Shown here: piece after piece, positions 1 through 64,000 of the stretch
Layout: every line of letters begins with the position of its first letter
How positions within the stretch are numbered: the first letter of the stretch is position 1
Source of the DNA: Halopenitus malekzadehii
Lineage (GTDB): Archaea; Halobacteriota; Halobacteria; Halobacteriales; Haloferacaceae
NCBI RefSeq assembly: GCF_900108505.1
Contig: NZ_FNWU01000002.1
Location: forward strand, 1 to 64,000
Direction of reading: 5' to 3'
DNA: 64,000 nucleotides
The notes under the pieces: model-generated
Seen by the model: the letters and a program-made list of their open reading frames with translations, nothing else
Databases searched by the model: none
Told to the model about the DNA's origin: nothing
Position numbers and translations under genes: made by a program

Positions 1-46
1 GTCGGCTCTCGAGCCGAGCCATTCACCAGCTGGCACAGTAGCCAGT
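1..46 (-). rRNA. rrl: 23S rRNA, 5' end only (partial)
   Basis: Read on the minus strand, the first bases of the window give CTGGCTACTGTGCCAGCTGG followed by a GCTCGGCTC motif. This matches the conserved start of haloarchaeal 23S rRNA, where the 5' end pairs in helix 1. Only the first ~46 nt are inside the window; the gene continues past the left edge. The exact 5' end is inferred by resemblance and could be off by a few bases. The order 16S, tRNA-Ala, 23S on one strand is the normal haloarchaeal rRNA operon. Confidence 0.8.
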
Positions 47-260
47 TGTTACTATACGTCCACGAACTCGTTCGCCGAGTTCAGTGGGCGTCTGGATCGC
101 ACGTATACACGGTCGTCATCGAATCACCCCGGGTGTGAACGGGCGTGTTCGTCGAACCCTTCCTACCCACGGTTTCCCGGGGTAGTGCATCGGTCGTTGC
201 TTCACTCCCGGTTGCGACCGACCCCACTTAAGGGGACGGTTTCAAGCCGGGCGTGGTACA
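47..260 (-). other. 16S-23S spacer between tRNA-Ala and 23S
   Basis: This 214-bp stretch separates tRNA-Ala from the 23S 5' end and has no coding capacity worth calling. It carries CCCCTTAAGTGGGG (minus strand, about 224-237). The TTAAG core resembles haloarchaeal rRNA promoter boxes, and internal spacer promoters are known in this group, so a spacer promoter for 23S is possible. The rest should hold the 23S processing stem. Confidence 0.5.
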
Positions 261-332
261 TGGACCCGCTGGGATTCGAACCCAGGGCATCCTCCTTGCA
301 AGGGAGGCACTCTCCCACTGAGCTACGGGCCC
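261..332 (-). tRNA. tRNA-Ala (anticodon TGC)
   Basis: The minus strand reads GGGCCCGTAGCTCAGTGGGA at the 5' end, an anticodon loop with TGC, the T-arm GGTTCGAATCC, and a closing CGGGTCC acceptor strand with discriminator A. The acceptor stem pairs at all seven positions with one G-U. No CCA is encoded and no intron is seen. Its place between 16S and 23S is the usual one for tRNA-Ala(UGC) in Halobacteria, and it is co-transcribed with the rRNAs. Confidence 0.97.
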
Positions 333-474
333 GCCCACCGTGCGGTGGGCGTGGTGTGTGTCTGTGTGAGCTCGATGGTCCATCGGTGTCCGGCCTGGCG
401 GCGAGGCGGGCGCGGGATCTGCAATACGCTGCAATGAGTGGTGAGCTCGCCCGTGTGGGCGAGTCTCGGTCTGT

Positions 475-1945
<1,471 letters not shown>

Positions 1946-2159
1946 GAATTCCTCGTGCGTGATTCCCCGCACGAGGGGGTGGCGGGATGTCGAACGACCA
2001 GATGGTCGTTGTCGATCACCGTTGTATTGCATGGTCCGTGCCCGGTGTCGCCGGCAGTGCCGGATGACACCGGACCATCAAGCTCACATCAGATGTCGGC
2101 TGACGGCGGACCGCAGAGGCGACATCCTCATTCAGTGTGGACTCGATGATTCAGGCCGA

Positions 2160-2382
2160 CCGGGCATAAACCCGTCGACCTGAGATCGAGTCCGGCGAAG
2201 CCGGGCCGAGTTGAACGGCCCGAGTTCGCGTCGCGTTCTTCGCATTACGTTCCGAGTAGTCGCCCATACATAAGGGCGTCGGAACGAGTTATCGACCGAC
2301 CGCGGAGCGGTCGACCGGTCGGAGCGCCCCGCGGATGGGGCGTCCGTTGCATTTCTGTCGAGGAGTGGTGATTACTTAACGC
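2160..2382 (-). promoter_or_regulatory. three tandem rRNA operon promoters
   Basis: Three TATA-like boxes lie upstream of 16S on the minus strand, each after a CGACG-type context: TTAAGTA (2373-2379), TTATGTA (2267-2273) and TTTATGC (about 2165-2171). They are about 106 and 102 bp apart. TTAAGTA/TTATGTA boxes with a GC-rich lead are the known style of haloarchaeal rRNA promoters, and tandem arrays of them are established in Halobacterium and relatives. Transcription starts are inferred about 25 bp downstream of each box. Confidence 0.75.
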
Positions 2383-2613
2383 CGTCGTTCGATCGGCGCC
2401 GCGTCACCCGGTTCCATGGGCCGTCATCCCGCCGACCACGGCGACGATATCCGACCACCGGCGGCGGCGATCCGGGCAACGATCTGGGCGACGCATCGAC
2501 GACGACGACCATCCCGACCGTTCATATGAGAACAACGCTCGTCAAATCCCGATAGAAAGCCGGTAGAAGGCGTTAAAACCGGGTTTTCGGAATCATCGTT
2601 TATAACACCGGCG

Positions 2614-2620
2614 TTTATAA
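2614..2620 (+). promoter_or_regulatory. TATA box of tbp
   Basis: TTTATAA lies about 30 bp before the tbp ATG, the spacing of a nearly leaderless haloarchaeal transcript. A second copy of GTTTATAA lies 14 bp further upstream (2598-2605) and ATATAAA sits close to the start codon (2634-2640). This triple TATA arrangement in front of the gene for the TATA-binding protein itself could permit autoregulation, but that is inference. Confidence 0.6.
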
Positions 2621-2648
2621 GGGGGGAGCACACATATAAAGGCGAACA

Positions 2649-3209
2649 ATGACGAATCCCGCAGAGTCGATCGAGATTCAGAACGTGGTTGCATCGACGG
2701 GGATCGGGCAGGAACTCGACCTGGAGGCGCTGGCGGAGGACCTTCCCGGCGCGGACTTCAACCCGGACAACTTCCCCGGGCTCGTCTACCGGACCCAGGA
2801 GCCGAAGGCGGCTGCACTCATCTTCCGATCGGGCAAGATCGTCTGTACGGGCGCAAAGAGCATCGACGACGTCCACGAGGCGCTTGGGATCATCTTCGAG
2901 AAGCTTCGAGATCTCACCATCCCGGTCGAGGACGACCCGGAGATCACGGTCCAGAACATCGTCTCGAGTGCGGACCTCGGACACAACCTGAACCTGAACG
3001 CGCTGGCGATCGGCCTCGGGCTCGAGGACGTCGAGTACGAACCCGAACAGTTCCCCGGGCTCGTCTACCGAATGGACGATCCTGACGTGGTCATCCTGTT
3101 GTTCGGCAGCGGGAAGATCGTCATCACCGGCGGGAAACACACCCACGACGCCGAGGAGGCCGTCGAGGAGATCGTCGATCGCATCGAGGATCTCGGTCTC
3201 CTCGGATAG
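2649..3209 (+). CDS. tbp: TATA-box-binding protein (TBP)
   Basis: This encodes the archaeal TBP that nucleates transcription initiation with TFB by binding promoter TATA boxes. The 186-residue length is typical. The protein is two direct repeats of about 90 residues forming the saddle: repeat 1 has IQNVVASTGIGQELDLEAL and FPGLVYR, with SGKIVCTGAKS near 61-71; repeat 2 has VQNIVSSADLGHNLNLNAL, then FPGLVYR and SGKIVITGGK near 151-160. An acidic tail ends the second repeat. The start is fixed by the upstream TATA box. It lies between the rRNA operon (divergent) and a same-strand gene of unknown role. Haloarchaea carry several TBPs; this looks like a standard, complete one. Confidence 0.97.
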   Translation: MTNPAESIEIQNVVASTGIGQELDLEALAEDLPGADFNPDNFPGLVYRTQEPKAAALIFRSGKIVCTGAKSIDDVHEALGIIFEKLRDLTIPVEDDPEITVQNIVSSADLGHNLNLNALAIGLGLEDVEYEPEQFPGLVYRMDDPDVVILLFGSGKIVITGGKHTHDAEEAVEEIVDRIEDLGLLG

Positions 3210-3290
3210 CACGGCCTCGAGACGGGTCCGGATCGATGATCGGCGACCGACGGCGACGATCCGCCGTAATACCTTTGAGAGTGGACGTCG

Positions 3291-3917
3291 ATGGATCAGG
3301 TAGTGGCATCCCGACGAGACGGATCGGGAGCCGGCAAGGCTCTCGATATCGTTCCGGGCGCCCCTGCGGGCGCGAACGAGGGGGCGTCCTCGGCATCGCA
3401 CGCACGCCGGTCCGCGGTCGATCCCCCGGTCCGGGATCCGACCGCGTACGCGTTCACCGACCACTTTCTCGACCGCGTCACCCAACCCGGACGGTACGTG
3501 ACCTTCGATGCGGTCCGTGAGGCGATCGTCCACGGACAGCTTCGGTGGAGCACCACCGACGGCTGGCGGTTCGCGTACACCGACGATGGGGTTCGATACG
3601 TGATCGTCGTCGAGGACACGGAGACACCGTCCCCGGTCGTCGTCACCGGGTGGACGGAGATCGTCGACCCGGAAGCCGCGCGTACCGCCCGTCGGTTCGA
3701 CGCGACCGACGTGGAGACGATCGAGCTTCGGTCGGCGCTCAGCGCTCGGTCGGAGGAACGGATCCCCGACGAGATCCGTCCGCGGGAGGTCGATCGACCC
3801 TTCACAGTCGGAAACCACCGGGTTCGAACCGACATCGGCGACGGATACGTCGTGTGTGCGGACTGTAACGGTCGGTTTCGGTCGAAGGCGACGCTCACGA
3901 CGCGTCACTGTCGGTAA
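3291..3917 (+). CDS. conserved haloarchaeal protein, DUF4258-like with C-terminal Cys/His motif
   Basis: The 208-residue protein has a low-complexity N-terminus (about 1-50) and then a compact domain (about 53-125). Its pattern (helix with FTDHFLDRV, GWRFAYTDDGVRYVIVVEDT, then VVTGWTEI) resembles DUF4258-type domains found in small toxin-like or housekeeping proteins. The C-terminus has CADC followed by THC, a likely incomplete zinc-finger-like motif. GC content and codon use match the flanking tbp and helicase, and it sits 81 bp after tbp on the same strand. The start could be one of several internal sites because the first 50 residues look disordered. Function is not known. Confidence 0.7.
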   Translation: MDQVVASRRDGSGAGKALDIVPGAPAGANEGASSASHARRSAVDPPVRDPTAYAFTDHFLDRVTQPGRYVTFDAVREAIVHGQLRWSTTDGWRFAYTDDGVRYVIVVEDTETPSPVVVTGWTEIVDPEAARTARRFDATDVETIELRSALSARSEERIPDEIRPREVDRPFTVGNHRVRTDIGDGYVVCADCNGRFRSKATLTTRHCR

Positions 3918-3994
3918 CGACACTCAATGAGCCCCGGCGACTCCTCGGTACCGAGCCGGCACGCATTTGCGCGAGCGCCACCATCGATCACCGG

Positions 3995-5851
3995 ATGAGC
4001 GACGGCACAGACGAGCAGGACGCCGACGGAACGGCGGTCGCCGAAGAGTCGATCTCGCGGGAGACGTTCTTCGACGCGTTACAGGCTGAGGGGCGACCGG
4101 TGGCGACGGCCCAGCAGGTTGCTCGCCGGCTCAGTGTGACGCAATCGGCCGCACGCGAGGGGCTCGATCGGCTGGCGTCCGGCGGGGACGTGGCTCGCGT
4201 CGACGTGGAGTCGGATCCGGTCGTGTTCTATCCGGCACGGTGGAACGACCTCGCGGCCCGCGAGCGAGTCGTCACCTTCCCGACCCGTCGGGAGATCGTG
4301 GTCGACCAACCGACACAGTACACACGCGCGCAGCTGTCGCAGTTCGCGCACCTCGTCGACACCTCGGGGACCGATCCCGGGACACGCGGGTACCTCTACC
4401 GGATTCGTCAGGAAGACGTCTGGGCAGCGCCGTTCGACGACGTGTCGGGGCTGCTCGCGAGCCTTCGGTCGGTACTGCCGAACAGACACGACCATCTCGA
4501 GGAGTGGATCCGCGACCAGTGGAAACGCGCGCACCGATTCCGGCTGTACACCCACGAGGAGGGCTACGTCGTCCTTGAGGCGGCCAGCGAGTCCCTGCTC
4601 GGCACGGTCGCCGAAGACCACCTCGCCGAGGACCACCTGCGGGCGCCGATCTCCGAGACGGAGGCGTGGGTCAACGAGTCGGCGATCGCCGCGATCAAGC
4701 GATCGCTCTACGAGGCCGGCTATCCGGTCGAGGACGACAGGGACCTCGAGGAGGGGGATCCGATCGACGTCGAACTGGCGGCGGATCTTCGGGACTACCA
4801 GGAGGGGTGGGTCGAAACCTTCCTCGAGAAGCGTTCCGGCGTCTACGTCGGCCCGCCAGGGTCCGGAAAGACGGTCGCGGCGATCGGCACGCTCGCGGCG
4901 GTCGGCGGCGAAACCCTGATCCTCGTTCCCTCACGCGAGCTGGCCGAGCAATGGCGAACGGAGCTGCTCACGCACACGACCCTGGACGCCGAACAGATCG
5001 GCCAGTACCACGGCGGGGAAAAGGCGATCCGGCCGGTGACGATCGCGACCTACCAGACCGCCGGGATGGACCGCCATCGACAGCTGTTCGACACTCGGGA
5101 GTGGGGACTGATCGTCTACGACGAGGCTCACCACATCCCGAGCCCGGTCTTCTCGCGGTCGGCGGACCTGCAGGCGAAGCACCGACTGGGACTGTCGGCG
5201 ACGCCGGTCCGGGAGACGGGCAACGAGGACGAGATCTACACCCTCATCGGGCCGCCGATCGGCGCCGACTGGGACGCCCTGTTCGAGGCCGGGTTCGTCC
5301 AGGAGCCCGAAGTCGAGATCCGGTACGTCCCCTGGCGCGATGACGACGCGCGCAACGCGTACGTGAGCGCGGACGGGCGCGAACGATACCGGCTCGCCGC
5401 GAGCAACCCGACGAAGGCCACGGAGATCCGCAGCCTGCTGGAGGCGCATCCGGGCAAGAAGGCGCTCGTCTTCGTCGAGTATCTCGATCAGGGCGAGCGG
5501 ATCGCCGAGGCACTCTCGGTCCCGTTCATCAGCGGCGAGACGCGCCACGCCGAGCGATCCCGCCTGTTCGAGGCGTTCCGCGAGGGCGACCGGCACGTGC
5601 TCGTCGTCTCCCGGGTCGGCGACGAGGGTATCGATCTCCCGAACGCGGAGCTCGCGATCGTCGCGTCCGGGCTCGGCGGGTCGCGCCGTCAGGGCGCACA
5701 GCGAGCCGGCCGAACGATGCGTCCCACAGGGTCGGCGCTCGTGTACGTGCTCGCGACGCGCGGATCCGCCGAGGAGGAGTTCGCACAGCGGCAGATGCGT
5801 CATCTGGCACAGAAGGGGATCCGCGTTCGAGAGACGACCGTCGATTCGTGA
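3995..5851 (+). CDS. rad25: XPB/Rad25-type superfamily 2 DNA helicase
   Basis: This is an archaeal homologue of the XPB/Rad25 helicase, a DNA translocase linked to nucleotide excision repair and transcription. At 618 residues it has an N-terminal winged-helix-like segment (about 25-75), then a damage-recognition-like region. The ATPase core has Walker A GPPGSGKT (about 286-293), DEAH in VYDEAHH (about 376-380), motif III LSATP (about 400) and C-terminal helicase motifs RVGDEGIDLPNAE and QRAGRTMRP. All catalytic motifs are intact. It is transcribed from the same strand as tbp, 77 bp after the preceding gene. Haloarchaea often have more than one Rad25, so an a/b assignment is not possible here. 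Confidence 0.92.
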   Translation: MSDGTDEQDADGTAVAEESISRETFFDALQAEGRPVATAQQVARRLSVTQSAAREGLDRLASGGDVARVDVESDPVVFYPARWNDLAARERVVTFPTRREIVVDQPTQYTRAQLSQFAHLVDTSGTDPGTRGYLYRIRQEDVWAAPFDDVSGLLASLRSVLPNRHDHLEEWIRDQWKRAHRFRLYTHEEGYVVLEAASESLLGTVAEDHLAEDHLRAPISETEAWVNESAIAAIKRSLYEAGYPVEDDRDLEEGDPIDVELAADLRDYQEGWVETFLEKRSGVYVGPPGSGKTVAAIGTLAAVGGETLILVPSRELAEQWRTELLTHTTLDAEQIGQYHGGEKAIRPVTIATYQTAGMDRHRQLFDTREWGLIVYDEAHHIPSPVFSRSADLQAKHRLGLSATPVRETGNEDEIYTLIGPPIGADWDALFEAGFVQEPEVEIRYVPWRDDDARNAYVSADGRERYRLAASNPTKATEIRSLLEAHPGKKALVFVEYLDQGERIAEALSVPFISGETRHAERSRLFEAFREGDRHVLVVSRVGDEGIDLPNAELAIVASGLGGSRRQGAQRAGRTMRPTGSALVYVLATRGSAEEEFAQRQMRHLAQKGIRVRETTVDS

Positions 5852-5920
5852 CCGGTCGTCGCCTCATCGAGCGAGGCGACGTCGTCGCTGCCCGACCCAC
5901 CGTCACCGCCTGCGGCGCCG

Positions 5921-6937
5921 TCACTCCGCCGACTCGTCGATCACGTACCGCAGCGGCTCCTCGTCGACGAGCCGTGCGTCACCGGTCGCAACCAGATCCG
6001 TGAGGTGGCTCGCGGCCTCCCCGGCACCCATCTTGGCGTGGATCCCGTACAGCTCGCCGAAGAGGTCCTCCGCGATCTCCCACGGCGTCGCGGGATCCGG
6101 CGATCGCTCCGTCAGCGCATCGCGGACGTTTCCTCGACGTTCGCCGTGGTGATCCCGGATCGTTCCGATCCGATCGTCGAGATCGAGCGGCGTGCCGTGT
6201 CCCGGATACGCCGTCGTCGTCTCCGGGTCATACCGATCGTCAAGCCGGTCGAGCGTTCGGCGATAGGTCGACAGTGGATCCTCGAGGCGCGTATCTCCCC
6301 CGCCGACGTTCGGCGTGTACGTCGCGAGGACGGCGTCCCCGACGAAGAGGGCGCTCCGATCGTCGTCGCGCTCGCGCGTCTCGCCTCCATACGTATCGCT
6401 CTCGTGATCACCCTGGTCGGCGATTCGGTCGTGGAACGCGACGTGCCCACGCGTGTGCCCGGACGTGTCGATGACCTCCAAACCGGCAATGACGTCGCCG
6501 TCGTGAAGGTCGGACACGGGCGTTCGATCGGGCATCGGTGAGGGCGTGTCGCCGTCGACGACCGCCTCGACGGTCTCGTCGGGAACGCCCCAGTCTCGGA
6601 GCGCAGCCGCGTCACGATCGAGGCGACGATCGCGCGCGGTCGCGTACTCCCGGACGAGCGGGGCGTCGTCGGAACCCATCCACAGCGTCGCGTCGGCTGC
6701 GTCAGCGATCCGCGGCGCCGATCCGGCGTGGTCGACGTGCCAGTGAGTGACGAGGACGTGCTCGAGGTCTTCGAGGGCGAGACCCGTGTCGTCGATCGCC
6801 GACAGGAGCGTCTCGAAGGCCGCCTCACCGGGCGGGCCGGGGTCGATCAGAACGCCGCGCTCGGGTAGCAGGTACGCGCTGTTGGCTCCCTCCGGACTGC
6901 CGGCTCCAAACCCGATACGGACGACGTCGGCAGTCAT
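5921..6937 (-). CDS. metallo-beta-lactamase-fold hydrolase
   Basis: This 338-residue MBL-fold protein has the zinc-binding HWHVDHAG motif (about 65-72), a downstream DTSGHTRGHVAFH segment and a YPGHGTPL histidine motif, so the di-zinc site is complete. The family includes glyoxalase II-like thioesterases and other hydrolases; the substrate cannot be told from sequence. The C-terminal ~80 residues are helical and winged-helix-like, as in LACTB2-type MBL proteins. It is convergent with the helicase, with about 70 bp between stops. Codon use is that of the GC-rich core genome. Confidence 0.88.
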   Translation of the reverse strand: MTADVVRIGFGAGSPEGANSAYLLPERGVLIDPGPPGEAAFETLLSAIDDTGLALEDLEHVLVTHWHVDHAGSAPRIADAADATLWMGSDDAPLVREYATARDRRLDRDAAALRDWGVPDETVEAVVDGDTPSPMPDRTPVSDLHDGDVIAGLEVIDTSGHTRGHVAFHDRIADQGDHESDTYGGETRERDDDRSALFVGDAVLATYTPNVGGGDTRLEDPLSTYRRTLDRLDDRYDPETTTAYPGHGTPLDLDDRIGTIRDHHGERRGNVRDALTERSPDPATPWEIAEDLFGELYGIHAKMGAGEAASHLTDLVATGDARLVDEEPLRYVIDESAE

Positions 6938-7126
6938 CGTGGCGATCCTCCAGGCGTGGGAAACGGCATAGTCATTAGCCGGCTGTGGGTTCGCGAACGG
7001 GTTACGCCTGTCGACCGAGGCGTTGACCGGGACCGCGGTCCGCCCGGTTTCGACGGTGCGATCGACCCACGGGGACGGGACGAAAGAGAACCCTTAAGTC
7101 CGGGTCGTCACCTACGTTGGACCGTA

Positions 7127-7200
7127 CCGGACTTAGCTCAGCCTGGTAGAGCAGCCGACTGTAGATCGGCTTGCCCCCCGTTCAAATCGGGGAGTCCGGA
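7127..7200 (+). tRNA. tRNA-Tyr (anticodon GTA)
   Basis: The gene starts CCGGACTTAGCTCAGCCTGG and ends with AGTCCGGA, a perfectly paired seven-base acceptor stem with discriminator A. The anticodon loop CTGTAGA carries GTA. The T-arm is CCCCGTTCAAATCGGGG. There is no intron and no encoded CCA. A TTAAG box at 7094-7098, about 30 bp upstream, is a likely promoter. Confidence 0.97.
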
Positions 7201-7454
7201 TCCTTCGTCTTCCAAACCGGTAGCAGCTCGCATCCGTCGACCAGTCTCCACACAGCCACGGTACCCACACGATGGGGCCGATGGGCAAGAGATCAGTTGG
7301 TAGTCGGGACGTGACCAGGGATCGGGTTCCCGACGACGGTCGTCCCAGCACGTTCCCTCGCGACACGGCAAAGCGCCCCACGGCGGCCGTGAAACGGAAC
7401 TGTTTTAATTCGGTCAATCATACCGATGGATGCGTTCAGACGAACGCGCTACAC

Positions 7455-7529
7455 GCTCCGATGGTGTAGTCCGGCCAATCATATTGCCCTCTCGAGGCGA
7501 TGACCTGGGTTCGAATCCCAGTCGGAGCA
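7455..7529 (+). tRNA. tRNA-Glu (anticodon CTC)
   Basis: The gene starts GCTCCGATGGTGTAGTCCGG and ends GTCGGAGCA; acceptor arms pair fully. The anticodon loop CTCTCGA carries CTC, and the T-arm is CTGGGTTCGAATCCCAG. A TTTTAA box at 7402-7407 is a probable promoter. An integrase gene follows 247 bp downstream on the same strand, so the 3' half of this tRNA is the obvious attachment site for the element that begins here. No second copy of the tRNA 3' end was found by eye in the window. Confidence 0.96.
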
Positions 7530-7630
7530 TCCTAATCCGACTACCTTCTTGCGGTTTTGGCCTGCGTAGGCCAGCTATGATCGACTCAACGCTCAGACCA
7601 AGCAAATTCGAAGGATTCACACACAGCCAC

Positions 7631-7742
7631 GCAGTCTTGCGATTTTCCGATTTCGCCGGGCTATCCGGTTCGCAGGAACCAGAGACGACATCGGTGCAGT
7701 CGTGCGATTCCGCAATTTGCCCACTGAAACCGGATTCGCAGG
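7631..7742 (+). repeat. imperfect direct repeat before the integrase
   Basis: Two copies of about 46 bp (7631-7676 and 7696-7742) share GCAGTC(T/G)TGCGATT at the left and CGG(A)TTCGCAGG at the right, with a diverged middle. They are 65 bp apart start to start, between tRNA-Glu and the integrase start. Position and size fit integrase arm-binding sites, but that is inference. A short GGCCTGCGTAGGCC hairpin lies just upstream at 7559-7572. Confidence 0.55.
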
Positions 7743-7776
7743 GTCGACTCCAAAATCGAAGGACGGTGGTCAGTTT

Positions 7777-8880
7777 ATGATCGACCTCGATGACTACCCT
7801 GTCGTCACGGAAAACTCTGAAGAATTCCTCAATCATCGACAACTGCTGGACTATCGATCCGAGCGCGAAGAGTGCCTTCGCTGGTTGCTCACGTTCGGGA
7901 AGAAGCCCACCGAAGCAGTCGGCTACGCGAAGGGAACTGTGAAACCCCGTTGCTACCGGATGGATCGATTCTATCGGTACGTCTGGGAGCTCGAAGGCGG
8001 CTATACGGTGAATCTCACTCACGACCACGCCGACTCGTGGATGAATCATCTCGCTCAGCGTGACGTGAGCGCGGCCCACAAGCGGAACTGCCAGAAGGCA
8101 CTCCTTATGCTATACAAGTGGCTCCATCACGAACGAGGGCTCGGCGAGTGGGAACCCGAGTTCCGATTCTCCGCCGACAGTAGTTCAAAGCCACGCGACT
8201 ACCTTACGAGAGATGAACGACGCGCCATCCGTGACGCTGCCTTGGAATACGGATCTGTTCCATCGTACAATAACCTCACTCCCTCGGAACGTGATCGTTG
8301 GAAACAATATCTCGCCCAGCGGTTCGAGAAACCCAAGTCCGAAGTGACTCCTGAAGACTGGGACCGCGCGAATGGCTGGAAGTTTCCGTCTCTTGTCTGG
8401 GCCAGTCTCGACACTGGACTCCGTCCGATAGAAGTCGAACGGGCTGCGGTATCTTGGGTCGACACCGACAATAGCGTGTTACGTATCCCGAAGGAAGAGA
8501 GCGCGAAAAATAGAGAACATTGGGTCGTTGGAGTGAGAGATAAAACAGCTGAAGTCCTCTCGAAGTGGTGCCAACAACGACAAAATTACCCAGAGTACGA
8601 TGATACTGACACCCTCTGGCTGACTCGTAAACAGAACCCGTATGGGAAGTCAGCGCTTCGTGGACTATTGCACCGGTTATGTGAAATTGCCGGCATCGAG
8701 ATTGAGCATCGACAGATGAGCTGGTACACGATACGTCACTCTGTTGGCACTTATATGACGAGAGAAGAAGATCTTGCGGCAGCGCAGGCTCAGCTTCGTC
8801 ATCGCTCCCCCGAGACGACGATGAAGTATGATCAAACGCCGGTTGAAGATCGACGAGATGCTCTAGATCGGATGGGTTGA
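7777..8880 (+). CDS. tyrosine recombinase / integrase next to tRNA-Glu
   Basis: This is a phage-type integrase of about 367 residues. It has an N-terminal SAM-like core-binding domain (about 30-130) and a C-terminal catalytic domain with TGLRPIE (box I Arg), WYTIRHS (box II; about 316-322), an LRHRSPETT segment and MKYDQ with the nucleophile Tyr. The usual first His of H-x-x-R is Tyr (Y317-T-I-R320). A conserved SYNNLTPSERDRW segment (about 160-175) sits between the two domains and recurs in the integrase at 14763-15887. The ATG at 7777 is preferred because upstream codons run into the direct repeats. It lies downstream of tRNA-Glu and probably catalysed integration there. Confidence 0.9.
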   Translation: MIDLDDYPVVTENSEEFLNHRQLLDYRSEREECLRWLLTFGKKPTEAVGYAKGTVKPRCYRMDRFYRYVWELEGGYTVNLTHDHADSWMNHLAQRDVSAAHKRNCQKALLMLYKWLHHERGLGEWEPEFRFSADSSSKPRDYLTRDERRAIRDAALEYGSVPSYNNLTPSERDRWKQYLAQRFEKPKSEVTPEDWDRANGWKFPSLVWASLDTGLRPIEVERAAVSWVDTDNSVLRIPKEESAKNREHWVVGVRDKTAEVLSKWCQQRQNYPEYDDTDTLWLTRKQNPYGKSALRGLLHRLCEIAGIEIEHRQMSWYTIRHSVGTYMTREEDLAAAQAQLRHRSPETTMKYDQTPVEDRRDALDRMG

Positions 8881-8917
8881 CATCCCCCTCCGTATACACG
8901 CGGAAGAGGATGTCAAG
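8878..8917. repeat. near-palindrome overlapping integrase stop
   Basis: TGACATCCcccTCCG and CGGAagAGGATGTCA face each other around TATACACG. The right arm ends GAGGATGTCAAG, the same string that closes IS200/IS605-type right ends further on (10460-10471, 11034-11043). It could be a terminator of the integrase gene, a solo IS end or both. Confidence 0.5.
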
Positions 8918-9205
8918 AAGGAAAAGCTGGGCGTGCGACCGGAAGGTCGCCGCCCAGTGCTCTGTCGGAAACACAGCTCATCATCCGACTGCCCAGTGAC
9001 CAGATCCAAGAAATCACGTCTTACAAGCAGCGCTGCGTACGGTGAGATCTTCACCACGTGTTCGTCGCTCGTGTCGAACTCATCCAAGTTGTACTGCGTC
9101 TTCAGCTCACGGAACAACACCTCAACTCCCCACCGACAGCGGTAGATCTGCGCCAAACACAGATCGTTATTCACACGAGATCGATAGCCGATGCGAACTG
9201 ATTCG
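8918..9205 (-). pseudogene. IS4-family transposase C-terminal remnant
   Basis: The minus strand encodes GYRSRVNNDLCLAQ and then YRCRWGVEVLFRELK, which fits the IS4-family Y-(2)-R-(3)-E-(6)-K signature carrying the last catalytic Glu. It continues with NLDEFDTSDEHVVKI. Near 8970 the frame shifts; the next frame continues with WAATFRSHAQ, also typical of this transposase tail. The upstream side stops at a TGA at about 9217, and the DDE N-terminal two thirds are missing. It is therefore a broken ISH8-like copy that lies against the end of the integrase gene. Confidence 0.8.
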
Positions 9206-9252
9206 TCAACTACTGTTCACAGCGGGTGAGGATGTTACTCCTGTTGAAACAA

Positions 9253-9305
9253 TTAGGTTGTTCTCACGTATTTCTCCATATTGTTCAGAACGTTAGGTTG
9301 TTCTC
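9253..9305. repeat. 13-bp direct repeat pair
   Basis: TTAGGTTGTTCTC occurs at 9253-9265 and again at 9293-9305, 40 bp apart, in a non-coding stretch upstream of the membrane-protein gene at 9452. It could be a regulator site or debris of the adjacent IS4 copy. Confidence 0.4.
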
Positions 9306-9451
9306 GCTTTACTGTAGAGCATACAGTTTTGACTTGATGACAGAACTCACACGGCGAACTGCGATACGAGTTTGTAGCGGCTCAGCACTTGCGCTGATCG
9401 CTGGCGATGGGATACTCACCAATTCGTCTTGTTTCTGACGAGGAAACCGGT

Positions 9452-9901
9452 ATGTCACGCAGCGACTCAGGTGGACTTTTCCACGCAGTGAAGCGAATGT
9501 TCTCCCCAGTATCAGCTTGGGCACCCCAATCGTGGGTTGTTCAGCCACGGCCACGTACTGCTGGGTATATTCTGATATTGGCGACTGGGACCGGCCTCAG
9601 TGTCACCGGTGCCCTGCTACCGGTTCATTTGTCGTGGTGGTGGCTCGATACCGCTGGGCACGTAATTGGAGGATTCACGCTTACACTCGGGTTGCTGATT
9701 CTGTTTTCCCGAATGTACACCGCAATTGGCGTCGTGATACTCTCACTCCTTTGGGAAGCAATTGAATGGAGCATTGGGTACCCGTTTCACGTCACACCTC
9801 TCGATACAAAGTTAGACCTACTTGCTGGATGGAGTGGATTAACTGTCGCACTTCTCGGTACAATACTCTATCAGTCTCTCGTCGATCGTATACGTCTTTG
9901 A
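9452..9901 (+). CDS. small polytopic membrane protein
   Basis: The 149-residue protein has a basic N-terminal region (about 1-35) followed by roughly four hydrophobic helices: GYILILATGTGLSVTGALL, a segment around WWLDTAGHVIGGFTLTLGLL, MYTAIGVVILSLLWEAIEW and LLAGWSGLTVALLGTIL. The pattern DTAGHVIGG plus WEAIEWSIGY resembles small DUF2238-like membrane proteins, but I do not recognise it with certainty. An ATG 45 bp further upstream is possible; 9452 follows an AGGAAACCGG stretch and begins the recognisable protein. It lies alone between two IS remnants in the accessory region. Confidence 0.6.
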   Translation: MSRSDSGGLFHAVKRMFSPVSAWAPQSWVVQPRPRTAGYILILATGTGLSVTGALLPVHLSWWWLDTAGHVIGGFTLTLGLLILFSRMYTAIGVVILSLLWEAIEWSIGYPFHVTPLDTKLDLLAGWSGLTVALLGTILYQSLVDRIRL

Positions 9902-10472
9902 CATCCTTCCCCCCAAAGGGCGAGGATTCTCTGTACTTGGGCCGTGACGGATGAAGGATATCAAGCCACGTTCGACACCCCAGTTCGAGTTTCTAATGGA
10001 TACTTTGAAGTGCCAAGAATCGCATTACTCCGGTACGGTCAGGTCGGAACGGAGCGGATTCCGAACGACCTTCGGAGGTCGGTCGAGAGAGCTTTGCTCT
10101 CTCGTGATGACGAAAATTGAAAATTTTCGAACCACGGCCGACCCGCTCTCGTAACGAGGTAGTATCCGAAACGCCGACGCGGTGAACGCGAATCTTCGAA
10201 GGGTTCGTCTTGTACCCGTCGGCCTATGCAAGCCTAACGATAACTTCGAGTCCCGCGACGTGTCAGCGACTCCCTACTAGCACAAACAACAGATGGGAGT
10301 CAACGACGCTGAAGAAAGGAGTAACGGTCACTTGGCATAGCCAGACAGCCACCGACCACGACGGCTGGGTTAGCTGCGAACTCCCGTCAAGTGGCGGAGT
10401 CGTGGTTGCAAACCTGAAACTCTCACCGCTCGGGATTCCGCCGCCTGAAAGCGGGGGAGGATGTCAAGAGTA
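9902..10472 (+). mobile_element. decayed IS200/IS605-type element without transposase
   Basis: The stretch opens with TTGACATCC and a C-rich/G-rich stem (9899-9925), and closes with CGCTCGGG...CCTGAAAGCGGGGGAGGATGTCAAG (10429-10471), the layout of IS200/IS605-type right ends that finish in TCAA(G). No intact tnpA or tnpB is left. Inside is a ladder of hairpins: CGACC-TTCGGA-GGTCG near 10068-10083, CGAGAGAGC-TTT-GCTCTCTCG (10084-10104) and CGAAAATT-GAA-AATTTTCG (about 10113-10131). These could be structural RNA of the original element. Both the boundaries and the family are read from end structure only. Confidence 0.45.
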
Positions 10473-10496
10473 TTCGCGTACTACACGCTAGTGAGA

Positions 10497-10952
10497 ATGG
10501 ATGAGGTTACCAATGCGTTGTACGTGGGATCGATCGACGATGCTGGCGACCAGTCACGACTTGCGGAGCATCGCATCTCGGTGATTATTTCACTGACGTT
10601 TGCGGAACCCGAAACTGGCTTTCCGCCTGACGTGACCGTTGTACGTCTCCCGATGATGGATGGTCCCCAAAATGATCACCAGACATTTGTCAGAGCTGTC
10701 AATGAAACACTAACCAGGTGGGAAGCAGAGAACCGTGTGCTTGTCCACTGTTCAGCTGGTGCATCACGGAGTCCGGCGGTTGCTGCGACTGTCGTCTCAC
10801 TATCGACTGACCGAACGCTGGAGTCTGTCTTCCAGCAACTGAAAGAGGAGCGTGCTGCGGTTGAGCCGCACGAAGCGCTGCTTCGACAGGCTGCCAGTGT
10901 CTCCAACCGTGGTAGAGAATACGTCGAACAAGCCAAGAGAACGCGGGACTAA
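10497..10952 (+). CDS. dual-specificity (tyrosine) protein phosphatase-like protein
   Basis: This is a 151-residue phosphatase of the DSP/PTP fold. The P-loop HCSAGASRSP (about 81-90) matches H-C-x5-R-S with catalytic Cys and Arg present, and a general-acid Asp is offered by MMDGPQND. The N-terminal NALYVGSIDDA motif is typical of DSPs. Starting at the ATG at 10497 excludes twelve residues encoded partly by the adjoining IS end (GGATGTCAAG); an ATG inside that IS end (10461) is in frame, so transcription or translation from the IS end is possible. Substrate unknown; haloarchaeal DSPs are often found in mobile DNA. Confidence 0.85.
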   Translation: MDEVTNALYVGSIDDAGDQSRLAEHRISVIISLTFAEPETGFPPDVTVVRLPMMDGPQNDHQTFVRAVNETLTRWEAENRVLVHCSAGASRSPAVAATVVSLSTDRTLESVFQQLKEERAAVEPHEALLRQAASVSNRGREYVEQAKRTRD

Positions 10953-11010
10953 CACACTCATCGATCATTCTTCGTCAATGTCATCAACGGGTGATATCCC
11001 AACGCTCGGG

Positions 11011-11044
11011 AATCATCGCCCTTCAGGGCGGAGAGGATGTCAAA
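11011..11044 (+). mobile_element. solo IS200/IS605-like right end
   Basis: CGCTCGGGAATCATCGCCC with TTCAGGGCGGAGAGGATGTCAA repeats the plan of the end at 10429-10471: a CGCTCGGG lead, a C-rich/G-rich stem around TTCAG, and the terminal GGATGTCAA. No element body is recognisable between 10472 and here except the phosphatase gene, so that gene lies between two such ends. Confidence 0.45.
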
Positions 11045-11224
11045 ACCAATATATCTTATAAGAAAACTCCAAATTCACCTAACCGCGCTGATGATGATAA
11101 ACACACCTGGTTCTTGTGGGTTCGAAGTAGGTGCACCCGCTCGGTAGTGATTCGCTCGCGCAAGCGCTCGTCAGAAATAGTTGAGCATTTAACCATTCCC
11201 CCGCCAGATAACACAGTCCCCCGA

Positions 11225-11584
11225 ATGGTCGACGTCCTCCTCGTGGAAGACACCGATATGCAGCGCGCACTCCTGCGCGGGTTTCTCACCCCCGAACACA
11301 CGGTCGTGGGGGTCGCCGAGACCGGCGAGGAGGCGATCCGCAAGGCGGACCGCACCGCCCCCGACGTGGTCGTGATGGACATCGACCTGCCCGGCACCGA
11401 CGGGATCGAGGCCACTCGGACGATCAAACGGGCCAACCCTGAGGTCGCGGTCGTGATGAGCACCGCGATGGTGACCGAGGAGATTCGCGACCGCGCCACC
11501 GACGCCGGGGCGGACGCCTACCTCACCAAACCCTTCAGCAAGGACGACCTGCTCGCCACGATCGACGAGGCGTGTGCACGTTGA
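11225..11584 (+). CDS. single-domain response regulator (CheY-like receiver)
   Basis: The 119-residue protein is a lone receiver domain: acidic pair in LLVEDTD (residues 5-11), phosphoacceptor Asp in VVVMDIDLPG (about 53), Thr/Ser in VVMSTAM (about 82) and Lys in LTKPFS (about 104). All signature residues are present and no output domain follows. The start is set by a TATA-like ATTTAA at 11188-11193, about 35 bp upstream, consistent with a very short leader. GC and codon use return to core-like values here. The partner kinase is not in the window; the next genes encode secreted proteins. Confidence 0.92.
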   Translation: MVDVLLVEDTDMQRALLRGFLTPEHTVVGVAETGEEAIRKADRTAPDVVVMDIDLPGTDGIEATRTIKRANPEVAVVMSTAMVTEEIRDRATDAGADAYLTKPFSKDDLLATIDEACAR

Positions 11585-11661
11585 CCGTGGTGAATACTAC
11601 CGCCCAACACCAACGCTACACGCCAACACACCGAACCCTTCAAACCCTCGAATTCGGCACG

Positions 11662-11706
11662 TTAGGGTGCCCTAACTAGCCGATACCGGACATTAGGATC
11701 CTCTAA
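11662..11706. promoter_or_regulatory. tandem palindromic operator-like sites
   Basis: TTAGGGTGCCCTAA (11662-11675) and TTAGGATCCTCTAA (11693-11706) are two near-perfect palindromes of the form TTAGG-N4-CYTAA, both followed by CTA. Their starts are 31 bp apart, about three helical turns, so a dimeric regulator could bind both on one face. They lie 114-158 bp before the secreted-protein gene at 11820, with a TTACAAA TATA-like box (11728-11734) in between. The regulator is not known. Confidence 0.55.
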
Positions 11707-11819
11707 CTACTGGGTAGGCCGGGCTTACAAAGGGGGTAGGGGTAGATGTATGATATAGAGACGCCGGCCGGGGGCACCGACGCCCGCCGCGCTGACGCGT
11801 ACACAAGGAGATAACAACT

Positions 11820-12365
11820 ATGGCACGACCCAAAGGAAAGCTGCTTGCGCTGGTATTGGTCTTCGGAGCGATCACGGTCGTCACGGCCACGGGCGCATTC
11901 ACCACGGTGGAGGCGGAACGGACCGCCGAAGTGAACGTCGCCGGTGACGCGAACGCGCTCGTCGGGCTCGAACCCGGTAGCGGTGCTGGGGCAGACGGAT
12001 ACGTCGACGATAGCGGAGATGAGATCCAGATCGATTTGTCGGGGGGAAGTGACTCTCAGGGTGTGAACCTGAACGCCACAACGGAGTTCGATAACATACT
12101 GCAGATATCGAACAACGGCGAGAACGAGGTCAACATCTCCGTCAACACGAACGGTGACAATGAGCAGTACGTGAGCGTGTACAACGGAACGGACTACGAC
12201 GACAGCTCACAGGAGATCACGAACGGAACGAACAACGCCACCGTGCCGTCCGGAGAGATGATCGAAGTGTCCATCCGGATCGACATCACCGGAGATGACA
12301 CGCTCTCGAAGAACGATGAGCTCCTCAGCAACATCGAGATCGTCGCCGAGAGCACGGGTAACTAA
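11820..12365 (+). CDS. secreted DUF1102-like protein
   Basis: This 181-residue protein has a signal peptide (basic RPKGK, hydrophobic LLALVLVFGAITVVTATGA) and an acidic, Asn/Ser-rich mature part with several potential N-glycosylation sequons (NATT, NVSV-like NISV, NGTD, NGTN, NATV). The pattern IEVSIRIDITGDDTL with ENEVNISV resembles DUF1102-type archaeal exported proteins, which look like small beta-sandwich surface subunits. AAGGAG 9 bp before the ATG is a strong Shine-Dalgarno, unusual in a mostly leaderless organism. Together with the next gene (110 bp on) it probably forms a cell-surface unit. No membrane anchor is visible, so it is presumably released or assembled onto a partner. Confidence 0.8.
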   Translation: MARPKGKLLALVLVFGAITVVTATGAFTTVEAERTAEVNVAGDANALVGLEPGSGAGADGYVDDSGDEIQIDLSGGSDSQGVNLNATTEFDNILQISNNGENEVNISVNTNGDNEQYVSVYNGTDYDDSSQEITNGTNNATVPSGEMIEVSIRIDITGDDTLSKNDELLSNIEIVAESTGN

Positions 12366-12475
12366 CCCAGTCTCCCCTCACAACGATTCGGCTCGCCCTC
12401 ACTGAGCGACGTTCGGTATCACGTCTCTCCTGACGGAGGACGGTTCATTACACCACCACTAGCCACCACGCCACA

Positions 12476-14647
12476 ATGAAACTCCGCTCCATCACCGCCG
12501 CGCTCGTCGTACTCTTCGCGCTCGGCGCGGTAGTGGCGACCGGAGCGGTGCTGGGGACCGCGGGCTCGCCGACGGAGTCCCTTTTTAACGGCGAGCCGGA
12601 CGTCGAATTCGGCGCGGCCAACGGGACGAACGGGAACTACGTCGTGAGCGACGACGACGGCGAGCTCCGGATCGACCTCACGGATCCGGGCGTGAACGCG
12701 GAGGCGTACACGACCGTCGACCGGGTCTTCTACCTGCACAACCAGGACACCCAGGACGTCCTCGTGTGGGTGACCCACGACGGCGGCGAGCGGGTCTCGA
12801 TGGCGAGCGACGAGGGCGGCCGGCCGATCGAGGGCGAGGAGAACGCGGTCACGCTCGCGCCGGGCGAGCGCGTGGTCGTGAACGTCGGCCTGGACAGCCG
12901 GGGGATCGAGGAGGGCGACCGGCTCCTCACGAGCGTGACGATCCACACCGGCTACGAGCTCGAGGAGGAGGTCGGCGACGGCAACGACACCGACGAGAAC
13001 GCGTCCGACGGCGGCGGTGGCGTCGGCGGAGGCGGTGGCGGCGGTGGCGGCGTGCCGGACGAGGAGACCCCGGAAACGACGCCCGGCGAGGAGGGCGAAC
13101 GGGACGAACCGGGTGAGGAGGGCGAACAGCCCGAGGGCGACGCGCCCGGCGAGGACGTGATCGACTCCGAGACCGGCGTGGAGGTCGAGTTCGAGGGCGA
13201 GACGGAGGATGGAACCCCCGACGTGGACGGCGGTGAGGGATCCGACGCCGATGCCGGGATTACGGTCCGTGAACTCTCGAACGAGGACCTCGATGCGATC
13301 GACGCCACCGCCAGGGACGGCAACCCGCGAGCGGTGATCTCGACGGCGGAGGACGAGGACGGCGACGGCGTCAACGACGAGAGTGACGACTCCGAGGGGG
13401 ACGCGATCGACCTCGCGGAAGGCACCATCGTGACGAACGTCGGGAAACCGGCCCGGCTCTCGGGCGAGCGGTCGACGATCAGCGTTTCGAGCGGGGTGAC
13501 GGAGCAGGACCGGATCGTGCGCGCAGTGGACATCGAGCCCCCCGAGAACCGCCGGGACCGGCCGGCCACGGTGCGGCTGCGCGTCGACCGCGACCGGTTC
13601 GGCGACGCCGACCCCTCGGGCGCGACCCTCGGCCACCGGACCGAGACCGGCTGGGAGCTGCTCGACACCACCGTGACGGAGACGACCGAGGACTACGTGG
13701 TCGTGTCGGCGCGCACGCGTAGCTTCTCCCCGTTCGCGGTCTTCGTCGACCCGGACGTCACCTACCAGTGGACGCTGCCGGACGGGACCACCCAGAGCGG
13801 CCGAGTGCTCGAGTACACCTTCGCGGAGCCGGGCCAGTACGATGTCGGACTCACCGTCCGCGACGCCCTCGGCCGCGAGAGCTCGACCACCCGGACGGTC
13901 ATCGCCAACGACGTGCCGACCGCCGAGGTCTCCGCGGAGTACGACCGGGCGGCCGAGGTGGCGACCCTCACCGCGGACGTCGAGAACGAGGTCGGCGACG
14001 CGACGGTGACTTGGACGTTCGCCGACGGGACCACGAAGACCGGCAAGACGGTTACCCATCCCCTCGAGCCCGGCGAGCACGTCGTCGACGTGCGCGTGGC
14101 AGACGAGTACGGAGCCGCCACGGAGACCACCGAGCGCGTCGCGGTCGCGACCGGCTGGTCGGTCGTCTCCGAGCTCTCGGCGCTGGGCATCGGCAGCACG
14201 ATCGTCTGGCAGACGCTCCTGTCGCTGACCGCCCTCGGCCTCATCGTCGCCGCCTACCGGTACCTCCCGTGGGGACGCATCATTCCCGAGGGTCGCGGCC
14301 CGCGGATCACGGTCCTCGAGGATCCCCGGGTGACCCTCGAGACGAACCGGTTCGAGATCGGCGCGCTGACCGTCGTCGATCCGCAGGTCGCGCTCGACAC
14401 GATCTCGATCGATATCGTCGACGAAGAGGGGACGGAGATCGTCCGCAAGCGCCTCGAGATCGTCGGCGATCGCGAGTACACGGCCGAAGACGAGACGATC
14501 GTCGTGCCGCCGGGAACCGACCTCGACCCCGAGGGGAACTACCGGATCCGGGTGACCGCCCGCAACGTGCGCGACCGGACCGGGTCGCTCGAGGGATCGT
14601 CGATCCGGATCGTCTCCACGCTCACGGACCCGGTGCCGGCGGTTTGA
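12476..14647 (+). CDS. large surface protein: DUF1102-like, PGF-pre-PGF-like and PKD-like domains with C-terminal anchor
   Basis: The 723-residue protein begins with a signal peptide (about 1-28) and a DUF1102-like domain (about 30-165) related to the preceding gene product. A Gly-rich linker and a highly acidic Pro/Glu stretch (about 180-270) follow. Next is a PGF-pre-PGF-like domain (about 290-430, ending with SFSPFAVF), then PKD-like beta domains (YQWTLPDGTTQSGRVLEYTF and a second VTWTFADGTTKTGKTV copy). A transmembrane helix (about 575-592) is followed by a cytoplasmic beta domain (about 600-720). It reads as a surface protein anchored with a large intracellular tail, likely a partner or anchor for the smaller secreted protein. 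Confidence 0.82.
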   Translation: MKLRSITAALVVLFALGAVVATGAVLGTAGSPTESLFNGEPDVEFGAANGTNGNYVVSDDDGELRIDLTDPGVNAEAYTTVDRVFYLHNQDTQDVLVWVTHDGGERVSMASDEGGRPIEGEENAVTLAPGERVVVNVGLDSRGIEEGDRLLTSVTIHTGYELEEEVGDGNDTDENASDGGGGVGGGGGGGGGVPDEETPETTPGEEGERDEPGEEGEQPEGDAPGEDVIDSETGVEVEFEGETEDGTPDVDGGEGSDADAGITVRELSNEDLDAIDATARDGNPRAVISTAEDEDGDGVNDESDDSEGDAIDLAEGTIVTNVGKPARLSGERSTISVSSGVTEQDRIVRAVDIEPPENRRDRPATVRLRVDRDRFGDADPSGATLGHRTETGWELLDTTVTETTEDYVVVSARTRSFSPFAVFVDPDVTYQWTLPDGTTQSGRVLEYTFAEPGQYDVGLTVRDALGRESSTTRTVIANDVPTAEVSAEYDRAAEVATLTADVENEVGDATVTWTFADGTTKTGKTVTHPLEPGEHVVDVRVADEYGAATETTERVAVATGWSVVSELSALGIGSTIVWQTLLSLTALGLIVAAYRYLPWGRIIPEGRGPRITVLEDPRVTLETNRFEIGALTVVDPQVALDTISIDIVDEEGTEIVRKRLEIVGDREYTAEDETIVVPPGTDLDPEGNYRIRVTARNVRDRTGSLEGSSIRIVSTLTDPVPAV

Positions 14648-14659
14648 TCCGGCGGTTTG

Positions 14660-14673
14660 CTCCCCGCGGGGAG
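14660..14673. terminator. GC palindrome after the surface protein gene
   Basis: CTCCCCGCGGGGAG is a perfect 14-bp palindrome 13 bp after the stop codon. It is not followed by a T-run on the plus strand, so it may act as an RNA-stability hairpin rather than a classic archaeal terminator. Confidence 0.35.
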
Positions 14674-14762
14674 ACCGGCCACTGCGGACCTGTCGATCTG
14701 GGTCAGCGGTGACCGGACGTGGTCCGATGGTCGTTCCCGATGAGCTACCAATCGCTGAATAT

Positions 14763-15887
14763 CTACATTATATTAGCGGCTTCCCGTTTGACCTCTGGTA
14801 GTGGGTGCACGTATTTTTCAGCAGAGGCCCGGCTCTTCTGCCGAAGTTGATCAGCGACCACCTTGAGACTCTTCGTCTCAGCGAAAACATATGTTCCAAT
14901 ACTGTGCCGAAACGAGTACCAGACCAGATTTCGACCCTGGCTTTTGATTCCGGCTTCATCCATTAGGTTCCGAAGAAGGTCATTCAATGTCCCGGATGAG
15001 TATGGGTTCCCCTTGCGAGTTAGCCAGATCACATCGCGCCCATCGTACAGTTCCATCAACTCGCGCTGGTCTAACCATTTGTCCAACGCGAGGGCACCTT
15101 CATCAGTCAAATCAGCCCGCCAGTGCGTATCATTCTTCGGAGCTTCACCCTCCGGGATATAGATTGTTTTTTCAGATGGTTCGTACCACTGGACTTTCAT
15201 CCTACCAACAAGGTCGGGACGCCATCCATGACTGCGTGCTGTCCGGATGAGGGATGGGATATGCCAATCGTTATTGATTCGGTCCCAATCATCGGGGACA
15301 ACTGTCTCTTTTGGCTTTCCGAGTTCTTGTGCGATGTGTGCCTTCCAGCGGTCGCGTTCGTCAGGTGTTAGATTATTGTAGCTTGGGATGGATTTGTACG
15401 TAAGCGAAGTTTCCCACAGTTGCTTTAATTCAGGTCGCGTGAACGGATCCGGCTTGTTCTCCTTTTTCGCTTCGGCATCTGAAAACTCGTACTCTGGAGT
15501 CCAGTCGACATTCTGGAACTCAAACCAGTTCCTCAATGCGTCATTGAATTTTCGCTTCGATCCCTCTGCGTATGGTTCACCGTTACCCTTGCAGAATTCG
15601 TCTACCTCGAGTGCGCGATTAACTTTGTCAGCGTCATCGGTCGTGATCTCTGTCTTTATCTCGTGCTGGTTCCAGAACCACTTCACAGCTCGGTGAACGC
15701 GGTAAACCCGCTTCTCAACTGCAGTATCAGCATATCCGACTTTCTTCTTAGGGTTCTTGCCTTCTTTCTGGAGATAGTTAGCGAACCGAGCAAGTTTCGC
15801 GGAGTATATCTCAGACTGACGATTGTTGAGCAGTGATAGCTGCTCAGAAGAGATGACTTCTGATTGATCCCCCGGATTAGAGCTCAC
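14763..15887 (-). CDS. tyrosine recombinase / integrase, paralogue of the one at 7777
   Basis: The 374-residue protein matches the first integrase along its length, including the SYNNLTPDERDRW module (about 170-185), SHGWRPDL (box I Arg), VWYSFRHSIGTY (box II with Tyr in place of the first His) and SAEKYVHP with the nucleophile Tyr. It is convergent with the surface-protein gene. No tRNA or repeat of the tRNA-Glu 3' end is present around it, so its target is not apparent. AT-richer codon use than the genes to its left marks the start of foreign DNA. An in-frame ATG near the first residues gives the chosen start. Confidence 0.88.
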   Translation of the reverse strand: MSSNPGDQSEVISSEQLSLLNNRQSEIYSAKLARFANYLQKEGKNPKKKVGYADTAVEKRVYRVHRAVKWFWNQHEIKTEITTDDADKVNRALEVDEFCKGNGEPYAEGSKRKFNDALRNWFEFQNVDWTPEYEFSDAEAKKENKPDPFTRPELKQLWETSLTYKSIPSYNNLTPDERDRWKAHIAQELGKPKETVVPDDWDRINNDWHIPSLIRTARSHGWRPDLVGRMKVQWYEPSEKTIYIPEGEAPKNDTHWRADLTDEGALALDKWLDQRELMELYDGRDVIWLTRKGNPYSSGTLNDLLRNLMDEAGIKSQGRNLVWYSFRHSIGTYVFAETKSLKVVADQLRQKSRASAEKYVHPLPEVKREAANIM

Positions 15888-16348
15888 AGAGAACCACCTG
15901 CAGGCGTGTCTGGCCCCTCTAGTGATTCGAGAATGCGGTGGTTGAGACCAACCAAGAGGACTAACCTTATTTTCCCGCTCCGATACTGGTTCGTCATCGA
16001 ACTGTGCCGCGGTATTATCCAGGGTGGTTTAAAACTCAGGCTTATACTCAGTATCCACCCAAGATACTGAGCGAAATCATCTACGTACGAGTGATCGAAT
16101 AACACCTACTCTGTCTCTTTAGAGCCTGAAACCCCGATAAATGACTGTTTCGTTTAATTCATCGGTGTATTCCCTACGTGGGCCAATCTGCGGATTACTG
16201 TCACAGAATTAGCAACTGGTGCTATCAGAAATGCACAAAACCGAAAGAAAGCGTAGATATCAGTTGGAAATTCGGATACGTGAGGACAGATTACGTTCCG
16301 TGCTGCGTTGCTACTGCTGCCAAGAGTTCCTACAGTTGAGTCAGAACA
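15888..16348. other. intergenic, AT-rich, with a 9-bp hairpin
   Basis: No gene is visible. CTCAGTATC (16047-16055) and GATACTGAG (16063-16071) form a perfect 9-bp inverted repeat with a 7-nt loop, and a TTTTAAA box lies at 16029-16035 on the integrase side. This could be an operator or integrase binding site. Nothing else stands out. Confidence 0.4.
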
Positions 16349-16633
16349 TCACGATGTGACTGCACGTGCAATATGGACCAGATCGATCTCGTATCCTTCA
16401 GTTATCCCCATCTGGATATGGTGATCTGTCTTGTCAGAATGTCTTTCCATTATTGCTGAATACGTCTCAGTGACTTCCTGAGTTTGATTTGAATCCCGTG
16501 AATCATCTACAATCAGCATCTCATCAATTCCATCACAGTCGTCGCAGAGAACGTATACCAAGGTCTTTTGACCCGGATCCACCACATCAACTCCACACCT
16601 GCTATCCGAATCAATCTCATTACAGTTCGTCAT
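16349..16633 (-). CDS. small hypothetical protein with Cys pairs
   Basis: A 94-residue acidic protein with CNEIDSDSRC near the N-terminus and LCDDCD at about 30-35, possibly a zinc site. No family is recognised. Its start codon overlaps the stop of the upstream gene by 4 nt (ATGA type), so the two are translationally coupled, which supports both being real. Confidence 0.55.
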   Translation of the reverse strand: MTNCNEIDSDSRCGVDVVDPGQKTLVYVLCDDCDGIDEMLIVDDSRDSNQTQEVTETYSAIMERHSDKTDHHIQMGITEGYEIDLVHIARAVTS

Positions 16634-16839
16634 AAGCTGAATAACTCTCCTGATTTACGTTCAGACGCTTCGGTCTCGCTAATTTCACTCACATTCAGTT
16701 CGTGTAGCTCGGAACAGCCCTTTCCTGGACAGCCTCTAACTCCTGATGGATACACTCCGCTTTCCTGGTCATAGATCCACTCAATCGTCGCCAAACACTT
16801 CTGGCACTTGTACGTAATTAGATGCGGCATATCTTCCAC
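16630..16839 (-). CDS. small zinc-ribbon protein
   Basis: A 69-residue protein with CQKC at about 12-15 and CPGKGC at about 37-42, a typical two-knuckle zinc ribbon. The acidic C-terminal half is likely disordered. It overlaps the next gene (16349-16633) by 4 nt and precedes it in a two-gene operon. An ATG three residues later (16830) is an alternative start. Such CPxCG-type microproteins are abundant in haloarchaea; the role here is unknown. Confidence 0.65.
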   Translation of the reverse strand: MEDMPHLITYKCQKCLATIEWIYDQESGVYPSGVRGCPGKGCSELHELNVSEISETEASERKSGELFSL

Positions 16840-16969
16840 TCCGTTATATTGTCATTCTTACTGTGGACGGTACTGAGGGCGTCCGGAGCGAGTAGATCGT
16901 TCGAGTCAACCATTCGATACACACTGAGCCAAACGGGGTGGAATGCCTTCAGCAATTGCCGATTGAGTC

Positions 16970-17425
16970 TTACTGAGACCTCGGTCCGCCGAGGCTGTGT
17001 TCAGAGAGAGACTCGTCAAAAAGCAACTGCGCGACAGGAGATGTGATTGCGACAGTTGTTGCCAATGCTAAGAAGTTCCGGTCAGGACGTATCTTTTTCT
17101 GATCTGATTGATATTCGATCACACCTAGACTATCAAGCTTTGGGAGATGCGTCTGAATCAACGCAGTATAGACGTTATGGTACCTTGACCCGGTCGCAGA
17201 ATCCACGCCCGTGTCCTCTTCGACAGCGACGATTTCACGGGCCAGTTGACTTGCGTCTATCATTTCTACCTCATCCGCACTGTCATAAGATAAATGCCGG
17301 TTTGACGACAGCATCCGGTCTGCGATGAGTGCGACGATTAATCGTCGACGCGAGGCACGAAGTGCATGGTGCAGTGCCGATAGTGATGGATCAATGTAGC
17401 ACTTGGGCTGAGGAGTTCGTTGCAT
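16970..17425 (-). CDS. winged-helix regulator, DUF7344-like
   Basis: The 151-residue protein has a helical start with ALRASRRRLIVALIAD (about 22-40), a long loop, then YTALIQTHLPKLDSLGVIEY (about 85-105), which is the recognition-helix and wing part of the DUF7344-type haloarchaeal winged helix. It is paralogous to the upstream gene product and its start overlaps that gene's stop by one base, so they form an operon. Probably DNA-binding. No metal or ligand site is seen. Confidence 0.75.
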   Translation of the reverse strand: MQRTPQPKCYIDPSLSALHHALRASRRRLIVALIADRMLSSNRHLSYDSADEVEMIDASQLAREIVAVEEDTGVDSATGSRYHNVYTALIQTHLPKLDSLGVIEYQSDQKKIRPDRNFLALATTVAITSPVAQLLFDESLSEHSLGGPRSQ

Positions 17426-17940
17426 TATTCGCTCACCCCTGATGGCGAATTCATAATGTTGATCGCTTGCTCAATGCCGAGGAGCAGAGATTCAAGTTGG
17501 TAGACACCGACCTCTGGCTGAACCTTCTTTCCACGTTCGTCGTAGGTTATCACACCAGCTTCGTCAAGTTTCGATAAGTGGTGTTGGATCAGGCTGATAT
17601 ACACCGTCTTTCGATCCGTAGACTCGTTGAAGGTATCCTCAGCGATGTGCTCGGCAACGTCACCAACTGGAATCTGGGGGGTCTCATCCCCGTCGTGGTC
17701 ACGAACCAGGGCTGCGAGGATGAAAATAAACCGGCGGCGGCGCTTAGAGCTGATGATTTCGTAGACATCGTCTAGATTAAGGCTATACTGTTTATGTTGA
17801 TCCGGCTGATCACAATCGTGGCTATCACCGCAAACGAACGCGGTCTCACCAGTACAGAGTTGTTTACAGGTCTCTACATCTCGATTGATCGGAACGCCGA
17901 ATTTTTCACGATCGGCGTGCGTAGTGTCGTCTGCCGTCAT
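17425..17940 (-). CDS. winged-helix regulator, DUF7344-like, with N-terminal Cys cluster
   Basis: About 171 residues from the ATG at 17940. The N-terminal 45 residues hold four Cys (CKQLC, FVCGD, HDCD), a possible zinc or redox site. The remainder is a winged helix with IISSKRRRRFIFILAAL and YISLIQHHLSKLDEAGVITYD, matching the DUF7344 pattern and the next gene. A GTG four codons upstream is an alternative start. It is first in a two-gene operon. The two paralogues may heterodimerise (inference). Confidence 0.75.
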   Translation of the reverse strand: MTADDTTHADREKFGVPINRDVETCKQLCTGETAFVCGDSHDCDQPDQHKQYSLNLDDVYEIISSKRRRRFIFILAALVRDHDGDETPQIPVGDVAEHIAEDTFNESTDRKTVYISLIQHHLSKLDEAGVITYDERGKKVQPEVGVYQLESLLLGIEQAINIMNSPSGVSE

Positions 17941-18149
17941 ACTCGGCGGCACAGGGGTCGGTGCTAGGACACCGGCCCCGGCTTTCTACCGAGGCATCCT
18001 GCGCCTATCTGTGTCGACACTCAGTTATCAACTTAAACATACGCTTTTCAGATATGTGGTAGCATCTGGATGGTTTCGTGACACTCTCCAAGACCAGTCG
18101 GCCCCACTGCTGAAATTCGTAGCCAAGATCGCGGCACTCTGTGTTAGCG

Positions 18150-19505
18150 TTAGGCTGGTTGCTCGACGGACTTGTCGACTTGGCGTGCGTGCCGGATGTA
18201 TGCGTCCAGCCGCTCGAAGAGGTCGGACCGCTGTTTGATCACGGGTTCGAGCTTCCGCAACGCTTGGAGATCCCGGGCGGTTACCTCACCGTCGACGATC
18301 ATATCCAGCAGGTTCGCCTCTTCGACGATCGCCGGTGTTGCTTGGATCTCCAGCGCGTCAGCGGGGATCGCAGTCCCGCACCAGATACATTCGTCTACGT
18401 GGCGCTCTGTCCAGCGGCCACACCCTTCACAGCGCACCGGCGCGATGTTCGTCGTCTGGGCCCCGGGATCGATGTCAACGCCGTCAGCAGCGGCGATACG
18501 CTCCTCGGAGCTTTCGTCGAACTTGACGATGTAGTGACGGGGTGAATCTGACTCGCGTGCCCAGCCAAACCGGCGCTCAAGATCGACCTGACTGATGTAG
18601 GTCTTCGCGGCGAGATCGCTCGCCCGACTCCGGCGGCAGTGCTGGCCGGTCAGTTTCTTCTGGATATCCGTCTTCTCTTTAGCCGTATCGAAGGGCTTGG
18701 TGAACTGGTTGTAGGAGATGCGGTCGTAGACATCTCCGTATCCCGACCGTATGTTGGCCCACAGGGGCATCTCGGGTTGGAGCCCGCCATCGACATTGTG
18801 GCCGGGGTGGTTTTCGATCCACTTCACGAGGAATGGCGCACCCGGATGCATATGGACCTCTCGGCTGCCAGTCTTCGTGTCCTCTGGAATTGATAACCGG
18901 ACAAAGCCGTCCTCGACCTCAACCTCTTCGATCATTAGCTTGTGCAGTTCGGTTTCTGGACGGCCACCGGCAGACCAGCACGTTGCGACTATGGCCTTGT
19001 CGCGGATGTTATTCTGGACTTGAATAGCCTTGATCACCTCGGTGGGGTACCGCAGCACGTTCGACGCTTTCGGTGTTGGATCCGCGGGCCCGTTGTTCAG
19101 GGTGAGCTTCTCAAACCGATCGGGCTGGTCATCGCCGGGGGTCATCACCTCGCCCCAGATCTTGAAGCAGGCGTAGCGCGTATCCAGCGAGTTCTTCAAG
19201 TAGTGGTCATCCATCCAGTCGGCGACAGCATCAACGGCCTGCTCGCCGTCCTCACCGTCCAGGAGTGTCTCCTCAAGAGCGACATCAACGTGTTTGCTCG
19301 TGAGGATCATCGTATCGAGCAACGTTAGGATTCGCGCCTTTCCGAAGCGGTTTTCGTCGCGGTTGATTGTTTGAATCCGGTTGTAGAATTCCAACAGTAT
19401 ACCCCGGTCACGGTCGTCGATCTCGGGGTCTGTACTGCCGTCCGACCCAGCATCTGGGTCGATCCGGACGATACGCTTTTTTATTTTCCTCTGTTTACTC
19501 ACCAT
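18150..19505 (-). CDS. tyrosine recombinase with C-terminal zinc ribbon
   Basis: The 451-residue recombinase-like protein has a core-binding domain (about 30-150) and a catalytic domain with SAGGRPETEL (Arg), QHCRRSRASDL (box II H-x-x-R intact), FGWARES and PRHYIVK with the nucleophile Tyr. A zinc ribbon follows, CEGCGRW...CIWCG, and then a helical tail. This architecture is that of haloarchaeal plasmid/provirus integrases. The ATG at 19505 is preferred over an in-frame upstream ATG because the TTTTTTA promoter-like stretch (near 19595) lies between them. It may be the integrase for the regulators at 16349-17940. Confidence 0.85.
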   Translation of the reverse strand: MVSKQRKIKKRIVRIDPDAGSDGSTDPEIDDRDRGILLEFYNRIQTINRDENRFGKARILTLLDTMILTSKHVDVALEETLLDGEDGEQAVDAVADWMDDHYLKNSLDTRYACFKIWGEVMTPGDDQPDRFEKLTLNNGPADPTPKASNVLRYPTEVIKAIQVQNNIRDKAIVATCWSAGGRPETELHKLMIEEVEVEDGFVRLSIPEDTKTGSREVHMHPGAPFLVKWIENHPGHNVDGGLQPEMPLWANIRSGYGDVYDRISYNQFTKPFDTAKEKTDIQKKLTGQHCRRSRASDLAAKTYISQVDLERRFGWARESDSPRHYIVKFDESSEERIAAADGVDIDPGAQTTNIAPVRCEGCGRWTERHVDECIWCGTAIPADALEIQATPAIVEEANLLDMIVDGEVTARDLQALRKLEPVIKQRSDLFERLDAYIRHARQVDKSVEQPA

Positions 19506-19797
19506 GGCAGCGCACCTCTTGGAACCAGGCTCGCGCTTCACCACGGCGTGTGGATGTTCGATACATCTGCACGCCAACTTATCGCTTGCTAATGTAAAAA
19601 ACTTAGTAGCACCAGTCATAATACTGAAACAGAGGGTACTCCCTCTTCTTGGTTGATTCTATAACGGGGTTAGAGAGACTTTCCTGTACATTTCGCCGAA
19701 AAACGCACATCACTCCTTGGACTAGCTACTTATAAACCATCTCTTGACTTATTCTAATGATTACCTATTTATACCCTATGGAAGTCTGGGTTTTTTA

Positions 19798-19926
19798 ATG
19801 TATCATCTGAAAGCTGCGCTGGTCGACGAAAGCCGGGCATCACGGCTCGAGAGCGTCCTTTCGAGGACCCAGGTACCGACGCTCGCTAGGAAAGCAACTG
19901 AGGCGTGCCGTCACTCTTTCCCCTAA
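19798..19926 (+). CDS. possible leaderless 42-residue protein
   Basis: A short reading frame starts at ATG 19798, 25-32 bp after a good TATA element (TATTTATA, 19766-19773), which is the spacing of a leaderless haloarchaeal transcript. The product begins MYHLKAALVDES and is Arg/Ser-rich; no family is recognised. The promoter is the only strong evidence, so the gene may be spurious and the promoter may serve the gene at 19962. The rest of 19620-19961 holds nothing else I can identify. Confidence 0.3.
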   Translation: MYHLKAALVDESRASRLESVLSRTQVPTLARKATEACRHSFP

Positions 19927-19961
19927 AACACAAGTACCAGCCGCCATACGTTTCGTCTATT

Positions 19962-20288
19962 ATGACCGAGCAGAGTGTATGTGAGTGTACACCCGTGGTA
20001 GGGACACGGTTTGAGGATGAACGCGGACGTCCTCCGTCTCTGGCAATTATCGAAGCGGTGGCAGCAGCCGAGGGTGTCGACCCACTGGAACTTGACGTAC
20101 TGTCCGACACGATCGATTTAGAATCGATCGACAAGTTACTCAAAGGCTCCGACGGTACGCCGATTCATATCCAGTTCTCCGTTAATGAGTGGGACGTTTT
20201 TGTTCGTGATGACGGTGCTATCCGGGTATGTGACTCAAACCAGGTAACCGATCCCGCATCGGTGTTCGAAAAACCGGTCCGTGATTGA
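19962..20288 (+). CDS. HalOD1 output-domain protein
   Basis: A 108-residue protein whose PSLAIIEAVAAAEGVDPLEL core, then IDLESIDKLL and the beta segment HIQFSVNEWDVFVRDDGAIRV, match the haloarchaeal HalOD1 output domain found alone or attached to signalling proteins. Its biochemical role is not established. The start at 19962 gives the expected short N-terminus; an upstream in-frame ATG exists. Single gene, no operon partner. Confidence 0.82.
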   Translation: MTEQSVCECTPVVGTRFEDERGRPPSLAIIEAVAAAEGVDPLELDVLSDTIDLESIDKLLKGSDGTPIHIQFSVNEWDVFVRDDGAIRVCDSNQVTDPASVFEKPVRD

Positions 20289-20397
20289 TGGGCACTCTTC
20301 AGCGACCGGCTGTTTCATCCCGCTTTGTGTCTGAAGAATAGAATTCCAATAAGTTGGTCATCAGGATTGAATCATACCGCTACATACAACATCTACC

Positions 20398-21390
20398 TTA
20401 CAGCTCCTCAAGGAGGCTAAATCCTTCAGTCACGAGCGTATTAGCCTCTTCTAGGTTGCCTGCTTCGGCTTCCCGTGCGCCTTGGACGAAGTTGTCGAAC
20501 GCTTCGATAACTGTTTCCGCAGTTCCTATCAGTCGGATGCTTTCCTCGTTGAGATTTTGCGGGAGATGATCGTTATCGACGGCAGCCTCGAACTCAGACT
20601 TCGCTTCCGTGGCTCGTTCCTGGCCGGTCTCCCACTCTTTACGAGCCTCGATAAATTCCTCATTCTCGTAGTGTCCTTGTCCGGCTTCCAAGTGAACGAA
20701 TGCGAGGTGTATGTTTTCATAGCCAAGTGCATAGCTTTCGGCTCCATCGAGTGCCCGTCGATCTTCAAGATCAAGGTGGTCGAGTGGGTCGCCCGTGTAT
20801 TCAAGTTCCGGCTCGTCGAGCGCTCCAGTATCGATTTCCGAGAGAAGGATACCCATATCTTCGATCACGGTTCGAGCGTCTTCGAGTACAGCCTGCGCTT
20901 CGACGAAGCTATCGGCGGCTCGTTGGTGGAGTTCGTTATCCCCGAACGATTGTGCTTCTGAGATCACCTGAAAGAAAACGTTCACGCTCTCGTAGTACGC
21001 TAAGCTCAACTCCTGAAAATCAGCGACGAGTCGCGCTTGATCAATTCGGATGCTGAGAGTAGTCGACTGCTCTGTGTTTTCTTCAGCAGCGGCAAGCTCT
21101 TCACGAGCTATCGTCACTCTTTCTTGAAGGAGGCTTACACGATCAGGCTCGAACGAACTTGCTGCCCACTCATCTAGTTGCTCTTTGTTCTCGACGAGCA
21201 TCTCTGTTGCAGCCTCAAAGTGCGTTACCGCTTCTTGGTTTGGTGTGGGAGAGACAGTCGGAGAAGCAGTCTCAACGCTTGTTGGAGTATCCCCGCTACT
21301 GTCCCCACCACCGTTACACCCGGCAGTAACGCTACTTACCCCTATGGCAAGAACGGAAAGGTATTCTCGCCGTTTAGTCGAGATACTCAT
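20398..21390 (-). CDS. secreted lipoprotein, all-helical
   Basis: A 330-residue lipoprotein. The N-terminus has a basic KRRE stretch, a hydrophobic segment and the lipobox TAGC (Cys near 24), followed by a Ser/Thr/Pro linker; the Arg-rich start fits Tat-type export common in haloarchaea. The mature part (about 55-330) is predicted mostly helical, rich in Glu/Ala with regularly spaced pairs (EWETGQERATEAKSEFEAAV), resembling tetratricopeptide-like or four-helix surface proteins. No enzyme motif is seen. It is convergent with the HalOD1 gene and divergent from the PH-domain gene. Confidence 0.75.
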   Translation of the reverse strand: MSISTKRREYLSVLAIGVSSVTAGCNGGGDSSGDTPTSVETASPTVSPTPNQEAVTHFEAATEMLVENKEQLDEWAASSFEPDRVSLLQERVTIAREELAAAEENTEQSTTLSIRIDQARLVADFQELSLAYYESVNVFFQVISEAQSFGDNELHQRAADSFVEAQAVLEDARTVIEDMGILLSEIDTGALDEPELEYTGDPLDHLDLEDRRALDGAESYALGYENIHLAFVHLEAGQGHYENEEFIEARKEWETGQERATEAKSEFEAAVDNDHLPQNLNEESIRLIGTAETVIEAFDNFVQGAREAEAGNLEEANTLVTEGFSLLEEL

Positions 21391-21656
21391 ACCCTACATC
21401 ACAATTATTAATTATATAAATTTACCGTGTGTTACTCAGAATTCTGTTGATCAAATACAAGCACGATCATACGTCTGATTCAGCGGCGCAAACTCGGAAC
21501 CGAAGACCGTGGATCGTTCAGTACAAAAGGGGAAATTCAGCACCGACAGCGGAGTAACTCCAACTGACCGAATCAGGCATCCGGGTCGACTGCGACATAA
21601 TTGTAAGACTGATAATAGTGAAAAATTTCAATAGATAGCCTGTCTAAATTGCGTTT

Positions 21657-22511
21657 ATGAGTGGTGGGAGAAATCCAGAGGAATTAGCGGACGCAGCTGA
21701 GGGGGATATTGACAGTGATAGCCTCTCGAAAACAGGGAGTTTCGGAGGAACGTATCTGTACGACCAACCATTAATGGAGTATCTGGAGGGTGACGAACGA
21801 CCAGCCTATCTGCTTCGGAGTCTAAATCAAGATCTTGAAGTTGACGAAGATGGAGCGAGTCGGGAGATTCCTGAGACCGGTGAAGAGGGTGGTTCCGAGG
21901 GGCGTCGCTATCTGCTTGCCACTGATCAACGATTGCTCTACGTGGCGGGGCAAGAAGAGGGCGATAGAGTTCGGGTATTCGACTACGATGACATCACTGC
22001 CGTCGATTGGGATGAATCATTAACTGCGGGCACGCTTTCGTTCACCGATTCGGATGGAGCTACGTACCGCTTTTCCACTAGCGGGGACGCACCGGAACTC
22101 CCTGGGACAGCCGATTACATCCGCCAGCAAGCTCCCGCAGTTGACCCGATGGACTCACGAGCTCCCGATAGGGAATGGAATCCGTATCTGGCAGCCGGCC
22201 TTGCGCTTCTGTTTCCACCGCTGGGATACCTCTACACACGAGAGATTTGGATCGCATTTGCAAGTTCAATAAGGGTTGTTCTGTCTTACATCGTGATACT
22301 CGTGGTAGGAGCGTACAACGCTTTTGTTGGGTCGTTCATTATCCCCGGGCTACTTCCACTACTTACCGCTTTGCTTGTCATTGCCGTATTTCTATACTTT
22401 CACGTTGGTCTCGCTAGAGAGGTATACCGTGACACGATTGCACTGAACAACGGCCGCCGTGAGCACACTGTTATTGATGATGCGATGGGCGGATTTGAGG
22501 AGAATGATTGA
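21657..22511 (+). CDS. membrane protein with PH-like domain
   Basis: A 284-residue protein. Residues about 30-160 form a bacterial/archaeal PH-like domain (YLLATDQRLLYVAGQ, VFDYDDITAVDWDESLTAGTLSFTDSDG). The C-terminal third has three to four hydrophobic helices, starting with YLAAGLALLFPPLGYLY, as in small TM-plus-PH proteins. Likely a cytoplasmic-face membrane protein; function unknown. The start is the first ATG after a weak AT-rich promoter. Confidence 0.7.
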   Translation: MSGGRNPEELADAAEGDIDSDSLSKTGSFGGTYLYDQPLMEYLEGDERPAYLLRSLNQDLEVDEDGASREIPETGEEGGSEGRRYLLATDQRLLYVAGQEEGDRVRVFDYDDITAVDWDESLTAGTLSFTDSDGATYRFSTSGDAPELPGTADYIRQQAPAVDPMDSRAPDREWNPYLAAGLALLFPPLGYLYTREIWIAFASSIRVVLSYIVILVVGAYNAFVGSFIIPGLLPLLTALLVIAVFLYFHVGLAREVYRDTIALNNGRREHTVIDDAMGGFEEND

Positions 22512-22867
22512 GTGCCACAGTAGACTTTTTCGGTAATCTGCTCTGTTGACTCCGATGACTGCGGCCGAATCGGTGGGTTAGTGTGCAGCGGTTGAGCAGG
22601 TGTCGGCGACAGATGACGAGTCGGAACGGGGTTTCGCTCTCCAAAATCATCCCGCCGATCGAAGTCCGAGTATGTGAATCTACCACCACGGAGTCAGCTG
22701 GTCCTGTTTTCACCTCCCGCTCCCCGTGAGTCTGCGGATTCAACAGAGCATTACAGTCACTATGCGAAACAATCACGGGAAATAGACTAGTCCGCGCTAG
22801 ACAGAATCCGAATACCGCGTATCGATCACACGCCCCCATCCACGGACGAAGAGGGTTAGCGATTCAA
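22512..22867. other. intergenic, no gene seen
   Basis: No convincing coding frame or RNA is visible in this 356-bp stretch between the PH-domain gene and the TRAM gene. It lacks a clear TATA element. Confidence 0.4.
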
Positions 22868-23281
22868 CTACTCGTAGTAACTTACGCGTTCAACAACTTC
22901 TGCGAAGGCGACATTCTCACGTACATCAGTGATCTCGATAGTGACGCGTTCGCTCTGTTCAGTGTCGGGAACGATAACGACGAACCCGCGATCAACACGG
23001 GTGATTCCGTCGCCTTGATCACCAATGTTTTCGATTTCCACGGTCCGTTGTTCGCCTTCCTCGACGGGGGGTTTCTGTGGTGGTTGCTCAGGCTGTGGAA
23101 CGGTGTCAGTGTTGTCGGCCTCGTTGGTTGCGGGTGCTGGTAGAACAGCCACACGGTACGTTTCGTCTGCTTGTAGGTCGCCAAGACGGAGTTCTTGCTC
23201 CGGTACCTCAATCACATATGACCCATTACGCTCTTCGACCGTGCCCGAGAACAGACACCGAAGTTCCTCTGAAATCTCCAT
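22868..23281 (-). CDS. TRAM-domain protein
   Basis: The 137-residue protein ends in a TRAM domain (about 75-135): RTVEIENIGDQGDGITRVDRG followed by FVVIVPDTEQSERVTIEITD and FAEVVERV. TRAM domains bind RNA, and short TRAM proteins of archaea are linked to RNA chaperone functions. The N-terminal 60 residues form a second small beta region (SYVIEVPEQELRLGDL) joined by a Pro-rich linker. It is shorter than methyltransferase-linked TRAM proteins, and no catalytic domain is present. Confidence 0.85.
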   Translation of the reverse strand: MEISEELRCLFSGTVEERNGSYVIEVPEQELRLGDLQADETYRVAVLPAPATNEADNTDTVPQPEQPPQKPPVEEGEQRTVEIENIGDQGDGITRVDRGFVVIVPDTEQSERVTIEITDVRENVAFAEVVERVSYYE

Positions 23282-23318
23282 TTGTAGACCTTACTCCGGA
23301 TACGCGACGACGAACACT

Positions 23319-23483
23319 TCACTCTGCTGTCTGCTCCGGGGCTACAACGTTCTCACACGCTGGACACTCGGTCCACACGCCCTCGGTGCCGTCGTCCTTC
23401 TCGTACTCAACAAGAATCCACGGTTCCGAGATGCCCTCACCACATTCCGGACAGCGACCGAGGACTGATTCGTCAGCATTCAT
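23319..23483 (-). CDS. zinc-ribbon microprotein
   Basis: The minus strand encodes a 54-residue protein: MNADESVLGRCPECG, about 20 residues, then WTECPACEN and an acidic end. Two CPxC knuckles give a four-Cys zinc ribbon typical of haloarchaeal microproteins. It lies 37 bp upstream of the TRAM gene on the same strand, so the two may form an operon. Function unknown. Confidence 0.72.
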   Translation of the reverse strand: MNADESVLGRCPECGEGISEPWILVEYEKDDGTEGVWTECPACENVVAPEQTAE

Positions 23484-23647
23484 GGAAAGGGGGTGGAAGG
23501 AGCGTGTGACAGCGGTCCTTCCAAATGAATGTCAATCGGCCTTCAAGATAAGCTTTTGGCAGCTTTGCGGGTCGAACGCGTCGGATTTCTGGAAGGATAC
23601 TGATTACCAGTAGCATTAACTCACAGTCACCAAAACTTCGGAACCCA

Positions 23648-23803
23648 ATGAGTGTCCGCGCAGTACTGACTCGGCTACTGCCCGGTGACCAGACAGAGGT
23701 AGTCGTGGAATGCCGCCAGTGCGGTGAGACTCTTGCGTCAGGCGCAGACGAGTGTCCCAAATGTGGGTCAGATGAGATGGAGCGTTTCCAGATTTCAGAG
23801 TAG
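23648..23803 (+). CDS. zinc-ribbon microprotein
   Basis: The plus strand encodes 51 residues: MSVRAVLTRLLPGDQTEVVV, then CRQCGETLASGADECPKCGS and a short acidic tail. CxxC at about 22-25 and CPKC at about 36-39 form a zinc ribbon. It is divergent from the microprotein at 23319-23483, separated by 164 bp. Function unknown. Confidence 0.7.
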   Translation: MSVRAVLTRLLPGDQTEVVVECRQCGETLASGADECPKCGSDEMERFQISE

Positions 23804-24101
23804 CCTGCAGATACAACCACGCTTCATCACGAACCAAATACGGGGGACTGCATCGGGTTGCTTTTAAACAACTCCCCTCATTCCGGTTTGGATATTGTGA
23901 TGGTCCGTGAACGCCCTCCGCGCTGTCTGTTGATTCGCTGGATACTTAGAGGGGTTTTAGGGTGATAAATCTGGGGGATTACCCTATCGAGACTAGCGTC
24001 TGTTGGAGTATTTAATCGACGGTTTTGACCGGGTTCTTATCAGATTCTACACATTATTCTGGGCGCTCTCAGGAAGGTATCAGAGTGGTGTTGCAGACGG
24101 G

Positions 24102-24250
24102 TTACCAGGTGCCGTCTATAGCACGTTGATAGGCCTGTTCAGCCTGGTCGGTGACGGCGTCCCAGTCGTAGCGCTGGGCGCGTTCGCCTGGATAGATCTC
24201 CCGAGTGTATGCGACATCCTGGCCCCGAGCGCGGAGGTGCCCTCCTCGGG
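24102..24250 (-). pseudogene. glycosyltransferase C-terminal fragment
   Basis: The minus strand ends a reading frame with YTREIYPGERAQRYDW, DAVTDQAEQAYQRAI and DGTW then a stop. This looks like the tail of a haloarchaeal GT4-type glycosyltransferase. Nothing upstream continues the protein, because the DUF433 gene begins immediately (stop at 24283). It is therefore a relic, probably of an earlier glycan gene at the edge of the present cluster. Confidence 0.5.
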
Positions 24251-24282
24251 CACGTTCACATCGGCGAGAATCTGAAATACGA

Positions 24283-24597
24283 CTACTTCGCTTCCTCACT
24301 CGACGGCGCCGCGTCCTCACCTCGGAGTTCATCAACGTGTTCGCGTGTTCTTCGCTCGCCGAGACGGCGCGTCTGCGCTGCGTCCCGCTCACGGTCCTCG
24401 AATGTGTCGTGGTGTTCGTAATAGTACGCAAGCGCGCCGAACAGGTCCGCCATCGAAATCCCATATTCTCCGGCAACAACGTATGGATCCTCCTCGATGT
24501 CGATCACTCGCCGCTTGATGTCTGAGACCGTGATCCGCGTGCCCTCCACCCGTGGCTCACCCGAGCGGATCGCGTCGTCTTGGACAATCGAACTCAT
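24283..24597 (-). CDS. DUF433 protein, antitoxin-like
   Basis: A 104-residue protein with the DUF433 pattern: SGEPRVEGTRITVSDI (about 12-27), then VAGEYGISMADLFGALAYYYEH (about 41-62). DUF433 is a winged-helix-type domain seen in VapB45-like antitoxins, usually followed by a PIN-like toxin gene. Here the downstream position holds only a glycosyltransferase fragment, so the toxin partner is missing or never existed. The C-terminal third is charged and probably disordered. Confidence 0.82.
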   Translation of the reverse strand: MSSIVQDDAIRSGEPRVEGTRITVSDIKRRVIDIEEDPYVVAGEYGISMADLFGALAYYYEHHDTFEDRERDAAQTRRLGERRTREHVDELRGEDAAPSSEEAK

Positions 24598-24698
24598 ACA
24601 CGTATGTACGATGATGTCGGCTTAGTCCTTCGGGACCGTCGGTACGGTACTGTTCGAATACGTCCGGAGCCGGCGAAACGAGGTGGATGAAGACCCCG

Positions 24699-24793
24699 GA
24701 AGCTCCCGCGTGCTCGGTTGCCGAGACGACGTTTGCACACGAGCGAAGTGAGCGCGCGCAGCGAGTCGCAGGCACCGAGCGCGCGGGGGCTTC
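24699..24793. repeat. 20-bp inverted repeat with 55-nt loop
   Basis: GAAGCTCCCGCGTGCTCGGT (24699-24718) faces ACCGAGCGCGCGGGGGCTTC (24774-24793), pairing at 18 of 20 positions with two wobble pairs possible as RNA. The loop carries GAGCGAAGTGAGCGCG. It could be a structured RNA or an IS terminus. Apart from this, 24600-25053 shows no gene. Confidence 0.5.
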
Positions 24794-25053
24794 CATTCCC
24801 GCCCGACGTGTATTCTACGTTCAGCAATCGCGTATTCGAATACTATCCTACTTCGTCGGTAGTTGAATGAATGCCTCCTTTATAAGGATCACGCAGCTGA
24901 ATCACGGTGGGCTGTACGAGCTGGTGGCTGATCCGCGGAAAGAATAAATACATAGAGACGGGGGCCGTCGACGATTCGAATTGATTATTCAAATACGGGA
25001 CTGTCAAATGTCACGAGAAACATCTTTTTGAACTTCAATACCGATCAGAACAT

Positions 25054-26196
25054 ATGGAACAGCGATCTGGGAACCGTATCCTCCTCTGTTCGGATTATCT
25101 TCCTCCAAGTGACGGTGGTGTTGAGCAGGTTGTACAGAAATTAGCGCTTCATCTCGTTGACGAAGGATGCGAAGTCGGGGTCTTCACGTTAGACGACGGG
25201 GCCCGAGATTTTGAATTGCAGGATGTTCCCGACGTTTCATTCCACACTGCTTCGGCTCTTGATCTCACCGACATTATTGGGTTACAGAGTATGTTCTCGG
25301 TCTCTGCTTTGAGTGAGTTCAGAAGGGTTCTTCGAGAGTTTCAGCCGGATATCGTACACGCTCACAACCGATTCTTCTACACCTCCGTACTCGCTGCGGT
25401 CTACTCAATCTGTGCAGATTACAAACTGGTGACTACGCTTCATCTCGGTGATATCGGAATGATATCCGGTTTCGGTGGTGTCGCAGCGAAGACGTTCGAG
25501 CAGACAATAAGTCGGTTCGTGATCTCTCGGAGCGAACAGGTGATCTGTGTAAGTGCTGCTGCCGAGTTGATTGCGCAATCACTTGGGGCGAATCGAACGG
25601 TGGTAATTCGGAATGTAGTTGACATTAACGAATTTTCACCGAATTCAATAAACGGGAAGTCACTATTGTATATCGGTCGGTTTGTTCATAACAACGGCAT
25701 CCAGGATCTACTGACCGCACTCCCGTCGATTCTGGACTCGCATCCAGATGCGGAGATCCATCTTGTCGGAAGTGGTCCCTTGGAAGAGGAAGTTTTGGCA
25801 ACGATTGAATCGTCTGGTCTCTCTGATTCCGTGACCACCTACGATTACGTTGATGACATCTCTGAGATGTATGATCGTGCAAGCGTGTTTTGTCGGCCCT
25901 CCTACTCCGAGGGACTACCCCTTACGATGCTTGAGGCAATGGCATCCGGTGTCCCGCCCGTCGTTACGGCTATTGCCGGCGTCCCTGAGGTTGTCACCGA
26001 TTACGAAACAGGCGTTCTTCTGGAGCCTGGCAATCCAGACGAAGTGGCACAGGCAGTTATCGAACTGTTTGACGACGCCGAGTTACGAGCGAGACTCGCA
26101 AAGAATTCCCGTGAATACATCACTGAAAACCTCACGTGGGAGCAGCGGACGGAAAAAGTGATAGAGGTCTACAGTCAGGTGACTACTAATGTCTGA
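25054..26196 (+). CDS. GT4-family glycosyltransferase
   Basis: A 380-residue retaining glycosyltransferase with GT-B fold. The N-terminal domain starts RILLCSDYLPPSDGGVEQVV, typical of family 4. The C-terminal domain has YIGRFVHNNGIQDLLTALP (about 210-228) and the donor-binding segment SEGLPLTMLEAMASGVPPVV (about 288-307) with the E-x7-E motif. It is cytoplasmic and would add a sugar to a lipid-linked glycan. It is first of two adjacent same-strand GT4 genes; donor and acceptor are unknown. Lower GC than the chromosome core. Confidence 0.92.
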   Translation: MEQRSGNRILLCSDYLPPSDGGVEQVVQKLALHLVDEGCEVGVFTLDDGARDFELQDVPDVSFHTASALDLTDIIGLQSMFSVSALSEFRRVLREFQPDIVHAHNRFFYTSVLAAVYSICADYKLVTTLHLGDIGMISGFGGVAAKTFEQTISRFVISRSEQVICVSAAAELIAQSLGANRTVVIRNVVDINEFSPNSINGKSLLYIGRFVHNNGIQDLLTALPSILDSHPDAEIHLVGSGPLEEEVLATIESSGLSDSVTTYDYVDDISEMYDRASVFCRPSYSEGLPLTMLEAMASGVPPVVTAIAGVPEVVTDYETGVLLEPGNPDEVAQAVIELFDDAELRARLAKNSREYITENLTWEQRTEKVIEVYSQVTTNV

Positions 26197-26253
26197 TCGA
26201 CTCGCTAGGACGATGAATAGTCGCGTTCAGTGCTATTTCGGGGGAATCCTCGA

Positions 26254-27468
26254 ATGAAGATTGCTCACGTCTACGACGAACACTACCGCGTTAGTCCAGA
26301 GAAGGGTTCTGTCGCAAAGGTGATTTATAACCTTGCGACAGCACAGGTAGAACTCGGGCACGACGTTACTGTACTTGAACGACAATGGTCTGGGCTACCA
26401 CAACAGGAGAAACAAGACGGAGTTCAGTTCACCCGCTTTCCGCTCTCCATTGGGTCTGATGTTGAAGGTGAGGAGATACCCTATAAGCAGATAAAGAGTC
26501 CCACTGGAATCCTGACTATGCTCTTTGATCGGTTTGAACTTGCGCTAAAGCTTCGGAGACACTTCAGGCAGACTGATTACGATATTGTTCACTTTCACGT
26601 CCCGTTTGTTGCGAACATCCTCATACACATTTATCCTACAATCAGAAGTAGAGCCGCATATACTGCCCATGTGGGCGAGGAGGACATACGTTTCGGGCTC
26701 TCAAGGGAAGGGCTTATCTCGTATCTTCTTTCGATTTTTTCCCCGGATCTCCACCTAATGCGACGTGCGGCTGCTTCTAGTGTTCTGAATGAACGACTAG
26801 CGGAAGAACTCCCTCTAAACGATATTGAAATCATTCCGAACGGTGTAGACGTTACTGAATATACTCCTGAGAACACCAACCTTGTCGATGTGAGATCTGA
26901 ATTCGGTATTGAGACACCGTTTGTCCTTTTCGTGGGAACAATCACACCACGCAAGGGCCCTGATATTCTGCTTGACGCCATCAAAATACTTGATGAGAAT
27001 GGTACTATTGGCGAGTTTAGCTTCGTATTCGCTGGAAACCAAGAGATTGAAAAGGAGTTTACGGCCGAGTTAGAAGAGCGTGCAGAGAATTTAACGACAG
27101 AGATCCATTTTCCAGGGTTTGTCACCCTCGAAGAGCTAAAAGCACTGTATGCCTCCTGTGATATCTTCACACTTCCATCACACGAAGAAGGAATGCCAAT
27201 GGTCGTTACTGAAGCGATGGCTTCTAAAAGTCCAATCGTGGCTACAAACGTATCAGGAATCCCCGAACAAGTTTACGAAGAAGAGAATGGTTATCTTGTT
27301 CCGCCAGACGATTCTATTTATCTCGCAGATAAAATTGGTTATTTAATAAATGACAAAGATAAGCGGATTCAAATGGGCGAAAAAAGCAGAAAATTTACAA
27401 TAGATGAATTCAGTTGGGAATCAATCGCCGAGAAGTATCTTATTCTATACAATTCAGAAATCATTTAA
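26254..27468 (+). CDS. GT4-family glycosyltransferase
   Basis: About 404 residues from the ATG at 26254. It starts MKIAHVYDEHYRVSPEKGS. The C-terminal domain has LFVGTITPRKGPDILLDAIK and HEEGMPMVVTEAMASKSPIV with the conserved Glu pair. It lies 57 bp after the preceding GT4 gene and probably shares its transcript. An in-frame ATG eight codons upstream is less likely as it adds non-conserved residues before the first beta strand. Confidence 0.92.
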   Translation: MKIAHVYDEHYRVSPEKGSVAKVIYNLATAQVELGHDVTVLERQWSGLPQQEKQDGVQFTRFPLSIGSDVEGEEIPYKQIKSPTGILTMLFDRFELALKLRRHFRQTDYDIVHFHVPFVANILIHIYPTIRSRAAYTAHVGEEDIRFGLSREGLISYLLSIFSPDLHLMRRAAASSVLNERLAEELPLNDIEIIPNGVDVTEYTPENTNLVDVRSEFGIETPFVLFVGTITPRKGPDILLDAIKILDENGTIGEFSFVFAGNQEIEKEFTAELEERAENLTTEIHFPGFVTLEELKALYASCDIFTLPSHEEGMPMVVTEAMASKSPIVATNVSGIPEQVYEEENGYLVPPDDSIYLADKIGYLINDKDKRIQMGEKSRKFTIDEFSWESIAEKYLILYNSEII

Positions 27469-27506
27469 CTCTATATTTGGTACTGCAGTCCCAGTTCACA
27501 ACCGGA

Positions 27507-28409
27507 TTATGGATACCTCGATCTTCCGGTGACATTAGAAATTCCATCAATCCACCCTTCTAGAAGCGGCTTGAGAGATTCAGTCTTACTGTTATATATA
27601 AGAAACCCTACCCGCCAAATCAGCCAGGCATGATAAAATATCATTGATCCTGTCTCCCGATTTTGTGGGAAAGACCGTAAGAAAAGAATGCTGTTTCTCA
27701 CCATATAGTATGTTGGAGTTGGACCATGAGCACTATCCGAACCCTCTGATACTTTGTGATATATTAACGTATCTGGGAGGGTAGCTATCTTATATCCATT
27801 ATTTCTCAATACTGTACAATAATGGCGGTCTTCTGTATAGATGAAATACTTCTCTGGTAGTAACCCAATGTCTCTGAAAACCTGGGCTCGAAAAAGAGCA
27901 CAACAATATGGGACAGTATCATTCTCTAAGATGGTGAACTGCTCTTTGGACGATGTATCTGTTATGTGATCGGTGATGCCAGTCCTCCAATTTATTTTTC
28001 CTTGAAGAAACCAAGTTTTATCGGTACCAGGATAATGGTTTATTTTTGGGGTAACAATACCGATTTTTTCATACTGATTTAAAATTGTCACTAACTTGTG
28101 AAGGATATTTTTATCTGGGAATAAGATATCATTATTTAAGACCCAGATGTAATCTGCTCCTCTTTGGAGAGCCTCTCTGATCCCCGCATTTATTCCGCCG
28201 GCAAACCCTCGATTTGAATCTAGAAATATTGTTTCGATATCCTCAAATTCTTCATCTAGCCGCTCCCCCGAACCATCAGATGAGCCGTTATCAACGAGTA
28301 TTGGAGATATATTTTCATAATCGATTTCTAATAGAGATTCGATGCAAGATGAGGTATCCTCATAATTATTCCAATTTAGTATAATTGGGATAACTAACTG
28401 GTTGGTCAT
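27507..28409 (-). CDS. GT2-family glycosyltransferase
   Basis: A 300-residue inverting glycosyltransferase of the GT-A fold, rhamnosyltransferase-like. It begins VIPIILNWNNYEDTSSCIES, has VDNGSSDGS, FLDSNRGFAGGINAGI and the metal-binding VLNNDILF (DxD-equivalent N-D, about 93-100). It lies on the opposite strand, convergent with the GT4 gene before it. The presence of rml genes downstream makes rhamnose a candidate donor sugar, but that is inference. No transmembrane helix. Confidence 0.9.
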   Translation of the reverse strand: MTNQLVIPIILNWNNYEDTSSCIESLLEIDYENISPILVDNGSSDGSGERLDEEFEDIETIFLDSNRGFAGGINAGIREALQRGADYIWVLNNDILFPDKNILHKLVTILNQYEKIGIVTPKINHYPGTDKTWFLQGKINWRTGITDHITDTSSKEQFTILENDTVPYCCALFRAQVFRDIGLLPEKYFIYTEDRHYCTVLRNNGYKIATLPDTLIYHKVSEGSDSAHGPTPTYYMVRNSILFLRSFPQNRETGSMIFYHAWLIWRVGFLIYNSKTESLKPLLEGWIDGISNVTGRSRYP

Positions 28410-28615
28410 AAGGGGGCCACCATATTACTTAAAAACGATAGATTAGGTGTCTTACAATTCATAATAACCCCAGATCAGTGGGAATTATATCTCCACCTGC
28501 CATATAGTTTGGTATTGAACCAGACGTCTTCATCATTTCGCAATATGTAGAAGATTAAACCGGATGAATATAAGAGGGTGGGGTCATACTGTGTTTCCAA
28601 GAAGATACTCAAAAT
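28410..28615. other. divergent promoter region
   Basis: AT-rich spacer between divergent genes. AATATAAG (28567-28574) is a TATA-like element for the oxidoreductase gene about 42 bp downstream. No other feature is seen. Confidence 0.4.
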
Positions 28616-29674
28616 ATGTCAAGTATCAATACAGCTATAATTGGTTATGGAGTTGCTGGTAAAACAATCCACCATCCGATTCTTAACTCCCATCCTGAAG
28701 TTAACCTCATTGCGATCTGTGACAGGGATACATCTCGGTTACGGGATGTGAATTCGGAGTCAATTGAGACATTTTCTGATTTAGAGAATATGCTTGACTC
28801 CCAAGAAATAGACTCTGTTCATATTTGTACACCCGCTCAGACTCACCTCCCTGTTCTGGAAACAGTTCTTGAATATCGTATCCCTGTTCTTATTGAGAAA
28901 CCTGCTGCTCCAACTACTAGTGAAGTTGAAAAAATGGAAAAACTCGCGTCAGACGCTAATACGACTGTATCAGTTGTCCATAATAAGTTATTCACACCTT
29001 TTGCAGAAAAAGCACGCCGGTCAATTCAAAATGGAGAGATTGGGGACATTGTCTCTGTCTCTATGATATTTTCTGAGCCCCGTGACCTTACCGAGACTGA
29101 ACGCGGTGAGTGGGTTTTCGATCTGCCTGGCGGCGAGATTGGTGAAGGTTTCGTACACCAAGCGTACCTCCCTCTTGCTTTCGTAGACAGACTGGGTGGG
29201 ATTAAAAACATCTCAAAATATAATTTCAAAGGGTATGCAGACCCGATTGAATTCGATGGGGTAAGCATAGAAGCTAGTGATAGATCTGGAGACATATCAA
29301 TCACAATCAAAATACATACGAATTCAGCTTCACGAGACACTTTACTTATCCAAGGCACAAAAGGAGATATAGAGATTGACTTCATGAAGAAAGATATGTA
29401 CCTAAACGACACATTCTCAGACGGAAATGCTGTAAATGCTAAGGATTTCCTAATTAATCACCTTCGATTAATTGGCCAACTAACTTCAAATGTGCTTCAA
29501 GAAGGAGCAGATAAATTACGATACGAGCTACTGGATGCAAACCCATATGAATCGGAGGGTCATTACCGGCAGATCACTCAATACGTACAATCAGTCAAGA
29601 ATGGTACTCAACCACCTGTCACACTAGAGGATGCCCATAATTGCGTACAGCTTCTTGAGGAACTCGAAAGATAG
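28616..29674 (+). CDS. Gfo/Idh/MocA-family oxidoreductase
   Basis: A 352-residue NAD(P)-dependent sugar dehydrogenase. The Rossmann motif GYGVAGKTIHHPIL (G-x-G-x-x-G, about 9-22) is followed by ICDRD, HICTPAQTHLPVLE and the family marker EKPAAPTTSE (about 95-104). A glyceraldehyde-3-phosphate-dehydrogenase-like C-terminal domain completes it. Members make keto- or amino-sugar precursors for surface glycans; the substrate is not predictable. Transcribed alone, downstream of IS-free sequence but followed by IS630 debris. Confidence 0.9.
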   Translation: MSSINTAIIGYGVAGKTIHHPILNSHPEVNLIAICDRDTSRLRDVNSESIETFSDLENMLDSQEIDSVHICTPAQTHLPVLETVLEYRIPVLIEKPAAPTTSEVEKMEKLASDANTTVSVVHNKLFTPFAEKARRSIQNGEIGDIVSVSMIFSEPRDLTETERGEWVFDLPGGEIGEGFVHQAYLPLAFVDRLGGIKNISKYNFKGYADPIEFDGVSIEASDRSGDISITIKIHTNSASRDTLLIQGTKGDIEIDFMKKDMYLNDTFSDGNAVNAKDFLINHLRLIGQLTSNVLQEGADKLRYELLDANPYESEGHYRQITQYVQSVKNGTQPPVTLEDAHNCVQLLEELER

Positions 29675-29847
29675 TCCAAATATAAACTGATTTTGAGGGC
29701 GTTCCCCGACCTTATGCGCCGAGGGCGAAGCCCGACGCTACCTTATGAAATTATACTTACAATAATCTGTGGAGTCATTTTTCGATACGGAAGCACGTTA
29801 TTCGACTCGCAAAACCACTCAAGGGTTTCGCCAGGTGGCGGGTATAC

Positions 29848-30003
29848 TCACCGACTTAGATATTGATAGATTCCGAGCGGACTGATTTTATCCAGTGGTG
29901 AGCGGATTCTTGCACGAAGCTCATCAAGCGTTCCGAAGTACCTATTCCCGAGTGCAGATCTCAATTGTCGCCAACACTCCTCTATTGGATTGAGCTTCGC
30001 CAT
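29848..30003 (-). pseudogene. IS630-family transposase C-terminal remnant
   Basis: The minus strand encodes AKLNPIEECWRQLRSALGNR, then GTLDELRARIRS and a stop at 29848. LNPIEE is the C-terminal catalytic-Glu motif of IS630-family DDE transposases. The rest of the gene is not recognisable upstream (30004-30565), so this is a decayed end. Confidence 0.75.
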
Positions 30004-30565
30004 CCTAGTGAAGCCAACGATCTCTACTGCCCACCACCTATGGCGGCACTATACGACCTCTAGAGCGTGGGGTTCACGGTGTGAGGGAGTTACTGCTCCC
30101 ACACGACCGGTAAGGGAATACGGAGGAAAGTAAATTCACTTGTAGCCATTTAGCTTTCCGTCTTGGGGAGAGGCCAAACGGCGAAGCCCGCGTCACTGTC
30201 GCGGGATACTCCATGAGGTCTACGTTCTCGGACACAACATTGTTGGCAAGTTGAGGATGGCTCGAACGATTTGCTTGATCGTTACTGACTAAGTTGGGCA
30301 AGAACTCATCGACAATGATGGACGCTCTGAGAAACGGTGTGAGTTTGATTAAATGGGATGCCTCGTTTTGACAGAAGTTACGGTTGCTGGCGAAATGGAG
30401 CTCTCGCAAGAGCGAGAACCGACTTCATATTCTTCCGTATGAAACGTATTAACAATTTCAGTTCTTCCTCAATCCTACGGCGTTCGGAAATGTTGTTCCT
30501 AGTTAGCGAACCAGATGAAAATACACGAAAAAGTGTGGAGAACCCTCTATCTAGAATTATGTATT
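30004..30565. other. non-coding, likely mobile-element debris
   Basis: No functional gene is supported. A minus-strand frame from about 30409 to 30074 (starting MRELHFASNRN) has no recognised family and is probably debris. A GCTCTCGCAAGAGCG hairpin lies near 30400-30414. Confidence 0.35.
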
Positions 30566-31669
30566 TTAATGGTCGTCACTCAAATCGGAATATAACTCTA
30601 TTAGATTATTACAGATTATATCCCAAGACAGTTCTGACTCGACTTTCTCAGTAATGGCCTGTTCCATATTCTTCTGCGTTCTTGATGAAGAGAGGATCCT
30701 GCAGATACCCTCACTCAGTAAGTCCGGTTCATTTGGCGGAACGATAATTCCCGTTTCGTGGTTATCTACTGCTTCGGGGAGACTTCCCACGTTTGTCACC
30801 ACAACGGGTGTCTTAAACTGATATGAAATAGTAAGGACACCACTTTGGGATCCACTTGTATACGGTAGTACTACGATCTCCGCATTTCGGAAAAGAGGTC
30901 CAACCCTCTCATCTGGAATAAATTCATTATAAATAGTAATATAGTCTTCCTTCAAAAGATTGTCTGGCATATATGAGTCAATATCTCCTTTCCCGGCAAT
31001 TGTAAAGGTTGCTTCCGGACAACGGTTACGTATCTGGGGTATGGCCTTTGCAAGAACACTTATCCCCTTGTAGTCTGCCAGAAGCCCAAAAAAGAGTACA
31101 TTATTATTGGGCATTGAATCAGTATCTTCTCCGTTATCGACTTCTTCGTAGTAGCGATATGTTCCATGACTAATCACGACGACCTTATCTTCTGGAATAC
31201 CGCGCGATAATAATATCTCTTTCAAATAATCTCCGTGTACAATAATTTTGTCAGCATATCTTCGCATATGACTTTTCGAAAAAGAATAGATGTTAGTACG
31301 GTCGTATAAGGTCACGTCGTTCACTTCCTCTGGCTCATGATCAGTATATAGAATCGGATACTCAGAGATGAATGGTAACACGGGATTTAGCCAAAGAAAA
31401 CCCTGTGTGATGTGGATTACATCTGGGTCGATTGTTTTTATCTGTTTTATAATACGAACATAGGTTAATGGGTTAAGACACCTGAGGAGTGTTTTGAGGT
31501 TGGTTGATATCCCGATCGGATTTATATAAATATTTTCATCGAAAAAGTCTTCGTTCAGATTCCGCTGAGCAACAATTGCATGTACATTATGGCCCTTATC
31601 TGCTAGTGAATGTGCGATCTCAGCTGCATAGAGCGGAGTGCCCGACAAGTGGAAAAGCAGTATTTTCAT
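30566..31669 (-). CDS. GT4-family glycosyltransferase
   Basis: A 367-residue GT-B glycosyltransferase. The start is MKILLFHLSGTPLYAAEIAH, the donor domain has VLFFGLLADYKGISVLAKAI, and PYTSGSQSGVLTISYQFKTP then NVGSLPEAVDNHETG form the nucleotide-sugar site; the canonical first Glu is replaced by a Ser/Gln-rich stretch, as in a subset of family 4. It is divergent from the next GT4 gene (169 bp), so each has its own promoter. Confidence 0.9.
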   Translation of the reverse strand: MKILLFHLSGTPLYAAEIAHSLADKGHNVHAIVAQRNLNEDFFDENIYINPIGISTNLKTLLRCLNPLTYVRIIKQIKTIDPDVIHITQGFLWLNPVLPFISEYPILYTDHEPEEVNDVTLYDRTNIYSFSKSHMRRYADKIIVHGDYLKEILLSRGIPEDKVVVISHGTYRYYEEVDNGEDTDSMPNNNVLFFGLLADYKGISVLAKAIPQIRNRCPEATFTIAGKGDIDSYMPDNLLKEDYITIYNEFIPDERVGPLFRNAEIVVLPYTSGSQSGVLTISYQFKTPVVVTNVGSLPEAVDNHETGIIVPPNEPDLLSEGICRILSSSRTQKNMEQAITEKVESELSWDIICNNLIELYSDLSDDH

Positions 31670-31838
31670 AGTAGAGAATCCTTCACAGGTTTAATGGTCG
31701 TTTCGGAATTGATTACGCTTAGGACTGTGCCCGTTCTAGTAGAATCTAGAAGTCAAAGACAAGAGGATGACGGATACACTCTCAAATTGAGAAAACAAGG
31801 ACTTCATCATCACGGTAAAGATACCTGATAAGAGAAGG

Positions 31839-33026
31839 ATGAATATATTACAACTCTCGCAGACAACAATCTACCCCCCTAAGAGTGGAGGCGAACATCG
31901 AACCCATGGATTAGTAACTTCATTTCCTGACCTGGGTCACACCGTTCAAAGATATTGTGTTGGTGGTCTCTTTTCGAATCATTCTTTCCCCGAGATCGAG
32001 TCAAAAATACAAATTTCTAGAAACTACACTGAAATACGGCCTATATGTCCCCTTTATGACCTTCCGAGCATTCCTGCATCAGTATTAGAAGTACCTGGGA
32101 CGTGGACAGGACCAATATTAAAAGTGTTTCCACAGCAAGAACTAATTAACCAGATAGAAGAAGCGGATGTAATCCTTGCTGAGGGACCTCATTTGGTTCG
32201 TCCTGCTGTGCAACTTAGCGAGAATAGTGTCATCTTGTATTCAAGCCATAATGTGGAAATAGATCGTTGGAGCCATTTACAGAATACCTATCTTAAAGAT
32301 AGATACTATAACTCTCTTAAGAAGAGCGAATCATTTGCCGTATCGGAATCTGACGGGGTAATATGTGTCTCGGAACAGGATCTCCAGCGGTTCTCTGAAA
32401 TATATGGATCGGTGTCTAATCCTGTGATCGTTCCGAATGGAACATACGAGTCAAATATTCATAACAACGTTGATCGGTCAAGTTCTAATGTGCGGAAAGA
32501 TCTTGGTATTGATTTAGATCAGACCGTCGCTCTATTCGTAGGGAGCGATTATGGCCCGAACGTGGATGCTGCTCGAAAAATTGTAACGTGGTCTGAACAA
32601 GCATGTGATGAAAACCAGGATATCCATTTCCTTCTTGTCGGTAATGTAGGGAATAGAATTGACGCTGATAATAACCATCTAACTGTAACTGGTTTTGTTG
32701 ATAATATCGAACCAATGTACGCCTGCGCCGATATTGCATTAAACCCAATCACAGATGGTGCGGGTTCCAATATTAAAATTATTGACTATCTTGCTCGGGG
32801 TCTCCCCGTTATATCAACTCCGTTTGGAGTACGCGGATTTGAATTTGAAGAGAATACCATTATTATTAATGAGATCGAGTCGATATATAACCGGGTTAAA
32901 GAGTATGGCTCCGGCAGTAAGCAAATACAACAAAGAAAGATACAAACTGTTGCCTCCAAATACACTTGGCACACCCTATCGAAGAAATTGTTGTCATATT
33001 TAGGTGAGAATTTTAATGCTGAATAA
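31839..33026 (+). CDS. GT4-family glycosyltransferase
   Basis: A 395-residue GT4 protein starting MNILQLSQTTIYPPKSGGEH. Motifs: ALFVGSDYGPNVDAARKIV (about 229-247), FLLVGNVG and the donor site GAGSNIKIIDYLARGLPVIS (about 307-326) with the Lys/Glu-type pattern of glycan GT4 enzymes. GAGAAGG 8 bp before the ATG is a Shine-Dalgarno. The 3' end overlaps the following membrane protein by 11 nt, so the two are co-translated. Confidence 0.9.
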   Translation: MNILQLSQTTIYPPKSGGEHRTHGLVTSFPDLGHTVQRYCVGGLFSNHSFPEIESKIQISRNYTEIRPICPLYDLPSIPASVLEVPGTWTGPILKVFPQQELINQIEEADVILAEGPHLVRPAVQLSENSVILYSSHNVEIDRWSHLQNTYLKDRYYNSLKKSESFAVSESDGVICVSEQDLQRFSEIYGSVSNPVIVPNGTYESNIHNNVDRSSSNVRKDLGIDLDQTVALFVGSDYGPNVDAARKIVTWSEQACDENQDIHFLLVGNVGNRIDADNNHLTVTGFVDNIEPMYACADIALNPITDGAGSNIKIIDYLARGLPVISTPFGVRGFEFEENTIIINEIESIYNRVKEYGSGSKQIQQRKIQTVASKYTWHTLSKKLLSYLGENFNAE

Positions 33027-34722
33027 AAAATTGGACCTCATCGTAGCGAATTGCGCCTTTGTTATTGGGATTATTGGCGTAAGAGTTCAATCACCTGGTT
33101 TGTTGGGTGGTTCTTTGATTGTTCTTTCAACTCTATATTACCTTAACGCATCAACATATCATCTGGGCGGAATTGTACTTCTCTTAGTGCTTATGGCGCC
33201 AATTAATTCCTCTGGTTGGCTTTATGGGATTGATTCACATACTGCAGCTGCGCAATCAAAAGCAATAATGGGTGGTTGGCCTCTTACTGGTTCAAATTTA
33301 GGCGGTGTTGGAACTGGCTATCCCATTCTATACTTCCTTGCTTCTATAGTATCTATTATAACTGGGGCCGGACTTATTCCAGAAACATCGAATCAACTTC
33401 TTACGTCACAGTTACTCCCTATAATATTCGTGTTCCTTGCGGTCTCTGTGGCGGCCTTCTATTCTAAGAGATTGATTTCGGAGTCATCTCTATCGATATC
33501 CAACGGAGGAATTATAATCGCTCCTATACTTTGTTGGACTCCAATGTTTATATTCCACACGGTTTTCCAACGCAGATCTCTATCTATATTATTATTGGTT
33601 TCTACATCCGCACTTCTAATGCGTTATCACAAGAGCATAGACAGGCGATATCTCCCTCTATTAATTGTTCTTATTATATCAACAATACTCACAAATCACC
33701 TATCTGGGTTTCTTTTGCTCCTCCTCGTTGGTAGTCAATTTGCACATATAGTTGTTAAACACTGGGACAATTTGCGTAACAACCTTATGAGGTATTCCCT
33801 GATTCTCCTCATAACTTTATTAATTCACCAATTATGGTCTACATTCGCGGGATATGGGGGAGAATATACTCTTGTAGGATTTTTCCAATTAAGATTGATC
33901 GAAACGCAAGAAATTCTCGCGTCTCTAGGGCTTGCTCCAAAATTACACTCCGCAGTTTTCCCAAACCAATCGTCACCTTCATCCCTGGTTTATTTCAGGG
34001 AATTTATAGCGAGGTGGCTATTCCAGGTATTACTCGCAATTGGAATTTCCGCATCATGCATCTATTCGATACGGAGAGACAAAGACGATTATAGAATTCA
34101 TATATTTTATCTTGGGATACTTGTTGCTACCTCTGGTGTTGCAGCTGTGATCATCAACCGTGTTCCTAGTATAACAATTTTTGAGATAAACCCGATGCGG
34201 GTATTCACAGTCTTTGTATTGGTAGCTGGTGGAGTTGCAATGCATGGCTACGTAGTTTTAGATCGAATTCTTCCGTCTCGACAGATTTTTACTAGAACTG
34301 CTATACTTTTGTTCATAGTCTTGGGGGTGATAATGGTCCCTCCGCATTACATCTCCTCTACTCCACCGGACTATCAAAGTGGAAGTTTGGATCCCCGAAT
34401 TGGGCCCAGATTACATTCTTTATCAGACTTTACGGAAGAATATGGAGAATATAATCAATTGATTGGAGATGTAATTGTCCGTGCTGCGATTCAACCTAAG
34501 ACTGGTCAGGAGGTGAATGGACATCACGATGAAATTCGGTCCGGTACAATATCGTCAAATTCAGCAATAGTACTAACGGCCCAGAATCGGTATGTCTATT
34601 CAGCCAGGTATCAGAAATCGGGAAACCAATTCATTACAATTAATCCCTATAATATATTTAATAAATTCAATAAACATAATAGGATCTATGATAATGGGGA
34701 TAACTATGTTTATACGAAATGA
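33016..34722 (+). CDS. polytopic membrane protein, polymerase or membrane GT-like
   Basis: About 568 residues with roughly 11-12 hydrophobic helices across 10-450 and a soluble C-terminal tail (about 455-568). It resembles large glycan-cluster membrane proteins such as oligosaccharide polymerases or GT-C-type transferases; no GT-C acidic pair was identified, so the class is open. The start at 33016 (MLNKKLD) overlaps the upstream GT4 gene by 11 nt; a start at 33004 is also in frame. It is very AT-rich (Ile-rich), unlike the chromosome core. Confidence 0.7.
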   Translation: MLNKKLDLIVANCAFVIGIIGVRVQSPGLLGGSLIVLSTLYYLNASTYHLGGIVLLLVLMAPINSSGWLYGIDSHTAAAQSKAIMGGWPLTGSNLGGVGTGYPILYFLASIVSIITGAGLIPETSNQLLTSQLLPIIFVFLAVSVAAFYSKRLISESSLSISNGGIIIAPILCWTPMFIFHTVFQRRSLSILLLVSTSALLMRYHKSIDRRYLPLLIVLIISTILTNHLSGFLLLLLVGSQFAHIVVKHWDNLRNNLMRYSLILLITLLIHQLWSTFAGYGGEYTLVGFFQLRLIETQEILASLGLAPKLHSAVFPNQSSPSSLVYFREFIARWLFQVLLAIGISASCIYSIRRDKDDYRIHIFYLGILVATSGVAAVIINRVPSITIFEINPMRVFTVFVLVAGGVAMHGYVVLDRILPSRQIFTRTAILLFIVLGVIMVPPHYISSTPPDYQSGSLDPRIGPRLHSLSDFTEEYGEYNQLIGDVIVRAAIQPKTGQEVNGHHDEIRSGTISSNSAIVLTAQNRYVYSARYQKSGNQFITINPYNIFNKFNKHNRIYDNGDNYVYTK

Positions 34723-35000
34723 CCATAGCCCATATAATAATCTGTTTGTTAGTATGAAACGGTATATCGTCTTGTGATTAACTACTTGGAGTACCTACCG
34801 ACGTTCCTCTGTAACGGGCGTCACCTCTAATTCTGACTATGCGAAGAGTTCATCAACTTGTGACGCTGGCCAGGGTGGTCGTCTTTCACAGTGTATCCAC
34901 CCTAGTAATCGCTCTTGGGTAGAGGATTGATGGTCGGATCTCAGCAATAGCTGGAAGTCACAGCGGGCACGGGCGGCGCGGACGCGCTACCCGACGAAAT
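34723..35000. other. intergenic left flank of the IS1595 remnant
   Basis: No gene is visible in this 278-bp spacer. The right part (34960-35000) becomes GC-rich and runs into the IS1595 debris. Confidence 0.35.
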
Positions 35001-35879
35001 ATGTTCCCGTTGAGGACGTTCGTCTCGGAGCGTCGTGCGGCGAATTTGCTGGCACAGATTCGCTGGCGTGATGGCGTCTATTACCCGCGCTGCCGTGTCA
35101 AATCGATAATTTGGTATGCAGCTATCAGGTTTTTCAGCGGTATCTGTGTGAGAATTGCGGACGGAGTTTCAGCGACAAGACTGGCATAGTTTTTGAACAC
35201 TCGGCAGTAGCGCTCAGAAAGTGGTTTCTTGCTGTCTACGCCTACATCCGATTCAACACCAGCCTTCGGCAACTAGACGTTGAAATTGACGTGTCGTTCA
35301 ATACGGTGTATCGGCGCGTCCAGCGCTTCCTGCGGGCACTGGACGTGCCTCGAATCACACTGCAAGACCGGTTGAGGTTGATGAGTTGTACGTGAAAGTG
35401 GGGAGAAAAGGCGCGAGCGCGACAGACGGTCGCGCTCACGTGGCCTGTCCACACGCGGACGTGGAACGTATCTGGAGGATAAGCCACCGGTCTTCATCAT
35501 TGCCGACCGCGGGAGTGGAGAGACGTACGTTCACCCGGTGAAAGCCGCCGAGGAATCGACGATACGACTCCTGCTTGATGACCACCAGCAGGAGTCATTG
35601 ACTGTCTCGCGGACGGCTTTCGAGCCTGCGAGCCACTGGAAGCGGACGACGCCTTCGACCGACAGTGCGTCGTCCACGGCGCGAGAGAATACGCTGATGA
35701 AGAGGTGCACGTCAACACCTGCGAGAGTCACGCCTCGCTGACGCGACGGTGGCTCTCGTCACATCGAGGAATGTCTAAAGACAACCCACACCGTACGTGA
35801 GAGCCTTTCAGCTACGACAACGCTTCGAGCCAAACTCGGGGATGCAGCGCTCAAAACAATCCTCGAAGCTGCGCTATGA
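35001..35879 (+). pseudogene. IS1595-family (ISH4-like) transposase, frameshifted
   Basis: Pieces of one transposase lie in successive frames: an N-terminal part (LLAQIRWRDGVYYPRCR), then RYLCENCGRSFSDKTG completing the zinc-binding N-domain, FEHSAVALRKWFLAVYAYIR, the VDELYVK catalytic Asp region near 35385, FIIADRGSG near 35495, and a C-terminal LGDAALKTILEAAL ending at 35879. Several frame breaks separate the pieces. The order matches IS1595-family transposases, so this is a dead copy between glycan genes. Confidence 0.72.
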
Positions 35880-35988
35880 TACCACCAACAATCACTTACC
35901 CAAGAGCGTATGGAATTTTCTTCAAAACGACCGGCTTGGTCGCACTAAACCACCATCCTTAGTAGAATCCTTTCTCTTGGACTAAAAT

Positions 35989-36729
35989 ATGACGGATATT
36001 GATCCACTAGTACCACAACTTCGGGCAGAGGTTAAGAATCTAGACCCGAGCGTTAGAAGTAGATTTTTAGAATATCTCGATGTACACGAATCATATTTTC
36101 AGGGAATTGTCGCTGCTGTAACTAATAATATTGATGGAAGAATCCTGGAAGTTGGATCAGTACCCTGCCATATAACATTCCTATTAAAAGAAATAGGCTA
36201 TGATATTAAAGGATTGGACATTGACCCATCAGTCATCGAGGATTTCATGGAACGAAATCAACTAGAGATCTACCAATGTGACGTTGAGAGGGATAAATTT
36301 CCAGCAGAAGACAATTCATTTGATGGAGTGATTTTCACGGAGGTACTTGAGCATCTTCATATAAATCCGATTCATACTTTTGAGGAAATTAAAAGGGTAT
36401 TAAAACCAAATGGGAAACTTATCCTTACTACCCCCAATGTACTTTCTTTCTCCAATCTTTATTCTCTCCTTACAGAAGGAATCATAGTAGACCCATATGA
36501 ACAATTTATGAAGTTAGAAAAAGTTGGTCATATGGGCCATATTCGAGAATACACAGCAGGTGAAGTAGGGTCTTTACTGGAGAATACTGGGTTTACCGTC
36601 GATTCACATAGTTATATGAACTGGATGGATAAGACCTGGAGCGAGAGGTCATTAAGTTCTAACCTTGCTATACTATCATCTAAAATCCTACCAATTGGGA
36701 GGTTTCATTTGTTTATTGCCAGTTTATAA
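35989..36729 (+). CDS. class I SAM-dependent methyltransferase
   Basis: A 246-residue methyltransferase with motif I ILEVGSVPCHITF (about 49-61; the Gly-rich loop is atypical), acidic motif II GLDIDPS (about 73-79), and FDGVIFTEVLEHLH (about 112-125). The C-terminal half has helices common to cyclopropane/UbiE-like enzymes. Context suggests methylation of a sugar or lipid-linked glycan. It lies just after the IS1595 debris with AT-rich codon use. Confidence 0.85.
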   Translation: MTDIDPLVPQLRAEVKNLDPSVRSRFLEYLDVHESYFQGIVAAVTNNIDGRILEVGSVPCHITFLLKEIGYDIKGLDIDPSVIEDFMERNQLEIYQCDVERDKFPAEDNSFDGVIFTEVLEHLHINPIHTFEEIKRVLKPNGKLILTTPNVLSFSNLYSLLTEGIIVDPYEQFMKLEKVGHMGHIREYTAGEVGSLLENTGFTVDSHSYMNWMDKTWSERSLSSNLAILSSKILPIGRFHLFIASL

Positions 36730-37145
36730 TTTCTATGAGGGAATTCGTTCTGGATTCTGAATGTGGATTTATCACCTGCGCCTGTAGGCGGTGATTGACC
36801 TCAACTGAAAGGGCAGGAGGATTGTGGGCGTAGCCGGCCAAGCGATGTATCCGATACTGCGCACCACTATAAAACATAGCTCCGATACCGCGTGCTTGCA
36901 TCTAGTGTAATCATAGAAAAGCGTATAGTCTTCGAGAAGGAACTCAACTCATTCCTCAACCAGAACGGCGTTACCTACGATGGCCCTTTGTGAAGCGATG
37001 ACGGGCATTAATTCCTGTGAACTTACTCCCAGGGTTATGTAGCGTGAGTTTCCTGTTCACTGATATACGCCTAATCCCCAGTCCGGCTCAACCCCGACAT
37101 TCGGAAGCGGATCGGCAATTCCCTGCGGATTACTCAGATGGCACG
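36730..37145. other. intergenic, possible IS end
   Basis: No gene is seen. CTGAAAGGGCAGGAGGATTG (about 36805-36824) weakly recalls the IS200/IS605-like right ends at 10447 and 11024, so debris is possible. Confidence 0.3.
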
Positions 37146-38060
37146 TCACGCAAGATAACCAATCTCCTTTAACCGCTTTTTGGCATCCCCCGATATATCA
37201 GACGTAGCGGCAGGCTTTTCCTCAACAATAGGTTTCCTTTGAGACGAATCAATCTCAACCCAGGGGACCTCGACAATTTCATCGAGGTGGACGCCCCAAG
37301 GGTGTCCATAGATATCGATCAAATCAAGCGATTTTATTAATGGGGCACCCATCGCATTCCCGTGGTCCGACGTCAGGACTGATTTTCCTGGGAGTTCATC
37401 CCCCAGTTTGTAAGCCTTCGGGATAACTTTGCGGTGGTTTTCAACGTAAGCGTTCCATACCTCATCTGGGTCATATATCCCGTCTCTCACCATCCGCCAA
37501 GGATTAACATCCTCGTGTCGCTCATCCCCCTTGGCATCCTTCCGGAGTTCCTCAACGGACCCCCCAATATTGCTTCCCAAGAATGGATAGTGGGGTTGGA
37601 GGAAATGCACGACAAGTCGTTTCTCGGGGTATCGTTCCCCGATCTCCAAGGACTTCTCAACGACCGTGTCTGGAAGAACAGTCCCCTCTTCATCGTCCCA
37701 ATCCGAGTCCCAGAGTGTGACGACGTTATGGAAGGTGTCGAGTTCGTTATCGTCAATCGACGGGTTTGCAGATATATAGACAGTATCGTTAAACACGCCA
37801 CGGAAATTCTTTTCCATAAATTCACCGGTGCATGCCCCCCTTGAGCGCCTTTTCTTAACAGGAGTAGAAATAGAGAGATCGTTAAAAACTTCTTTTGTAA
37901 CGTCAAAACGTGCTGCATCAAGAATTAGTAGGTTATCCCAATCTTCTTCAAATACAGAGACACCGCCATCATTTCGGATGGTATTGAAGTAGAATCCTAC
38001 TACTTCTTTCCCAATCTTCCATTTCCACCAATCAATATTCTTATGCTTCCACTCAACCAT
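37146..38060 (-). CDS. sulfatase/alkaline-phosphatase-fold protein
   Basis: A 304-residue protein of the alkaline phosphatase superfamily, as in cluster-linked sulfatases or phosphoglycerol transferases. LLILDAARFDV (about 45-55) carries the first metal Asp, and VLTSDHGNAMGAP (about 228-240) carries the Asp-His metal pair; HFLQPHYPF (about 152-160) is the typical internal His motif. The Cys/Ser nucleophile site is not obvious (SRGACTGEF at about 73-81 is a candidate). It may add or remove phosphate or sulfate groups on surface glycans. No signal peptide. Confidence 0.75.
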   Translation of the reverse strand: MVEWKHKNIDWWKWKIGKEVVGFYFNTIRNDGGVSVFEEDWDNLLILDAARFDVTKEVFNDLSISTPVKKRRSRGACTGEFMEKNFRGVFNDTVYISANPSIDDNELDTFHNVVTLWDSDWDDEEGTVLPDTVVEKSLEIGERYPEKRLVVHFLQPHYPFLGSNIGGSVEELRKDAKGDERHEDVNPWRMVRDGIYDPDEVWNAYVENHRKVIPKAYKLGDELPGKSVLTSDHGNAMGAPLIKSLDLIDIYGHPWGVHLDEIVEVPWVEIDSSQRKPIVEEKPAATSDISGDAKKRLKEIGYLA

Positions 38061-38252
38061 AAGGAAGAATCAGTCATTCAGCTTATTAAGCTTTCCCAGA
38101 CTCGCTCACATCCTGGACTTTGTGGACGTGGTTAAGGACGACTTCGTAGTTTCGCTCAAAGTCAACAGCGGTCTGAGCAGTCGGCCCAGATTGGTTTTTC
38201 TCTACGATATAGAATATTTTGGCCCTGTAGCTTCGGTACACGCCAGTTGATT

Positions 38253-38628
38253 TCACGGATGTCTCACGCTCTGGCGGAGATTGTAGACGGTGACTTTGAG
38301 GATCATCCGGAACTCCAGCCAACTTCGCGCACGCACGCCTGAGTCGAGCGTGCGCTTGATGTGAGTGACGATTATACCGATAACGGTCTATGAGAGCGTT
38401 ATGATCATACTCGGCGGGTTTATGATCCTGCTCGGCGGACGCAGCGAGATACGCACGCCACGTCGTAGTCGGAATCCGTGCAAACCACGTGCGGAGAACG
38501 GTGTAGTGAGGAAGCCGCGTGAGGCCGATCTCGTCGAGGAGGCCGAGCATCTCGCTGAGCAAATCCACCGTAACGCGGTAGGATTTGCCAGCCCGATATG
38601 AAGTGTATGGAGCGTGAGCATCGCCCAC
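38253..38628 (-). pseudogene. IS5-family transposase remnant
   Basis: The minus strand carries AHAPYTSYRAGKSYRVTVDL followed by LTRLPHYTVLRTWFARIPT, the N-terminal domain of haloarchaeal IS5-type transposases. The DDE middle is deleted. A later frame carries IKRTLDSGVRARSWLEF and VYNLRQSVRHP then a stop at 38253, the usual C-terminus. It is therefore internally deleted and frameshifted. A GC hairpin (GAACCCGCC...GGCGGGTTC near 38635-38666) lies just upstream. Confidence 0.72.
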
Positions 38629-38689
38629 TCAGTGAACCCGCCACCCCCTTCGGGGTCGGCGGGTTCGTCCGAGATAGCGACAACTGATT

Positions 38690-39275
38690 AAGCCTTCACC
38701 ACCGTAACACGTGTGAAGAGACGGATTTCGGATGTCAAACCAATCTGTCTCTTCGCTTTCTACCGAGATAGCGCAGTCGTAGCCCTAGCGTCTAGTGAAA
38801 CTACAGAGCCGAAAAATTAGGACTACAACATTCGACAGAAGTTGTACCACACCTTAACATTCATATCAGTAAAACTCCCTCAGACGCGCGGTGGACGTGA
38901 TTAGCGTGGTTACCGCAATCATCACTAAGACATTCACCAGATTATTCCAGTTCCGATTCAGTCCTGAACTGCTAAATTTGACCGACAGACACCCCATAAT
39001 ATCTAACGATTCGTAGCTGAAGCCCCAACTAGTCATACATCACTATCCGAACAAATTAGAATCGTGTTGCGGACATAGTGCCTTTTCACCTCTCATCCCC
39101 TAGATTCAAACGTTAGATTTCCTCACAGATGGCATCTAGCAGCTCACAGTTGAAGCCGCAATAACTGACTAATAAGAGTAAAAAGGGAACGAATACGAGA
39201 ATTTGAGTGGCATACCAGATGAACAAATACCAGGCTGTTAAACTCGCTGCCGACTAGGAATACACAATATCTAAG
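38690..39275. other. intergenic, nothing identified
   Basis: This AT-rich 586-bp stretch has no gene I can support. Two loosely similar pieces with GAAGCC(C/G)CAA occur near 39019 and 39151. It is probably decayed DNA next to the IS5 remnant. Confidence 0.35.
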
Positions 39276-40691
39276 ATGAATCTTACCCGCTCAGCGATTA
39301 AGGTATTCACCGCAAAAGGCGCGAGCAGTCTCATTGGTTTCCTCGGAATCGCGTTCTTCGCACGTGAACTTGCTTCCGACCAAATGGGCTCCTTGTTCCT
39401 CTTTCAAGCCCTGCTAGGAATTATCGCTATTCCCGCAAACTTCGGCATCAACAATGCCGTGACCAAGCGTTTCAGCGAAGGCGAATCCCCGGAATCAATC
39501 CTCTCAACAGCAATTCTCCTCAAAGGTCTGTTACTACTACCGTTCGTTGCAGGAATAGTATTGTTTCAGGGAGCAATAAACAACTATCTCGGCGATGATC
39601 TGGCGTTACTTCTCATCCCGGCACTCATCCTCCAAGAGTCCGCAAAACTCACGATACAAGTACTAAAAGGAGAGCTACGCGTCGGCGAAACTGCCGCTCC
39701 ATCGTTTTTTCGGAGTCTTGTGTACATCTGTGTTGGCGCTATTCTTGTCTGGTCTGGTAGGGGTGTTCGCGGCATCATTTATGGACTTTTTGCTGGATTC
39801 GTCGTTATGCTGGTGTGGGGAATGTGGAAGAGTTCGACGACAGTCGGTTTACCGTCGCTCGGACACGCCCGCTCGCTATTCAATTATTCTAAATATGCCT
39901 TCATTTCCTCAGTTGGTGGCTACTTCTACAGTTGGGTGGACATCGCCATTATCGGCTTATTCCTAGCGCAATCGGATGTCGGTGTCTACGAGATCGCGTG
40001 GCGGGTCACCGCAGTCGTGATGCTCTTCAGCAGTTCAATCGCCACTACGATTTTCCCGCAAGTAAGTCAGTGGGATGCTGAGGGCGTTACTAAACGTATT
40101 GAGTCTTTGCTCCCGGAGGCAATTGCGGTAGCACTATTCATAGCCATCCCTGCGTTCTTCGGTGTTGTATTGTTTTCCCGAGATATTCTCGGATTAACGT
40201 TTGGAACCGAATATACAGCAGCCTCACTAGTTCTGATCATTCTAACGGGAGAGAAGGTCATTCAGTCGATACACGTTATTCTCGGTCGTTCACTTCAAGC
40301 AATCGACAGACCCGATCTTGCAGCGAAAGCGGGTGTCATCTCGATATCGTTGAATCTCGTACTGAACGTAGTTCTCGTTCTCAGCTACGGGATTGTGGGG
40401 GCGGCAGTCGCCACCGCCTTTTCATTCATCATAAATAGTATTCTTCACGCTTACTACCTCTCGAAGTTTGTCTCAATTCGGATTCCTTACATACGAATTG
40501 GTGGATGTGTAGCCGCATCGTTCGGTATGGCCATTGTCCTTTATATTGTTGAATCAGCCATACAGATTAGCAGTTTACCAATGCTACTGCTGACTATCGG
40601 ATTCGGAATAACGGTATATGTCGGTTTTGCATTAATAATTCCACCATCACGTGGTGTCATCCTTGACAATATGCGAAGAGCTGTCGATTAA
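39276..40691 (+). CDS. polysaccharide flippase (Wzx/MATE-like)
   Basis: A 471-residue polytopic protein with about 13-14 transmembrane helices and the oligosaccharide flippase pattern: a positively charged first loop (FTAKGASSLIGFLGIAFFAR), the GINNAVTKRFSEG loop, and the central FISSVGGYFYSWVDIAIIGL segment. It would move the lipid-linked glycan from the cytoplasmic to the outer face. It precedes the methyltransferase gene by 54 bp on the same strand. Complete. Confidence 0.9.
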   Translation: MNLTRSAIKVFTAKGASSLIGFLGIAFFARELASDQMGSLFLFQALLGIIAIPANFGINNAVTKRFSEGESPESILSTAILLKGLLLLPFVAGIVLFQGAINNYLGDDLALLLIPALILQESAKLTIQVLKGELRVGETAAPSFFRSLVYICVGAILVWSGRGVRGIIYGLFAGFVVMLVWGMWKSSTTVGLPSLGHARSLFNYSKYAFISSVGGYFYSWVDIAIIGLFLAQSDVGVYEIAWRVTAVVMLFSSSIATTIFPQVSQWDAEGVTKRIESLLPEAIAVALFIAIPAFFGVVLFSRDILGLTFGTEYTAASLVLIILTGEKVIQSIHVILGRSLQAIDRPDLAAKAGVISISLNLVLNVVLVLSYGIVGAAVATAFSFIINSILHAYYLSKFVSIRIPYIRIGGCVAASFGMAIVLYIVESAIQISSLPMLLLTIGFGITVYVGFALIIPPSRGVILDNMRRAVD

Positions 40692-40745
40692 TGAGCTCTC
40701 GTTGCGAAACTGTTACCTCAAGCGTAAAATAAAATTAATCGAACA

Positions 40746-41486
40746 ATGGCGACTATGCTACAGAAAGCGGCGAAAATCTGGCGTAAGGACGGTCCAATTA
40801 CGCTAGCGAAGAGGGGAATCCAGTTTGGATACGATTCAGGGTTCCGACCGATACTCCCGAAACGCGTCGTTTCGTACAACAGTATTCCCGTACGTGCTTC
40901 CCGGTTGGGGGACTCTATTGTTCCTTGGCACACGCAAGACATCCCTGGATATGAGAATGCCCTCGTTGAAGGGATTCAAAAGTACGTTGAACCTGGTGAT
41001 ACAGTAGTCATTGTAGGCGGTGGGTGGGGAGTATCGACAGTTATGGCAGCTAGACAATCTGGTTCTAACGGTCAGGTTATCACATTTGAGGGCGGTGCAG
41101 AATCGGTTACAAAGGTCAAAGACACAGTTCAGTTGAACGACGTTGATGATCGCGTTTCTATTCGACATGCGATTGTGGCGCGAGCGGTCTCGCTTCGTGG
41201 GGATAGTGATGATGCCCAAGCAGTTTCACCAACTGACCTTCCCGATTGTGACGTTCTCGTACTCGACTGTGAAGGAGCCGAGATCGGCATCCTAGAAGAA
41301 ATGGAAATCCGTCCGCGAGCAGTAGTTGTAGAGACACACGGTATATACGATGCCCTGAAAGCAGTTGTCCGCGACAAATTAGATTGTGCAGGATACAAAA
41401 TAGATGAGTGTATGGTAGCTGAGGAACGATTACGAGATATATGTGAAGAAAACGGCATCTATGTTCTATACTCAATACGACGTTAG
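40746..41486 (+). CDS. FkbM-family methyltransferase
   Basis: A 246-residue SAM-dependent O-methyltransferase of FkbM type. The SAM motif is VVIVGGGWGVSTVMAARQSG (about 85-104), followed by VITFEGG (acidic ribose-binding residue) and the family-specific VLVLDCEGAEIGIL (about 167-180). These enzymes methylate sugars of surface glycans. It starts 54 bp after the flippase stop and is probably co-transcribed with it. Confidence 0.88.
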   Translation: MATMLQKAAKIWRKDGPITLAKRGIQFGYDSGFRPILPKRVVSYNSIPVRASRLGDSIVPWHTQDIPGYENALVEGIQKYVEPGDTVVIVGGGWGVSTVMAARQSGSNGQVITFEGGAESVTKVKDTVQLNDVDDRVSIRHAIVARAVSLRGDSDDAQAVSPTDLPDCDVLVLDCEGAEIGILEEMEIRPRAVVVETHGIYDALKAVVRDKLDCAGYKIDECMVAEERLRDICEENGIYVLYSIRR

Positions 41487-41883
41487 ATAGGGGGATCGCA
41501 TCCATCCCTCTGCCGCAAAGCGGCAACCCCTCTTGACCGGCTAAGAGCAGCGAAGCGGGTCTGCGCCGGGTTGCATCCCCTCCAGGTCGCCCCACCCCGC
41601 ACAGGGGTAGGATAAGTATCGATAAGCCCTTGCTTACTCCTCGCTGGCGTTCGGCTTTTCAAAGCCATCCCGGTACAGGGTAAGCACAAGAACTCGCCAT
41701 CGCCATCCTAACAGTCACACTCGTCGAACTTTTGCCAGTACGCAGGAGAGAAATCCTCTGTAATCTGATATAGACGGATAGCCACGACGGGACTCATCAA
41801 TCGCATTGAGAATCATAGTGGTTCAAGCGATACTGAGCTGCTTCAGTGGAATCAGTTATTAGTGAAGGGAGTTCACTAATAAT
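41487..41883. other. intergenic, possible mobile-element debris
   Basis: GC-rich DNA at 41490-41700 contrasts with the AT-rich genes to its left. A minus-strand frame (41689-41483, starting MCLPCTGMALKSRTPARSKQ) has no sure family; LKSRTPAR faintly recalls the N-terminal PLMP-type motif of IscB-like nucleases. GCCGCAAAGCGGC (41511-41523) is a small hairpin. The right part (41700-41883) holds only the promoter region of the rml genes. Confidence 0.3.
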
Positions 41884-42354
41884 ATGACGATGATATCTGG
41901 CGTCGAAGTACGAAACCTCCAAGTGAATACGGATGAGCGTGGTCATCTCGTAGAAATTTTTCGAGGAGACTGGAACGAATACGATCCAGAGCCCGCGATG
42001 TCCTATTATTCGATGACCTACGCTGGTATTACTCGTGCGTGGCACCGCCACCATCAGGGACAAATAGATCACTTCGTTTGTCCAAAGGGACGAATCAAGA
42101 TCGGAATTTATGACAACCGCAAGGATTCGTCTACGCAAGGTGAAGTGAATACTTTCGTTATCGGCGAACATAATCAGCAGGTTGTCCGTATCCCCGGCGA
42201 CTGCTGGCACGGCTTCAAGGCCATCGGCGACGAGCCGGCGTTCCTCATTAACTTTCCCACCAAACTCTACGACTACGAGAATCCCGACGAGGAACGCCTC
42301 CCATATGACACGGACGAAATACCTTTAGACTGGGACGAAGAACCAAGTGGATGA
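41884..42354 (+). CDS. rmlC: dTDP-4-dehydrorhamnose 3,5-epimerase-family protein (RmlC-like)
   Basis: A 156-residue cupin of the RmlC family, which epimerises dTDP-4-keto-6-deoxyglucose at C3 and C5. The RmlC-type elements are TDERGHLVEIFRGDW (about 18-32), TRAWHRHHQGQIDHF (about 50-64, catalytic/substrate His), KIGIYDNRKDSS and RIPGDCWHGFKAIGDEPA. It is shorter than the classic ~180-residue enzyme, like the haloarchaeal cluster versions. It is first in the rmlC-rmlA-zinc-ribbon operon; rmlA begins 3 nt after its stop. Confidence 0.85.
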   Translation: MTMISGVEVRNLQVNTDERGHLVEIFRGDWNEYDPEPAMSYYSMTYAGITRAWHRHHQGQIDHFVCPKGRIKIGIYDNRKDSSTQGEVNTFVIGEHNQQVVRIPGDCWHGFKAIGDEPAFLINFPTKLYDYENPDEERLPYDTDEIPLDWDEEPSG

Positions 42355-42357
42355 CAG

Positions 42358-43431
42358 ATGAAAGGCGTCCTACTTTCTGGCGGCACGGGCTCTCGGCTCC
42401 GCCCCATAACTCACACCGGCCCGAAACAGCTCATCCCGGTCGCAAATAAGCCGGTTCTCGAATATGCGATAGAAGACCTCAAGGAAGCGGGGGTCACCGA
42501 GATCGGCGTCATCCTCGGGAATAATGGACGAGACGAGATCCAGGAACTCCTCGGCGACGGCTCGAAGTACGGCGTCGAAATCACCTACATCGTCCAGGGG
42601 AACCCCCTCGGCCTCGCCCACGCCGCGGGCTGTGCCCGCGACTTCGTCGGCGACGACGACTTCGTGATGTACCTCGGCGACAACATCCTCAAATCCGGCG
42701 TCACCGACCTCGTCGAGAGTTTCGAGTCCGGCGACTACGGCGCAGGCATCGCCCTCCAGGAGGTCGAGGATCCCCAGGCGTTCGGCATCGCCGACGTTGA
42801 CGACGCGGGCAACGTCACCCAGCTCATCGAGAAGCCAGACGACCCGCCGACGAATCTCGCTCTCATCGGGATGTACGTTTTCTCGCCCGCGGTCTTCGAC
42901 GTGATCGACGATCTCGAACCGTCCTGGCGGGGAGAACTCGAAATTACAGACGCGATCCAGTCGCTGCTCGAAGATGGTCACGCGATCGATTCCCACGTCG
43001 TCACGGGCTGGTGGAAGGACACCGGCAAGCCCGAGGACATTCTCGAAGCCAATCGCTTAGTCCTCGAAGACACCGCTCTCGAAACCGAGGGGACCGTCGA
43101 GGACGGCGCCGAGACCACGGGTCGAATCGAACTCCACGAGTCCGCGACCATCGAGGCCGGCGCGTCCGTCCGCGGCCCGGTCTCAATCGCCGAAGACACG
43201 GTCATCAAGAGCGGTACCTACGTCGGCCCGTACACCTCGATCGGCGCGAATTCGGAACTGGAAGATGTCCATATCGAGAACAGCGTTGTCATCGGTGACT
43301 CCACGATCACGGCCTCGGGTCGTATCGTCGACAGCCTCCTCGGGCGGAACGCGAACATCGAGAGCGCCGAGAGACTCCTCCCCGAGGGTCGCCGCCTCGT
43401 TGTCGGCGAAAACTCCCAACTCAAACTGTAA
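42358..43431 (+). CDS. rmlA: glucose-1-phosphate thymidylyltransferase
   Basis: This enzyme makes dTDP-glucose from glucose-1-phosphate and dTTP, the first step to dTDP-rhamnose. The 357 residues start with MKGVLLSGGTGSRLRPITHT (nucleotide loop), then GPKQLIPVANKPVLEYAIED (lysine of PKQL), MYLGDNIL (metal Asp) and GWWKDTGKPEDILEANRLVL. A C-terminal left-handed beta-helix of hexapeptide repeats (about 245-355) makes it the long RmlA type common in Archaea and Actinobacteria. GC rises sharply here compared with the glycosyltransferases. Confidence 0.93.
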   Translation: MKGVLLSGGTGSRLRPITHTGPKQLIPVANKPVLEYAIEDLKEAGVTEIGVILGNNGRDEIQELLGDGSKYGVEITYIVQGNPLGLAHAAGCARDFVGDDDFVMYLGDNILKSGVTDLVESFESGDYGAGIALQEVEDPQAFGIADVDDAGNVTQLIEKPDDPPTNLALIGMYVFSPAVFDVIDDLEPSWRGELEITDAIQSLLEDGHAIDSHVVTGWWKDTGKPEDILEANRLVLEDTALETEGTVEDGAETTGRIELHESATIEAGASVRGPVSIAEDTVIKSGTYVGPYTSIGANSELEDVHIENSVVIGDSTITASGRIVDSLLGRNANIESAERLLPEGRRLVVGENSQLKL

Positions 43432-43433
43432 TA

Positions 43434-43613
43434 ATGAGAATTATCACCCACACCTGTCCGGCCTGTGGAACCATCGTTGCTGCTAACGAACTCGAAGATA
43501 ACCGCGTGATGAAGTGTCCGGGACTCGGCTGTCAGGAAGTACTTTGCTTCGAGGATCTGCCCGCGGACGCCCGCGAGCATTTCCTCGACAACCTCAATCA
43601 GTACCAGATTTAG
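43434..43613 (+). CDS. zinc-ribbon microprotein inside the rhamnose operon
   Basis: A 59-residue protein: MRIITHTCPACGTIV, then VMKCPGLGCQEVLCFEDLP and a helical end. CPAC and CPGLGC give a zinc knuckle pair. The ATG is 2 nt after the rmlA stop, so it is translationally coupled to it, and its stop overlaps the convergent rmlD stop by 4 nt. The tight packing supports a real gene. A regulatory or scaffold role for rhamnose synthesis is speculation. Confidence 0.78.
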   Translation: MRIITHTCPACGTIVAANELEDNRVMKCPGLGCQEVLCFEDLPADAREHFLDNLNQYQI

Positions 43614-44500
43614 TCCACCAGCTCCCAGGCGGCCTCAACGTCCTCACGGACCGTTGGCTGCGCCCGCTCAAGTGCGTCTGTTACCTTCCCGACATCCAAA
43701 CACGTGTACTTCGGCCGTATCGCCGCTCGATCCACATCAGCTATCGACCCCTCGCATACTAATACCGAATCAGTCTCTACCTGCTCAGCGATCACCGTCC
43801 CAAACTCGTAGGGTGTCATACAGGAGGCACACGCCACGTGATAGAGCCTTTCTTCCTCCTGAGCAATCAGATCGAGCAGCGTGCCCGCTGCCTGCCCAGC
43901 CCGGGTCGGTGTCACCCACTGATCTGTAAACAGCGGGACAGCCTCGCCGGCACGTAACTGGTTGCGCACCCACGCCGGAAATCCAATAAGGTCGCCGGCA
44001 CTCCGGTGGATACCCCACACGAACGAGAGTCGGGCGATGAGCGCGGTTTCCGACTCACTCCGAACTGCCCGTTCCCCAGCGAGCTTCGACTCCCCGTACG
44101 CCTGCACGGGGTTGGGAGTCGTTTCCTCGACATATGGGTCGCGTACCGTCCCGTCGAAGACGTAGTCCGTCGAGATATGAAGGAATTTAACATCGTGGGC
44201 TTCGCAGTGAGTGGCCAGCCCGCCCGGCGCATCGCCGTTGAGCAACTGTGCTTGTTCGGGATCACGTTCGCAGCCGTCGACATCCGTCATCGCCGCACAG
44301 TTGACGACGACGTCGGGTGTGTACTCTTCCAGAAGAGCCCCGAATGCCTCGTAGTCGCCGAGATCGAACTGTGTCAGCGGCATATCAAAGTCCGGCCGTG
44401 TGGAGTGATACGTCCCACAGACATCCCATCCACGCTGCTGACCCGCGTAGACGACGTTGCTGCCGAGAAGTCCGTTCGCACCCACAACGAGAAGCCGCAT
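43610..44500 (-). CDS. rmlD: dTDP-4-dehydrorhamnose reductase
   Basis: The last enzyme of dTDP-L-rhamnose synthesis, an SDR of 296 residues. MRLLVVGANGLLGSNVVYAG (G-x-x-G-x-x-G) binds NAD(P)H; VVNCAAMTDVDGCE and HISTDYVFDGTV are family markers; AYGESKLAGE carries the catalytic Tyr-x3-Lys. The start at 44500 begins the Rossmann fold directly; a longer in-frame extension upstream has no conserved residues. It is divergent from rmlB (52 bp). Confidence 0.92.
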   Translation of the reverse strand: MRLLVVGANGLLGSNVVYAGQQRGWDVCGTYHSTRPDFDMPLTQFDLGDYEAFGALLEEYTPDVVVNCAAMTDVDGCERDPEQAQLLNGDAPGGLATHCEAHDVKFLHISTDYVFDGTVRDPYVEETTPNPVQAYGESKLAGERAVRSESETALIARLSFVWGIHRSAGDLIGFPAWVRNQLRAGEAVPLFTDQWVTPTRAGQAAGTLLDLIAQEEERLYHVACASCMTPYEFGTVIAEQVETDSVLVCEGSIADVDRAAIRPKYTCLDVGKVTDALERAQPTVREDVEAAWELVD

Positions 44501-44552
44501 ACCGTAGTGTTCCAACAGCAACATAAATAGGTGCTGCAGCCAAGACTCCTGT

Positions 44553-45479
44553 ATGCGAATTCTCATTACGGGTGGCGCTGGATTCATCGGCTCGAGCTTC
44601 GTTCACTACGTTCTCGAAGAACACGAGGTCGACGAAATCGTCACGCTCGACGCACTGACATATGCGGGCTCAAAGGACAACCTCGACGGGGCTCTGGATC
44701 ACCCACGACACCAGTTCGTTAAGGGGGACATCCGCGACCAGGAACTCGTTACGGACTTGATCAAAGACGTTGACGCAGTCGTCAACTTCGCCGCGGAATC
44801 CCACGTCGACCGTTCCATCGAGGGCGCGAAACCGTTCGTCGAGACGAACGTCCGGGGTACACAGACGCTCCTTGACGCGGCCAACGATGCAGGCGTCGAC
44901 CGGTTCCTCCAGATTTCGACCGATGAAGTGTACGGTCAGATACTCGATGGCAAATTCTCCGAAGACGACGCGCTCAACCCACGGAATCCCTACGCGGCGA
45001 CGAAGGCGAGCGCGGATCTGCTAGCGAGGAGCTTCCAGACGACCCACGGGCTCCCCGTTCTGATCACCCGCACATCCAACAACTTCGGCCCACGACAACA
45101 CCCAGAGAAGCTTATCCCGAAATTCATCCAGAATGCCGCAGCCGGCAAGTTGCTCCCCGTATATGGTGATGGGTCGAACGTCCGTGAGTGGATCTATGTC
45201 GAGGACAACTGCCGCGCACTCGATCTCGTGCTCCGCAAGGGAGAGATCGGCGAGGTCTACAACATCGGGAGTCACGCCGAAAAGACAAATCTCGAAGTTA
45301 CGGAAGCGATCCTTGATACCGTCGGTGTGTCGAATGACCTCATCGAGTTCGTCGAAGACCGTGCAGGGCACGACCAACGCTACGCGCTCAAAACTGAGAA
45401 GATCGAAGCGCTCGGCTGGGAACCACAGTATTCCTTTGAGGAGGGCCTCGAACGGACTGTCGATTACTACCTCGACTGA
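44553..45479 (+). CDS. rmlB: dTDP-glucose 4,6-dehydratase
   Basis: An SDR-type dehydratase of 308 residues making dTDP-4-keto-6-deoxyglucose. MRILITGGAGFIGSSFVHYV (NAD loop), NFAAESHVDRSI, QISTDEVYG with the active-site Asp-Glu, and NPYAATKASADLL with Tyr-x3-Lys are all present. NNFGPRQHPEKLIP is the sugar-binding loop. Its stop TGA overlaps the following Nudix ATG by one base (TGATG). Confidence 0.95.
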   Translation: MRILITGGAGFIGSSFVHYVLEEHEVDEIVTLDALTYAGSKDNLDGALDHPRHQFVKGDIRDQELVTDLIKDVDAVVNFAAESHVDRSIEGAKPFVETNVRGTQTLLDAANDAGVDRFLQISTDEVYGQILDGKFSEDDALNPRNPYAATKASADLLARSFQTTHGLPVLITRTSNNFGPRQHPEKLIPKFIQNAAAGKLLPVYGDGSNVREWIYVEDNCRALDLVLRKGEIGEVYNIGSHAEKTNLEVTEAILDTVGVSNDLIEFVEDRAGHDQRYALKTEKIEALGWEPQYSFEEGLERTVDYYLD

Positions 45480-45931
45480 TGACCGATACGAAAACATCGA
45501 TCCCTGACGACGAGTGGCGCATAATTGTCGGGAACGTCCCGCTCGTTTCAGTCGACCTCGTGATCGAACACGACGATGGCGTGATCCTTGGTAAACGCGA
45601 GAACGAGCCCGCGAAAGGTGAATGGTTCGTTCCCGGTGGGACAGTGCTCAAAAATGAACCTCGCACCGATGCCGTCCACCGCGTTGCCGACGAGGAACTC
45701 GGTGAATCCGTCGTCATCGACGACTGTCTCGGTACCTATGAACACTTCTACGAGGCGGCTGCGGCCGAGGGCGTAGACTCGAAACACTACCTTGCGACCG
45801 GCTATCGCTGCCACTTCGAGCGCAATGATCCCGATATCGTCGGCGACGAGCAACACAGCGCCCTTCGAGTTGTTCGCCCGCCGTTCGACAAGTTCCACCC
45901 GTACGTCGAACGGTATTTCGATGCCTTATGA
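45479..45931 (+). CDS. Nudix hydrolase, GDP-mannose mannosyl hydrolase-like
   Basis: A 150-residue Nudix protein. WRIIVGNVPLVSVDLVIEHD with KGEWFVPGGTVLKNEPRTDA is the GDP-mannose mannosyl hydrolase (Gmm/NudD) pattern, and AVHRVADEELGES is the Nudix box, slightly divergent from G-x5-E-x7-R-E-U-x-E-E-x-G-U. It would hydrolyse an NDP-sugar and tune the sugar-nucleotide pool. It is translationally coupled to rmlB. Confidence 0.85.
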   Translation: MTDTKTSIPDDEWRIIVGNVPLVSVDLVIEHDDGVILGKRENEPAKGEWFVPGGTVLKNEPRTDAVHRVADEELGESVVIDDCLGTYEHFYEAAAAEGVDSKHYLATGYRCHFERNDPDIVGDEQHSALRVVRPPFDKFHPYVERYFDAL

Positions 45932-46151
45932 CGCCGCCTGTCACCAACCGCCATTCGGACAGCATACTAAAATAGAGGGTTATCTCTTCGATGGCTTCTG
46001 TACTACTTAGCCAGAAGTAATCGGTATGGTTCCGCAGACGTCCTAACCACAGTCGACACGCGGTCGCGGTTCCGAGAGCGACGAGTTGGTCAAAAAATTG
46101 GTGGGGATGGGCTGTCCGTTGATCTCGGCCATCTTCTGACCCAGTAAATAT

Positions 46152-46802
46152 TCAATCCACGGAGCCGCGTCCCGCAAAAACACCGGGGAACCCCCGAGGC
46201 GACTCGACCAATTCCTCGATCTCGTCACCACCAATTTCCCCGGCCCGAACGAGCGCACCGATCTCAGCATCGGTCAGCTCTTGACCGTCCTCGAACCTCC
46301 GGTACAATTTCTCGATGTCTGTGTTGTAATCGACCCAGATTGAGACGTCTACATTGGTCGCCCGCCCCGACGATTGAAAGAGTTTGTCGACGTTCGCCCC
46401 CTGGAGGACGCCGTGCTCGATACACGTTTCGAGCCGGGGGCGATCCCCGTGGAGCCCGAGGTAGCCGAACGCGACCATCGCAGCGAGTACGTCGTCGGTC
46501 TCCTCGGGGCCAAGCTCCTCGAAGATCTTCTCTCGTTCATCCGGTTCGAGGAACAAACTCAGTAACACGAAGTCCTTGAGTCCGTTAACCACTCGTTCGC
46601 GAATATCCTGCCGCCGATTGGCATCAGTCTGCGGCTGGGCGTACTCCTTGAGCCCACAGAGGTACTCCCGATCGGTCGGGGTGAGTATCCCCCGTGGTCG
46701 ATCCTCGGGTGTGAGCAGCGGCTCACGCTCGCTGTCATCGTCCCTGACGTCATCGACGCCGGTGAACAGTTCGTCAGCCGGTCGATCCGAATTGTTATTC
46801 AT
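46152..46802 (-). CDS. hypothetical haloarchaeal protein
   Basis: A 216-residue acidic protein from ATG 46802, which lies 27 bp after a TATTTAG TATA element (46826-46832), a leaderless arrangement. Predicted helical: VNGLKDFVLLSLFLEPDE, EKIFEELGPEETDDVLAAM, and a C-terminal TDAEIGALVRAGEIGGDEIE. No family or metal site is recognised. It could be a domain of unknown function found near integrases. The frame and codon use are core-like. Confidence 0.65.
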   Translation of the reverse strand: MNNNSDRPADELFTGVDDVRDDDSEREPLLTPEDRPRGILTPTDREYLCGLKEYAQPQTDANRRQDIRERVVNGLKDFVLLSLFLEPDEREKIFEELGPEETDDVLAAMVAFGYLGLHGDRPRLETCIEHGVLQGANVDKLFQSSGRATNVDVSIWVDYNTDIEKLYRRFEDGQELTDAEIGALVRAGEIGGDEIEELVESPRGFPGVFAGRGSVD

Positions 46803-46841
46803 ACATAGGCTATTATAACCTAATTCTAAATAACTTTTCAC

Positions 46842-47358
46842 TCGTTAATACTTTACCGAAACGAGCCGAATACAGTACTTGGACAGAGAAGATGACCGTC
46901 TCACTCACTTACAAAACGGTTCCTCGCCGATCTACGCCGCAACCGAGAGCACTCGGGGAACGACTCGTATCGAACCCGGGGAAACACGCACAGCACCAGT
47001 TCTGGAATCGCCGAGTAACCCACAGTTACAGGCTCCATACTCGTAGAACCCGGTCGACTATACCACCCATCGATCACCAATTCACCGACCAACATCCGCC
47101 ATCATCGACGGATGATTTTGGATCGAATTGGTCGACCAATTCCGAGAAAATGGTCGAGGGATGGGTAACCGGAATCGCGGAACGGGCTGTTCGGCGGAAA
47201 CGGACTACGCGTGATATGGATGACTCCCCCGAAGCCACCCCGACAACAGACGCCCATAGCTCCGAAGTTGGTCGGGCCACCCGGGACGACAGAGGAGTAA
47301 CAACCCACTCAATGCTCATTCCAGGGAGCAAGAAATCTCGTTCCGGGGGGATCAGCGC
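46842..47358. other. promoter/operator region of the integrase gene
   Basis: No secure gene is seen. GAATTGGTCGACCAATTC (47125-47142) is a perfect 18-bp palindrome, and ATCATCGACGGATGAT (47101-47116) is an inverted repeat just before it. They lie about 215-260 bp upstream of the integrase start. A plus-strand frame (46892-47362) ends in an overlap with the integrase GTG start, but it is Arg/Ser/Thr-rich without family, so I do not call it. Confidence 0.45.
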
Positions 47359-48681
47359 GTGACCGACACGAACGAGACTCCCGACGACGTCGACGTCACC
47401 GACCAATCTGAGACAGACTCCGACGACCAAAACCGCGAATTGCGGACCGATGGAGGAACGGTCGCTACCGAGTCGGTCAATAGCAGTCATCCCAATGGGA
47501 CTGTAACCCCGGAGAGCACGGCGGAGCAAGGAACACCCAGAGTCGACACGACGACCGTCCCACAAACAGATCCCAGTCCCGACCCGAACGAACCCCCAGC
47601 GACGAACGATCCCGAAAAGCCGACTAATTCCGAACCCAACGAGGTCCGGAACGGAGACGAGTTGTTCTCGGGGGCTGTCCCGGTGAACGACATCCTCGAT
47701 TTCTATCTCGAAACGAACCCGTGGGGGGTGGCGGAAGGTACCATCAGTTCTTACCGGACGCGACTGCGACACTTCCGGCAGTTCTGTGCGGAGGAAGATA
47801 TCGAGAACCTTCGTGAGATCCAGCCATCCCGAATGGACGAGTTTCACAACTACCTCCGCAAACAACCGCAGATCGGGGCCCGATCATCAATCAAAGGGTG
47901 TCTATCGTCCCTGCGGAAGTTCATCCGGTACTGCGAGCGCCGCGGGGTGGTCGACCGTGGCTTCCACGAGCTCATCATCCTCCCGACGCTCTCAGATAGT
48001 AAGGGGGACGACGAGACGTGGCTCCCCCGTGACGACGCAAAGGACATTGTCGCCCACTTGGCGAAGTTCGAACCGTTCTCGAAAGCGCACGTGATCTGGG
48101 TACTCCTTGCCGAAACGGGGATCCGGCAGTCCACGCTGTACGCTTTCGATCTCGACGATTACGACGCTACCGAACGCTACATCGAGGCAGTCAACCGTGA
48201 GGACACGGGAACGCGGTTGAAGAACGGTGCGAAGGGCGAACGCGAACTCAGCATATCGAGCGAGGCCGTACAGGTCCTTGACGGATACATCCAAGCGAAC
48301 CGAAACGCTGTCACCGACGAATACGACAGAGACCCGTTGCTAACGACGAGAAACGGCCGTCTCCAGAAGAGCACGATTCGCAAGTACGTGTATGCCTGGT
48401 CCCGTCCGTGCGCGATTGGCAAGGACTGTCCGGTCGAAAAGGAGCCGGAGACGTGTGAGGCGGCGCAGACGAACAATGACGCGTACAAGTGTCCGGAGTC
48501 CGTCTCACCGCATCCGATCCGGCGGGGCTACATCACCCACCTCCGAGCCAACGGAGTCCCTACCGAAGACGTGATCTCGAAACGGTGCGACGCCAATCCC
48601 GACACGATCGAACGGTGGTACGATATGAGTACGAAAGCAGAACGTCGTGAGGCGCGGCGTGCCTTCGTTGAGGATCTCTAA
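47359..48681 (+). CDS. tyrosine recombinase with acidic N-terminus and Cys4 insert
   Basis: A 440-residue XerC/D-type recombinase starting at GTG. Residues 1-105 are acidic and Pro/Thr-rich (disordered); the core-binding domain follows (about 110-195), then the catalytic domain with ETGIRQSTL (box I Arg, about 256), HPIRRG (box II His385/Arg388) and RWYDM (Tyr421). Just before box II a short Cys-rich insert reads C-x5-C-x8-C-x11-C (about 350-381), likely a zinc knuckle. The same insert occurs in the integrase at 51099-52112. The two genes point at each other and bound a 5-kb block. Confidence 0.88.
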   Translation: MTDTNETPDDVDVTDQSETDSDDQNRELRTDGGTVATESVNSSHPNGTVTPESTAEQGTPRVDTTTVPQTDPSPDPNEPPATNDPEKPTNSEPNEVRNGDELFSGAVPVNDILDFYLETNPWGVAEGTISSYRTRLRHFRQFCAEEDIENLREIQPSRMDEFHNYLRKQPQIGARSSIKGCLSSLRKFIRYCERRGVVDRGFHELIILPTLSDSKGDDETWLPRDDAKDIVAHLAKFEPFSKAHVIWVLLAETGIRQSTLYAFDLDDYDATERYIEAVNREDTGTRLKNGAKGERELSISSEAVQVLDGYIQANRNAVTDEYDRDPLLTTRNGRLQKSTIRKYVYAWSRPCAIGKDCPVEKEPETCEAAQTNNDAYKCPESVSPHPIRRGYITHLRANGVPTEDVISKRCDANPDTIERWYDMSTKAERREARRAFVEDL

Positions 48682-48699
48682 CAGTCCCGGTACGGGTTC

Positions 48700-48950
48700 G
48701 TTGTCACAGTCAACCGCCTCGGGGTCAAGCCCCGAGGCTTATCCGCTGACTCCCGTTCTACTCGAGTAGCTCGGTCGGCGTATACTCGTCGTTCACGTTC
48801 AGTATCCCTGACTTGAGGACCAGTTGACTGGATCCAACGTGAGACTTCTGCCCGCGATGGATATTCCCGCAATACCGGTTCGCAATATTCAGGTGGTATT
48901 CTTTCCACTGGATATTCCCAACTACCGCTGTTTTCCCCCGCTTGGCGTAT
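48700..48950 (-). mobile_element. C-terminal remnant of a mobile-element protein with terminal hairpin
   Basis: The minus strand encodes KRGKTAVVGNIQWKEYHLNI and HRGQKSHVGSSQLVLKSG, ending NDEYTPTELLE and a stop near 48758. It looks like the C-terminus of a haloarchaeal IS200/IS605- or IscB-associated protein, but the family is not certain. Just past the stop, CCTCGGGGTCAAGCCCCGAGG (about 48717-48737) is a perfect hairpin like those ending such elements. No upstream part of the gene is found. Confidence 0.4.
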
Positions 48951-49275
48951 AGGTCTCTTTAACGTACTCTCGACCGAACGGATGTTTTACTAGCCCCCAG
49001 TAGACGAAGATTCTGTGGACCCGCTGTAAGAGCCTCCGCCGGATCAGTGTCCGACCCATACCAGTTCTCTATCAACTTTCTATATCGTAATGAAGTTCTT
49101 ACTCGTCGAAACGAGTTGTTCACCCTTCGGAGATGTCAGCACTCCTGAGACGGCTCGTAACAGAACATCCGATTGTTACAGCGTTCACGCTGATTTCCGT
49201 GTGTCTCTATCGGCACTTCACGAGAGCCAAGAACCAGTCCAGCAAGCCGGAATGTGTTGCGGTCACCGGCGGCCT
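48951..49275. other. intergenic, nothing identified
   Basis: No gene with a credible start or family is visible on either strand in this 325-bp region. Upstream debris continues from the element remnant at 48700-48950. Confidence 0.35.
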
Positions 49276-49572
49276 TCACGCCCTGCTGAGGTAGCTATCG
49301 ATAACGAACCCTTCGTCGGAGAGGAGCGTCCGGGCCTCCCGTCGCACAGATTGGTTAGTTGGTCGGTCTTCCTGCTCTTGAATGTGTGTTTTGATGCTTT
49401 CCGCGACTCGGTCCACTATATCGGACCCTGCACAGTCGGCGACGCTTTCCAGCGTGCTCGCGTATCCCTGCTCGGCCGCATGGAATCCTTGTCTCGTATC
49501 AAGCACGTCGTCGTTGACTATGCCGACTTCGTAGAGATGCCCTTTGATGCGGAGATCCAGATCTCGGTCCAT
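49276..49572 (-). CDS. small hypothetical protein (98 residues)
   Basis: The protein starts MDRDLDLRIKGHLYEVGIVN and is mainly helical with an Arg-rich middle (QSVRREARTLLSDEGF). A TATA element (ATATAT, 49597-49602) lies 27 bp upstream of the ATG, which is leaderless spacing and supports a real transcript. No family is recognised. It is next to a repeat cluster and within the integrase-bounded block. A small DNA-binding or adaptor role is possible (inference). Confidence 0.62.
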   Translation of the reverse strand: MDRDLDLRIKGHLYEVGIVNDDVLDTRQGFHAAEQGYASTLESVADCAGSDIVDRVAESIKTHIQEQEDRPTNQSVRREARTLLSDEGFVIDSYLSRA

Positions 49573-49640
49573 ATTTAGTGGCTGGTTGGCTCTTGCATAT
49601 ATCCCAGGCCTCGGATGACTTTCGATCGCGACAGTGCTTT

Positions 49641-49825
49641 CATCAGCTATCGCGGGATTGCTAATCCACGCAGTCCCGCGATAGCTAAGAAACAGCCTAT
49701 CGTAGCAATTCCGGCATTGCCAATCGTACCACTCCCGCGATTGCTAACTGCCGCTATTCCGTTGATCCCTACAATTGGCGATACCGAGAATTGGCTTAGG
49801 TGGGATTTTCCATATTGCTAATCAG
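49641..49825. repeat. hairpin plus iteron-like repeat cluster
   Basis: Perfect 13-bp inverted repeat AGCTATCGCGGGA (49645-49657) / TCCCGCGATAGCT (49674-49686) with a 16-nt loop. The motif ATTGCTAA(T/C) recurs at 49657-49665, 49739-49748 and 49814-49822, and CCCGCGAT(A/T)GCTAA occurs at 49675-49688 and 49734-49747. Inverse-type variants (TTGCCAATCG, AATTGGCGATA, AATTGGCTTAG) fill the space between. It has no coding frame. The pattern resembles an origin, centromere or regulator array. Confidence 0.6.
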
Positions 49826-49856
49826 GACCAGTGAATCGATACGGCCCCGACAGAGT

Positions 49857-50057
49857 TCACACGTCGAAGCCGTTCCGCCTGAGAGCCTCCACCAGGTCAC
49901 TGTCAGGGTCAGCCGTAAACTCAACTAACGATGACTCCGGTCGTGTTGTCGTATATAGGTCAGAGTCAATGTTGTCAGGAATCTCGTTCGCGTGTGTCTG
50001 TTCAACAACGGCAACCGATATCTTGGACTTCGTCCCCGTGTCTGTTGAGTCGCTCAT
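49857..50057 (-). CDS. small acidic protein downstream of the FtsZ-like gene
   Basis: A 66-residue protein starting MSDSTDTGTKSKISVAVVEQ and ending EALRRNGFDV, on the same strand as the FtsZ-like gene and 119 bp after it. It has a beta-like first half and a helical end. No family is recognised. Its location between the FtsZ-like gene and the repeat cluster suggests that it belongs to the same unit. Confidence 0.5.
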   Translation of the reverse strand: MSDSTDTGTKSKISVAVVEQTHANEIPDNIDSDLYTTTRPESSLVEFTADPDSDLVEALRRNGFDV

Positions 50058-50176
50058 TATTTACTTGTACGATGGAGCGACGTTTGGACTTTGTCATTCG
50101 AGTATACGACTCTTCACCACAAGAGCGTTTGACGGCTTCTCAGGTGGTCGTAGAGGCGGCGAGGAGCAGACCGTAG

Positions 50177-50971
50177 TCAAATACGAAGGAGTGTAAGTCG
50201 GCGCTTGTTTCCCATCATCTTCGTGGTATCGGCGGTGAAGAGTTCCAGCCCAACTCCGGAGTCAATTTGGCTCGTGATCTCTTCTCGTACTGTTTCAACT
50301 TCTCCAAGTGTCAGGTCGGTACCGGCGTGGAGGAAGCTGATGCACCTCTCAGCGTGGTTGCGGTCGTCGGTGTAGAGCGGGTTCGCAAGTGCGTTTGTGA
50401 CCAAGTCTGCTGCTAGTTCGTGTCCCGAAATCTCCGAGTTGTCGTGGTGCTGTCCCCGGAATCCTTGCACCAGCCCGGCTGTCTGTAGTTCCCGGTAGAG
50501 CTGTGAGGGTGGGGAAATCTGGACTTGGGCAGTCAGGATAGTCAATAGATCCGTTGCCAGTTCTTGGATGAGTGCTTGTTTGCAGGGAATAGTGGCATCA
50601 ACAGCGTCAATCTCGTGGACTCGTTTATCCTCTACAGGGGCGGGGAGAGCGATACTGGTGGTTTCCTCGGGCAGTGTTTCTCCGATAGTCTCTACGAGGC
50701 TACGGCATTCCGTACTACCAGCAAGTATAACGTAGTCTGCCTCTGTCGCAGCAGCTGGTAGCTCTTCCACGTTTTGCGCACGGTACGTGTTTGCTTCCGA
50801 GTATTCGAGTTGTGAATAGCGGCTATCCCATCCTCGCCGCTCGATTTCTGCTCCGAACTCACCGTATCCGAGAAGGAGAAACTGAGGATCTCCGAACTCA
50901 TCGACAGCCGCCTCTTTGTCGTGTTCCGGGTCTTCGTGGTTTTCCAGAGCGGCCTCTACGAGATCCCTCAT
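50177..50971 (-). CDS. divergent FtsZ/tubulin-like protein lacking GTPase motifs
   Basis: A 264-residue protein built like a reduced FtsZ. The N-terminus MRDLVEAALENHED matches the start of haloarchaeal FtsZ1; FLLLGYGEFGAEI (31-43) aligns with the first beta strand and loop (VVGCGGAGGNTV-type); DYVILAGSTECR (79-90) stands where the signature GGGTGTG should be; LQTAGLVQGFRG (162-173) aligns with MEKGGVAMIGLG; ALANPL (194-199) and AGTDLTLGEV (216-225) match the C-terminal SPLLD and GGPDLTLEEV-type motifs. The signature loop and the T7 NxD loop are both missing, so GTP binding and hydrolysis are unlikely. FtsZ is usually ~360 residues. Neighbours: a 66-residue protein and a repeat cluster. Confidence 0.7.
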   Translation of the reverse strand: MRDLVEAALENHEDPEHDKEAAVDEFGDPQFLLLGYGEFGAEIERRGWDSRYSQLEYSEANTYRAQNVEELPAAATEADYVILAGSTECRSLVETIGETLPEETTSIALPAPVEDKRVHEIDAVDATIPCKQALIQELATDLLTILTAQVQISPPSQLYRELQTAGLVQGFRGQHHDNSEISGHELAADLVTNALANPLYTDDRNHAERCISFLHAGTDLTLGEVETVREEITSQIDSGVGLELFTADTTKMMGNKRRLTLLRI

Positions 50972-51098
50972 ATCAGCCGATTACAGGAGAGTGTATGATA
51001 GAACTTCGTCAGACACGCGGCACAGATATTATGGCTGTCCTCGTTTGTTTTCACGATCTCCAAACGGCGTGGGGAAGTACCCGCGTTAGCACCTACTG

Positions 51099-52112
51099 CT
51101 AGACGTTCCCCAGATACGCCCGTCGCTGTTCCATTCGCTCCCGGTCGGAACGCTCGTCGTAGTGCTTCTCGATCACCCGCTCAGAGACGTCAGCACGGCT
51201 TGAGACGGCTTGTGATGGGACATCCGACCGTAACCAGTGGGTAATCGACCCGCGCCGAAACGGATGGGGTGAGAACGATTCGGGACAGGTACTGGAATTA
51301 CTAGGATTGGTCGCCTCGCAGGTTTTCGGATCTCGGCCAAGTGGACACGTTCCGTCGTGCCGACACGGTTGCGTGTACTTGTACGCATACCTCGCGATCG
51401 TGCTCCGAGCGATACGTCCCTTCGTGGTTGTAAGGAGCGGCTCTCGGCCATACTTATCGGTTACCTCGGGACGTTTGTTCTCGATCCAGTCATCGAGAAG
51501 GTCGGCGATCGACTCCGAGATGGCGACGTGACGCTGGGACTTCGTCTTGTTCTTGAGCGGTGTGTCGGTGTCGGGCCGATGTTTGAACTGGAGATACCGC
51601 TCATCAGGGTTGTAGTCCTCGACATCAAGGGATCGGACGGCACCGCACCGAGCCATCGTGTGCCACATCACTGCGAGCGTCACGTGCGCCCGGCTGCAGT
51701 AGTGGTATCGTTCGAGGTTTTCCAGTACTGATTGGGCTGTCTGGGAGTCGAGTTCCTCGTGTCGCGCATTGTCCGTATCGTCGACGACGGGCGACTGTAC
51801 GCGCTGGGCGAGTCCGCTCTCGACGGCCTCGATGCTCTCACACCAGCGAATGAAGACGCGAGTCGTGTCCATCATCGACTTCTCCGTCGCCGGAGCCCAG
51901 TCACCCTCTTTACGGCTCTCGATCTGGTACTCCTTGATGAGGCGCCCGGTGAGCTCGTTCAAGTTGGTGATGTCCCGTTCGTCGAGCCAGTCGACGAACG
52001 TGGAGAGGCGTGACCGGTGGGAGTTGATGGAGCTTCGCGAGAGGTTTCCACTGCGATCATCAAGGTACAATTCGAGTGCTTTGCTCGGGTCGATAGGTTC
52101 TATGTCCGACAT
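51099..52112 (-). CDS. tyrosine recombinase with Cys4 insert
   Basis: A 337-residue XerC/D-type recombinase from ATG 52112 (an alternative GTG lies three codons upstream). Core-binding domain about 10-95; catalytic domain with RCGAVRSLDV (Arg), HPFRRG (box II His/Arg) and IEKHYDE (Tyr). A C-x5-C-x8-C-x10-C insert precedes box II exactly as in the recombinase at 47359-48681, with which it shares overall sequence. It lacks the long acidic N-terminus. It is convergent with the other recombinase across the FtsZ-like block. Confidence 0.88.
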   Translation of the reverse strand: MSDIEPIDPSKALELYLDDRSGNLSRSSINSHRSRLSTFVDWLDERDITNLNELTGRLIKEYQIESRKEGDWAPATEKSMMDTTRVFIRWCESIEAVESGLAQRVQSPVVDDTDNARHEELDSQTAQSVLENLERYHYCSRAHVTLAVMWHTMARCGAVRSLDVEDYNPDERYLQFKHRPDTDTPLKNKTKSQRHVAISESIADLLDDWIENKRPEVTDKYGREPLLTTTKGRIARSTIARYAYKYTQPCRHDGTCPLGRDPKTCEATNPSNSSTCPESFSPHPFRRGSITHWLRSDVPSQAVSSRADVSERVIEKHYDERSDRERMEQRRAYLGNV

Positions 52113-52121
52113 ATTTACCAC

Positions 52122-52345
52122 TTAGTTTTATTCGTAGCAAATCGCCAGACAGCCCGAGAGTAACGGATCGTATTCGCAGGGATCGCACCCTGCAGATACT
52201 CTCACTCACCATCACAAACCTGATACGGGAAACAGCATCAAGGTAGAACCCAACGCTCGGGGATCCTCATTCTTCAGAAGGACGTTAATCGACTTGGTCG
52301 CCGATGAATCAGAAGAGGAATAGGTAGGGCGACGAATACATAGGT
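52122..52345. mobile_element. intergenic with degraded IS200/IS605-like right end
   Basis: AACGCTCGGGGATCCTCATT with CTTCAGAAGGACGTTAATCG (52252-52291) repeats the plan of the ends at 10429 and 11011 (CGCTCGGG lead, TTCAG core) but has lost the terminal GGATGTCAA. A GCAGGG/CCCTGC hairpin lies at about 52176-52193. No coding frame. Confidence 0.4.
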
Positions 52346-52918
52346 ATGTGGCCGTGGGGACACCTCGCATTTGCGTATCTTTGTTTGCTTCTGGTGTCTC
52401 GAATTTCCGAACGCGTAACGCAATCGGTCGGTGTGGTGGTTGCGCTCGTGTTTGGAAGTCAGTTTCCGGATCTGGTTGATAAACCGTTAGCGTGGTCAGT
52501 GACAGTGCTTCCGTCCGGTCGGTCTCTTGCGCATTCACTGCTGACGGCAGCTGTCGTGCTGTACATTCTTTCACGACTGTCAGCGCGGTATGATCGACAG
52601 GATCTTGTCGCTTCGTTTGGCGTTGGGTGGGTTTCACATTCTCTCAGCGACTTAGGGCCGGGAGTCATTATTGGGTTGTTTCGTGGGGATATGAGTCAGA
52701 TACAATGGACGACATACTTGTTATGGCCGGTCCTTGAATCACCACCGTACCCAAACGATGATTCTTTCGCAGTCCATTTCTCGGAGCTCCAGATGACTCC
52801 ATATGTAACCGCACAGTTCCTTTTACTTGGACTCGCGGTTGGAATCTGGTTTGTTAGTGGTGCAGAGAGTGCACGAACCGTGCGTGTATGGCTTCGATCA
52901 AATATTCAGCGGTTTTGA
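52346..52918 (+). CDS. membrane-bound metal-dependent hydrolase (YdjM-like)
   Basis: A 190-residue membrane protein with four or five hydrophobic segments. GHLAFAYLCLLL at the start, FPDLVDKPLAW (metal-binding D-x-x-D), RSLAHSLLTA (H) and WVSHSLSDL (H..D) are the hallmark histidine/aspartate pattern of the YdjM/DUF457-type membrane hydrolases. Its substrate is unknown. Starts just after the recombinase block. Confidence 0.82.
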   Translation: MWPWGHLAFAYLCLLLVSRISERVTQSVGVVVALVFGSQFPDLVDKPLAWSVTVLPSGRSLAHSLLTAAVVLYILSRLSARYDRQDLVASFGVGWVSHSLSDLGPGVIIGLFRGDMSQIQWTTYLLWPVLESPPYPNDDSFAVHFSELQMTPYVTAQFLLLGLAVGIWFVSGAESARTVRVWLRSNIQRF

Positions 52919-53009
52919 AGAAACCACGAGAAGGGTATCGAATCGGTGGTTGATTTTGAGGTTGAAAAACCATAAGAATCAAACAGGTTGTCTGTGAGAT
53001 AAGTAACAT

Positions 53010-53984
53010 ATGAAGGCGGTTGTCCTCGCCGGCGGGTACGCGACGCGGCTATGGCCGATCACGAAGGATCGACCCAAGATGTTCCTCCCGATCGGCGACC
53101 ACACGGTCATCGACGAGATCTTCTCGGATCTCGAGGCCGACGACCGGATCGACGAGGTGTTCGTCTCCACCAACGAGCGCTTTGCGGGGGAGTTCGAGAC
53201 GTATCTCGCGGAAACGGCGTTCGAGAAACCCACCCTCTCCGTCGAGGACACCACCGACGAGTCCGAGAAGTTCGGCGTCGTCGGCGCGCTCGCCCAGCTG
53301 GTCGACCGCGAGGGCATCGACGAGGACCTCGTCGTCGTCGCCGGCGACAACCTCATCAGCTTCGACATCGCCGAGTTCGTCGACTTCTTCGCGGACGCCG
53401 GCGAGCCAGCCCTGGCCGCCTACGACGTCGGCTCCCGCGAGAAGGCCAAGTCCTACGGCCTCGTCGAACTCGAGGGGGACCGCGTCGTCGACTTCCAGGA
53501 GAAGCCCGACGACCCCAAGAGCACGCTCGTCTCCATCGCCTGCTACGCGTTCCCCGCCGAGCGCCTCGAGGATCTGCCGACGTACCTCGAGGCGGGCGAG
53601 AACCCCGACGAGCCCGGCTGGTTCATCCAGTGGCTCCAGCAGCGCCGAACGGTGCGCGCGTTCACCTTCGACGGCGCCTGGTTCGACATCGGCACGCCCG
53701 AAAGCTACCTCGACGCCATCGAGTGGTCCCTCGACGGCGGCACGGTCGTCCACGAGGACGCGACGGTGACGGACTCGCAGCTCGGCGAGACCGTCCACGT
53801 GATGGCGGACGCGACCGTCGAGGACGCGACCCTCGAGCGGGCGGTCGTCTTCCCCGAGGCCACCGTCCGGAACGCGGAGATCCGCGGGTCGATCATCGAC
53901 CGCGACACGATGATTGGGAGTTTTGATCTCTCAGGTGCGCTGATCGGTGCGCACACCTCCATCACCGACGGCGGCCAGTTCTAG
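53010..53984 (+). CDS. sugar-phosphate nucleotidyltransferase
   Basis: A 324-residue NTP-transfer enzyme. MKAVVLAGGYATRLWPITKD (nucleotide loop), PKMFLPIG (Lys), VVAGDNLISF (metal Asp) and GAWFDIGTPESYLDAIEW are conserved. The C-terminal hexapeptide repeats (about 245-320) form a beta-helix. Similar haloarchaeal enzymes make UDP-, GDP- or dTDP-sugars for N-glycosylation; the nucleotide is not certain. High GC and core-like codon use. Confidence 0.9.
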   Translation: MKAVVLAGGYATRLWPITKDRPKMFLPIGDHTVIDEIFSDLEADDRIDEVFVSTNERFAGEFETYLAETAFEKPTLSVEDTTDESEKFGVVGALAQLVDREGIDEDLVVVAGDNLISFDIAEFVDFFADAGEPALAAYDVGSREKAKSYGLVELEGDRVVDFQEKPDDPKSTLVSIACYAFPAERLEDLPTYLEAGENPDEPGWFIQWLQQRRTVRAFTFDGAWFDIGTPESYLDAIEWSLDGGTVVHEDATVTDSQLGETVHVMADATVEDATLERAVVFPEATVRNAEIRGSIIDRDTMIGSFDLSGALIGAHTSITDGGQF

Positions 53985-54000
53985 GACGACCACTATTCCG

Positions 54001-55080
54001 TCAGGAAGGTTCGGAGACAGTGATCCAGAGGTGGACTTCGCGGTAGGCGTTGTCGGTTGATGGTTGACTTGGAGGATCGTCTTTGTACAGGAGATATGTG
54101 AGGCGGAGATCCTCGCCGGTCATCGGTGGTGCGATGGTGTGTTGGTGGTGCCAAGTTTCATTATGCTCAAGGTCAGCGTGGAAGCGTTGCAACTGCTGTT
54201 GGTCTAGAACGGTGGTTGAGTTATTTGAGATGTTGACGCGTTGCAACAGTACGATGACGGTGTATGATTCCGTCGTATGTTCTTGGTTCCCGATTCCGAC
54301 AGTTAGTGAGCGTTCTTGGTTGGCAGTAAAGTTCTGAGGATAGTTATCTGCGACAAGCTCACCGTCGTCTGTTTCGGTCAGTAAGTACAGTTCGGAGAAC
54401 GATTCGCCAGTCTGTGGGACTGCGACGGCGTAACCGACGCTACTTACTGCTAACAGTACACTGCAGACCAGTAAGACGTTCAGGACCATATCTGCCCGGT
54501 CATCCGGTTCGAGGAACTCTCGACGTGCAGCCTGAATCCACGATCGATATGGAACGCGGAATCGGTATGCATCGGGGAGTGCCGCTCGTCGGTGGTATGC
54601 GATGAATGTGAGGAGAAACGTGACGCCGGTCAGACTAACTACAATCGGAATGAGACGAATACCCCACGGAGTGAAGTTCAGGACGAGTCCGATCAGCGGG
54701 ACGATCGCAATGCTTGTACCGAATGATAGCGCAACGCGTTCAATCCCGTCGATCCCGCCGCTTTCAGCCTTGATTGCCGTAGTGACTGACTCAACATCAC
54801 GATCTGATGACTGCGCCTCGTTTGGGCTGGGGTCTGCGTCGGCTGCAGCGTCAGTCGCTGAAGTATTAGATTCCGGGAATAACGCTGCGATGAATGCGTA
54901 GCCGGGAATAAATAACACGAACGGTAATCCAAGCACGACTCGAATCGGTGTGTCTCGAATCCCGGGAAGAAAGATCGCGGCAATTGTCACGCACAGATAC
55001 ATACACACGGCAGCGAGATCAGGTGGGATGTCTTCGACGGAGTCGGGGAGAATACCTGTACCGTTATCCCGCCGTGCCAT
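54001..55080 (-). CDS. DUF1616 membrane protein
   Basis: A 359-residue protein with the DUF1616 plan: an N-terminal pair of helices (LAAVCMYLCVTIAAIFLPG and VLGLPFVLFIPGYAFIAALF), an acidic loop, two more (FGTSIAIVPLIGLVLNFTPW and LIPIVVSLTGVTFLLTFIAY), one further helix (NVLLVCSVLLAVSSVGYAVA) and an extracellular beta-domain (about 240-359) with Asn sequons. ATG 55080 is the start because a TTTATATC box lies 26 bp upstream. DUF1616 genes are common in haloarchaeal glycan clusters, but their role is undefined. Confidence 0.82.
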   Translation of the reverse strand: MARRDNGTGILPDSVEDIPPDLAAVCMYLCVTIAAIFLPGIRDTPIRVVLGLPFVLFIPGYAFIAALFPESNTSATDAAADADPSPNEAQSSDRDVESVTTAIKAESGGIDGIERVALSFGTSIAIVPLIGLVLNFTPWGIRLIPIVVSLTGVTFLLTFIAYHRRAALPDAYRFRVPYRSWIQAARREFLEPDDRADMVLNVLLVCSVLLAVSSVGYAVAVPQTGESFSELYLLTETDDGELVADNYPQNFTANQERSLTVGIGNQEHTTESYTVIVLLQRVNISNNSTTVLDQQQLQRFHADLEHNETWHHQHTIAPPMTGEDLRLTYLLYKDDPPSQPSTDNAYREVHLWITVSEPS

Positions 55081-55102
55081 TAGTCGGATAACCCTCTTGA
55101 GA

Positions 55103-55110
55103 GATATAAA
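55103..55110 (-). promoter_or_regulatory. TATA box of the DUF1616 gene
   Basis: TTTATATC on the minus strand is centred 26 bp before the ATG at 55080, a leaderless haloarchaeal promoter, and fixes the start over the upstream in-frame ATG. Confidence 0.7.
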
Positions 55111-55190
55111 CTCCGCGTTCGTATGGAGCAAGAACCGATACACTCAGGCATCCGGAGTCAGGACACAGTACTACAGCGTTGGAGTGACGA

Positions 55191-55463
55191 ATGCCTCCAA
55201 AACCCCAACTGTTCGTGTATTATCTCACTGCGTGGATGCTAGCAACGCTGATCGTCCTCACAGTGCTGAATGCCCTAACACTAGAATTATACTTCGTCGT
55301 GGCACTCATCGGGTTGCTGGTCGTTACTGAGTTAACAATGCCGGTGAATATACAGCCACAGTGGCGTTACCGGCTTCGATGGATCATCCTTGCTGGATTA
55401 ATCATATTCGGATATATTGTTACCAGACGTATTCTGGAGATCCTGCCATCTGATGTGCTTTGA
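55191..55463 (+). CDS. small three-helix membrane protein
   Basis: A 90-residue protein with three hydrophobic helices: LFVYYLTAWMLATLIVLTVL, LYFVVALIGLLVVTELTMPV and WIILAGLIIFGYIVTRRILE. It lies divergent from the DUF1616 gene with 110 bp between starts, and similar small membrane proteins are often neighbours of DUF1616 genes. Function unknown. A poly-T terminator follows about 70 bp downstream. Confidence 0.7.
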   Translation: MPPKPQLFVYYLTAWMLATLIVLTVLNALTLELYFVVALIGLLVVTELTMPVNIQPQWRYRLRWIILAGLIIFGYIVTRRILEILPSDVL

Positions 55464-55533
55464 TCAACAGATTACTTGCTTGCTCTAGTGTTCGATTGAG
55501 GGAGAAAACGGCCTCTTATTAAACGTGTGTTTC

Positions 55534-55546
55534 TTTTTTTTTTTTT
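55534..55546 (+). terminator. poly-T terminator
   Basis: A run of 13 T on the plus strand after the small membrane protein gene fits intrinsic poly-U termination in archaea. It ends directly against the stop codon of the convergent winged-helix gene. Confidence 0.6.
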
Positions 55547-55828
55547 CTAGATTTTCTTTTCGATAAACTTCTCAAAGTCCGTTTCCTCGCTTTCGTAGAC
55601 ATCGCGGTGATCGGCTGCTATCTGGCCTTTCTCTGTAATAATATAGAGTCCACTATTCGGTGATGGACCAATTCGCTCTACCAGTTCATAGTCCGCTAAT
55701 ACTGGCAGTCGCGTGTTGATATATCCACGATCACGATCAAGGATATATGCTAAGTTGGCACCGTTGTTTCGGTAACCATCGGACAAAGCAGTAAGTATCT
55801 GAAAATCAATTGGAACTTTCAGTTTCAT
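55547..55828 (-). CDS. winged-helix regulator (PhiH1-repressor-like)
   Basis: A 93-residue protein with the haloarchaeal PhiH1-type winged helix: QILTALSDGYRNNGANLAYI, then RGYINTRLPVLADYELVERI (recognition helix) and SGLYIITEKGQIAADH (wing). It is single-domain and likely a DNA-binding repressor. It is encoded opposite and convergent to the small membrane protein gene. Confidence 0.85.
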   Translation of the reverse strand: MKLKVPIDFQILTALSDGYRNNGANLAYILDRDRGYINTRLPVLADYELVERIGPSPNSGLYIITEKGQIAADHRDVYESEETDFEKFIEKKI

Positions 55829-56043
55829 ACTATCTGGGACATCATCTACCTATGTATATTTTCCGTCATAGCCACTTCGAACGTGTTTGAGAATCGTGCG
55901 GCGCCGTATCCTCTCTCTGCTCGCATCTCCCATTCAGTCGGCGCTTGCTGGGGAAGAGGACTTAGCGTCTGCATTCAGCTAAAAAATGCTAGGAAGAGAG
56001 ATCAATCGCATCCAGTAATGTTATATTGCTGACTGAATTCCGG

Positions 56044-56973
56044 ATGAGTATGCAGGATCAACAGGTGCTGGTTACTGGCGGCGCCGGGTTTATTGGATCT
56101 AACCTAGCGAATACCCTCGCAGTTGAAAACGATGTTATCGCGCTCGACAACGGATATTTAGGAACGGCTGAAAATCTCGATGCGGATGTCACGTATGTTG
56201 ATGCTGATGTTCGTAACGATGGTCTCCCGACGGATGTCGATGTCGTCTACCATTTAGCAGCATTGTCAAGTCGACAGATGCTTGAGGAGAACCCGCGTGA
56301 GGGAGCACGCGTTAACATTGAGGGTTTCGTGAACGTCGTTGAGCAGGCATATGCTGATGACTGTGAGACGATCGTGTACGCGTCGACATCGTCGGCGTAT
56401 GGCAGTCGTACTGAGCCTAGTCCTGAGGATATGGACTTGGAGGCGGCGACGGGCTATGATGCGTCGATGCTGGGGCGGGAACGGTATGCTGAATACTACA
56501 ACAATTTCTATGAGAATCTCTCGTGTGCGGGGATGCGGTTCTTCTCAGTGTATCAAGGTTACGGTGGGAATGAAGCGCATAAGGGCGAGTACGCGAATAC
56601 GGTTTCGCAGTTTGCGGACAAGATCGCGTCTGGGGAGCCACCTGTGTTGTGGGGGGATGGCTCTCAGACGCGAGACTTCACTCACGTCGACGACGTTGTC
56701 CGCGGACTAGTACGAGCCGGTGAAGAAGAATTGGCTGGCGTTTATAATCTCGGGACAGGGGAGCCATACTCGTTCAACGAGATGGTCGCACTCATCAACG
56801 AGGCGTTGGGCACAGATGTTGAACCCGAGTACGAGCCGATTCCACTAGAAAACTACGTCCACGATACGTGCGCGGATATCTCGAAAATCAGGGAGGCGAC
56901 TGGCTGGGAGCCGCAGATTTCTTTCGAGGAAGGTGTCAAGCGTGTCGTCAAACCCTACCGATCTGAGGCGTAG
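56044..56973 (+). CDS. NDP-sugar epimerase/dehydratase homologue, catalytic Lys replaced by Met
   Basis: A 309-residue extended SDR like UDP-glucose 4-epimerase. VLVTGGAGFIGSNLANTLAV binds NAD; IVYASTSSAYG gives the Ser/Thr. The Tyr-x3-Lys motif reads YDASM (about 138-142; Met in place of Lys), then GRERYAEYYN, so the catalytic lysine is missing. FSVYQGYGGNEAHKGEYANT is the sugar-binding loop. ATG 56044 is chosen over an upstream in-frame ATG at 56026. It probably belongs to the glycan cluster but may be inactive. Confidence 0.82.
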   Translation: MSMQDQQVLVTGGAGFIGSNLANTLAVENDVIALDNGYLGTAENLDADVTYVDADVRNDGLPTDVDVVYHLAALSSRQMLEENPREGARVNIEGFVNVVEQAYADDCETIVYASTSSAYGSRTEPSPEDMDLEAATGYDASMLGRERYAEYYNNFYENLSCAGMRFFSVYQGYGGNEAHKGEYANTVSQFADKIASGEPPVLWGDGSQTRDFTHVDDVVRGLVRAGEEELAGVYNLGTGEPYSFNEMVALINEALGTDVEPEYEPIPLENYVHDTCADISKIREATGWEPQISFEEGVKRVVKPYRSEA

Positions 56974-57050
56974 TGACTGCTCAAGATGTGACATATTCTG
57001 ATCCGGTCGCGGTCAGTACAGGCTGCATACGGAGAAACTCGGTTGGCTTG

Positions 57051-57209
57051 CTAATCAAACCATTCTTGGTACTCATCGCATTCGTCACATTCAGCCTGGG
57101 TTACCCACTCGTCGCCGCGATCGTGATTCCAAGGCGCTACTTTCGTAACACGAACGGAAAGTGCCCCACAGTCTGGGCACTCCGCTGGAGGTTTTCCAGC
57201 CATGTCCAT
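57051..57209 (-). CDS. zinc-ribbon microprotein
   Basis: A 52-residue protein from ATG 57209: MDMAGKPPAECPDCG, about 20 residues, AECDECDEYQEWFD. CPDC and CDEC form a four-Cys zinc ribbon of the HVO_2753-like microprotein kind. A longer start is possible but would add Ile-rich residues without conservation. It sits between the epimerase gene and the IS6 remnant. Confidence 0.65.
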   Translation of the reverse strand: MDMAGKPPAECPDCGALSVRVTKVAPWNHDRGDEWVTQAECDECDEYQEWFD

Positions 57210-57277
57210 TATTGATCGTTGTATATGAATATCTATAGAAATCATTAATAAAATTTCCCGATCTGACACGGTCGTGT

Positions 57278-57801
57278 TTAGTTTGGAGCATTAAGCCAGG
57301 CAGCAAATGCTTGGAGCCAATTTTCAGCAGTTTCAGGCTGTACGTGGCTGAAACAGTTTGAGAACGAGGACGTTCGGCGCTTAAGTTCTCGAAAAATTCG
57401 TTCGATGACGTTTCGATTTCCATTTCGTTTAGTTTAAAATCGGAGCCCGGCTCTGGCCAGCGTAGTTTGGAGGTGTTGAACGCCATCAACCAGAAACACG
57501 GTGGATTCGACGGTGTGTTTCTGGCGGAGTTCGCGGAGAAAGATCTCGGTTAATGCAGTCGTTGTCGTTGAAAATAACCGCAGATGCAGCAACTTGTCTG
57601 TCCCTGGATCAGCTGCTGCATACAGCCAGAACTGCCGATCGTTGATTCGAATCACAGTTTCGTCAACAGCGACGTGATTCGGGCTTCGACCGTCTGTAGG
57701 CTGTAAATCGGCCTTCTGCACCCAATCGTGGATTGCTTTCCGAGATCGCTCGACACCCAACTCTTCGAGAACCGAGACGGTACTCGATAGCGACAGCCCC
57801 G
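57278..57801 (-). pseudogene. IS6-family (ISH15-like) transposase remnant
   Basis: The minus strand reads GLSLSSTVSVLEELGVERSR, DWVQKADLQPTDGRSPNHVA, VDETVIRINDRQFWLY (first catalytic Asp) and FLVDGVQHLQTTLARAGLRF, the DDE core of IS6. Then an in-frame TAA (near 57435) replaces the tyrosine-rich stretch, and the rest of the frame continues NRNVIERIFRELKRRTSSFS with the catalytic Glu to a stop at 57278. The first ~30 residues are missing, cut at the stop codon of the glycosyltransferase to its right. Confidence 0.85.
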
Positions 57802-59085
57802 CTAATCAAGATAGTCCCCGTTGTGGTTACCCGACGGAGAATGTCGCTGTATGTCTCGTGTGGCGACTGCACTCATAAAGAACGCGTTGAACACGAGTTG
57901 GACGCCGAGGACGATTGCGGTGAATGCAACGACGTCGCCGGTAACCATCGGGAGTTGTGTAAACCCGGTTTGTGCCCATTGGATGATGAGCCAGCTGGCA
58001 TATAGGGCGCCGCTGAGAAAGATTATGAGTCCAAGCGAGGCTATCCGTTCAAGCGACAGGTGCTCCATAATACCTTCTGTGATGGTGTCGGTCGGGCGTT
58101 TGATCGGGTCACTAGCGATCGTTGCAAACGTACCCATACTTCCGACTTGAAAGCCGACGAGGATCAATAGTGATCCGGCGATGGCAGTATGGATTCCGAA
58201 TGTGGCACCACCAAGTGTGATGTCGGTGATAGCGAGCGTGAGGACGAGTATCCCGAGAAGACCCATAATTGTTCCAGGGATTGTGAATAGGTACCGTGGG
58301 GCATTTAATAGCATAAATCGGACGTGACGCCAGCCATCACGGAAGCTTTCGAGGGTTGCATCACCTTCACGTTCGTGGTAGGTGATCGGGATTTCTTCGA
58401 TGGTCATATCACGAGCGCCGGCATCCATAATCATCTCGGAGGCGAATTCCATCCCGGTTGTTTCGAGGTTAAGTTCGTCAAGAACGTCAGCACGGAAGGC
58501 GCGGTAACCGGAGTGAGCGTCACTGACACCAGCGTCGTAGAAGGTGTTCAGAAATTTGGTGAGTAAAGGATTCCCGATGTACTGGTGGAGTGCCGGCATT
58601 GCGCCAGGTTTGATTTCGCCGTTGAGACGGCTACCCATAACGATGTCGGCGTCGCCGTTCACAACTGGATCTAATAATGTTGGGAATTGCTCAAAGTCGT
58701 AGGTCGTGTCTGCGTCGCCAATGACGATGTAGTCGCCCCGGCAGCGTTCGAATGCATACCGGTATGCGTAGCCGTAGCCGGGCTGGTCGGGTTCGACGAC
58801 GATCGCGCCGAGTTCACGCGCTATCTCGGGTGTCCGGTCAGTTGAGTCGTCGCTGATGATAACTTCGGTGTGGTAGCCGGATGCTTGCACCGCGGTTCGG
58901 ACGCGTTCAATGCATTCTCGAATCCCGGCTTCTTCGTTCATCGTCGGCATAACGATGCTGACTGTCGGTGAGATGTCACTGTCAGCATCGAGGAGGGGCC
59001 TACTATCAGTATCCTCTATCGGTTTATCCGTTGATGGCGCTATACTCCGCGGCTTGCTGTGTTCTTGAACTTTCGTTGATCCCAT
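57802..59085 (-). CDS. GT2 glycosyltransferase, dolichyl-phosphate-sugar synthase-like
   Basis: A 427-residue GT-A enzyme. SIVMPTMNEEAGIRECIERV begins the nucleotide-sugar domain; ISDDSTDRTPEIARELGA, YIVIGDADTTYDFEQFP (DxD) and MGSRLNGEIKPGAMPALHQY are dolichol-phosphate mannose/glucose synthase motifs. Four transmembrane helices fill the C-terminus (about 280-410). It would charge the lipid carrier. ATG 59085 is the likely start; an upstream in-frame ATG would add 21 residues without family likeness. Its stop abuts the IS6 remnant, so the natural C-terminus may have been altered. Confidence 0.88.
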   Translation of the reverse strand: MGSTKVQEHSKPRSIAPSTDKPIEDTDSRPLLDADSDISPTVSIVMPTMNEEAGIRECIERVRTAVQASGYHTEVIISDDSTDRTPEIARELGAIVVEPDQPGYGYAYRYAFERCRGDYIVIGDADTTYDFEQFPTLLDPVVNGDADIVMGSRLNGEIKPGAMPALHQYIGNPLLTKFLNTFYDAGVSDAHSGYRAFRADVLDELNLETTGMEFASEMIMDAGARDMTIEEIPITYHEREGDATLESFRDGWRHVRFMLLNAPRYLFTIPGTIMGLLGILVLTLAITDITLGGATFGIHTAIAGSLLILVGFQVGSMGTFATIASDPIKRPTDTITEGIMEHLSLERIASLGLIIFLSGALYASWLIIQWAQTGFTQLPMVTGDVVAFTAIVLGVQLVFNAFFMSAVATRDIQRHSPSGNHNGDYLD

Positions 59086-59352
59086 ATGTGCCAACCCCAC
59101 CCACGGGCGGCGGTTAGGTATTATTCGAAGGCGATCCGCTTCTTTCAACTGCGGGAATGTGCCGTATCAACCCCCACACTCGGATGATCACATCATTTCG
59201 GAGGTGAGTGATCTGTGTAATCAGCCCCACTCAAGTCATATCAATACAATAGACAATACAGCTATCACATAAAATTGTTTCTCTCACGAAGTCTTCTCAT
59301 ATATGATGTTTTTTCACCTCAGCGAGGGGTCAGCCGAGCAGACTGGAGAAGT

Positions 59353-60582
59353 TCACTGATTTCGAAGGATTCGAATGGAATCCAGCCCGACTAATCGTGA
59401 TCCAGCAATCAGTCCGCTTAAGAGACTCATCGTCGCAGCCACGCCGATACCAAGTAGCAAGATTTGAGGGGAAATACGAACGACATTCTCGAACCCAGTG
59501 ATGGTAGTAGCGAGGTGGTCAATGCCGTTTGCCATCGGTATGACCAAACCAAGGCTTACAACACAGCCAAGTATTCCGACGATGATCGCTTGAGTAATAA
59601 CGACGCCAGTAACGGTGATACTAGAGTTTCCAAGTGCTTTTAATGCGGCATATTGGGGAAGTTGTTGGTAGACCATTGACAGTAGTATGTTGAGTGTCAA
59701 TGTGAGTCCGGCGACTACTGCGAGGACGATGAGACTTGCACCGCCGGCCAGGACGACAGCTTGTCGTTCTAACGTTGCTTGAAACTGCTCCTGGTTTGTT
59801 CTAATCGTCAGTTCAGGATATGCAGTTTGCAAGTCTTGGGCAACGGCCTGTGGATTACTGTCGTTTGTCGTGGTGACTGCAACAATTGTCGCCGGATCGG
59901 TTCCGGTTTTCCCCGTTATTTCTTGCAGTTCACTGAGCGGCATCGTCACTGTCGGCGTACCGAGGAACTGATTGCCGGTGCTAGAGACACCGACGATCGT
60001 AAATTCATTATTGCGTGCTGATGTGATCGTGCCCCCGACGTGGATACGATCACCAACGTCGACGTCAAGGAGTGTTGCCGTGCGCTCGTCGATTAGGATT
60101 TCGTGAGTCATCGGGCCGTTATAGCTCCCGTTCGCGTAATGCGAATCTCCCTGAAACCCACGTCCTTCGGAAATCGAGACACCGGCACTGCTAGGGACAC
60201 CCATTGAGGCGATCGTTTGGAACTCCTCACCATCCGAGCTCACATATACTGTTTGAAATAGGAGTGGACCGACAGTCCGGATTGAATCACGTTGCCGTAA
60301 CTCATCGGCGAACGTGTGGGCATCGTAAATCGAGTTTTGTACTCCGCCAACCTGTGACGGCGTGAATTGAACGGACCCGCCAGTAATCCACAGATCCCGG
60401 CCGGCATTCTCAAACTTCTCTTGCCCGGTTTCGACGACGCCAAGCCCAGTCCCGGCAAGCAGCATCGTGGACAAGATCGCCAGTGTGACGCCGATCACCG
60501 CGAGGAGAGTACGTGTCCGATCGTGTCGTAACTGGGCGACGGCAACCGAAGCAATAGCCGTGAGGCGACTCACGAGGATCAT
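59353..60582 (-). CDS. FtsX-like ABC transporter permease
   Basis: A 409-residue MacB/FtsX-type permease: one N-terminal helix (TLLAVIGVTLAILSTMLLAG), a long extracytoplasmic domain (about 45-270) and three C-terminal helices (ASLIVLAVVAGLTLTLNILL, VVITQAIIVGILGCVVSLGL, LLGIGVAATMSLLSGLIAG). It is the last gene of a three-gene operon; its start overlaps the previous gene by 4 nt (ATGA). This type of complex works as a mechanotransmission or export system for lipoproteins, peptides or lipids. Confidence 0.9.
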   Translation of the reverse strand: MILVSRLTAIASVAVAQLRHDRTRTLLAVIGVTLAILSTMLLAGTGLGVVETGQEKFENAGRDLWITGGSVQFTPSQVGGVQNSIYDAHTFADELRQRDSIRTVGPLLFQTVYVSSDGEEFQTIASMGVPSSAGVSISEGRGFQGDSHYANGSYNGPMTHEILIDERTATLLDVDVGDRIHVGGTITSARNNEFTIVGVSSTGNQFLGTPTVTMPLSELQEITGKTGTDPATIVAVTTTNDSNPQAVAQDLQTAYPELTIRTNQEQFQATLERQAVVLAGGASLIVLAVVAGLTLTLNILLSMVYQQLPQYAALKALGNSSITVTGVVITQAIIVGILGCVVSLGLVIPMANGIDHLATTITGFENVVRISPQILLLGIGVAATMSLLSGLIAGSRLVGLDSIRILRNQ

Positions 60583-61832
60583 TGCCGCATCACCTCAAGT
60601 GGTTCTGCTCGCCGCGAGAGCCAGATCGGGTATGGGGCGGCAACGATCCCGATGCACAGTGCGACGCTGAATCCATACCCGAAGAGAGCGGGATGCAGGA
60701 CAGCAAGTGATGGGACGTCAAGCGTGGCGGCGACGGCAGCGTTCGTAATGAGGATTCCAGCGACTCCAAGCCCAACGCCGAGAAGCCCACCGAGGACAGC
60801 AAGACTCATCGTTTCCGTGACGACGAGCACAGCAAGCGATCGTTCAGAGTAGCCGAGTGCGGTCAACGTGGCTAACGCTGATCGATCGTGTGTGACTTCG
60901 AGTCCCATCATCGTCGCTGTGAACAGTACGCCAATGAGAACAGCGATGACCAGCGCTGCGACGGCCATTGCGACGGGTAAGCTTGAGGTTGAGACCTGTT
61001 GGGTTGCAATCCCAGTTCGTGTGACAACAGTCGTGTTCGGGTACAATGATGCTAACTCGTTGCGGACGCTGGGATCATTCGTGCTCACAAGAAGTTGGTC
61101 GGCGGCGTCATCGGTTGTGGAACCGCTCATTGCTTGGAGTTCACTGAGATGTACAAGTGCAATCGGGGCGACGCCGACACCAGTTTGAAATTCTTCGTCG
61201 GAGACAGACTGGACGTGAAGTGACTCTGGTGTCGATTCAACTGGTTCGATCGGATCAGCGGCTGATACGTTCAACACGTCTGCAGCCGCAGGATTGATCA
61301 CTGCTTCACCAGTCCAGGTCCCGTTATAGGTGCCGTTTGCGAAGTACGGATCACCGGCTTGCAAGGCATCTGTTGGTTGCCCGGCAATGACTGGCTGGCT
61401 TGTTTCTGGAACGATAACGCCGATAAAGAGGACGTACTCCGGGTCGTTACGTGTGGATGACTGGACTGGAACAACCTGCAAGAGGACGGGCGTGGCATAC
61501 TCAACCCGTGTATCAGACTGTAACCGGTCTGTCAACCTGTGCGTGTCTCCGAGTTGCGGGCCACCTGTTGACACCGCGATCGTGTTTAAATTCCCGCCTT
61601 CTGGAACGACCCAGTAATCAACGTCGTCGCTTTGCACGGCGTTTTGTGATGCCATCCCGAGTGCAACGCCTGATACAGTGATTAACAGCATAATAGCGAC
61701 CGCAACGCCGGTAATACTTAACAGAAGTCTGTTGGAGCCACCGCCGGTTGCTTTCCCAAGTGTCCGTCGGAATCCGAGTCCCGCAATCGACACGGTGCGT
61801 CGACCGAGGGCACGAAGATTATGTAGTTTCAT
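60579..61832 (-). CDS. FtsX-like ABC transporter permease
   Basis: A 417-residue paralogue of the following permease with the same plan: helix at LLLSITGVAVAIMLLITVSG, external domain about 60-285, three helices near 290-400, ending APYPIWLSRRAEPLEVMRQ. The start overlaps the ATPase gene by 14 nt. The external domains of the two permeases both contain NGTYNGTWT/NGSYNGPMT-type motifs in the same position, showing duplication. Confidence 0.9.
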   Translation of the reverse strand: MKLHNLRALGRRTVSIAGLGFRRTLGKATGGGSNRLLLSITGVAVAIMLLITVSGVALGMASQNAVQSDDVDYWVVPEGGNLNTIAVSTGGPQLGDTHRLTDRLQSDTRVEYATPVLLQVVPVQSSTRNDPEYVLFIGVIVPETSQPVIAGQPTDALQAGDPYFANGTYNGTWTGEAVINPAAADVLNVSAADPIEPVESTPESLHVQSVSDEEFQTGVGVAPIALVHLSELQAMSGSTTDDAADQLLVSTNDPSVRNELASLYPNTTVVTRTGIATQQVSTSSLPVAMAVAALVIAVLIGVLFTATMMGLEVTHDRSALATLTALGYSERSLAVLVVTETMSLAVLGGLLGVGLGVAGILITNAAVAATLDVPSLAVLHPALFGYGFSVALCIGIVAAPYPIWLSRRAEPLEVMRQ

Positions 61833-62598
61833 CGACCTTCTGACGATGACCGTCGCGCAGTCTGATCACACGGTCAACGCGGTCAAGCACTTGCGGGTCG
61901 TGTGAGGCAACGATAACGGCGCGATCAGTTGCGACGGCCGCGAGGACGTCAAGTACGCGCTTCCCTGTCGTGGTATCGAGTTCACCAGTTGGTTCATCTG
62001 CGATGACGAGGTCCGGATCGGTGGCGAGTGCCCGGGCGACGGCAACGCGTTGTTGTTCGCCACCGCTGAGTTCACCGGGTGTGTGGTGAACACGATCGTC
62101 CAGCCCGACGTTTGCGAGGAGCTCCGTAGCACGTTGTCGCCGTTGGCGTCGAGAGTAGCCGAGTTCAATAAGAGGCGTAGCCACGTTTGCACGTGCTGAA
62201 AGGGATGGGAGCAGATGGAAGTGCTGAAACACGATCCCGACGTGATCCAGTCGGAGTTTAGTGCGTTGGCGCGTTGAGAGAGTATTCGTCTGGCGGCCTG
62301 CAAGAGCGACGCTGCCGGTTGAAGGTGTATCGAGTGCGGCGAGTAGGTGCAGTAATGTTGATTTGCCGCTACCGCTTGGCCCGGCGAGCCCAACGAATTC
62401 ACCACGGGTTACTGACAGCGAGATGTTAGAGAGAGCTGTGACTATCTCGGCACTCTGTGAGGATCGAGAGAACCATCCGCTGTGACTGCTCCCACGTGTG
62501 AAGTGACGGGAGACGTCGGTACACGTAACGACTGGGTCTACCTCAGTAGATGTGTTTGTGGATGATGAAGAGTGGTATATAGTCGACCGAGGAACCAT
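61819..62598 (-). CDS. ABC transporter ATP-binding protein (MacB/LolD-type)
   Basis: A 259-residue ATPase: GPSGSGKSTLLHLLAALD (Walker A, about 70-87), a Q-loop in HVGIVFQHFHLLPSLSARAN, LSGGEQQRVAVARAL (signature), DLVIADEPTGELDT (Walker B) and ASHD (switch His). It drives the two permeases encoded downstream in the operon. The N-terminal 30 residues are a Ser/Thr-rich leader before the domain, and a later start is possible. Confidence 0.92.
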   Translation of the reverse strand: MVPRSTIYHSSSSTNTSTEVDPVVTCTDVSRHFTRGSSHSGWFSRSSQSAEIVTALSNISLSVTRGEFVGLAGPSGSGKSTLLHLLAALDTPSTGSVALAGRQTNTLSTRQRTKLRLDHVGIVFQHFHLLPSLSARANVATPLIELGYSRRQRRQRATELLANVGLDDRVHHTPGELSGGEQQRVAVARALATDPDLVIADEPTGELDTTTGKRVLDVLAAVATDRAVIVASHDPQVLDRVDRVIRLRDGHRQKVDETT

Positions 62599-62789
62599 TA
62601 GTTGGACACTCGACCATTCGACAAGATGCTATATAAAGAGTTGTGGATAGTGACTCGTTCGCAGGACGTGTTCACCGGGGGTAGCTGAGGATTTCAACAA
62701 AGCCAAGAAATTCGCCATTGACAGTACATAGTCGCGGATTTCGATGTCAAAAAACTGATTACACCCAGTGCTGTCGGTAGTTGTAACGA

Positions 62790-63761
62790 ATGTTCAAGTG
62801 GGCACAGCGGCGAGCGCACGCCGCCTACGAACGACTTCTCAAACGCGAGATATCCGGCGTGCCAGCGCACGTCGCCGTCATTCAGGACGGCAATCGCCGG
62901 TACGCGAGCAAACAGGGCACGGGGCCTTCCGACGGTTACCAGGCAGGTGCGCAGACGACCGAAAAAATTCTAAATTGGTGCAAGGAGATGGGCGTCGAGG
63001 AGCTGACGCTGTACACCTTTTCAACCGAAAACTTCGATCGGCCCGACCACGAACGGGAGACAGTATTCGACCTGCTGGAGGAGAAGCTCTACGAGTTCGG
63101 CGACGATGACCGTGTCCACAACGGCAGGGTCTGCATCCGTGCCATCGGCGAGATCGAGCGACTCCCCGAACGGGTCCGCGAAGCGGTCGAATACGCCGAG
63201 CACCGGACCGCTCACTACGACGAGTTCACGCTCAATATCGCGCTGGCTTACGGCGGCCGGAACGAACTTCTTGGCGCGGCCCGCGAGGTGGTTCGCGCGG
63301 TCGAACGCGACGAGTTGGATCCCACGAACATCGACGTCTCGGAGATTGAGAGTCGCCTCTACGATCGCCCGCTGCGGGACGTTGACCTCATTATCCGGTC
63401 TGGCGGCGATGAACGCACCTCGAACTTCCTACCGTGGTACGCCAACGGTAACGAGGCGGCGGTCTTCTTCTGCACGCCCTACTGGCCAGAGTTCTCGCGG
63501 GTGGACTTCCTCCGGGCGATCCGGACCTACGAGTCCCGCGAGGAGTCGTGGCGGCGCACGAGGGCCAAACGTGCATTGACGCTAGTGAAGGCGCTAGGCG
63601 ATGTGGAACTGACTGAGGCCCGCGCCACTGTCGAACGATTCCAAAATCGGATGCCAGAGGAGTCGAACGCCGACGAACTGACTATTGAGGAAATAAACAT
63701 CACGGACGGTGCTACCGGGTTGAGAGGTAGAGAGGATTTACTCGAGAAGCGTTTCGATTGA
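62790..63761 (+). CDS. uppS: cis-prenyltransferase (polyprenyl diphosphate synthase)
   Basis: A 323-residue cis-prenyltransferase that elongates allylic diphosphates with isopentenyl diphosphate to build long polyprenyl/dolichyl carriers for glycosylation. HVAVIQDGNRRYASKQG holds the catalytic Asp; LTLYTFSTENFDRP, ALAYGGRNEL and DLIIRSGGDERTSNFLPWYA (diphosphate-binding) are conserved. The C-terminus is about 30 residues longer than the bacterial UppS. It supplies the carrier for the neighbouring glycan genes. Confidence 0.93.
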   Translation: MFKWAQRRAHAAYERLLKREISGVPAHVAVIQDGNRRYASKQGTGPSDGYQAGAQTTEKILNWCKEMGVEELTLYTFSTENFDRPDHERETVFDLLEEKLYEFGDDDRVHNGRVCIRAIGEIERLPERVREAVEYAEHRTAHYDEFTLNIALAYGGRNELLGAAREVVRAVERDELDPTNIDVSEIESRLYDRPLRDVDLIIRSGGDERTSNFLPWYANGNEAAVFFCTPYWPEFSRVDFLRAIRTYESREESWRRTRAKRALTLVKALGDVELTEARATVERFQNRMPEESNADELTIEEINITDGATGLRGREDLLEKRFD

Positions 63762-64000
63762 TTCAAGCAGTGCAGCGAGCTCCGTATCTGCGGGAAGATC
63801 ATCTTGGTCTGTATAGACTGCTTGCTCAAAGGCTGTTGTCATCGTAAACAGGATTTCTGCTTCACTAGTGTCGAGATCATCGTGTATCGAGTTATACAGC
63901 TCCCAGTATGTGAGCGCAGAAGAGAGATCGTATGAGTCAAGGTAGTTCCAGCGAAGGGCGGCATACCCGAGTCGGATCGCAGCCTCGGTGTCATTCCGAT
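63738..64000 (-). CDS. C-terminal part of a haloarchaeal protein (partial)
   Basis: The minus strand encodes at least 86 residues to a stop at 63738: TEAAIRLGYAALRWNYLDSY near the window edge, then DLSSALTYWELYNSIHDDLD and a helical acidic end. It runs off the right edge, so start and family cannot be told; an alpha-helical DUF4129-like tail is a guess. It is convergent with uppS and overlaps it by 24 nt. Confidence 0.55.
   Translation of the reverse strand, partial: RNDTEAAIRLGYAALRWNYLDSYDLSSALTYWELYNSIHDDLDTSEAEILFTMTTAFEQAVYTDQDDLPADTELAALLESIETLLE

Follow-up and report, generated by a model that had tools for sequence, protein, structure and literature searches.

The window analysed here, which is the whole stretch of 64,000 nucleotides at positions 1 to 64,000 of contig NZ_FNWU01000002.1 of Halopenitus malekzadehii, carries a pair of surface-protein genes preceded by a row of palindromic boxes. 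The features of this locus are:

11225-11584, + strand: response-regulator receiver domain of 119 aa with no output domain (Pfam PF00072 only, residues 4-113)
11662-11675, no strand: putative operator box 1, TTAGGGTGCCCTAA, an exact TTAGG-N4-CCTAA, at -65 from the ACAAAG anchor
11693-11706, no strand: putative operator box 2, TTAGGATCCTCTAA, one mismatch to TTAGG-N4-CCTAA, at -34 from the anchor
11714-11728, + strand: half-site of box 3, GTAGGCCGGGCTTAC, abutting the TATA-like element, at -13 from the anchor
11725-11732, + strand: TATA-like element, TTACAAAG, common to fimbrial promoters of several genera
11805-11812, + strand: Shine-Dalgarno-like element of the fimbrial gene, AAGGAGAT, as read in the sequence
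11820-12365, + strand: gene for a TafE-like fimbrial subunit, 181 aa, secreted
12476-14647, + strand: gene for a TafF-like surface protein with PKD domain, 723 aa

All promoter offsets are counted from the ACAAAG at 11727-11732 (ACAATG in the paralog on contig C27 of the same genome, see below). Boxes 1 and 2 begin 158 and 127 bp before the ATG of the fimbrial gene. The original prediction described two palindromes with a start-to-start distance of 31 bp, a Shine-Dalgarno sequence behind them and a lone response regulator beside them, and the palindromes are at the coordinates which it gave, with AAGGAGAT and the response regulator present as well; the third box, at 11714, was absent from it. 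The TATA-like TTACAAAG is directly followed by a G-rich stretch and is the presumed core promoter. G001 and one copy of the locus in Halopenitus persicus have the identical 14 bases of box 1, and the variant TTAGGGCGCCCTAA is found in the C27 paralog and in the other H. persicus copy. The AAGGAGA of the Shine-Dalgarno-like element is kept in G001, G002 and G017. A stem-loop is possible in most fimbrial 5' leaders (at about 11761-11800 in the window), some 10 nt from the presumed start site, the sequences being unrelated and the position similar; a stem is at a similar position in most leaders of the PKGKL type, with z-scores from -4.1 to -0.1.

The secreted 181-aa protein is a TasA-like (Taf) fimbrial subunit. 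It scores 64.8 bits (E 8e-18) against the NCBIfam family TafE (NF052522), which is below the curated cut-off of 155 bits and makes the protein a relative of TafE rather than the same equivalog. Its sequence matches the Natrinema pilin 9p0a with an E-value of 1.8e-8. The AF2 model (mean pLDDT 75) has its best structural matches in 9p0a (Z 9.4) and in the Pyrobaculum bundling pilus 7ueg (Z 8.3), and Foldseek returned the same two entries with E-values of 4e-5 for 7ueg and 4e-4 for 9p0a; Pfam gave only matches below the curated cut-offs for this protein. In fold and sequence the subunit is thus like the Tafi pilus of Natrinema J7-2 (PDB 9p0a) and the NCBIfam TafA/C/E/F families. The order of a TafE gene followed by a TafF-like gene is found in many ortholog loci. 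Other neighbours kept at taf loci (e.g., L055, L089 and L103) are a DUF7504 protein, a possibly coiled-coil protein, a DUF5305 protein and an S26-type signal peptidase.

The gene order of the window recurs in a paralogous module at C27:514259. BLAST aligns the two loci in blocks of 744 bp (93%) and 2.2 kb (91%), which cover the regulator, the promoter together with the part coding for the signal peptide, and the TafF gene, and the part coding for the mature fimbrial protein in between has diverged strongly. It looks as if the mature fimbrial domain has been swapped or diversified between the paralogs. The fimbrial paralogs of the window (compared over 11866-12365) and of L009 have 43% amino acid identity over the whole protein. 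Three genes of the tyrosine integrase type lie around the duplicated cassette (7702-8880, 14763-15887 and 18150-19619), and a 6.2-kb contig of H. persicus with the second fimbrial copy (L099) has a stretch which is 94.8% identical. The arrangement suggests that the cassette in the window is mobile and carries operators without the cognate regulator.

Ortholog upstream regions were read in G001, G002 (two copies), G007, G017, G066, G070, G119, G125, G132, G184 and G190, and in further genomes, among them those of Natronomonas aquatica, Halorarius halobius, Halobellus captivus, Halobaculum saliterrae, Haloquadratum walsbyi and Halorubrum vacuolatum. Of these and the Halopenitus loci 17 promoters, four of them from Halopenitus, were aligned for a test of phasing. 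The test did without L099, the promoter of G119b, which is divergent, one L110 promoter out of two, and the copies that offer no anchored promoter (G132a, G133/L112 and L105); these last three, all from Haloquadratum, have no boxes upstream. A KTAG begins at -13 in 17 of the 17 promoters, and a dyad scoring at least 8/10 begins at exactly -34 in 14 of them. Additional boxes start at -55, -65/66, -77, -87, -98/99, -120, -130, -141 and -184. Seen from the -34 box, the dyads further upstream (at least 8/10, within 200 bp) are 21, 31/32, 43, 53, 64/65, 86, 96, 107 and 150 bp away, that is at whole turns of 10.6-10.7 bp. For 13 offsets merged by lineage a period of 10.6 bp, picked after inspection, gives R = 0.95, a value matched by none of 100000 random draws; periods from 10.5 to 11 give R of at least 0.86 for the 21 unmerged offsets. 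The number of boxes per promoter, including the half-site at -13, goes from two (G017, G119 and G125) to about seven in G007, where the boxes read TTAGC..CCTAT.

The two palindromes of the window belong to a longer row of putative binding sites which lie on the same side of the helix and at fixed distances from the start signal. The original prediction had named a lack of conservation at orthologous genes as the observation which would speak against it, and the orthologous fimbrial genes of several genera do have the palindromes upstream. Its proposal that the promoter of these surface-protein genes is a controlled one is well supported, the boxes being conserved at fixed, phased distances from the TATA-like element. 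The spacing of 31 bp, which it took to be three helical turns, holds for the window and is not invariant, as the C27 paralog and both H. persicus copies have 32 bp; a strict 31-bp spacing is therefore ruled out as the defining feature, and the phase is what is invariant.

How specific the boxes are depends on how strictly they are defined. The loose motif (up to two mismatches) is not in excess within the window, with 14 matches to 14.4 expected. The genome-wide search suggested by the original prediction found the exact TTAGGN4CCTAA at 16 sites versus 2 for the reversed control, and the tandem pair in only two places of the 3.14-Mb genome, the window and the paralogous promoter at C27:514259 (control 0 in that genome). 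The loose tandem pair showed no overall excess over 60 relatives (16 matches versus 22 for the reversed control), and only the fimbrial promoters stand out in that scan. The three genomes of the Haloquadratum type are not enriched for the exact palindrome (4 versus 9 in the control for G007, 5 versus 9 for G132 and 3 versus 8 for G133). In 12 genomes GTAGGN4CCTAC has 7 sites, fewer than the 55 of its reversed control. When KTAGGN4CCTAM with at most one mismatch was sought in 14 loci (167 kb, with the first 20 kb of the window only), 21 boxes were found: TafE-like genes have 18 of them upstream, the TafF promoter of G070 has 1, and the remaining 2 lie elsewhere.

A composite element, made up of a box, a 21-bp step, a half-box and the anchor, was then used to scan 12 whole genomes with at most two mismatches. 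There were 21 matches. All 11 with no or one mismatch are fimbrial promoters, and in the two-mismatch class 4 of 10 are fimbrial promoters and 6 are not. Two fimbrial promoters from outside the design set were recovered, that of a TafE-like gene in G190:C319 and that of the TafF gene of G070, and in the genome of the window (G000) the scan returned the two known promoters only. The reversed control gave 32 matches, more than the 21 real ones, with 22 of the 32 in the Haloquadratum-type genomes G007 and G132; as the control comes without mismatch classes, the case for the composite element is carried by the best matches and their places, not by the total.

A candidate for the protein which reads the boxes is found close to many of them. 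In 13 loci or genomes a gene for a DUF7344 protein (PF24035) is in the opposite orientation to, or at most about 10 kb from, a box-bearing fimbrial gene: C27 of G000, G001, H. persicus, G007, G017, G066, G070, G132, G119, G125, Natronomonas, Halorarius and a Halovenus MAG. No cognate DUF7344 gene is linked to the copy in the window, to the second one of H. persicus, to G184 or to L110, and G190 has it on a different contig. Next to the DUF7344 gene of G007 is a copy without boxes, and the box-bearing copy is about 4 kb away; in Halopenitus there is no box next to the DUF7344 gene itself. The family is widespread, with members in 162 of 170 related genomes. The 13 best matches of the C27 protein (at least 178 bits, the next one having 169) all come from the 14 genomes which have the closest TafE relatives, 12 of these being represented; such a top match is absent from G184 and G027 and unlinked in G133. 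G000 has seven DUF7344 matches, two of them in the 64-kb window and both divergent. These two are encoded about 5 kb from the cassette, at 16970-17425 and 17425-17952 on the - strand; their recognition helices differ, and one has no hydrophobic stretch and the other a single one.

The AF2 model of the DUF7344 protein (211 aa, mean pLDDT 81) predicts a winged helix, with blocks over residues 51-120 at 94-98, and C-terminal helices at 142-161 and 172-193. A hydrophobic C-terminal stretch is present in all 12 full-length DUF7344 proteins, two separate segments not being resolved in all of them; this, from the model and a crude hydropathy analysis, points to a membrane anchor. In a VIA-align comparison of the model two entries of RosR, a haloarchaeal regulator, came first (6qfd, Z 9.4; 6ez1, Z 8.6), followed by ArsR-like regulators, and Z-scores of this level indicate a winged helix, not a function. 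Foldseek gave no match of the model to the PDB at E of 0.001 or lower, the DUF7344 profile matched nothing among PDB sequences up to E 1, and Pfam found DUF7344 only, with no HAMP or sensor region, in the proteins of L009, L055 and L056. Most likely the reader of the boxes is this little-known, probably membrane-tethered protein rather than the response regulator.

DUF7344 and the operator boxes come in matching variants. The ACAAAG core is shared by fimbrial promoters of Halorubrum, Haloferax, Natrinema and others, in which TTCAAGC/GCTTGAA takes the place of the KTAGG boxes. The word is seen in phased positions upstream of ACAAAG in L109, L113, L125, L127, L128 and L164 (Halorubrum, Haloferax, Halobellus and Natrinema). 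Exact TTCAAG/CTTGAA occurs 14 times in 9 promoters, or 1.56 per promoter compared to 0.043 for each 150 bp of these loci, and is phased at 10.5 bp (p = 0.0007 for 9 offsets). Redundant Haloferax loci and L117 are not among these 9 promoters; L111 and L115, for which no DUF7344 helix was recognised, are. The offsets depend on how the centre of the half-site is defined. The recognition helix of DUF7344 reads ERKRVY(I/V)(S/A)(L/M)YQ(S/G)HL (Y-type) in the KTAGG group and ERK(R/T)VYTSLQQTHL (Q-type) in the other. Among distinct loci holding both a DUF7344 gene and an anchored promoter, the 10 with a Y-type helix have KTAGG boxes and none of them has TTCAAG/CTTGAA within 150 bp; the 9 with a Q-type helix (10 promoters, four of the loci from Haloferax) have TTCAAG/CTTGAA and no KTAGG dyad scoring 9 or more. 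The boxes of L055 (G007) score 8 near the promoter, below the threshold of 9, and this locus was counted as KTAGG from the phasing alignment; L009 and L090 are Y-type with boxes and stay outside the 10, their anchors being off the pattern used.

Neither operator word was found at loci with other helix types (L064 with two promoters, L123 and L163). Another 40 DUF7344 loci contributed five with an anchored promoter, of which three repeat Haloferax loci, and most of the 40 are without a recognisable fimbrial promoter. A further class of fimbrial promoters, in L060, L065, L107 and L123, shares TACTACTTACAAAGGGGG and has neither word; it possibly belongs to a third type of regulator. The loci form two clades, so the match between helix and operator could be produced by shared descent, and we take it as strong circumstantial evidence, not as proof. 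Halobellus captivus, the only contrast of this kind within one genome, has both pairs of helix and word (L101 and L125), and this speaks against a difference that is simply one between genomes.

The explanation which we favour, with a probability of about 0.58, is that the palindromes are members of a phased operator array which controls the Taf operon, each KTAGG-N4-CCTAM box being the site of a DUF7344 dimer. The boxes, their phasing, anchoring and conservation, the synteny and the match of regulator and operator are what the sequences contain; from these we infer the binding of DUF7344, its location in the membrane, the sign of activation and any input signal. One dimer per box would bind through the N-terminal winged helix of a protein probably anchored in the membrane by its C-terminus, and spacings of 21, 32 or 43 bp would stack the dimers on one face of the DNA. 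The DUF7344 protein would be the one encoded beside the ancestral copy of the operon (G000:C27:513039-513722), in opposite orientation, and would act in trans on the duplicate in the window; since no cognate regulator is encoded within the 64 kb, it is the C27 DUF7344 which would serve the window copy. As the last half-box reaches the TFB/TBP region, the bound row would most likely recruit or stabilise TFB/TBP at the weak TATA element. Activation is favoured over repression by a little less than two to one.

This manner of action would be like that of the archaellum activators ArnR and EarA. According to PMC6396743, ArnR/ArnR1 of Sulfolobus acidocaldarius is membrane-bound by two C-terminal transmembrane domains, is described as an activator of the archaellum and has two inverted repeats upstream of BRE/TATA, both of which are needed for binding. 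The likeness, which is meant as one of function, lies in the N-terminal HTH (a winged helix in the AF2 model of DUF7344) and in the tandem inverted repeats upstream of the BRE/TATA of an operon for a surface appendage. The ArnR box differs in being TCGAC-N5-GTCGA, in two copies, and the operon is that of the archaellum, not of Taf fimbriae (PMC6396743); ArnR also has putative HAMP and sensor regions, and Pfam finds none in the three DUF7344 proteins. EarA, the euryarchaeal archaellum activator, is a winged-helix protein proposed to recruit TFB, with four sites in the fla promoter of Methanococcus maripaludis, as given in PMC6396743 and PMC13286277, and it shares with DUF7344 the winged helix and several copies of the site upstream of an appendage promoter. 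Its site contains TACATA, unlike the fimbrial boxes, and the passages on it do not describe it as membrane-bound (PMC6396743, PMC13286277). CsmR of Haloferax volcanii is likewise a haloarchaeal appendage regulator with a semi-palindrome of 5-N4-5 beside the TATA box, and differs in belonging to the Lrp/AsnC family and in its word, TATCA-N4-TGATA; according to PMC13286277, the genes with matching promoter-proximal motif peaks rose most in the deletion strain. Of regulators of iron the fimbrial promoters resemble the DtxR type in the palindrome TTAGG-N4-CCTAA and differ from it in position, in spacer bases and in the evolutionary drift of the boxes.

The palindrome TTAGG-N4-CCTAA is what we take to be the consensus of the haloarchaeal DtxR-type iron box, with site 1 an exact match and site 2 one mismatch away. 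A metalloregulator of the DtxR/Idr/SirR type might bind it and couple the production of fimbriae to iron, and since the same palindrome is found at iron-uptake-like genes in G000 this must be taken seriously. The haloarchaeal DtxR, Idr and SirR proteins are iron regulators, as stated in PMC11349517, and G000 encodes five PF01325 regulators above cut-off. The identical 14-bp palindrome lies beside several genes of G000 that look like iron uptake or storage genes: its neighbours are Peripla_BP_2 and other solute-binding proteins, an ABC permease, an ABC ATPase and a lipoprotein with DUF5059/plastocyanin domain, and it is also near a DtxR-family gene at C24:5374 and a Dps-like ferritin gene. Loci marked by the palindrome are seen on C6, C24, C27, C29 and C35 of G000 (L005, L006, L010, L011, L012 and L013). 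These non-fimbrial sites are probably the DtxR boxes of an iron regulon, the iron role being suggested by the Pfam families. The fimbrial boxes set themselves apart from them in several ways. A plausible start codon follows 4-5 bp after the end of 4 of the 14 non-fimbrial exact sites; the fimbrial boxes are placed differently, upstream of the TATA-like element. The spacer of non-fimbrial exact sites is Y6..R9 in 49 of 70 and R6..Y9 in 3 of 70 (6 of the 14 genomes listed); the exact fimbrial sites of Halopenitus are R6..Y9 in 5 of 5, the fimbrial boxes of other genera varying in this respect. In Halobaculum (G066 and G070) the fimbrial box has become GTAGG-N4-CCTAC and is the sole such site in each genome, alongside 9 and 7 sites of TTAGG-N4-CCTAA elsewhere; the DtxR route is unlikely because this fimbrial word occurs nowhere else in the two genomes. 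The boxes of G007 deviate as well (TTAGC..CCTAT), and none of the five DtxR-family genes of G000 is within 60 kb of a fimbrial locus. Position, spacer bases and the change of the box in Halobaculum all lower a simple reading as iron boxes, and we consider control by iron improbable, at perhaps one chance in six. Far less credible still is that the neighbouring response regulator binds the palindromes or controls them directly. It does lie directly upstream in the Halopenitus copies seen (L053 for the second H. persicus copy), and the original prediction hinted at it as the DNA-binding regulator. Its PF00072 receiver has no output DNA-binding domain, and among the loci examined it adjoins TafE only in Halopenitus, boxes of other genera occurring in loci where no response regulator stands beside the fimbrial gene; as a DNA binder it is rejected on these two grounds. 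As speculation, it could modulate the DUF7344 regulator by protein contact. A protein with a dual-specificity phosphatase domain (PF00782) is encoded just upstream of it, at 10461-10952 on the + strand.

An array needs a reader, and this could instead be another, unlinked dimeric regulator (e.g., RosR-, Lrp- or TrmB-like), with a different role for DUF7344 in the locus. The boxes of G007 at a copy not adjacent to the DUF7344 gene agree with this, and so does the Lrp-family CsmR, which binds TATCA-N4-TGATA beside TATA boxes in Haloferax (PMC13286277). Against an unlinked reader speak an operator word which changes with the recognition helix of DUF7344, even within Halobellus captivus, and the closest DUF7344 subfamily tracking the closest TafE subfamily over 170 genomes, and we hold it to be unlikely, although slightly less so than iron control. 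If DUF7344 is the reader, it might instead act as a repressor which blocks TFB/TBP at the -13 box until it is released; this variant is compatible with the explanation we favour and does not exclude it. Archaeal repressors often cover the BRE/TATA region, and the last half-box overlaps that region. Rigid distances of an integral number of turns between the far boxes and the TATA-like element suggest, on the other hand, a contact with the basal machinery, and the analogous sites of ArnR and EarA are upstream and activating (PMC6396743, PMC13286277). Given DUF7344 as the reader, repression is hence a real possibility, with odds of about one in three.

We found no paper in the open-licence literature on the regulation of archaeal TasA-like (Taf/Tafi) fimbriae and no mention there of DUF7344. 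What appears to be new is that an arrangement like that of ArnR is formed by a protein family not yet described and has several phased sites per array. In its widest form the hypothesis is that the haloarchaeal DUF7344 proteins are a family of membrane-tethered winged-helix regulators with operator words of their own, that each array consists of two to seven phased sites at rigid distances from the TATA box of a Taf operon, that matched changes of helix and operator separate paralogous systems within a cell, and that mobile duplicate cassettes rely on the resident regulator in trans; the chances for and against this are in our opinion even. If it is true, an orphan family with members in nearly all of the related genomes (162 of 170) would gain a function together with candidate operator codes, of which the Haloferax loci carry the second word. 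The fimbrial promoters would also lend themselves, as a clean natural system, to the question of how an archaeal regulator communicates with TBP/TFB, since they differ naturally in the distance and number of sites and agree in phase and anchor.

Follow-up and report, generated by a model that had tools for sequence, protein, structure and literature searches.

Repeat array at the p98 locus

The DNA analyzed here, hereafter the window, is a 64-kb stretch of a 364-kb haloarchaeal contig. At positions 49641-49825 it holds a cluster of repeats between two small genes, both on the minus strand. One of them, p98 (49276-49572), encodes a 98-aa protein that we propose to be a DNA-binding regulator. 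The other is an orphan 66-aa ORF (49857-50057) with no relative in other p98 loci, beyond which lies an ORF for an FtsZ-like protein of 264 aa (50177-50971, minus strand). The locus is flanked by two tyrosine integrase genes: int2 (51099-52121, minus strand), whose product shares 50% identity with the integrase at the end of a complete related element described below (L117), and the second one, int1 (47359-48681, plus strand), which is convergent with p98.

An earlier note on this DNA had reported a 13-bp perfect inverted repeat and at least three copies of a motif in the non-coding DNA of 49641-49825, and both were present, far above chance. The inverted repeat is formed by AGCTATCGCGGGA (49645-49657) and TCCCGCGATAGCT (49674-49686), and is enclosed by a 17-bp arm pair with 94% complementarity. 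Exact copies of ATTGCTAA were found at 49657, 49740, and 49814, and variants of it at 49681, 49703, and 49716. The unit of the array is an imperfect 22-bp palindrome with the gene-strand consensus TTRGCAATCCC/GGGATTGCYAA, present four times in the window. The palindromes, all placed on the minus strand, are arranged in two pairs, starting at 49643 and 49667 and at 49702 and 49726, with a step of 24 bp inside each pair.

Palindrome 1 (49643-49664), the proximal one, lies at -92 from the p98 start and reads TTAGCAATCCCGCGATAGCTGA on the gene strand; its PWM score of 23.7 bits was the second best in 64 kb, and it is one of only two places genome-wide with three or fewer mismatches to the consensus. 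Palindrome 2 (49667-49688, at -116), 24 bp from palindrome 1, scored 10.0-10.2 bits and is associated with the inverted repeat I1. Palindrome 3 (49702-49723, at -151; TTGGCAATGCCGGAATTGCTAC) had the top score of the 64-kb window, 24.6 bits, and palindrome 4 (49726-49747, at -175), 24 bp from palindrome 3 and associated with the 44-nt direct repeat D1, scored 16.2 bits. Weaker distal half-sites on the same strand (49764-49823) include ATTGCTAATC at 49814. The hairpin described in the earlier note (49645-49686, with the 13-bp arms given above) is produced by two adjacent 24-bp units, palindromes 1 and 2.

The half-site TTRGCAATC, with up to one mismatch, occurred six times in the 350 bp upstream of p98, compared with a mean of 0.18 in shuffled sequences (maximum 2 in 200 shuffles). 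When the PWM was built from other genomes only, four of the five best matches of the whole 64-kb window fell inside 49643-49747, and one other site in the window reached 10 bits. Because of this excess of half-sites and this placement of the held-out motif, a chance origin of the array is excluded.

The stretch was also read by us as non-coding, and a TATA-like box separates the array from the start of the 98-aa ORF. Open frames run across the array because of its 24-nt period. We considered that the array might be a coding repeat, as 24 nt equals eight codons and several frames are open, and rejected it: the frames differ between loci, and the TATA box intervenes.

Promoter geometry and conservation of the array

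The array of the window lies directly upstream of the TATA-like box of p98 (ATATAT; 49597-49602, minus strand), which is placed at about -30 of the p98 start. Most p98 homologues have TATATA or a similar sequence at -32 to -29, the usual TATA position of a leaderless haloarchaeal promoter. Half-sites in the homologues are found at about -44, -68, -92, -116, -140, and -164 from the p98 start, that is, in a 24-nt phase, and the nearest one (-44) abuts the TATA box.

Homologues of p98 were found in 21 of 171 family genomes, partial matches counted. Relatives that share it include Halobellus, Halorubrum, Haloplanus, and Halobaculum, and many copies are chromosomal. Most of the homologues have the 24-bp-phased array upstream. 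Across 169 family genomes, the palindrome was matched with three or fewer mismatches at 15 places, of which 13 are upstream of p98; the remaining two adjoin integrases, in genomes G370 and G421, the latter carrying the palindrome without a detectable p98. A reversed control pattern gave no match in the same 169 genomes. The motif score at held-out loci was 24.6 bits for the window, 21.5 for L058 and L081, 16.7 for L084, 14.3 for L082, and 9.3 for L083, all above 4.4 bits, the 99th percentile of random stretches. A DNA-level search of the order with the array of the window matched the window alone.

The palindromic sites were lost in two broken copies of p98 (L049 and L050), and the motif was absent at a few intact but divergent homologues (L044 and L046). 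The conservation of arrays at p98 homologues, their loss in broken copies, and their absence at distant relatives of the domain indicate that the array belongs to the p98 clade. We also considered whether the array is a site owned by the integrase. Many p98 loci have the array without a neighboring divergent integrase; thus, the array tracks p98, not the integrase, and this idea was rejected. Where a divergent integrase is present, its promoter side has conserved repeats of its own, ATTGGT/ACCAAT, around CCAATTAATTGG. The suggestion of the earlier note that the repeats are apparent protein-binding sites of a neighboring small gene is therefore supported for p98, since they are conserved beside p98 homologues and the palindrome is nearly absent elsewhere in the family.

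In the G370 island, a second operator-like site precedes another small ORF, as would be expected of a regulon. Palindrome pairs without p98 were seen before small membrane-protein-like ORFs near integrases, at L075:4870-4930, which is also near a tRNA-Arg gene, and at L035:11490-11535. These pairs are possibly trans-regulated sites.

The p98 protein

The AF2 model of p98 (pLDDT 93.4) is all-helical, with helices at residues 3-24, 30-47, 50-67, and 73-86. The protein had no match in Pfam, PHROGs, or NCBIfam, and its profile found no convincing chain among PDB sequences (best E 0.94). In a Foldseek search against PDB and viral libraries, the model gave no significant match, none with E below 2.7, and resembled no known DNA-binding fold. 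Searches of viral contigs and phages with p98 also gave no matches. The homologue alignment (A1) contains a conserved C-terminal stretch, RP.N..VRR.AR, which could plausibly contact DNA. The helical domain of p98 was also seen, without the array, in small haloarchaeal proteins and in the C-terminus of a DUF5789 protein (L089-L104); the motif was likewise missing at distant proteins with this domain that are encoded on chromosomes.

Mobile elements carrying p98

Genes for p98 adjoin tyrosine integrases, and at seven loci (L031, L032, L033, L035, L036, L040, and L061) the array separates p98 from a divergent integrase gene of one clade. Cargo or neighbors of p98 include McrBC, HNH, Mrr, methyltransferases, a PbeC-type gene, and BREX-5. 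The co-directional genes downstream of p98 in relatives include McrBC, HNH, and Mrr; in the window, no defence gene follows p98. Orc1/Cdc6 genes were found near some p98 copies, and also on plasmids.

One complete element was found in Halorubrum (L117, genome G451). It is about 16 kb long, is integrated at tRNA-Arg(CCG), and is bounded by a direct repeat of 129 bp (82%), within which lies the 3' end of this tRNA gene. Its integrase is at one end, followed by Orc1/Cdc6 and a large AAA gene that is a homologue of the McrB-like one; p98 with its array occupies the other, att-proximal end. No att repeat was found around the p98 copy of the window. The parts of the window that match related elements are the two integrases, p98, and the array, while the 66-aa ORF and the FtsZ-like gene look like unshared cargo.

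Two further features were noticed near int1. The stretch 48709-48890 is 84% identical to the 3'-end stretch of a TnpB-like gene in L056 (11627-11814), and is probably, judged from this identity, a remnant of an IS200/IS605-type element located after int1. At 46152-46841 a 229-aa protein with the motif 'RPRGILTP' is encoded, for which no family name was found; it recurs beside p98 and integrases in L044, L046, and L050.

No support for a link between the FtsZ-like gene and the array

The earlier note had placed the repeats beside the FtsZ-like gene and considered a TubZ-type centromere or plasmid iterons. The FtsZ-like protein matched Pfam FtsZ_C with E=2e-5, below the curated cut-off, and the GTP-binding signature, GGGTGTG or GGGTG(T/S)G, was absent from its 264-aa sequence; its AF2 model was unusable (pLDDT 33). 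It appears as a rare, short protein of the tubulin superfamily that kept the signal of the FtsZ C-terminal domain and lost the GTP-binding signature. Only one close homologue was found among 392 genomes of the order (64%; L008, genome G349), and none in the plasmids, phages, or genome contigs searched. A weak relative of 236 aa was seen in L009. No repeat cluster was found near the L008 homologue, whose genome carries p98 with the array about 570 kb away, and neither the FtsZ-like nor the 66-aa protein is encoded at any other p98 locus searched. The repeats are thus not conserved beside homologues of the FtsZ-like gene, the outcome that the earlier note had itself named as refuting, and the proposed link between the two is not supported.

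TubZRC-type partition with the FtsZ-like protein as the motor, or an iteron replication origin, is accordingly extremely improbable as an account of the array, and has been largely refuted by this lack of co-conservation. In its favor are the FtsZ-like gene near the array in this one window and an FtsZ gene about 2.4 kb from p98 in the plasmid locus L061. The FtsZ of L061, however, is unrelated to the FtsZ-like protein of the window (no significant match), and the latter was found at no other p98 locus among those searched. Partition of the TubZRC type was rejected for want of both co-conservation and a GTPase signature, the FtsZ C-terminal match being sub-threshold, and the iteron origin was rejected because the eight ORFs that were tested around the array included no replication initiator.

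The FtsZ gene of L061 (3213-4592; Halanaeroarchaeum sulfurireducens pHSR2-01) was itself observed to encode 459 aa, with an N-terminal ribbon-helix-helix-like segment fused to FtsZ with an intact GGGTGTG. It adjoins an integrase, p98, and BREX-5, and has a relative in L010. Such a protein may combine DNA binding and tubulin-type partition in one chain.

Proposed autoregulation by p98 and alternative roles of the array

We consider 49641-49825 to be probably the operator and upstream control region of p98, an autoregulatory array to which p98 is proposed to bind. This reading fits best because of the position and phasing of the palindromes, their linkage to p98, and the second site before another small ORF. 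Dimers of p98 would bind side by side on the 22-bp palindromes, one every 24 bp, just upstream of the p98 TATA box, and bound p98 would autoregulate its own gene. In relatives, its control would extend to the divergent integrase and to the genes that p98 precedes, which often serve restriction or defence. It would act as the switch of an integrative mobile element, with cargo and integrase kept off or balanced once the element is established. The binding, its dimeric form, and the sign of regulation are what we infer from the sequences. The strongest palindromes of the window lie 60-90 bp upstream of the p98 start and upstream of the TATA box, a position that suits an activator or looping better than simple occlusion.

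Two other roles were weighed. The array may be an accessory site of site-specific recombination, with p98 as a Xis/Cox-like excisionase or architectural factor that binds phased sites beside att and directs the tyrosine integrase of the element. In the G451 element, the tRNA-Arg attachment repeat is followed inward, after a few hundred bp, by the array, which would fall between attP and the integrase in the circular element; in L056, tRNA genes are found on that side of the p98 locus where the array is, and in L075 they adjoin an array that has no p98; and the particular integrase clade divergent to p98 at seven loci points in the same direction. However, arm sites would not be expected as far from att as about 350-400 bp; several arrays (window, L034, L045) are beside neither an integrase nor an att site, and the position of the array is fixed to the p98 promoter, not to att. 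We regard this role as unlikely. Also improbable, in our judgment, is that the array is centromere-like and that p98 alone, without a motor protein, would ensure partition or stability, as StbA of R388 does with its stbDRs. A phased array upstream of the small gene's own promoter is the StbA/stbDR anatomy (PMC3098194), and Orc1/Cdc6 genes are found near some p98 genes and on plasmids; on the other hand, no p98 locus has a conserved NTPase partner, many p98 copies are chromosomal, the second palindrome site in one island precedes an unrelated small gene, and the FtsZ-like neighbor is not conserved. Neither role is exclusive of autoregulation by p98.

Comparison with known systems

RptR, C.Csp231I, and StbA are the nearest working analogues of p98. 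RptR represses restriction-modification defence islands, and binds 6-bp TAGCTA palindromes in 9-bp repeats that overlap the bacterial -10 box (PMC12255303). It resembles p98 in being small and all-helical, in being encoded at the head of a defence module, and in having a few phased palindromic repeats in the promoter of its gene; protein and site are conserved together (PMC12255303). In contrast, the sites at p98 are 22-bp palindromes that recur every 24 bp and precede an archaeal TATA box, in elements that carry integrases, and their consensus, TTRGCAATCCC/GGGATTGCYAA, is not a TAGCTA that overlaps the core promoter. The two proteins are likened by description, p98 having no convincing match to a PDB chain.

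C.Csp231I is a controller (C) protein of a restriction-modification system, and C proteins are helix-turn-helix regulators (PMC4321490). They resemble p98 in being small and helical, in having tandem palindromic operators before their own gene, and, as regards some p98 relatives, in the restriction genes that follow (PMC4321490). Unlike them, p98 had no Xre/HTH_3-type HTH match in Pfam, NCBIfam, or PDB, nor a Foldseek match, and its neighbors are varied (McrBC, Mrr, HNH, BREX-5, or none). A restriction gene in the same operon, characteristic of C proteins, was found for some p98 relatives (McrBC, Mrr, HNH), and not for the copy in the window.

The stbDRs of R388 are 9-bp direct repeats with 2-bp spacing, and stbB and stbC are in the operon (PMC3098194). 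StbA is a small DNA-binding protein, as p98 is proposed to be, with repeat arrays around its own promoter, and its stability function needs no motor (PMC3098194); p98 differs in having no conserved operon partner. The likeness to TubZRC (type III) is superficial, consisting of a repeat array beside a small gene and a tubulin/FtsZ-like gene. A centromere-binding protein of the TubR type would be a winged-helix protein, whereas p98 had no Pfam or Foldseek match and, with only helices in its model, offers no strands from which a wing could be built; unlike in TubZRC, the FtsZ-like gene of the window is not conserved with the array and has no GTP-binding signature.

By its sequence, p98 appears to be a new type within a known class, that of small autoregulators which have operator arrays and reside on mobile elements. 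A far-reaching version, which we hold to be a long shot, is that p98 is the first member to be described of a fold of DNA-binding switches specific to haloarchaea, and that through one phased palindrome array it would control the excision and replication mode of integrative elements with Orc1, together with their defence cargo, and may also segregate them, as an archaeal merger of an immunity repressor and a motor-less partition factor.

With the tempting but unsupported reading as tubulin partition removed, the array most likely consists of docking sites by which p98 controls itself and its mobile, often restriction-carrying, element. Little is known of how archaeal integrative elements and their defence cargo are regulated. 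The p98 family, which has no name in the libraries searched, comes with a recognizable DNA site, so binding, regulation, and excision are directly testable in Haloferax, and the palindrome motif serves as a marker for finding such elements.
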